Positions 1 to 24,746 of a DNA stretch of 24,746 nucleotides are shown piece after piece. The notes beneath the pieces were generated by a model. The model worked only from the letters and a program-made list of their open reading frames with translations, was not told the origin of the DNA and made no database searches. The DNA lies in IMG/VR virus record IMGVR_UViG_3300044568_000256, positions 1 to 24,746 of that record; one strand, given 5' to 3'. The translations under genes were made by a program, and so were the position numbers. The DNA is from a virus. The number at the start of each line of letters is the position of its first letter. Positions within the stretch are counted from its first letter, which is position 1.

Positions 1-2
1 GT

Positions 3-224
3 CACATCATGTGCAACGAGATGCTGTTGTGCAAGATGCCGATGGATGTTTATCAGGACATCATGCTTGAGCATCACCACTACCAGCCGATGGACGAGGC
101 TGAGAAGATCAAGGTGCAGCAAGAGCAGCTTGTTAGCCAGCGCGACCGTTCAGGTAAGGCGATGGGTAGCATCGAAGGTGGCTTGCCTGATGAAAGTAAT
201 GTTAATTTGCCACACTTTAATTAA
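3..224 (+). CDS. 3' end of an unidentified phage protein (partial)
   Basis: The reading frame is open from the first complete codon of the window to a TAA at 222-224, so this is the last 73 residues of a gene starting upstream. An in-frame ATG at 9 has no Shine-Dalgarno sequence before it in the visible bases and is probably internal. The visible part is hydrophilic: a His-rich patch (EHHHYQP), then a charged helix-like stretch rich in K, E and Q, then a Gly/Ser/Asn tail. Position immediately before the capsid genes suggests a head-morphogenesis or packaging protein (portal, scaffold or similar), but I recognise no family motif, so function is unassigned. Confidence 0.6.
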   Translation, partial: HIMCNEMLLCKMPMDVYQDIMLEHHHYQPMDEAEKIKVQQEQLVSQRDRSGKAMGSIEGGLPDESNVNLPHFN

Positions 225-395
225 CACATGTTGTTTTTTGTAAAAATGTATTAAAATCAGTACAAGGTTACCCGTTTTGCATAAAGCGGGTGACCAACCA
301 AATTCAGTCCTAAAAATCGCGCCATTTAGTGATTTTGCCTGTAGCTTTGAAGAAAGCGAAAACATTATCCTTTTAACCGTTTTTAGGAGCATCCT
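225..395 (+). other. Intergenic region ahead of the capsid genes
   Basis: This 171-nt gap is the longest non-coding stretch in an otherwise tightly packed window. It is AT-rich at its left end (229-257), carries an imperfect inverted repeat at 266-295, and ends with a good Shine-Dalgarno (TAGGAG, 384-389) for the gene at 396. I looked for sigma-70-like -35/-10 pairs and found none with acceptable spacing. A phage-specific or host promoter for the capsid genes is plausible from position only. Confidence 0.5.
266..295 (+). other. Imperfect hairpin upstream of the capsid genes
   Basis: GGTTACCCG (266-274) pairs with CGGGTGACC (287-295) through nine base pairs including one G-U wobble, around a 12-nt loop. 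It is followed by AACCAAATTC rather than a T-run, so it is a poor intrinsic terminator. It could be a 5'-UTR stabilising or processing hairpin, or an operator-like dyad. No function is demonstrated. Confidence 0.4.
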
Positions 396-977
396 ATGAG
401 TGCAACCTCTGCACCTTTTGGTCTGCGTCCAGCATACTTCCCAACAGGATTGGAACGTGCTCAGGCGTTGGCTAATGGAATTACCTCTGGCTATGGCACT
501 GCCATCCTCAAAGGTCAAGCCGTTCAATACTCGCCAAACGCTGGCGTGATTCTTCCAGTTCTCGATACAACAACCAACAGTGGTTTGGTCTCTGGCGCTT
601 TCGCAGGCGTTGAGTGGACTGATACGACTGGTCGTCGTCGCGTGTCGAACTACTGGCCCGCAAGCACAACTGGCACAGCTATCGTCGCCTATTTCTACAA
701 CGATCAACAGATCGTCTACGAAATTCAGACCGACGCTACTATGGCTCAAACGGCTGTAGGTAACGAAGCCAACCTGAGCAACTTTACTGCTGGTTCGACA
801 ACCACTGGTTTGTCACAAATGACCCTGTCCGCCTCTTTGGCTGGTTCAGGCTCCGCAGCTCAGTTTCGCATTGTCGATCTGGCTCCTTATCCAGACAACA
901 ATTGGGGTGACGCATTCGTGATCGTTCGAGTGCAAGTCAGCAAGCCTCAATTCGTTGCTACTGCTAACGCCATTTAA
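396..977 (+). CDS. MCP-adjacent virion structural protein (putative)
   Basis: A 193-aa protein without signal peptide or membrane segment, rich in Gly, Ala, Thr and Asn, as expected for a beta-rich virion protein. Its layout (FGLRPAY near the N-terminus, SGYGTAILKG, a central VEWTDTTGRRRVSNYWPAS block, a TGLSQMTLS stretch and a C-terminal NNWGDAFVIVRV) resembles a protein I recall lying just upstream of the major capsid gene in many environmental phages, usually annotated only as hypothetical or structural. A capsid decoration or head-stabilising role is inferred. The ATG at 396 is preceded by TAGGAG at 384-389. The MCP gene follows after 13 nt. No protease active site is evident, so I do not call it a prohead protease. 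Confidence 0.65.
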   Translation: MSATSAPFGLRPAYFPTGLERAQALANGITSGYGTAILKGQAVQYSPNAGVILPVLDTTTNSGLVSGAFAGVEWTDTTGRRRVSNYWPASTTGTAIVAYFYNDQQIVYEIQTDATMAQTAVGNEANLSNFTAGSTTTGLSQMTLSASLAGSGSAAQFRIVDLAPYPDNNWGDAFVIVRVQVSKPQFVATANAI

Positions 978-990
978 GGGAGACTAGATC

Positions 991-1905
991 ATGGCAGCTC
1001 CAATGCGCAGTACCGACTTCCGGTCGATCGTTGAGCCAATCCTCAACGAGTGTTTCGACGGAGTCTATGACCAACGCTCTGATGAGTGGAGCCATGTGTT
1101 CCGCGAACAACAGGGTATCCCACGCAACTACCACGAAGAACCCGTCCTGTACGGCTTCGGCGCAGCTCCTCAGCTACCTGACGGCACTCCCGTCTCGTAT
1201 CAGCAGGGCGGCGTGCTGTTCCTCCAGCGCTATGTTTACAACGTGTACGGCTTAGCCTTCGCGTTGACCAAAGTGTTGGTTGAGGACGGCGATCACATCC
1301 GCATCGGTCAGGTCTATGCCAAGCACTTGGCACAGTCGCTGGTTGAAACGAAAGAACTGCTTGCAGCTAACGTGTTGAACCGTGCGTTCAACAGCAGCTA
1401 CACAGGCGGTGATGGCGTTCAATTGAGTTCTAACGCTCACCCGATCGTCAACGGCACATTCAGCAACTTGTTGAGCACAGCAGCTAACCTGTCGCAGACC
1501 TCGCTTGAGCAGATGCTCATTCAGGTTCGTCAGGCTGTGGACAACAACGGCAAGAAGATTCGTCTTCAGCCGCTGAAGCTGATCGTTGCTCCCGGCAACG
1601 TGTTCCAAGCCGAAGTTCTGTTGAAGTCGGTTCTCCGTACTGGCACAGCAAACAACGACATCAACCCAGTCAAGTCGATTGGTCTGATGCCTGAGGGTGC
1701 TGCTGTACTGAGCCGTCTGACTTCTGCCACCAACTGGTGGGTACAGACAGACGCTCCTGAAGGTCTGAAGTTGATGATGCGCCGTGGTCTGGAAAAGACT
1801 ATGGAAGGCGACTTCGAGACTGACTCGATGCGTTACAAAGCGACGGAGCGTTACACGATTTCGTGGACTGATCCTCGCGCAGTGTACGGCACGCCCGGCG
1901 TGTAA
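991..1905 (+). CDS. Major capsid protein (HK97-fold type, putative)
   Basis: A 304-aa protein, a normal length for an HK97-type major capsid subunit, which would build the icosahedral shell. It resembles the Mu gpT-like/environmental-phage capsid group. The N-terminal region has SDEWSHVFREQQ and YQQGG. The middle has a helical stretch ending in LAANVLNRAF (about 124-133). A LIVAPGNVFQAEVLLKSVL block (about 199-217) is followed by GTANNDINPVKS. The C-terminal part carries LMMRRGLEKTMEGDFETDS and ERYTISWTDPRAVYG. Start chosen at the ATG at 991, behind AGGGAGAC right after the upstream stop. A strong terminator follows the gene, fitting a highly expressed capsid transcript. Assignment rests on remembered family pattern, not a search. 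Confidence 0.85.
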   Translation: MAAPMRSTDFRSIVEPILNECFDGVYDQRSDEWSHVFREQQGIPRNYHEEPVLYGFGAAPQLPDGTPVSYQQGGVLFLQRYVYNVYGLAFALTKVLVEDGDHIRIGQVYAKHLAQSLVETKELLAANVLNRAFNSSYTGGDGVQLSSNAHPIVNGTFSNLLSTAANLSQTSLEQMLIQVRQAVDNNGKKIRLQPLKLIVAPGNVFQAEVLLKSVLRTGTANNDINPVKSIGLMPEGAAVLSRLTSATNWWVQTDAPEGLKLMMRRGLEKTMEGDFETDSMRYKATERYTISWTDPRAVYGTPGV

Positions 1906-1910
1906 AGAAC

Positions 1911-1942
1911 AAGGGGGCGGGGAAACCTTAGCCCCCTTTTTT
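1911..1942 (+). terminator. Rho-independent terminator after the capsid gene
   Basis: AAGGGGGC (1911-1918) pairs with GCCCCCTT (1931-1938) around a 12-nt loop, and the 3' arm runs straight into a T-run (1937-1942). It begins 5 nt after the capsid stop codon. It would end, or partly attenuate, transcription of the head genes before the downstream structural operon. Confidence 0.85.
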
Positions 1943-1979
1943 AAATTAACCGAGTGGTTCAAGCCACAGGAGTTTTAAA

Positions 1980-2957
1980 ATGCCTCAATTTTCCGACGAC
2001 CTATTCTTAGGTTCATCCCAGACCTTTATGGGAACTGGCAATACTAGTATTGGTTCAATTTTCACTGGTTCAGTAAGCTCCACAACTATGACAGTGACTG
2101 CAATGCAGTCGGGCGATCCAATCGTTCTTGGTCAATTTGTTGAGGGTACTGGCGTAACTGACGGTTCATACATTACTGCATTCGGTACTGGCACGGGCGG
2201 TGTTGGCACATACACTGTCAGCGCCTCGTCTTCAGCAACTGGATCGATCACAATCACAGCCAATGGCAACGCTCTCTTAAGCGATCCTAGCCAAATGGAC
2301 TTGGGTGTTGGTCCTCTTGGTCGTATCTATGTTTGGGACACCGTTCCACAAGTTAAAGCAACCAACAACATCGCTACTGCAAGCGTCTACACCTCCACGG
2401 TGACTTTGACTGCTGGCACAGGCGTGAAGTCTGTAACGCGACTCACTGGCTTGACAGCTCTTCAGCTTGATGTCCCACGCGCAGTTAGCGTGACAACTGG
2501 TGCTGGTTCACCAACGACTCGAAATGTGACTATCTCTGGTTTTGACTATTACGGTCAGCCAATGAGCGAAGTCATCGCTACAGGCGCTGTTGCATCGACC
2601 ACCACAAACGGCAAAAAGGCTTTCTACCAGATCGGCGGTATCACGATCTCTGGTAGCCCTGTCGTGACCGTGGCTGTTGGTACGACTGACATCCTTGGCA
2701 TCCCAGTTCGTGTGTCGTCTGTTACTTATGTCTCATCTGTGAAGCAAGGCACGACTCTGGCACAAGACGCTGGCACTTTCGTTGCGGCAGACATGACAAG
2801 CACAGCAACCACCACCACTGGTGATGTTCGCGGTACTTATGCTCCTTCTGCTGCCAACGACGGCATCAAGCGTCTGGTTATGGGCGTGCTGTTGCCTGCA
2901 ATCGCTGTTGGTCCGAACTCAACCCGTATTGGCGCTCTCGGCGTCACACAAGCCTAA
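1980..2957 (+). CDS. Putative head decoration/structural protein with an inserted beta module
   Basis: A 325-aa Ser/Thr/Gly/Val-rich protein with no hydrophobic segment, typical of a beta-structured virion component. Residues about 29-94 form a separable module (FTGSVSSTTMTV... VGTYTVS) with the pattern [I/V]xxGQxVxGTGVxxGxYITxxGTG. I associate this with a low-complexity beta module found in many unrelated environmental phage structural proteins. The rest (about 95-325) looks like the core, ending in a DVRGTYAP motif and a hydrophobic LVMGVLLPAIAVG stretch. The ATG at 1980 has CAGGAG at 1967-1972. It is the first gene after the capsid terminator. A head decoration or fibre role is inferred from position and composition. 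Confidence 0.6.
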   Translation: MPQFSDDLFLGSSQTFMGTGNTSIGSIFTGSVSSTTMTVTAMQSGDPIVLGQFVEGTGVTDGSYITAFGTGTGGVGTYTVSASSSATGSITITANGNALLSDPSQMDLGVGPLGRIYVWDTVPQVKATNNIATASVYTSTVTLTAGTGVKSVTRLTGLTALQLDVPRAVSVTTGAGSPTTRNVTISGFDYYGQPMSEVIATGAVASTTTNGKKAFYQIGGITISGSPVVTVAVGTTDILGIPVRVSSVTYVSSVKQGTTLAQDAGTFVAADMTSTATTTTGDVRGTYAPSAANDGIKRLVMGVLLPAIAVGPNSTRIGALGVTQA

Positions 2958-2967
2958 GGGGTAGATC

Positions 2968-3705
2968 ATGGGTTTTAAAGAGATGAAGATGATGAAATCG
3001 ACTGAGCCTTCAGTTGACGAAGTCGGTAAGGGTATGAAGAAGGGCGGCAAGACAAAGATGGCGATGGGTGGAATGACCCCTGCCCCATCTATGACTCCTC
3101 GTATGCCCCTCGGCAGACCTATAACGGGTACGGGTCCTATGGGACCTCCTCAGGGAGGTGGTGTTGCTGCTGTGCGTCCTCGCCAACCCGGAGTAGCTCA
3201 AAGACCAACCACGCCTACTGTCGGTATGCCCCGTCCTCGCCAGCCCGGAGTCACCCCTAAGCCTTTTATACCTCGACCCGGAGTAGATATGCCTGTACCT
3301 AGTGTTCCTATGGGAAAACCTAGGAACGTGAGTGGTGTTAACTCTCCGGGTGTCGATAAACTTAATCAATTATTGATGGGTCGCAAGAAGGGTGGCGAAG
3401 TCGAGAGCAAATCTATGCACGCCAAAGAAGAGCGCCAGATCAAGGGCATCAAGAAAGAGTTGATGACTCATGAGGGCAAGCCAGCATCCAAGGCTCACAA
3501 GGGCTTGGCTACTGGTGGTGTTGCTAACGCTCAAGGCGGCTACAAGAAGGGCGGAGTTGCCAAGTACGCTACAGGCGGTCTCATCCAGAAGTACGCTACA
3601 GGCGGCGTCGTAAATGGCGCAGCAGGTTACAAGGAAGGCGGTCACGCTGTCATGTCTTGTAAAGATGGTGGCGGATTTAAGGCAATGAAAAAAGGTAATT
3701 GCTAG
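2968..3705 (+). CDS. Basic Lys/Gly/Pro-rich repetitive protein, function unknown
   Basis: A 245-aa, strongly basic, low-complexity protein in three parts. Residues 1-38 are Lys/Met/Gly-rich with KKGGK. About 39-130 is Pro-rich with repeated RPRQPGV and RPGV units. About 131-245 is Lys/Gly-rich with repeated KYATGG units and YKKGG/YKEGG, ending in KKGNC. Predicted largely disordered. Similar GG- and K-rich proteins appear near capsid genes of environmental phages as I recall, but I know no established function. Candidate roles are DNA binding or condensation inside the head, or a flexible minor virion component. The motif HAKEER (about 151) recurs as HAKQER in the protein at 4179. The Shine-Dalgarno AAGGGG directly overlaps the upstream stop. 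A stable hairpin follows the gene. Confidence 0.65.
   Translation: MGFKEMKMMKSTEPSVDEVGKGMKKGGKTKMAMGGMTPAPSMTPRMPLGRPITGTGPMGPPQGGGVAAVRPRQPGVAQRPTTPTVGMPRPRQPGVTPKPFIPRPGVDMPVPSVPMGKPRNVSGVNSPGVDKLNQLLMGRKKGGEVESKSMHAKEERQIKGIKKELMTHEGKPASKAHKGLATGGVANAQGGYKKGGVAKYATGGLIQKYATGGVVNGAAGYKEGGHAVMSCKDGGGFKAMKKGNC
3175..3251 (+). repeat. Short direct repeat encoding RPRQPGV
   Basis: Two 20-nt copies (3175-3194 and 3232-3251), differing at one base, lie 57 nt apart inside the Pro-rich segment of the basic protein gene. A shorter related unit encoding RPGV follows near 3274-3285. Confidence 0.6.
3562..3605 (+). repeat. Tandem 27-nt repeat encoding KYATGG units
   Basis: An identical 17-nt core occurs at 3562-3578 and 3589-3605, spaced by 27 nt (nine codons), coding KYATGGLIQ then KYATGGVVN. 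It could change copy number by slippage or recombination. Confidence 0.65.
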
Positions 3706-3714
3706 TAATAAATC

Positions 3715-3734
3715 GGGGCGGCTTCGGTCGCCCC
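3715..3734 (+). terminator. Stable TTCG-tetraloop hairpin, terminator-like
   Basis: GGGGCGGC (3715-3722) and GTCGCCCC (3727-3734) form an 8-bp stem with one G-U pair, closed by a C(TTCG)G tetraloop, an unusually stable loop. It sits 9 nt after the stop of the basic protein. The downstream bases (AACTTGCTTTCT) are only moderately T-rich, so it may be a weak terminator or an mRNA-stabilising or processing hairpin rather than a full stop. Confidence 0.65.
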
Positions 3735-3756
3735 AACTTGCTTTCTGGAGATATTT

Positions 3757-4176
3757 ATGACTATTACTGCCACCTCGCAGACATTGTTTGATGGCGAGCG
3801 CGTCGCTATTATGAAGTTTTATACCACCATGAGCGCAACGGAGAATGAATCCGCTGTGGCAAAAGTCACGCCTTCTGCGCTTTTACCCTCAAACGCTGGT
3901 GGTGCTTGTGACGCGGTAAGCATTTTAAAAGTGTATGCAATGACGCATGGCTTAGAAGTCCAGATGAACTGGGCAGCTACTGCGCCAGTGGTCATTGGAA
4001 CAATCCCACAGAATACAAATTACACCCAAGACTTTTCTGACTTTGGCGGTTTGTGGAATAACGCAGGCGCTGGTAAGACAGGTGTCATTACATTTACAAC
4101 GCTAGATGGATCGGCAGGTGATACCTATACGATTGTTCTAGAAATGCAAAAGCATTATGTGAATCCTACAAACTAA
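3757..4176 (+). CDS. Small virion structural protein (putative), function unknown
   Basis: A 139-aa soluble protein with alternating beta-type sequence. The C-terminal half contains FGGLWNNAGAGKTGVITFTTL and then GDTYTIVLEMQKHY. This end closely resembles a small protein I recall beside the capsid genes of many environmental phages, usually hypothetical. AGAGKTG looks superficially like a P-loop, but there is no Walker B or NTPase scaffold and the protein is too short, so NTP binding is not claimed. The ATG at 3757 has GGAG at 3747-3750. It is separated from the previous gene by the TTCG hairpin and from the next by 2 nt. A head or connector structural role is inferred from position. Confidence 0.55.
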   Translation: MTITATSQTLFDGERVAIMKFYTTMSATENESAVAKVTPSALLPSNAGGACDAVSILKVYAMTHGLEVQMNWAATAPVVIGTIPQNTNYTQDFSDFGGLWNNAGAGKTGVITFTTLDGSAGDTYTIVLEMQKHYVNPTN

Positions 4177-4178
4177 TC

Positions 4179-4697
4179 ATGCCAAGCAAATCACCAGCCC
4201 AAAAGCGCCTGATGCAAGCCGTGGCGCACAGCCCTGAGTTTGCGAAAAAGGTCGGCATCCCAACTAGCGTTGGCAAGGAGTTTGCCAAGGCTGACAAGGG
4301 CATGAAGGGCGGTGGGCTATATGCCAACATTCACGCCAAGCAAGAGCGTATCGCTGCAGGTTCTGGCGAGAAGATGCGCAAGGTTGGCAGCAAGGGCGCA
4401 CCTACAGCCGAGGCATTTAAGGAGTCTGCAAAGACTGCCAAGATGAAAGAGGGCGGCGTTTCGCTTGCTGTTGGTCGTGGTGAAAAGTTGCCAACAAAGC
4501 AGGGCGCAGGTCTTACCGCCAAGGGTCGTGCAAAGTATAATCGTGAGACGGGAAGCAACCTAAAAGCTCCCCAACCGCAAGGCGGATCGCGCAAAGATTC
4601 ATTCTGCGCACGCATGAGCGGTGTAGTGAAGCATGCAAGCGGTGACGCACCTCGTGCGAAAGCCTCGTTAAAACGCTGGAAATGTCCGGGGTGGTAG
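4179..4697 (+). CDS. Basic two-module phage protein (DUF6321-like C-terminus, tentative)
   Basis: A 172-aa, very basic protein of two apparent modules. Module 1 (about 1-90) begins PSKSPAQKRLMQAVAHSPEF, then VGKEFAKADKG and YANIHAKQERI. The opening is a phage motif I recall from small structural or internal proteins. Module 2 (about 94-172) runs from GRGEKLPTKQGAGLTAKGRA through RKDSFCARMSGVV to LKRWKCPGW. I believe it matches a phage domain of unknown function (DUF6321), from memory only. Cysteines in FCARM and WKCPGW may pair or bind a metal. Only 2 nt separate it from the upstream stop and no clear Shine-Dalgarno is visible, so translation is probably coupled. It shares HAK(E/Q)ER and KxGG motifs with the protein at 2968. 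Confidence 0.65.
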   Translation: MPSKSPAQKRLMQAVAHSPEFAKKVGIPTSVGKEFAKADKGMKGGGLYANIHAKQERIAAGSGEKMRKVGSKGAPTAEAFKESAKTAKMKEGGVSLAVGRGEKLPTKQGAGLTAKGRAKYNRETGSNLKAPQPQGGSRKDSFCARMSGVVKHASGDAPRAKASLKRWKCPGW

Positions 4698-5756
4698 ATG
4701 TCAACTAGCGGAACTGTCTCTCAGACCACAATCTCTGTCCAACAGTTGATCGATCATGGTGCTCGTCGTGCTGGCAAGCTTGCTGAGGAATTGACTGTCG
4801 AGCAAGTCCAAGCATCCAAGCAGAGCCTGTACTATTTGCTGTCGAGCCTAAGCAATTACGGCGTGAACTATTGGGCAATCAACAAGGTTATTGTTGGTCT
4901 ACAGCCAGATAAATATGAGTATTTCTTGCCTATTGGTACTGTTGATGTCCTGAACGCCAACTATCGCACGCTTACTAATGTCTCAACAGGCGCTTACAGC
5001 ACATCAGGAACGGCTCTGAACGCTTTTAACGGCGTGGGCGACCTGATATGTCAACTCAGCAACAACACAGGCTCTATCGGCATCGCAAACGGCACAAACA
5101 ACGCTGTTTACATCAGCACGATCGGAATTTTGCCCGCTGTTTCTGGCTCGGTGACCGTCAATCTGCAATACTCGCAAGACGGATCGACATGGACGACGGT
5201 GTACGCCCCCGGTGCGACCACTTGGACATCGGGTACATGGATTTATTACGACCTTGATCCATCTGCGACCGCTCCGTTCTGGCGTATTCAGCAGACCGCT
5301 GGCGTCAATATGGGTTTTTATCAGGTCGTATTCGGTACGATGCCGATGGCGATCCCTATGGCACGCATGAACCGTGATGATTACTCCAACTTGCCTAATC
5401 GCTCGTTCACGGCGTTGCGTCCTCTGCAATACTGGTTCAACCGCACGATTCCGCAACCGAACATGGAAGTCTGGCCCGTCCCCAATAGCATCCAGCCTCA
5501 GATTGAGCTGTGGTTGAACAGGTACATTCAGGATGTGGGTGATCTGAGCGGCGAGATTGAGATACCTCAGTATTTCTACTTGGCGATACAGTGGGGATTA
5601 GCGCATCAGATGGCGTGTGAATTGCCACAGGTAGATGCTGGTCGAATCAAATACTGTGAAGATCAGTACGAGAAGCACTTCATGTTGGCGCAAAACGAAA
5701 ACCGTGACAAGTCTCCAATATTTATTACTCCGAATTTAATGCCATATACAAGGTAG
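4698..5756 (+). CDS. Head-tail adaptor-like protein (P22 gp4-like pattern) with inserted beta domain
   Basis: A 352-aa protein. The N-terminal ~95 residues (LIDHGARRAGKLAEELTVEQ, then a helix, YGVNYWAI, YEYFLPIGTVDVLNANYRT) follow the pattern of P22 gp4-type tail accessory/adaptor proteins: two helices, then a strand entering the connector barrel. Residues about 100-215 look like an inserted Ser/Thr/Gly-rich beta-sandwich (TVNLQYSQDGSTWTTVY and later FWRIQQTAGVNMGFYQVVF), reminiscent of carbohydrate-binding or discoidin-type folds. The C-terminal part returns to the adaptor pattern, with MEVWPVPN and a helical IPQYFYLAIQWGLAHQMACE. It would join portal to tail. The ATG abuts the preceding stop. 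A second adaptor-like gene lies at 16321. Family assignment is tentative. Confidence 0.55.
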   Translation: MSTSGTVSQTTISVQQLIDHGARRAGKLAEELTVEQVQASKQSLYYLLSSLSNYGVNYWAINKVIVGLQPDKYEYFLPIGTVDVLNANYRTLTNVSTGAYSTSGTALNAFNGVGDLICQLSNNTGSIGIANGTNNAVYISTIGILPAVSGSVTVNLQYSQDGSTWTTVYAPGATTWTSGTWIYYDLDPSATAPFWRIQQTAGVNMGFYQVVFGTMPMAIPMARMNRDDYSNLPNRSFTALRPLQYWFNRTIPQPNMEVWPVPNSIQPQIELWLNRYIQDVGDLSGEIEIPQYFYLAIQWGLAHQMACELPQVDAGRIKYCEDQYEKHFMLAQNENRDKSPIFITPNLMPYTR

Positions 5757-5768
5757 AGGGGGTATAAA

Positions 5769-6110
5769 ATGCCTGTCTTCCTTGATACAATTGGCAACAG
5801 CACGCTGAGCATCTTTGTCTGCGATAGATGTAAGATGAAAAGACCTTATAGCGATATGCGACCCGATGGAAACATCCCCGCAATCAAGGTCTGTAGCGAT
5901 AGTTGTTCTGATGAGTTTGACCCATATAGGTTGCCAGCAAGGCAACCTGAAAAAATTACGATACGGTTTCCGCGCCCAGATACCGATGTTGCTGAGAATC
6001 ACGATAACATCATCACTGATCCGGGAATCCAAAACCAAAACGATATTGGCATTGCCACTGAGCAAGCCAATACGCCGAATGACGGTAACCTTGACATTTT
6101 GAGTCCTTAA
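5769..6110 (+). CDS. Small zinc-ribbon-like phage protein
   Basis: A 113-aa protein. Residues 18-46 carry CDRC (C18, C21) and CSDSC (C42, C46), giving a C-x2-C / C-x3-C arrangement with 20 residues between the pairs, as in a small zinc ribbon. The linker contains RPYSDMRPDGN, and FDPYRLPARQPE follows. The C-terminal third is acidic/Asn-rich and probably disordered. I recall such proteins between adaptor and fibre genes in environmental phages without an assigned function. The ATG at 5769 has AGAGGGGG a few bases upstream. Zinc binding is inferred from cysteine spacing only. Confidence 0.6.
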   Translation: MPVFLDTIGNSTLSIFVCDRCKMKRPYSDMRPDGNIPAIKVCSDSCSDEFDPYRLPARQPEKITIRFPRPDTDVAENHDNIITDPGIQNQNDIGIATEQANTPNDGNLDILSP

Positions 6111-6111
6111 T

Positions 6112-7167
6112 ATGGCAGACGTTCGGATAACCGCGCTACCCACAGCACAAGCCATCACAGGCTCTGAGCTAGTTCCTGTCGTTCAGAACGGCTTGACGGT
6201 TCAGACGACCGTCTCCGCAATCACCTCAAGCCCGTCGCTTACGCAGACATTCTTAACCGTTGTGCAACAACCAACCCTGCCAAACAGTCGGTACTTCTCA
6301 ACTGGCGTAGGTCTTGGTATTACGGATGGCGGCGCTCAAGGCTCATACACAATTGCTTTTAACGGTACTGCGGCTTCACTAGAGTCTTCAGGGACAGGGT
6401 TTATTGCTAAGACAGCCGCTAACACTATTACGCCACGATCATTTGTCTCAAGTGGGGCAGGCGTATCTATTGCAAACGGCACAGGCATCTCTGGCGACCC
6501 AACGATTTCTTTGTCCGGTTTACCTCTTGCATTGGCAAACACGGTAGGTTCTGGGCTGTTGGCTGTTGGAGTAGGCCCAACATTAACGCCTGTAACCATC
6601 ACAGGCACGAGCAATCAAATCGATGTGACAGGTGGCGACGGTTCATCACCCCCGACTATCAGCATTTCGCCAAATCCGCAATTGTCTGGTACAGGCGCTG
6701 TAAGAGTACCGCTAGGCACTACGGCGCAACAACCTAGTGCCTTGTCAGGGAATTTTCGCCTTAATACTGACACGAACGTATTTGAGGGCTACAACAACAC
6801 GGGTTGGGTTTCTTTATTAAGCAATGCGTTGAACAACACCTCGATCAGCGGTGTAAAAACCATTACATTTAATGGTCAGGTCAATAATGCTGCAACATCA
6901 GGCGCAATAACGATTGACTGGACAACGGGTAATTATCAGCTACAAGCCGCACCATCAGGCACTATCACATACACATTTACAGCGCCAGTAGGCGTGTCGC
7001 ACTTGCAATTATTTGTTGCCCCCGCAGCTCTTGCTCAAATGATCATTTGGCCCGCAAACCTGTATTTTCTTGGTGCAACATGGAGCGGTACAAATAACAA
7101 AGCCGCTATCATTAATTTTTATTACGATGGCACGAATTACTACGCCATCGGCACAAATCAGGTGTAA
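6112..7167 (+). CDS. Tail fibre-like structural protein
   Basis: A 351-aa Ser/Thr/Gly/Asn-rich protein without membrane segments. The N-terminus (ITALPTAQAITGSELVPVVQ) follows a pattern common at the start of environmental phage fibre proteins, probably the virion-attachment end. The middle holds repeated motifs of the type G-[IS]-S-x-[DP]-P-T-I-S-[LI] near residues 122-133 and 175-184, typical of beta-helical fibre shafts. The C-terminal part (GNYQLQAAPSGTITYTF, LFVAPAALAQMIIWPAN, FYYDGTNYYAIG) resembles a generic fibre end domain. One nt separates it from the upstream gene. It opens the fibre cassette that continues to 13795. Receptor binding is possible but not shown. Confidence 0.6.
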   Translation: MADVRITALPTAQAITGSELVPVVQNGLTVQTTVSAITSSPSLTQTFLTVVQQPTLPNSRYFSTGVGLGITDGGAQGSYTIAFNGTAASLESSGTGFIAKTAANTITPRSFVSSGAGVSIANGTGISGDPTISLSGLPLALANTVGSGLLAVGVGPTLTPVTITGTSNQIDVTGGDGSSPPTISISPNPQLSGTGAVRVPLGTTAQQPSALSGNFRLNTDTNVFEGYNNTGWVSLLSNALNNTSISGVKTITFNGQVNNAATSGAITIDWTTGNYQLQAAPSGTITYTFTAPVGVSHLQLFVAPAALAQMIIWPANLYFLGATWSGTNNKAAIINFYYDGTNYYAIGTNQV

Positions 7168-7169
7168 CT

Positions 7170-7406
7170 ATGGTCACTCCAGTTATTGTTAGCGATCCGC
7201 CTATCATTACTGATAACGGATACATGTCAATTGACTTTGTTGCGTCTTATGAAGGCTATGTGTTGAAAGACGCTATCGTTGGCACACCAGAGTACATTGG
7301 CTCGTTGACTGCGGATGAGATCAACACGATTGAAGTTGACCGATTTAATGCTTGGTACACAATTGTCACCACGCCCGTGGAAGATGAACCAGTAGTCGAG
7401 GAATAA
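7170..7406 (+). CDS. Small acidic hypothetical protein
   Basis: A 78-aa acidic protein, 2 nt after one fibre gene and 2 nt before the giant fibre gene. AGGTG at 7160-7164 is a usable Shine-Dalgarno. The sequence has no signal peptide, membrane helix or Cys and ends in an acidic VEDEPVVEE tail. Small acidic proteins between fibre genes can be fibre chaperones, but I recognise no family and do not assign that role. Confidence 0.5.
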   Translation: MVTPVIVSDPPIITDNGYMSIDFVASYEGYVLKDAIVGTPEYIGSLTADEINTIEVDRFNAWYTIVTTPVEDEPVVEE

Positions 7407-7411
7407 TCGTG
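7397..7411 (+). promoter_or_regulatory. Ribosome binding site and GTG start of the giant fibre gene
   Basis: CGAGGA at 7397-7402 lies 6 nt before a GTG at 7409-7411. The next codons read A-D-R-Y-W, beginning the first WVGGTG module, which supports this GTG as the true start. Confidence 0.65.
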
Positions 7412-10400
7412 GCTGACCGTTACTGGGTAGGCGGAACAGGCAGTTGGGATGCAACCACTACAAACTGGTCTGCAACGAACGGAGGTGCGGGCGGCGCGTC
7501 TGTCCCCACGGCATCTGATGATGTTTTCTTTACTACGCTATCTAACGCCACGGCGTATGTTTGCACCTTAACGACAGCGCCTGTTTGCCGTAGCGTGTCA
7601 GTTGTAGGACCAGCGGTGGGTAACGTGACAATTGCGGGGACTGCTCTTTGGGGAATTTACGGTTCTTTTACTCTTGCTGCAACAGGTGTTACTTATACAC
7701 ATTCAGGAACAATAACTTTAAATTCTGCTTCCGCTGGTAATATTATTACAACAAATGGTGTTGTTATAACATCCCCATTAAATATAAATTTCACTGGTGG
7801 AACTTGGGAGTTAGGAAGTGCATATACTTCAAACACCGGAGTAACAATTAACGGAACTTTTACAACTAATAATTTTAATTTTACTGTTAGCGGCGGTAAT
7901 TTTAATAGTAATAGTTCTAACACTAGGACATTAAATTTAGGTTCATCGACAATTACTTGCCTTAATTGGAATTTAAGCGGTTCAACCAACTTAACTGTTA
8001 ATGCTGGAACATCGACAATTACAGTGACATCAGCTGCAGGCGCATTTACTGGCAATGGGCAAACGTACTACAACGTCACCAAAGCTACCAACGGTTTTGC
8101 TATTAGTGATGGCGGAAATACGTTTAATGCGTTAACAATGAGTACGATTACAATAGCCGCCACTTTTGGCTGTTCGTTTGCTGGTAATCAAACTATTGGA
8201 ACATTGACCATCAATGGTGCAGGTACTGCTAACGGTAGAGCAAGTATACAAACGCCAACTACGTTAGCGGGTACACAAGTTACGCTGACCGTGGCATCGT
8301 TTGTAACCAATGGTTTTGTTGATTTCCGTGATATCAACTTACAAGGCGCAGCCTCGCCATTAACCGTAGCAACAGGCGGTGATGCAGGTAACAATACCAA
8401 CATTACATTGCAAGCTCCTAGAACTGTTTATTGGAATTTAGTAGCTGGTGGCAACTGGACGGCAACCGCTTGGGCGGCTACTTCTGGTGGCGCAGTTGCT
8501 AATGCTAATTACCCTTTACCACAAGACACAATAATTATTGAAGACACAGGATTAAACTCAGGCGCAACAATTACACTCAATACCAGCCCAAATATTGGCA
8601 CACTTAATATGTCCAGCCGGACATTGCCAATGACGCTTGCTTCTGGCTCAGTAAACCCGCTTATTTACGGTGATTTAACTTTATCCTCTGCTGTTACAAC
8701 TACATCAACAGGCTCTACTTGGGCATTTTCAGGATTTAACAAGACGCAGACAATTACATCTGCGGGGGTAACGGTTGCGTTTAACGTAAATATTAACGGG
8801 TCATTAACAACAGTTACGCTTGCAGATGCGCTTACTATTACAAGCGCAACAGGTAATGCGGTTGTTGTAACAAAAGGCACACTTAACCTAGCCAACAACA
8901 CCCTGACTTGTTTTGGGGTTAACACTAACAACAGCAATACCCGTGCGATTGCATTTGGCACAGGTCAAATAAATCTGACAGGTAACGCATCAACCATTTG
9001 GACATTTAATACCGCAACAAATTTAACGATTACTGGCTCTGCAACTGTCAACGCAACATACTCTGGTAGCACCGGAACAAGAGGCTTCGGCGGCTACGGT
9101 AGTGGCACAGCGTTAATCAATCTTAACGTCACAGCAGGCTCAGACATTATAAATATGCCAAATGCTGGCTATAACAACGTCAACTTTACAGGGTTTACAG
9201 GGCAACTTTTAATCCAATCAACGTCAATTTTTGGAAATTTAACGCTTAACACGGGGATGACTACTGCTTATACATCTGGTGTTTTGTTTTTTTACGCTAC
9301 ATCAGGCACGCAGTTAATCACTACAAACGGCGTAACAGTAGATGCACCAGTGACATTTTCTGGTGTTGGCGGCACATTCCAATTGCAAGACAATTTAACT
9401 CTTGGTTCAACACGGGCGTTAACTTTAACTGCAGGCACGCTTAATTTAAATGCTAGAACTTTAACTAGCGGCACATTTTCATCAACAGGCGCAGTCGTTA
9501 GGTCAATTGCATTTAACGGTGGCACATACGCTTGCGCTGGTGCAACCTTTACCCCATCAGGAACAAACTTTAGCACCACGGGTTCAGGCACAATCAGTAT
9601 GACCAGCGCATCAAGTAAGACATTTAATGGCGGTGGTTATTCATTCCCAACACTTAACCAAGGCGGTGCGGGTGCGCTTGTTATCACAGGTGCAAACACA
9701 TTTGCGGGTATAACCAATACCGTTCAGCCAGCAACAATTACATTTCCTGCATCAACCACAACGACTGTAAGTAATTTCAATGTGAATGGTACGGCAGGTA
9801 ACTTAATTACACTTAACTCCAGCGCTTCAGGCACAGCAGCAACAGTAAATTACGCAGGCACTGGAACCGTCTTTGCAAATTATTTAAGCATTCGAGATTT
9901 TACGGCTACGTCTTCACCACGCTGGCAGGCTAATACCGCTACAACAACAATAGTCAGCAATGTCACGGGTTGGATTGTGACTAACTTTTATTATTGGGTT
10001 GGCGGAACGGGTAACTGGGACGCAACAAACACGCGCTGGGCGGCTACCTCTGGCGGGGCTGGTGGTGCTGGTGTACCAACTCTTTCTGATAACGTATTCT
10101 TTGATAGCGCATCAAACGCTACAGCCTATGTCTGCACATTAACAACCACACCTGTTTGCGCCAGCGTAAATATTGCCGGACCTGCATCGGGTAACGTCAC
10201 GATTGCGGGGACTGCGGCTTGGAGCATATATGGCAGCATGACTATTGCAGCCACGGGTGTAACCAATACCTACACAGGCAATATTACTTTTGCCGCCACA
10301 ACAACAGGCTGGACAGTCACAACAAACGGTATTACTTTAAGCGGAATTAGTGTTTTTAGCGGGGTGGGTGGTGGTTGGACTCTTGGTAGTGCTTTAACTA

Positions 10401-12613
10401 GTACAAACGGATTTCAACTTCGCAATGGTACGCTGACAACAAACAATTTTAATATGACTACGGGCAATAACTTTGATATAACGGGTGCAAACGCTCGAAC
10501 ATTAAATCTTGGCTCGTCCACTATTACTTGTCAATTTTGGGGAGGACTTGCTGCAACTAATTTAACAGTAAACGCAGGTACATCAACCATCACATTGACA
10601 GGTAGTGCTACATTTGCGGGTGCTGGGCTGACTTATTACAACGTCACAAAAGCTAACAACGGATTTTCTATTCTTGATAGCGGCAACACGTTTAATGCAT
10701 TGACTAATACTACTTGCACTAGCGGCGGTGCTTTTCCTTGCACTTTTGCTGGCAATCAAACTATCGGCACATTAACTATTAACGGTGGCGTAAATCAACC
10801 TTCAAGAGCAAGCATACAAACACCTAGCACACTAGTTGGTACTCAAGTTACTTTGACTGTTGCGTCTTTTGTTACCAATGGCTATGTTGATTTTCGTGAT
10901 ATTAACTTACAAGGCGCAGCCTCGCCATTAACAGTAGCGACAGGTGGCGATTGTGGCAACAACACCAATATTACATTGCAAGCTCCCCAAACGGTTTATT
11001 GGAGTTTGGCTGCGGGCGGCAATTGGGGAAACAATGGCGCATGGGCATTGACTTCAGGTGGCGTTCCCCCCGGCACTGTTTATCCGCTTCCGCAAGATAC
11101 CGTAATTATTGATAACGCAGCGTTAAATTCTGGCGCAACACTTACCATGAACATAAGTCCAAACGTGGGGACAATTAATATGTCTTCACGGACATTGCCA
11201 ATGACGCTTGCTGTAAGCAGTTCAGCAGCAAATATTTATGGCGATTTAACTTTATCATCTGCGGTTACAACCACCTCAACAACAGGTTCGTTTACGTTTT
11301 CAGGTTTTAACAAAACGCAAACAATTACTTCTGCGGGTACAACAGTTGCTTTTGGTGTGACTATCAACGGTCGGCTAACAACTGTTGCGCTTTCTGGTGC
11401 GTTGTCATTTCCTAGCACCGTAACAACTACATTGACGCTTGGTACGCTTAACCTAGCCAATAACATCCTGACTTGCGGGGCATTTAGCTCTAGCAATACT
11501 AACGTCCGTTCAATTACTTTTGGCACAGGTCAGATTAACTTGACAGGTAATGCTGGAACAATTTGGAACTCAGATGTAGGTACAAATCTTACATATACAG
11601 GTTCACCAAATATTTATTGCACATATTCTGGAAGCACAGGCACTCGTTCAATTCAAGGTAGCACTACCGCAACCGCAACAGAAACAAACGTATTTAACTT
11701 TTTTGTAACGGCGGGAACAGATACCGTTTCCGTTTTAGGCGCAAGACGTTACCGAACATTAGATTTCACAGGGTTTTCAGGAACGTTTGGAACGTGGGTA
11801 ACAAGCCTTGCTATTTACGGCAATTTTGTTGCTTCAAGCACAATGACATTAAGCGCAAATGCTGTTGCGCTTTCGTTTGTTAGCACCCTCGCTCAACAAA
11901 ATATCACATCAAACGGAAAAACATTTGATTTTCCCGTTGCTGTAAACGGAACAAATACTGTTCAACTGGAAGACAATTTAACTCTTGGTTCAACACGGGC
12001 GTTAACTTTAACTACAGGCACGCTTAACCTAAACGCCAAAACTGTAACTAGTAACACATTTTCGTCCACTGGCGCAGGTGTCAGGTCAATTGCCTTTAAC
12101 GGTGGCACAATGGCTGTGTCAGGCGCAACTTACACCGTGTCAGGCTCAAACCTGACTACCAGCGGCGCAGGTGTAATCAGCATGACCTCTGCCTCGTCTA
12201 AAACATTTGCAGGTGGTAGTTTCTCGTATCCAACGCTTAACCAAGGTGGAGCAGGTACGCTAGTGATTACGGGTGCGAACACATTCCAGAACATGACTAA
12301 CACGGTTCAGCCTTGCACGATTACATTCCCTGCATCTACGACTACTACGGTTGGCAACTTTAATGTGAACGGCACTGCGGGGAATTTAGTAACGCTTAAC
12401 TCCAGCACACCCGCTACTCAGGCTACATTATCTAGAATAGGCGGCGGTGCGGTTAGCGTTAATTATTTAAGTATTCGAGATTCAAATGCCACGCCGTCAT
12501 TGACTTGGTACGCAGGAACAACATCCACGAATGTAAGCAATAATACTGGATGGATTTTTACTAATGCACCAGCCACGGCGATAAACGGATTGTTTTTCGG
12601 CGTACCGTTTTAG
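7409..12613 (+). CDS. Giant tandem-duplicated beta-solenoid-like fibre/adhesin protein
   Basis: A 1734-aa protein of extreme Thr/Ser/Asn/Gly content, with no signal peptide and no membrane segment. It consists of two tandem halves of about 857-860 residues (5-861 and 862-1720), then a short tail ending GLFFGVPF. Each half starts with YWVGGTG(S/N)WDA and contains a second, weaker copy of the same YW-x-x-GG-NW...PLPQD module, at tryptophans 6, 342, 863 and 1198. The pattern (G-x-W...W-x-x-x-x-GG...P...D) resembles motifs of autotransporter-type beta-solenoid repeats. Shorter units such as TLNL-x-x-x-T(I/L)T recur throughout. A C-x7-C pair (VCTLTTAPVC) is conserved in both halves. Parts, especially 7690-8010, are much more AT-rich than the capsid genes, hinting at separate ancestry. 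Probably a long virion fibre or host-contacting protein. This is inferred from position and composition. Confidence 0.65.
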   Translation: MADRYWVGGTGSWDATTTNWSATNGGAGGASVPTASDDVFFTTLSNATAYVCTLTTAPVCRSVSVVGPAVGNVTIAGTALWGIYGSFTLAATGVTYTHSGTITLNSASAGNIITTNGVVITSPLNINFTGGTWELGSAYTSNTGVTINGTFTTNNFNFTVSGGNFNSNSSNTRTLNLGSSTITCLNWNLSGSTNLTVNAGTSTITVTSAAGAFTGNGQTYYNVTKATNGFAISDGGNTFNALTMSTITIAATFGCSFAGNQTIGTLTINGAGTANGRASIQTPTTLAGTQVTLTVASFVTNGFVDFRDINLQGAASPLTVATGGDAGNNTNITLQAPRTVYWNLVAGGNWTATAWAATSGGAVANANYPLPQDTIIIEDTGLNSGATITLNTSPNIGTLNMSSRTLPMTLASGSVNPLIYGDLTLSSAVTTTSTGSTWAFSGFNKTQTITSAGVTVAFNVNINGSLTTVTLADALTITSATGNAVVVTKGTLNLANNTLTCFGVNTNNSNTRAIAFGTGQINLTGNASTIWTFNTATNLTITGSATVNATYSGSTGTRGFGGYGSGTALINLNVTAGSDIINMPNAGYNNVNFTGFTGQLLIQSTSIFGNLTLNTGMTTAYTSGVLFFYATSGTQLITTNGVTVDAPVTFSGVGGTFQLQDNLTLGSTRALTLTAGTLNLNARTLTSGTFSSTGAVVRSIAFNGGTYACAGATFTPSGTNFSTTGSGTISMTSASSKTFNGGGYSFPTLNQGGAGALVITGANTFAGITNTVQPATITFPASTTTTVSNFNVNGTAGNLITLNSSASGTAATVNYAGTGTVFANYLSIRDFTATSSPRWQANTATTTIVSNVTGWIVTNFYYWVGGTGNWDATNTRWAATSGGAGGAGVPTLSDNVFFDSASNATAYVCTLTTTPVCASVNIAGPASGNVTIAGTAAWSIYGSMTIAATGVTNTYTGNITFAATTTGWTVTTNGITLSGISVFSGVGGGWTLGSALTSTNGFQLRNGTLTTNNFNMTTGNNFDITGANARTLNLGSSTITCQFWGGLAATNLTVNAGTSTITLTGSATFAGAGLTYYNVTKANNGFSILDSGNTFNALTNTTCTSGGAFPCTFAGNQTIGTLTINGGVNQPSRASIQTPSTLVGTQVTLTVASFVTNGYVDFRDINLQGAASPLTVATGGDCGNNTNITLQAPQTVYWSLAAGGNWGNNGAWALTSGGVPPGTVYPLPQDTVIIDNAALNSGATLTMNISPNVGTINMSSRTLPMTLAVSSSAANIYGDLTLSSAVTTTSTTGSFTFSGFNKTQTITSAGTTVAFGVTINGRLTTVALSGALSFPSTVTTTLTLGTLNLANNILTCGAFSSSNTNVRSITFGTGQINLTGNAGTIWNSDVGTNLTYTGSPNIYCTYSGSTGTRSIQGSTTATATETNVFNFFVTAGTDTVSVLGARRYRTLDFTGFSGTFGTWVTSLAIYGNFVASSTMTLSANAVALSFVSTLAQQNITSNGKTFDFPVAVNGTNTVQLEDNLTLGSTRALTLTTGTLNLNAKTVTSNTFSSTGAGVRSIAFNGGTMAVSGATYTVSGSNLTTSGAGVISMTSASSKTFAGGSFSYPTLNQGGAGTLVITGANTFQNMTNTVQPCTITFPASTTTTVGNFNVNGTAGNLVTLNSSTPATQATLSRIGGGAVSVNYLSIRDSNATPSLTWYAGTTSTNVSNNTGWIFTNAPATAINGLFFGVPF
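7421..9991 (+). repeat. First copy of the ~2.57-kb intragenic tandem repeat
   Basis: Aligned by the YWVGGTG motif, copy 1 starts at the Tyr codon at 7421. Copy 2 starts at 9992, an offset of 2571 nt (857 codons). The offset drifts between 856 and 861 codons along the repeat because of small in-frame indels. Confidence 0.8.
9992..12568 (+). repeat. Second copy of the ~2.57-kb intragenic tandem repeat
   Basis: Copy 2 of the fibre half. DNA identity to copy 1 is patchy. Identical blocks include 29 nt (8336-8364 and 10904-10932) and 44 nt (9387-9430 and 11970-12013), inside strongly diverged sequence. It ends with GWIFTN, matching GWIVTN at the end of copy 1. Confidence 0.8.
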
Positions 12614-12628
12614 AAATTAAGGAAAAAC

Positions 12629-13795
12629 ATGGCTCAGAGCGGATTTACCCCAATTAAACTTTACCTCTCCACGACTGCGGCGGCTGTTCCGACAGCACCG
12701 AACTTGGCTCCGGGTGAGTTAGCGCTGAATAACAACGACGGCAAGCTCTTCTACGAAGACAGCGCAGGAGTTGTACAAGTCCTTGCTACAAAGGCAGCAA
12801 CAAGCGGCGCGTTCACTACCCTGAGTGTTACGGGCGTAACGACTGTTTCCGCAGGCTCTGCCGCGCTCCCTGCCATTGTGTCAACCACAGGCACAGCCGA
12901 CACCGGATTTTGGTTTCCTGCTGTTGATACGGTTGCTGCTAGTACAGGTGGCACAGAGCGGATGCGTATTACTAGCACTGGCGGTGTTTTTCTTGGCGGC
13001 AATACAGCATTAACCAATATTAACTTGAATGTTGGAAAAACCTTAACAGGCGGCGCAAACGCTTTTGGAGTTATTTCAAATGGTCAAATTCAAATTGATG
13101 TAACTGGAATTGCACAATACTTTAACGCAGGGGGAAATCAAATAGTTGGAACAACAACTTCCCAGCTTAGGTATTACGGTGCTACACAAGGCACGATTAG
13201 CGGCACGGTAACTAGTCAATTTGGTTTTTATGCTGACGCAACTCTCATAGGCGCAACCAACAACTACGGCTTTTACGGCAACATAGCCGCCGCTACAGGT
13301 CGCTATAATTTTTACGCCAATGGTACGGCTGATAATGTCTTTGTTGGGACAACATCATTAGGTGGAGCGGTAGGCTCAGAGGCTTTAAGAGCATCGCCTG
13401 TAGGTAGTTCAGTGAACTACATGTTAGTTCAGGGTGGTACGGCTGGTAATGGACCTACATTCACATCGCAAGGTTCTGATACAAATATTTACATGAACTT
13501 TGTTGCCAAAGGTACTGGCGCATTTGAATTTAAAAGTAGTGGTGTAAGGCAATTTGCTATTGGGAGTGTTCCTTCGGCTGTTAATTTTGTTATTACTTAC
13601 GGCTCAATAACAGGAAATAACGCGCTTATAACCGCAGATGGCTCAGATACAAACATTGGCATTACGCTTGCTCCAAAAGGTACAGGAAACGTATCATTTG
13701 GTACATTCACATCCAGTGCTGATGTTCCCGTCACAGGCTACATCACTATTAAAGATCAAGCAGGAAACGTCCGTAAATTAGCAGTTATCGCTTAG
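12629..13795 (+). CDS. Tail fibre-like protein
   Basis: A 388-aa protein. The N-terminus carries LSTTAAAVPTAPNLAPGELA followed by NDGKLFYEDSAGVVQVL, an N-terminal unit common to phage fibres that I take as the virion-attachment end. A GTADTGFWFPAVDTVA... ERMRITSTGGVFLGG segment (about 90-130) is a recurrent fibre module. A related version (GDINTGLYQPATDQVAF) ends the protein at 16959. The C-terminal half has repeated SDTNI...(V/L)A(P)KGTG units (about 287-303 and 342-358), consistent with a beta-structured shaft, and it ends ITIKDQAGNVRKLAVIA. The Shine-Dalgarno is AAGGA at 12619-12623. Host recognition is plausible but unproven. Confidence 0.65.
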   Translation: MAQSGFTPIKLYLSTTAAAVPTAPNLAPGELALNNNDGKLFYEDSAGVVQVLATKAATSGAFTTLSVTGVTTVSAGSAALPAIVSTTGTADTGFWFPAVDTVAASTGGTERMRITSTGGVFLGGNTALTNINLNVGKTLTGGANAFGVISNGQIQIDVTGIAQYFNAGGNQIVGTTTSQLRYYGATQGTISGTVTSQFGFYADATLIGATNNYGFYGNIAAATGRYNFYANGTADNVFVGTTSLGGAVGSEALRASPVGSSVNYMLVQGGTAGNGPTFTSQGSDTNIYMNFVAKGTGAFEFKSSGVRQFAIGSVPSAVNFVITYGSITGNNALITADGSDTNIGITLAPKGTGNVSFGTFTSSADVPVTGYITIKDQAGNVRKLAVIA

Positions 13796-13807
13796 GAGAT
13801 TTAATTG
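13795..13807 (+). promoter_or_regulatory. Shine-Dalgarno deciding a TTG start
   Basis: GGAG at 13795-13798 overlaps the upstream TAG stop and lies 6 nt before TTG at 13805-13807. No ATG or GTG is available nearby in this frame, so the site identifies the TTG as the initiation codon. Confidence 0.7.
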
Positions 13808-13972
13808 AAAGAAATTACCCTTAATCTGCCAGTAGAAAGCATCAACGCTATATTACAAACGCTTGGGCAATTGCCGACTTCAAGTGGAGCATTCCCGTTG
13901 ATGATGGAAATTAAAAAGCAAGCCGACGAACAAATTAAAGCCAACGAACCAATACCGCAGGTACAGTTATGA
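13805..13972 (+). CDS. Small conserved-type phage protein with TTG start
   Basis: A 55-aa gene easily missed because it starts with TTG. It begins (M)KEITLNLPVESINAILQTL, continues with LPTSSGAFPLMMEIKKQA and ends EPIPQVQL. The pattern (a short strand, then a helix with NAIL-x-x-LG-x-LP, a small turn, then a Lys/Glu helix) matches a small protein I recall near fibre or lysis genes of many phages, function unknown. It has a strong Shine-Dalgarno at correct spacing, and its TGA overlaps the next ATG (13969), implying coupled translation. No membrane segment is visible. Confidence 0.75.
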   Translation: MKEITLNLPVESINAILQTLGQLPTSSGAFPLMMEIKKQADEQIKANEPIPQVQL

Positions 13973-14289
13973 AAACTTGGTCAATCAATTCACTGTTAAC
14001 ACTGAATACGCCTGAACCTGAAACGGTTGTGATAAGCAATTTCACAATTAGCGAAGATGGTCAATCTGTCAGTTACGCTGTTAATTTGCTTCCCGCCGAC
14101 ACATCAAACTTCACCCCTTATGCCAACATTACGCAAGCTCAAGCTATTCAATGGACACAAGATGCCTTGGGTACGGAGCGTGTAGCAGCAATGGAATCCG
14201 AGGTTGATGCGCTAATTGCACAGGCGGCTATTCCTACTCCACAACCTGAACCGTTGCCTTGGGTAGCGCCTGAAGTGGCTGAGGGATAA
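13969..14289 (+). CDS. Small phage protein with Pro-rich C-terminus, function unknown
   Basis: A 106-aa protein beginning MKTWSINSLLTLNTPEP, followed by beta-type sequence, then a FTPYANITQAQAIQWTQDAL stretch, a helix with TERVAAMESEVDALIAQ, and a Pro-rich tail ending PLPWVAPEVAEG. Similar small proteins (Trp-x-I-x-x-LLT start, helix, LPW tail) occur beside phage fibre or lysis genes as I recall, with no experimentally defined role known to me. It overlaps the preceding gene by 4 nt (ATGA) and is 2 nt before the next gene. A fibre-associated chaperone role is possible but unsupported by a clear motif. Confidence 0.6.
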   Translation: MKTWSINSLLTLNTPEPETVVISNFTISEDGQSVSYAVNLLPADTSNFTPYANITQAQAIQWTQDALGTERVAAMESEVDALIAQAAIPTPQPEPLPWVAPEVAEG

Positions 14290-14291
14290 TC

Positions 14292-14546
14292 ATGGATTGG
14301 CAATACTTAATCAATTTGGGCGCAGGCGCGTTACTAGCGGTCGGTGGATGGTTTTGCCGCCAGATGTGGGATGCGGTTGAAAAACTCAAAAATGACATTG
14401 GCAGACTTGAATTGCACATGAGCGAGAACTATGTCAAGAAGATTGAGGTTGAGGGCTTCCGTGCAGACATGGACAAGCGCTTTGACCGGATCGAGGTCTT
14501 GCTCGATAAGTTGTATGAGAAGCTCGACTCAAAGGTAGATAAGTAA
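14292..14546 (+). CDS. Small single-TM coiled-coil protein, possible lysis accessory
   Basis: An 84-aa protein with one hydrophobic segment at residues about 5-22 and then a charged heptad-like coil (about 26-80) with DKRFDRIEVLLDKLYEKLDS. The order resembles some small phage lysis or holin-accessory proteins. XhlA-type proteins have the coil before the TM, so this is not a straightforward XhlA. It stands at the head of a run of membrane proteins that ends in a GH108 endolysin, which supports a lysis-related role. The Shine-Dalgarno is GAGGGA at 14281-14286. The stop codon overlaps the next ATG by 1 nt. Confidence 0.6.
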   Translation: MDWQYLINLGAGALLAVGGWFCRQMWDAVEKLKNDIGRLELHMSENYVKKIEVEGFRADMDKRFDRIEVLLDKLYEKLDSKVDK

Positions 14547-15229
14547 TGCCAGTAGCAAAGAAACCAGTAGCAAAGACCGCTGTTAAGCGGGCAGTAGCTC
14601 GCAAGACTGCGGCAAAAGTTACAAAAGTAGCGTCACGCGATATGACGGACAAGATTCTTGACCTCATTAAGTGGGTGGATAACCCGTTTAAACTTATTTC
14701 CGTCATTCTGCTGTCAACCATTGCTTTCACTGGATATTTTGCATGGGACAGTCGTCAGGTCATCTTGGCTGCGATTAAGTCTAGCAACTCGATGCCACAG
14801 ATCAAGGATCACGAACAGCTATTGCCACTGGCAAACGCTTTAGTTAAAGAGGTAAGCGCTGTCGGTATTGTTATTAACAAGGTCAATCTTGCAACAAACT
14901 CACGCACAACAGTATTAGCCATTGCTAACGGTGAGCGTAACCACAAGCTCGAAGGCTTGACGGTCAGCCTTTTTGCCGCCAGCCCTGAGCGCAATGCAGA
15001 TGTAGTGTCGATGTTAAACAACGAAGTAGCGTGTAAACCGTTTGAGTCGTCTAGCCCCGTTGGTGAGTGGGCAAAGCTGATGGGCGTTACTTACATGTGC
15101 AGGGCTTCGATACCCAACGAGATAGGCAAGTTTGCTGGGTACATTGCTGTAGGCTTTAAGTCTGAGCCACGGGACTTGATATCCGTTAAGACCCGAATGA
15201 TATTAGCCGCATCGGAGATGGACAAATGA
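14546..15229 (+). CDS. Bitopic membrane protein in the lysis cassette (putative)
   Basis: A 227-aa protein. Residues 1-31 are a Lys/Arg/Ala/Val-rich tail resembling histone H1-like low complexity. Residues about 33-47 (MTDKILDLIKWVDNP) precede a single TM helix at about 48-67, and residues 68-227 form a soluble domain, probably periplasmic by the positive-inside rule. That domain contains NNEVACKPFESSSPVG and GVTYMCRASIPNE, whose two Cys could pair in the periplasm. I recall similar 'PFKL + TM + soluble domain' proteins in lysis regions of other phages, sometimes labelled holin or hypothetical. Evidence for a pore-forming role is weak. The start at 14546 is supported by AAGG at 14532-14535 and the TAATG overlap. 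The internal ATG at 14642 lacks a Shine-Dalgarno. Confidence 0.65.
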   Translation: MPVAKKPVAKTAVKRAVARKTAAKVTKVASRDMTDKILDLIKWVDNPFKLISVILLSTIAFTGYFAWDSRQVILAAIKSSNSMPQIKDHEQLLPLANALVKEVSAVGIVINKVNLATNSRTTVLAIANGERNHKLEGLTVSLFAASPERNADVVSMLNNEVACKPFESSSPVGEWAKLMGVTYMCRASIPNEIGKFAGYIAVGFKSEPRDLISVKTRMILAASEMDK

Positions 15230-15312
15230 AAGCAAAATGGGAAGCATTCAAGGCTTGGTGTAGCGCCAAGTGGACAGCAACTAAAGCATGGTTTTCAGGC
15301 GTGAGGTTTTAA
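15226..15312 (+). CDS. 28-aa Trp-rich amphipathic peptide, putative
   Basis: A 28-residue ORF whose ATG overlaps the previous TGA (ATGA). GGAG at about 15214-15217 lies at usable spacing. It stops 1 nt before the holin-like gene. The peptide is cationic and Trp-rich with a pseudo-repeat: KAKWEAFKAW, then SAKWTATKAW, then FSGVRF. Its four Trp, together with Lys spaced every 3-4 residues, would give an amphipathic helix. The position between membrane proteins and holin suggests a small lysis or membrane-active component, but this is inference. It could also be a spacer peptide that only couples translation. Confidence 0.5.
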   Translation: MKAKWEAFKAWCSAKWTATKAWFSGVRF

Positions 15313-15313
15313 T

Positions 15314-15748
15314 ATGTTACCGATAATGGATATCCTTGGCATCGGGATGAAGGTGCTAGACAAGTTTTTTCCTGATCCCGAACAAAAAGCCAAAGCACAA
15401 CTTGAGCTGATGCAAATGCAGCAAAATGGCGAGCTGGCTAAAATGCAAGCCGATATGCAAGAGCAAGGCGAGCTTACCAAGCGCCAAGAAAACGACATGA
15501 AGTCCGACTCTTGGCTATCCAAGAACATTCGCCCGATGACCTTAATTGCTATCCTTGCTGGTTACTTCACGTTCGCCATGATGAGCGCGTTCGACATGGA
15601 AACAAACAAAGCGTACGTTGAGCTGCTTGGTCAGTGGGGCATGCTAATTATGTCTTTTTACTTCGGTGGGCGTACGCTAGAAAAGATTATTGACATGAAA
15701 ACTAAAGAAAAAGTTACTGAAACGGAGATTAAAAATGGCGGCAAGTAA
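15314..15748 (+). CDS. Holin-like protein (3TM/GTA-type holin pattern)
   Basis: A 144-aa protein: a short amphipathic N-terminus (MDILGIGMKVLDKFFPDP), a Gln/Met/Lys/Glu-rich helix or coil (about 22-64), SWLSKNIRPMTLIA leading into TM1 (about 73-92), TM2 (about 103-119), and a charged C-terminal tail. This order, especially the 'W-L-x-x-N-x-RP-M-T-L' motif before TM1, matches the phage/gene-transfer-agent holin family I know as Holin_3TMs (PF11351, from memory). It would permeabilise the inner membrane and release or activate the endolysin encoded next, with which it overlaps by 14 nt. GAGG at 15303-15306 supports ATG 15314. An in-frame ATG at 15326 is an alternative start. Confidence 0.7.
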   Translation: MLPIMDILGIGMKVLDKFFPDPEQKAKAQLELMQMQQNGELAKMQADMQEQGELTKRQENDMKSDSWLSKNIRPMTLIAILAGYFTFAMMSAFDMETNKAYVELLGQWGMLIMSFYFGGRTLEKIIDMKTKEKVTETEIKNGGK

Positions 15749-16250
15749 TTGGGATAACGCTTTTAAAATGATGTTGGCGAGCGAAGGTGGCTACGTTAAC
15801 CACCCGTCCGATCCCGGTGGCATGACAAATTTAGGCGTGACCAAGCGTGTTTGGGAAGAATGGGTGGGGCGCGAGTCCAACGAGAAAGAGATGCGCAGCC
15901 TGACGCCTGAAATGGTCGAACCCCTGTACAAGCGCAAGTTCTGGGATGCTTGTAAGTGCGACGAGTTGCCTTCAGGCATTGATTATTTAGTTTTTGACTT
16001 CGCTGTCAATGCGGGCTGTGGTCGTAGCGCAAAAGTGTTGCAGACCGCTGTGGGAGTCACCCCTGATGGTGGGATCGGACCGATGACCCTAGCCGCTGTA
16101 AACGCCGTCCCTGAAGCCGAGCTGATTGAGAAGTTCAGCCAAGCCAAGGAGGACTTCTATCGCAGCCTGAACACCTTTGAGACCTTCGGCAAGGGGTGGC
16201 TAAACAGGGTTGCGGCAGTTAAAGTTAAAGCTACCACAATGCTGGGATAG
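15735..16250 (+). CDS. Endolysin, glycoside hydrolase family 108 (N-acetylmuramidase)
   Basis: A 171-aa muramidase expected to cleave the glycan strands of peptidoglycan at the end of infection. Residues about 8-90 fit the GH108 catalytic domain: EGGYVNHPSDPGGMTNLGVT contains the characteristic E17-G-G-Y and DPGG motifs, with E17 the likely catalytic acid. This is followed by PLYKRKFWDACKCDELP and DYLVFDFAVNAG. The remainder (about 92-170) fits the C-terminal peptidoglycan-binding-type domain usual in this family, including GVTPDGGIGPMTL. Length is typical. There is no signal peptide or SAR segment, so export should rely on the holin encoded upstream. GGAG upstream inside the holin gene supports ATG 15735. 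Confidence 0.9.
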   Translation: MAASNWDNAFKMMLASEGGYVNHPSDPGGMTNLGVTKRVWEEWVGRESNEKEMRSLTPEMVEPLYKRKFWDACKCDELPSGIDYLVFDFAVNAGCGRSAKVLQTAVGVTPDGGIGPMTLAAVNAVPEAELIEKFSQAKEDFYRSLNTFETFGKGWLNRVAAVKVKATTMLG

Positions 16251-16258
16251 AGGGTAAA

Positions 16259-16324
16259 ATGGCTGACAAAGCGCTTTGGGATAAAACGCACTCAACATCA
16301 CATATTCTGTGGGTGTCGCCATGA
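16259..16324 (+). CDS. 21-aa mini-ORF translationally coupled to the adaptor gene (putative)
   Basis: AGAGGG at 16249-16254 sits at correct spacing before ATG 16259. The ORF encodes MADKALWDKTHSTSHILWVSP and its TGA overlaps the ATG of the next gene (ATGA at 16321-16324). No comparably strong Shine-Dalgarno precedes 16321, so translating this leader probably delivers ribosomes to the adaptor gene. It may be a functional microprotein, a leader peptide, or the truncated remnant of a longer gene. I recognise no homolog. Confidence 0.4.
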   Translation: MADKALWDKTHSTSHILWVSP

Positions 16325-16950
16325 CCGCAAGCTTTGTTTTAACCTACGACAGCCTAGTATCAGCGATTGAGCAATATCTTGAGCGCAATGACGCCGCTGT
16401 CGTCGATCAGATTCCTACATTTATCACGCTCGCTGAGTTTGAAATTGCTCAGCAGATCAAGACTTTAGGGCAGATTGAGGTCGCCCAAGGCACGATGGAT
16501 GTTGGCAATCCGATCATCCAAAAGCCCGCCCGTTGGCGCAAGACTGTATCGATGTCGGTCACTTCAGGTGGCGAAAAGACGCCAGTGTTCTTGCGCAAGT
16601 ACGAGTACCTGACGAACTACAACGCCGAGAGTCCAAACGGATTGCCGCTGTATTACGGCGACTACGACTACGACAATTGGTATGTGGCTCCTATCCCTGA
16701 TCAGGCATACACATTTGAGGTGTTGGTTTACCAGCGTCTCCAGCCGCTATCGTCCACGAACCAAACAAATTGGATCACGAATAACGCCCCTAATGCGATG
16801 CTCTTCGGGGCATTGCTTCAGGCGGTGATCTATCTTAAAGATGACGCTCGTCAGATATTTCAACAAAAGTACGACATGGCAATGCAAGCGCTCAAGGCAG
16901 AGGATGTTACTCGCGTGGGTGATCGTTCAGCCGTTGCCGTGGACTCCTAG
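16321..16950 (+). CDS. Head-tail adaptor-like protein
   Basis: A 209-aa protein. The N-terminal part (TYDSLVSAIEQYLERNDAAV, IPTFITLAEFEIAQQIK) fits the helical start of short-tail-phage adaptor proteins (SU10/P22 gp4-like). It is followed by a strand region (ARWRKTVSMSV, YGDYDYDNWYVAPIPDQAY, FEVLVYQRL) and a C-terminal helix pair (NAMLFGALLQAVIYLKDDAR, YDMAMQAL) with an acidic/Val tail. In podovirus-like phages this ring joins the portal to the nozzle, and a nozzle-like gene lies 1.2 kb downstream. ATG 16321 is preferred over an in-frame GTG at 16309 because of the ATGA coupling with the mini-ORF. It does not share obvious sequence with the 4698 adaptor-like protein, so the two may be different tail rings. 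Confidence 0.6.
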   Translation: MTASFVLTYDSLVSAIEQYLERNDAAVVDQIPTFITLAEFEIAQQIKTLGQIEVAQGTMDVGNPIIQKPARWRKTVSMSVTSGGEKTPVFLRKYEYLTNYNAESPNGLPLYYGDYDYDNWYVAPIPDQAYTFEVLVYQRLQPLSSTNQTNWITNNAPNAMLFGALLQAVIYLKDDARQIFQQKYDMAMQALKAEDVTRVGDRSAVAVDS

Positions 16951-16958
16951 AGGCAACC

Positions 16959-18191
16959 ATGACAAATTCATATGTCAACCCCATCACTGGTCAAACAATC
17001 AACCCGTCACAGGTTGGTTATGAAGAGCTGACGATTTCAGCAAATACGGCGCTGGACTGGCCCATCAACGGGACGGTGAATGCAGATGTTGTAGCATCAA
17101 TCATCCAAGTCACAGCGACTGTGGCGTCGCTTGAGCTGTCGTTACCGTCGGCGTTGCAGGTCAGTACAGGTCAAAGCGTATTGATCCAGAACATCGGCTC
17201 TAATTCCTTTACAGTCACTGACATCTCTGGCAACACGATCGCATCGATTGCCTCTGGTGTTGCTGAGTACATCTTCCTGACTGATAACTCCACGAACAAT
17301 GGCACTTGGTCTACAGTTACATTTGGCGCAGGTACATCATCCGCTAACGCTTCGGCGCTGGCAGGTTTTGGATTAATTGCAAGCGGAACCACACTGAATC
17401 AGCAATACGCTGAGAGTTCGGTGCTTTCAAATACATCTCTTTCTGCATCAAGCCGAGCACAATTTTTAGTTTGGTCATCTGGTGTTGGTGCGATTACGCT
17501 TCCTGTATCCACTTCGGTAGGCAACGGGTGGTTTGTGATGATTCGTAACGGCGGGTCAGGTATTTTGACATTGACTCCAAGCGGAACCGACACGGTTGAT
17601 GGAAACGCTACACAGCAATTGCAATTGACAGAGTCTCTTGTGGTTGTTTCCAACGGTATCAATGGTTACAGCACATTTGCTTATGGTCGCAGCAATACAT
17701 TTGCTTATACGCAGCTTGCAAAAACGGTATCTACAGGCACTTACACGCTGAGCGCTGTTGAGTATGCGAATGTTGTGCAAACATATGTTGGCGCATTGAC
17801 GGGCAATGTCATTATTGTTTTGCCATCTACAGTACAGCTATATTATCTGAACAATCAAACATCTGGCACATTCTCTTTAACATTTCAAACGAGTGCAGTT
17901 AGTGGTGGTACTGTCAGCGTACCTACGGGTCAAACGCTTATGGTTGTATGTGACGGTACGAATGTGTATAACGCATCGTCTGCGGCAGGAGGCACGCTCT
18001 CTAACCTTGCGATTACGCTTGCGCCGGGTTCCGCCGCATCTCCTGCCTTGAACTTCACAGGAGATATAAACACAGGCTTATATCAGCCAGCTACTGATCA
18101 AGTGGCTTTTTCTCTAAACGGTTCAAATGCATTGACTCTCACTACCTCTGGGTTATTTGTGCCAACAGGAATTTCAGGGGGAACATTCTGA
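16959..18191 (+). CDS. Fibre-like virion structural protein
   Basis: A 410-aa Ser/Thr/Gly-rich protein with no TM. The N-terminus contains VNPITGQTINPSQVGYEELT, then VTATVASLELSLPSALQVSTG and a VLIQNIGSNSFTVTD...GTWSTVTFGAGTS block. I recall this start in many environmental phage structural proteins encoded next to adaptor and nozzle genes. Similar strand-turn blocks recur at about 170-215 and 265-335 (GGTVSVPTGQTLMVVCDGTN). The C-terminal ~50 residues (SPALNFTGDINTGLYQPATD, FSLNGSNALTLTTSG) are a variant of a module in the fibre protein at 12629. AGAGG just before ATG 16959 is a good Shine-Dalgarno. A tail-tip or appendage role is likely, but the receptor is unknown. Confidence 0.6.
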   Translation: MTNSYVNPITGQTINPSQVGYEELTISANTALDWPINGTVNADVVASIIQVTATVASLELSLPSALQVSTGQSVLIQNIGSNSFTVTDISGNTIASIASGVAEYIFLTDNSTNNGTWSTVTFGAGTSSANASALAGFGLIASGTTLNQQYAESSVLSNTSLSASSRAQFLVWSSGVGAITLPVSTSVGNGWFVMIRNGGSGILTLTPSGTDTVDGNATQQLQLTESLVVVSNGINGYSTFAYGRSNTFAYTQLAKTVSTGTYTLSAVEYANVVQTYVGALTGNVIIVLPSTVQLYYLNNQTSGTFSLTFQTSAVSGGTVSVPTGQTLMVVCDGTNVYNASSAAGGTLSNLAITLAPGSAASPALNFTGDINTGLYQPATDQVAFSLNGSNALTLTTSGLFVPTGISGGTF

Positions 18192-18192
18192 T

Positions 18193-20217
18193 ATGACAGT
18201 CAAAGTCATCAGTCTGAATATCAAGCCGGGCGTACAGCGCGACGGCACTCAATTTGATTCGCCGATCTATGTAGACGGCAGATGGGTGCGTTTTCAGCGC
18301 GGTCGTCCCCGTAAGATGGGCGGATATAAGGGCATATTTCAGAATGCTTCTGGAATTAGCCGTGGGATGATTTTAAACTCAGAGGACGGTCTGAACTATG
18401 TCTATTCGGGCTGGAGTGATGGTCTTGAGGAATGGGTAACTGATGACGATGACGGCGTTGGATCAGGACCGACCAACATTGAATTTTCTGGGGCTATTTT
18501 AACAATACCTACTTTGGTGGGTGGTAGTGCATACACAAACGGTACTTATTCTGGTGTTTCACTAACTGGAGGGTCAGGCTCTGGTGCTATTGCAGATATT
18601 ACAGTTGCTGGCGCTATCGTTACCGTGGTGACTTTGGTTTCAGGTGGTATTGGTTACTTGTCTGGTGATGTACTAAGTGCTCCTGCGGCAAGCATTGGCG
18701 GCACTGGCACTGGATTTTCTGTTACCGTTGCCACTGTTGCTTCAAGTTTTACTGCCAACGCAAATAATCTCTGGCAATTTGATATTGGTTTTGACTCTGG
18801 TGGCTCTGGCAATCAGACGATTGTGGCGCACCCCGGTCTCAACCTCACGCACATTGATAACACGATCAATACACCTGTACTGATCGGTGACTTCCCCACT
18901 GGGGCGATGAGCCAAGTAGGTGTGTTTACAGCCGCTGGCACGATGGTGGTGGGACCGCCGAGCGTGTTTACCATCAACTCCATCAATGCCTTGATCGCTA
19001 TCGGTCAGACAGTGACAGGTACAGGCATCCCAGCGAATACCACGGTTTCAATTGTGCTTATTGGCGCTTCGACAACGACCGTGACGCTGTCAAATACAGC
19101 CTCGACAGCGGGCGTATTGACGCTCACTTTCAACAACAACATCAGCGTATCGGGTGGGTGCGTGATGTTGCATCCGTACCTGTTTGTGTACGGCAACAAC
19201 GGATTGATCAAGAACAGCTCGGCTGGCAATTTCCAAGACTGGGTATCAGCCGACGCAAACGAGAACACGGTGTCAGCAGGAAAGATCGTCAAAGGTCTTC
19301 CTGTGCGAGGCGGTACGACATCGCCATCTGGATTGTTTTGGTCGCTTGATTCAGTGATCCGTGTGAGTTATGCCCCCACAACGATCGGCGCAAGCACGAT
19401 CTATTGGCGTTATGACATCGTAACGAGCCAGAGTTCAATCCTGTCATCATCGAGCGTGATTGAATATGACGGATTATTCTTTTGGTGTGGCGTGGATCGA
19501 TTCTTGATGTACAACGGTGTTGTGAGTGAGGTCGCAAACAACACAAACATCAATTACTTTTTTGATAATTTAAACTACGCACAGCGTCAAAAAGTATGGG
19601 CAACCAAGATTCCTCGTTGGGGTGAGATTTGGTGGTTCTATCCTCGTGGCAATGCCACTGAGTGTACAGATGCGATTATTTACAATGTGCGTGACAAGAT
19701 TTGGTACGACGCTGGTGAAGCGTTAGGTGCTCGTCGCTCTGCTGGTACATTCTCTGAGGTGTTCCGAAAGCCAATTTGGGCTGGCAGCGAAGAGAATGAA
19801 TCTGGTACTTACACTTTGTGGCAACATGAATCTGGCACAAATCTTGTGAACCTGAGCGAACAGAGCGCCATTCAGAGCTATTTTGAGACGGACAGTCTGG
19901 GCTGGGTGAATGGTGGACCGAATCAGAATGAACCTGTTGGTATGAATAACTGGATCAGGCTTGAGCGTGTTGAACCCGACTTTGTGCAATCTGGCGACAT
20001 GAATCTATATGTCACGGGTAAGGGCTATGCGTCAGATGTTGATGTGGTGACGGGACCGTATGTCTTCTCTCCAACTACATTGAAGATTGACTTGCGTGAG
20101 CAGCGTCGTGAGATGCGCTTAAAGTTCGAGAGCAATATCGTCAACGGCAACTACGAGTGTGGTCTGAACCTTCTCTCTGCGGATGTCGGCGATGTACGAA
20201 GCACAGGAAATCCATAA
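18193..20217 (+). CDS. Tail nozzle / P22 gp10-like stabilisation protein with inserted modules
   Basis: A 674-aa protein. The N-terminus (LNIKPGVQRDGTQFDSPIYV, DGRWVRFQRGRPRKMGGY) matches the start of podovirus nozzle/P22 gp10-type DNA-stabilisation proteins as I know them. Those form a beta-propeller ring that closes the short tail. The C-terminal two thirds (HPYLFVYGNNGLIKNSS, VRGGTTSPSGLFWSLDSVIR, WRYDIVTSQSSILS, EYDGLFFWCGVDRFLMYNG, WGEIWWFYPRGNATECTDAI) show the expected repeating Trp/Tyr-rich blades. Two low-complexity beta modules appear inserted, at about 96-184 (YTNGTYSGVSLTGGSGSG and IGYLSGDVLS...IGGTGTGF) and about 243-313 (IGQTVTGTGIPANTT). ATG 18193 is preferred over GTG 18157 because it follows the upstream TGA by 1 nt and begins the conserved core. 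Confidence 0.7.
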   Translation: MTVKVISLNIKPGVQRDGTQFDSPIYVDGRWVRFQRGRPRKMGGYKGIFQNASGISRGMILNSEDGLNYVYSGWSDGLEEWVTDDDDGVGSGPTNIEFSGAILTIPTLVGGSAYTNGTYSGVSLTGGSGSGAIADITVAGAIVTVVTLVSGGIGYLSGDVLSAPAASIGGTGTGFSVTVATVASSFTANANNLWQFDIGFDSGGSGNQTIVAHPGLNLTHIDNTINTPVLIGDFPTGAMSQVGVFTAAGTMVVGPPSVFTINSINALIAIGQTVTGTGIPANTTVSIVLIGASTTTVTLSNTASTAGVLTLTFNNNISVSGGCVMLHPYLFVYGNNGLIKNSSAGNFQDWVSADANENTVSAGKIVKGLPVRGGTTSPSGLFWSLDSVIRVSYAPTTIGASTIYWRYDIVTSQSSILSSSSVIEYDGLFFWCGVDRFLMYNGVVSEVANNTNINYFFDNLNYAQRQKVWATKIPRWGEIWWFYPRGNATECTDAIIYNVRDKIWYDAGEALGARRSAGTFSEVFRKPIWAGSEENESGTYTLWQHESGTNLVNLSEQSAIQSYFETDSLGWVNGGPNQNEPVGMNNWIRLERVEPDFVQSGDMNLYVTGKGYASDVDVVTGPYVFSPTTLKIDLREQRREMRLKFESNIVNGNYECGLNLLSADVGDVRSTGNP

Positions 20218-20450
20218 TGACAACCTACGATCCCAGAGGGCATACTTGGAACTCATGGTGCGCATTGATGGCTGAGTTGTTTGCCATTCAGGAACTAGGT
20301 ACATTGCCTGAGGATCGCTGGAAGGAGTGGGGCGATGCGATGGCTGGCATTGGTTACTTTATGAGTTCTGGTGTGCCTGATACACGCACATTTGACAGAT
20401 GGGAAGACTGGGCGACATCGCTCGTCGGCGTTATGGATATAGAGCCATGA
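20217..20450 (+). CDS. Small Trp-rich acidic protein after the nozzle gene
   Basis: A 77-aa protein starting at an ATG that overlaps the nozzle stop by 1 nt (TAATG). Its sequence has repeated aromatic/acidic elements: YDPRGHTWNSWCALMAELFA, LPEDRWKEWGDAM, FDRWEDWATSLVG. The D-R-W-x-x-W repeat suggests a helical protein with two or three similar helices. I recall similar small proteins directly after the nozzle gene in environmental phages, function unknown. Its TGA overlaps the next ATG (ATGA, 20447-20450). A chaperone or tail-assembly role would fit the position but is not shown. Confidence 0.65.
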   Translation: MTTYDPRGHTWNSWCALMAELFAIQELGTLPEDRWKEWGDAMAGIGYFMSSGVPDTRTFDRWEDWATSLVGVMDIEP

Positions 20451-23400
20451 GCGGAGATAGCGGGTACGAGGGTGAGTTTGATCAAGCCTCTTCAGATGCT
20501 GCCGACTTGCGCCATGCACAATGGATGGCTGGTAGAGGCGACACTAGTTTTTTGGAAAAAATACAGGCATCGGCTCCTGCCGTTGATCCTATTACTAATC
20601 CAACTGCGCTAACGACTACTGCCGCCCCACTTGCTCCTGCCTCCCCACTTACTCCTAATGACCCTGCATACACTCCATTTAATCTAGACCAGTATGGATA
20701 CAACACAGACAAAGAGACTGAGTATTACAACGCAGCCAAGCTTGCTAATTGGCAGATGTCGCAAGGCAGACCTGAGATGGCGCAGCAGTACATTGAGCGA
20801 GCCAATGCACTTAAAACGCAATTAGATTCACCGTACCGTATTGACACAATAAGTAGTGGTGGCGGCGGCGATGCTGGACAGGGTCCAGTAGAAACGATGA
20901 TCGTAGGTAAAGACGGTAATACTATTCGTAATTTACAGGTAGGCGATGACGGAACATTTAATTCCGTTCTTAGCATGGGTGGGGATTCAGGAGCGAACTA
21001 CGGTGGTGGTTCGTTTAAATTAGAAGACATCATCAAGCAATCAGAATCAGAAAAGAATGTTGCGTTCGGCGCAGGCAGAGGTCAAGCGGCTGGATACGCT
21101 TACGAATTAAAGAATGAAGACGGTGAGCCATATCAACGCTACGACGCCAATGGCAACTTGACTGAGTTTTTGAACCGCATCACGGGTGAATGGACAAAAG
21201 CTAGTGATGTTAAGCCTATTGGGACGGTGTTTGACCCAGTGCAAGGCAAGATGGTCACGCAGTACCAGTACGGCGATAACAAATTCACATCCGAACTTGG
21301 TTCTGCTGGAAGCACATATGCTCCTATTATGGACCCGTACAGTAAGGATACTGGCGGCTTCATGGGCGAGGGCGGCTGGGCAAAGGCTGGTGCGCTGGTT
21401 GCTGCTGGTCTGACGGCTGGTCTCGCAAGCGGTGCGTTAGTGCCAGCATCTATGGCGGCGGCAGCCCCCGGCTCGGCTGCCGCGATCGGTTTAACCGCCG
21501 CAAAGGGCGCACTGACAGGCATAGCGGTGTCTGGCATTCAAGGTGCAACACCTTCCGAGATGCTCAAGGCGGGTCTTTTGGGCGGTGTAGGCGCGGGATT
21601 GGGTGGTTTTGTAGGTGCAGCCGATCTTGGTACTGTAGGAAACATCGCTGCAAAGGCTGGTATTCAGACGGGTCTGACGGCGATTGCGGGCGGTAATATA
21701 CAGAACGCACTTATCTCCTCGCTCATCAACAGCACACTTCCTGTTGTCCTAAATGAGGCACTGCCAGCAGATACCGCAAGCTTTATCGCTGACCTGCCCA
21801 AGCCAATTCAAACGCTCATCATGAGCACCGCAGGCAGCGTCCTGAATGCTGGATTTAATGGGCAAGACATATCTAGTGCGGCAGTAAACGGTGTCACCAA
21901 CGGCATCATCAGCCTTGGTAAAGATTTTGCCAAAGGCGCATTTAATAGCTTGTCAGAGTCAGAGCTTGCTCAAACAATAAGGAACTACCTCAATCCAAGC
22001 TATGAAGAGTTTCAAGAAATACCCTATGACGCAGATGCGGCATTAGACAATGTTATCCGCAACCTGCCTATACAAACACCGGCGTCGGGTACAACAGCCA
22101 GTGTGTCTAATCCGTACTCCGTAGAAAACATTATGGCAAACCTCGAAGCGGGTTATCAAAACGCTCCGAGCACAACAGGTCTTCCACAGTACGCAAGCGC
22201 TACTACAAGAGATGTAATAAACCCACTTAGTTATGGTGGTGATCGTTATGGGGCGGCAGACACGGAAAGCCCCGGTGGTGGGGATTTGAGCCTACAAGAA
22301 GATGAGCCACCTGCTACCGCATATTTAAAAAACGCATATCGGCAAGACGAAGAAACATTACAGGCTTATAACCAAGTCCGTGCAGAAAATGGTTTGCCTC
22401 CTTCAACAATAGACGACGCTGATTTTCTTAATGCAATTAACAGAATTAACGACAGGCTATTTGCTCAGCAAAATATAAGCAATAGCACCGCTGACACAAC
22501 CCCCCGCACAGAAACATATAACCCCAATGCCCCACTTGAGTCACCGTTTCAGCCACGGCTTCCAGCGAGCGAATATGACCCTGCAATCAAGGCGCTTGAG
22601 GACGCAGGTTTAGAGGTCTCTTACAAGACATTAGATCAGTTCACTCAAGACCCCGGATCGCTTGTTGATAGGGTGTATCCTGTCTTGGCGGGGCGTCAGC
22701 CAACAGAGCAAGAGCGCATTGATTTTATAGATCAGTATTCAAATAGCGCTACAGCGTCTCCACAAGACTTGATAAAAAACATCTACGACAAAGTACAGCT
22801 AGACAAGCAATTAACTGTTTATCTTGATCAGTCAACATCCACCGCGCCTCCTACGCCAGTTCCTCCATTGACCGCAATAGCCGATCCTGAAAAAGTCGAT
22901 CCTGACAAAGCGCCAAAGGTAAATGCGCCAAAGGGCGGAAGCGGTACACAAGGCGGCTCTTTGGCTGGTGATCAAGGTCGAGTCGGTGAAGCTAGTGCTT
23001 TGGCTTCATCTATTGATTCATCCGTCGAGGAACAGAAGTCTCAAGCCATTTTGAGCGAGGCTAAAAGCCTAGTGTCCTTGGCGGTAGAGTCTGGGTTAAT
23101 CGATCCAGCCGATATCCCGACCGTAACATTTAATCTCACAAAGAGTTCAAATATCCTTGGCATCTCGCCATCCGAAGCCATACAGCAAGAATTGGTTCAA
23201 GACGACGGCAGGCTGAGTGATAAAGGCGTTGATGTGGTAGCAAAAGCTACCGGATTGACCGCAATGGAAGTTATAACTTTTGAGCGGGGATTAAACACAT
23301 CGAAAGTTACAGACGATGCACAAGGGTCAAGCACGATTGAGCAAGGTTCTGGATCATCCTTAAAAGGTGAAGGATTGGGCGGAGCCAAAGGAACTGGCAC

Positions 23401-24316
23401 GGGTATTTCTGGCGACCAAGGTTTGGGTGGATCATTTGGATCGAATATTGGTGGAACGGGAACGGGTGTAGGCACTGGCGTGGGTAGCGGAGAGGGCAGT
23501 GGGACAGGGAAACTTCCATCCTTACCGTCTTCGTCTGGCAGGTCTATGCTGTTACTCGGTGGACTGAATCCCGGAGCGCTTCCGGGAAGTTTAGAAGGTA
23601 CATATTTAAAAGGTGCAGATGTGGAATCTTACGATCCGTTTGAAAATTACAATGTCTATCAGCAAATAGCCCCCGTGCGTGCGGCTCAGGGCGGAAGCCC
23701 CCTACAGCTTGCTCAATTACAGCAGGGTATTTATGGCGTCGATCCACGGCAATACAGCGTGATCCAGAATCGACCAGCGCCGAGTTACTTTACTTACGGC
23801 ACGGACACATCGCAGAATGCCCCCGCTGTTTTTGCGGGTAGTCAACTAATGAGTAAGCCTCGACCAAGCATTCCAGTCACGCCGACAGGAAATATCGGAG
23901 CAAACGATTGGATGTACGGATCAGCAGGATCGAACCAGCTTTCGCCAGCAGGTGCAGCGATCCCAGCACTGCCTTCTGGAATGATGGCAAACGGCGGCAT
24001 GGCACACGGCGGTATGGACGAGGATGAGCACGTCCCTGAGTTCATCACTGGATTGACTGGTCATTATGTCAAGGGTCGTGGTGATGGTCAGTCAGATGAC
24101 ATCCCTGCGATGCTGGCAGATGGCGAGTATGTTTTTGACGCAGAAACGGTGGCTCAATTAGGCAATGGATCAAGTGACGCAGGAGCTGAGGTTCTTGATA
24201 AAATGCGTGAATCGATAAGGCGTCATAAGCGATCCGCCCCAATAGATGAAATACCCCCAAAATCTAAATCTCCGCTTGAGTATCTTGCAGAGGCTACTAA
24301 AGGCAAAAGGACATAA
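20447..24316 (+). CDS. Large putative internal/ejection-type virion protein
   Basis: A 1289-aa multi-segment protein. Residues about 1-130 are hydrophilic and helix-rich. About 130-310 include Gly-rich and DGEPYQRYDANGNLTEF-type beta sequence. About 311-441 form a long Ala/Gly hydrophobic region (VAAGLTAGLASGALVPAS) that could insert into or cross membranes. About 441-960 is mainly polar and helical. About 967-1023 is a Gly-rich linker. The C-terminal ~90 residues contain GRGDGQSDDIPAMLADGEYV and VAQLGNGSSDAGAEVLDKM, a motif resembling the C-terminal end of tape-measure-type proteins. Size, order after the nozzle gene and the hydrophobic region suggest a DNA-ejection/internal virion protein. 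This is inference. ATG 20447, overlapping the previous stop (ATGA), is preferred over the in-frame upstream start at 20399. Confidence 0.6.
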   Translation: MSGDSGYEGEFDQASSDAADLRHAQWMAGRGDTSFLEKIQASAPAVDPITNPTALTTTAAPLAPASPLTPNDPAYTPFNLDQYGYNTDKETEYYNAAKLANWQMSQGRPEMAQQYIERANALKTQLDSPYRIDTISSGGGGDAGQGPVETMIVGKDGNTIRNLQVGDDGTFNSVLSMGGDSGANYGGGSFKLEDIIKQSESEKNVAFGAGRGQAAGYAYELKNEDGEPYQRYDANGNLTEFLNRITGEWTKASDVKPIGTVFDPVQGKMVTQYQYGDNKFTSELGSAGSTYAPIMDPYSKDTGGFMGEGGWAKAGALVAAGLTAGLASGALVPASMAAAAPGSAAAIGLTAAKGALTGIAVSGIQGATPSEMLKAGLLGGVGAGLGGFVGAADLGTVGNIAAKAGIQTGLTAIAGGNIQNALISSLINSTLPVVLNEALPADTASFIADLPKPIQTLIMSTAGSVLNAGFNGQDISSAAVNGVTNGIISLGKDFAKGAFNSLSESELAQTIRNYLNPSYEEFQEIPYDADAALDNVIRNLPIQTPASGTTASVSNPYSVENIMANLEAGYQNAPSTTGLPQYASATTRDVINPLSYGGDRYGAADTESPGGGDLSLQEDEPPATAYLKNAYRQDEETLQAYNQVRAENGLPPSTIDDADFLNAINRINDRLFAQQNISNSTADTTPRTETYNPNAPLESPFQPRLPASEYDPAIKALEDAGLEVSYKTLDQFTQDPGSLVDRVYPVLAGRQPTEQERIDFIDQYSNSATASPQDLIKNIYDKVQLDKQLTVYLDQSTSTAPPTPVPPLTAIADPEKVDPDKAPKVNAPKGGSGTQGGSLAGDQGRVGEASALASSIDSSVEEQKSQAILSEAKSLVSLAVESGLIDPADIPTVTFNLTKSSNILGISPSEAIQQELVQDDGRLSDKGVDVVAKATGLTAMEVITFERGLNTSKVTDDAQGSSTIEQGSGSSLKGEGLGGAKGTGTGISGDQGLGGSFGSNIGGTGTGVGTGVGSGEGSGTGKLPSLPSSSGRSMLLLGGLNPGALPGSLEGTYLKGADVESYDPFENYNVYQQIAPVRAAQGGSPLQLAQLQQGIYGVDPRQYSVIQNRPAPSYFTYGTDTSQNAPAVFAGSQLMSKPRPSIPVTPTGNIGANDWMYGSAGSNQLSPAGAAIPALPSGMMANGGMAHGGMDEDEHVPEFITGLTGHYVKGRGDGQSDDIPAMLADGEYVFDAETVAQLGNGSSDAGAEVLDKMRESIRRHKRSAPIDEIPPKSKSPLEYLAEATKGKRT

Positions 24317-24318
24317 TC

Positions 24319-24746
24319 ATGGCTTCATTTACTCAGGGCGATCCGCTAAAAAATATTACGACCACTCAGTCTCAGACTACGACTGCGCCGTCTTTTTACA
24401 CTGACTATCTTACTAACTTAGCAACCAATGCTACTAATGCAGGTGCGGGCGCTGATTTTGTTGGTGCAACTGATTTACAAAATCAAGCATGGAATTTAGC
24501 AAGCGGGAATGTTGGTAATTATCAGCCAAATCTAAACGCCGCCAATGCCTTGACGATGAACTCTGCGACGACAGCCGCTCCGAGCATGGTCAATCAGTAC
24601 ATGAACCCGTACATGAGTTCCGTGGTTGATGAGGCTGGAAGACTTGGGCTGGCAAACATCCGCAACACTATCTCACCTCAAGCTACCGCAGGCGCTGTCG
24701 GTTCTGGTCAGTTTGGATCGACTCGTGGCGCTAACGTGTTGGGTCA
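24319..24746 (+). CDS. Virion structural protein, 5' part only
   Basis: An open frame from ATG 24319, 2 nt after the preceding stop, to the window edge (142 complete codons). It begins MASFTQGDPLKNITTTQSQT and continues with helix-type Ala/Asn-rich sequence. NQYMNPYMSSVVDEAGRLG, then NIRNTISPQATAGAVGSGQF, match a structural protein that I recall following the large internal-type protein in environmental phages. The 3' end is outside the window. The role is unknown, and an internal or tail protein is likely from context. Confidence 0.65.
   Translation, partial: MASFTQGDPLKNITTTQSQTTTAPSFYTDYLTNLATNATNAGAGADFVGATDLQNQAWNLASGNVGNYQPNLNAANALTMNSATTAAPSMVNQYMNPYMSSVVDEAGRLGLANIRNTISPQATAGAVGSGQFGSTRGANVLG

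Follow-up and report, generated by a model that had tools for sequence, protein, structure and literature searches.

A doubled, beta-solenoid-like candidate phage fibre and its near-obligate small companion gene

The stretch of DNA analysed here (the window) is an IMG/VR virus record of 24,746 bases, in which a large open reading frame, the W-fibre gene, occupies positions 7409..12613 on the plus strand. It begins with a GTG start and encodes a protein of 1734 aa made of two tandem units. A small gene for an acidic protein of 78 aa (7170..7406, plus strand) lies just upstream, 2 nt from the start of the fibre gene, and this pair sits between two genes of the fibre locus, gene 1 (6112..7167, plus strand; start MADVRITALPTAQAITGSELVP...) and gene 2 (12629..13795, plus strand; start MAQSGFTPIKLYLSTTAAAVP...). 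The N-termini of both are conserved in relatives, and gene 2 has a weak match to a tail fibre PHROG. The same strand carries a major capsid protein gene (Phage_capsid_4 / Mu gpT-like; 991..1905), which we used as the anchor for finding close relatives, and a gene for an SU10-type adaptor protein (16309..16950). Further downstream, the product of 18157-20217 (686 aa) matches PHROG virion structural protein 3287, and in that of 20399-24316 (1305 aa) a tape-measure PHROG matches just a short piece close to the end; the two are possibly a tail nozzle and an internal virion protein. The original prediction of a short-tailed phage is plausible for the window, given its SU10-type adaptor, but short tails are not a trait of the family, as the isolate Limnohabitans phage DC31, which carries a related fibre, has a 203-nm tail (PMC12195039).

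The predicted reading frame and its two tandem halves of about 857 aa (residues 1-857 and 858-1734) were borne out by self-alignment. Residues 5-856 align with residues 862-1716 with 559 of 846 aligned residues identical (66%), and the alignment score of 2742 compares with 334 for the best of 50 composition-preserving shuffles. The tryptophans at positions 6, 342, 863 and 1198 (each part of a YW pair, at 5/6, 341/342, 862/863 and 1197/1198) and the offset of 857 residues (2571 nt) had also been given correctly, and the second half does repeat the first end to end save for a short tail (12557..12610, plus strand), which we found to be about 18 residues long instead of about 15. At the DNA level the halves are 75.6% identical in a global alignment and 68-75% identical in local pieces, and their longest exact match is 44 nt. 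Since between a quarter and a third of their bases differ, the repeat is old and the doubling is not an assembly artefact, while the shortness of the longest identical tract rules out a recent duplication or strong ongoing gene conversion.

Both halves open with a YWVGGTG unit (A) and go on to a longer VYW unit (B). Sub-unit A1 covers residues 5-340 (7421..8428; first residues YWVGGTG), B1 residues 341-857 (8429..9979; first residues YWNLVAGG, with a C-cap motif TGWIV at the end), A2 residues 862-1196 (9992..10996) and B2 residues 1197-1716 (10997..12556; C-cap LTWYAGTTSTNVSNNTGWIF), all on the plus strand. Comparisons of A with B scored 5-10 SD above 200 shuffles, whether the W motif was removed or not, and a profile-profile comparison gave a probability of 100% (E 1.2e-41, 303 columns), so that this inner level of repetition, weaker than the outer duplication, is nevertheless real. 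However, the A sub-units (about 336 aa) and the B sub-units (about 520 aa) are unequal in length, and the proposed 2 x 2 hierarchy is thus an A-B-A-B order, not a set of four equal quarters. The composition of the protein is extreme, with 20% Thr, 12% Gly and 10% Asn and only about 2% acidic (D 1.9%, E 0.2%) and about 2% basic residues. A hydrophobicity scan for a coil period showed no clear peak.

An AlphaFold2 model of half 1, built on a 36-sequence alignment of the window and locus proteins, had a mean pLDDT of 91.2 and a pTM of 0.78 and consisted almost only of strands. The model of residues 700-1734, which comprises half 2 and the junction, was somewhat less confident (pLDDT 86.7, pTM 0.69). 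At an offset of 158 its strands match those of half 1 (for example 38-41, 50-54, 62-65, 73-77 and 124-135), and this coincidence points to one predicted fold for both halves; neither of the outcomes that had been named as telling against the prediction, an absent self-repeat signal or unrelated folds of the halves, was thus observed. Confidence in the second model fell below 50 at the junction (residues 836-857; 9914..9979, plus strand) and in the last 13 residues (1722-1734). Since the first model is confident at the junction, the low values in the second may come from the alignment.

When the two models were compared with the PDB by Foldseek, nothing was found below E 0.06, and the weak top neighbours were autotransporter passengers, the tailspike CBA120 TSP1, an antifreeze beta-helix and the S-layer protein RsaA. 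The autotransporter passengers (Hbp, EspP, EspC) and CBA120 TSP1, the nearest solved folds, are beta-helices, but they matched at E 0.07 or worse with a TM-score of about 0.15 and no sequence relation was found; a sequence search of the fibre against solved structures likewise gave no homologue at E up to 1. Against predicted viral proteins, Foldseek gave ten matches at E <0.001, mainly to uncharacterised proteins from uncultured Caudovirales phages. The autotransporter-type beta-solenoid of the original prediction therefore stands in part: the predicted fold is all-beta and solenoid-like, but no autotransporter or PATR model matched and the PDB search was not significant. From the strand pattern, the confident model and the weak neighbours, we consider "beta-solenoid-like" a reasonable reading of the model and not an established membership.

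The fibre matched no family among the Pfam, NCBIfam and PHROG models. This holds for the autotransporter beta-barrel translocator domain (Pfam at E up to 1; NCBIfam), for the PATR beta-strand repeat (Pfam at E up to 1) and for known fibre domains (S74, fibre PHROG). The window protein does carry the signature of what we call the W-fibre family, a YWVGGTG-W-W-GG-P-D start with a small ORF directly upstream, and alignment searches confirmed at least 560 stretches of this family in viral contigs, besides 116 matching stretches in contigs of prokaryotic genomes, mostly Bacteroidota assemblies. None of 36 viral members scanned matched a PHROG, and the members scanned were also free of Pfam and NCBIfam matches, so that a family carried by hundreds of virus contigs is invisible to routine annotation. 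Within the literature searched, we found no paper that deals with the YWVGG motif or with solenoid fibres in duplicate. Of the closest complete relatives, about half have two YWVGG units and measure 1480-2080 residues, which makes the window protein a double of typical size. The expectation that a doubled protein of 1734 aa would be an unusual appendage was thus not upheld; the doubled form is ordinary within a widespread, unnamed family.

Some relatives already bear names. Two BFVD entries from uncultured Caudovirales phages belong to the same family, A0A6J7X413 with 40% identity and a matching predicted structure (E 3e-47) and A0A6J5T8W4, annotated "Parallel beta-helix repeat", with 29% identity and a structure match at E 2e-31; the names of these homologues mention neither the partner gene nor the duplication. 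The "PE family protein" of Methylophilaceae phage P19250A has a homologous start (43% over 122 aa), and its gene adjoins those of a host specificity protein J and a tail fibre. Unlike the window protein, it has 925 aa and a Gly-rich second half, and no partner gene was found.

The protein encoded by the small gene upstream of the fibre has 15 acidic but only 2 basic residues. It belongs, though distantly, to a family whose pattern is KIDFEF..DALHLPDDH..EI.AMK.QR.DNW. With the window and L004 left out of the profile, a partner ORF was found in front of 60 of the 64 fibre genes tested, including those of DC31 and L232, with a spacing of -8 to +3 nt in nearly all loci. The reverse search, starting from a single small-gene member as query (an alignment query gave only 10 loci), placed a fibre within 120 nt in 81 of 88 loci; six of the remaining seven have a fibre within about 600 nt, and the last contig ends 580 nt on, with no match up to that point. 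As these loci were picked by similarity, they form a biased sample, and some contigs appear in both directions. Within INPHARED the small gene occurs only in DC31, which is also a fibre carrier. The small gene is thus a near-obligate companion of the fibre, and the pairing is very strong in both directions. The family has no good PHROG match, and five of 21 members match DUF2673 weakly. In L254, L255, L015 and L020 a gene for a small hydrophobic protein (MFSEQ.IVVF.TLLLTAFN) is found between the partner gene and the fibre.

The pair seems to be accessory to the phages that carry it. Among 80 contigs whose capsid protein is 88-98% identical to that of the window, many of them incomplete, the fibre locus has gene 1, then gene 2, then variable genes. 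Only one (L232) carries a W-fibre, placed after gene 2, and about 30 show genes 1 and 2 with no W-fibre between them. A contig with a capsid identity of 87% (L051) also carries a W-fibre, further down the locus, while L074 has a double of a different subtype, the DC31 type, at the same place as the window pair. Because the pair is mostly absent from close relatives and varies in position, it behaves as an accessory, exchangeable module. Inside the fibre loci of L173, L191, L199 and L212 lie ORFs of about 200-240 aa whose starts are GIY-YIG-like; they may be homing endonucleases.

The DC31 double resembles that of the window in its two W-units, its C-caps and its partner gene directly upstream, but it has an A-B-B-A-B build, a frame of 1740 codons and a YYGS-repeat tail, belongs to another clade and comes from a long-tailed phage. 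The genome is given as circular (PMC12195039), and the ends of its record (PQ492658.1) split the fibre gene into positions 1-2626 and 74983-76209, with an overlap of 127 bases. As the record ends inside the gene, the annotation covers no more than the C-terminal 400 residues, as a hypothetical protein. In a tree of 99 A units from the window fibre and its relatives, both window A units group with L004, L005, L006 and L016 (support 100/100), of which L004, L005 and L016 are complete single-unit proteins, while the A units of DC31-type doubles, first and second alike, sit in other clades, away from them. The nesting of the window A units among single-unit proteins indicates that the window doubling was separate from that of the DC31 type.

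The doubling need not have been a duplication within one gene. A fusion or recombination of two diverged homologues, for example from co-infecting phages, is an origin to which we give a little under even odds and which is compatible with the function proposed below. Indeed, window A2 is closer to L006 (76%) than to A1 (69%), and in a tree of whole halves the two window halves do not group together, their sister grouping being near rejection (AU p 0.057). However, this grouping is not rejected at the 5% level by the whole halves, nor by the A units (AU p 0.48) or the B units (AU p 0.13), and L006 is incomplete and may itself be a double.

Phage fibres are components of the virion and are usually trimers, and the elongated, beta-rich fold expected of them is present in the predicted models. 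We propose, with a probability of roughly 0.6, that the window protein is a non-enzymatic, nearly uncharged, beta-solenoid-like rod that serves as an accessory host-contact fibre of the virion and is made with a dedicated small acidic protein. Its gene context would place the rod on the virion: the fibre gene has neighbours, both in the window and in relatives, that encode fibre, adaptor, portal and further virion proteins. That it binds the host surface is what we infer for such a rod. A capsid-side location, as a head decoration or another fibre of the head, appears unlikely. It would suit DC31, where the double gene is followed by genes of 264, 405 and 131 aa up to the capsid gene, with no annotated tail genes, but in the window and its relatives the fibre gene lies among tail-type fibre genes.

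We consider it rather improbable that the phage makes the protein during infection as a surface or secreted adhesin, or as a matrix protein, and not as a part of the virion. The model for such a role would be the giant proteins secreted by the T9SS in Bacteroidota, which share the YWVGG units, often several per protein, but are cellular and have a signal-like sequence at the N-terminus and a T9SS sorting domain (TIGR04183 or TIGR04131) at the end, the latter in all five Bacteroidota relatives tested. In contrast, the window protein starts with MADRYWVGGTGSWDATTTN (MADRYWVGG), where no hydrophobic stretch or signal peptide is visible by eye, the NCBIfam models found no C-terminal T9SS sorting domain in it, and its gene sits inside a fibre locus among virion genes. 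A tailspike acting enzymatically on host polysaccharide is very improbable. Tailspikes with a parallel beta-helix do appear in the list of weak fold matches, but these are scattered over unrelated helices, Pfam gave no enzyme domain for the fibre at E up to 1, and acidic residues are scarce.

For the host-contact fibre that we favour, the best reading of the pair is a transferable two-gene module, an adhesive fibre with its own adaptor or assembly chaperone. A small acidic protein would fit either role for a huge Thr/Asn-rich rod, and the spacing of -8 to +3 nt suggests that the two could be made by coupled translation. The W-rich beginning of each unit may cap the rod, the C-terminal tails may be exchangeable end pieces, and a doubling of units would lengthen the rod and could thereby add reach or avidity. 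On a broader scale, we see about an even chance that the family represents an undescribed, widespread two-gene appendage system, mainly of aquatic phages: a modular solenoid adhesin, with T9SS surface proteins of Bacteroidota as cellular relatives, strictly paired with its own small acidic adaptor or chaperone. In such a system the two genes would travel together from one fibre locus to another, and the adhesin would have been extended repeatedly through duplicated units and swapped tails. Since the pair is exchanged among fibre loci, it may affect which cells these phages can attach to. The module and its exchange are, in our view, a more valuable result than the duplication, and the near-obligate pairing provides both a two-gene signature for finding the family and an adaptor or chaperone hypothesis that is testable in the isolate DC31.

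The C-terminal tails of the relatives are of few kinds, namely aromatic ends (GNFLMFF), to which the FFGVPF end of the window protein is comparable, IYYGS repeats, W-IND-Q-P-W repeats, SSNTWLRQ ends and SETATGTD repeats. A fibre gene split at one place recurs among double-type relatives. In about 16 of them (L048, L049, L050, L064, L065, L066, L070, L071, L078, L079, L081, L084, L085, L086, L088 and L092) the end of the fibre ORF falls exactly at the C-cap (...ITGVRAY or ...RAYPL), where an overlapping stop-start (CTATGACTTGG or TACTGATGAGCGACTGG; for example L049:10945 and L065:2756) opens a second ORF. This second ORF encodes what is left of the cap (WYAGNNSTNNGS[LF]GW) together with a tail of short repeats, the same sequence that is fused to the fibre in other relatives.
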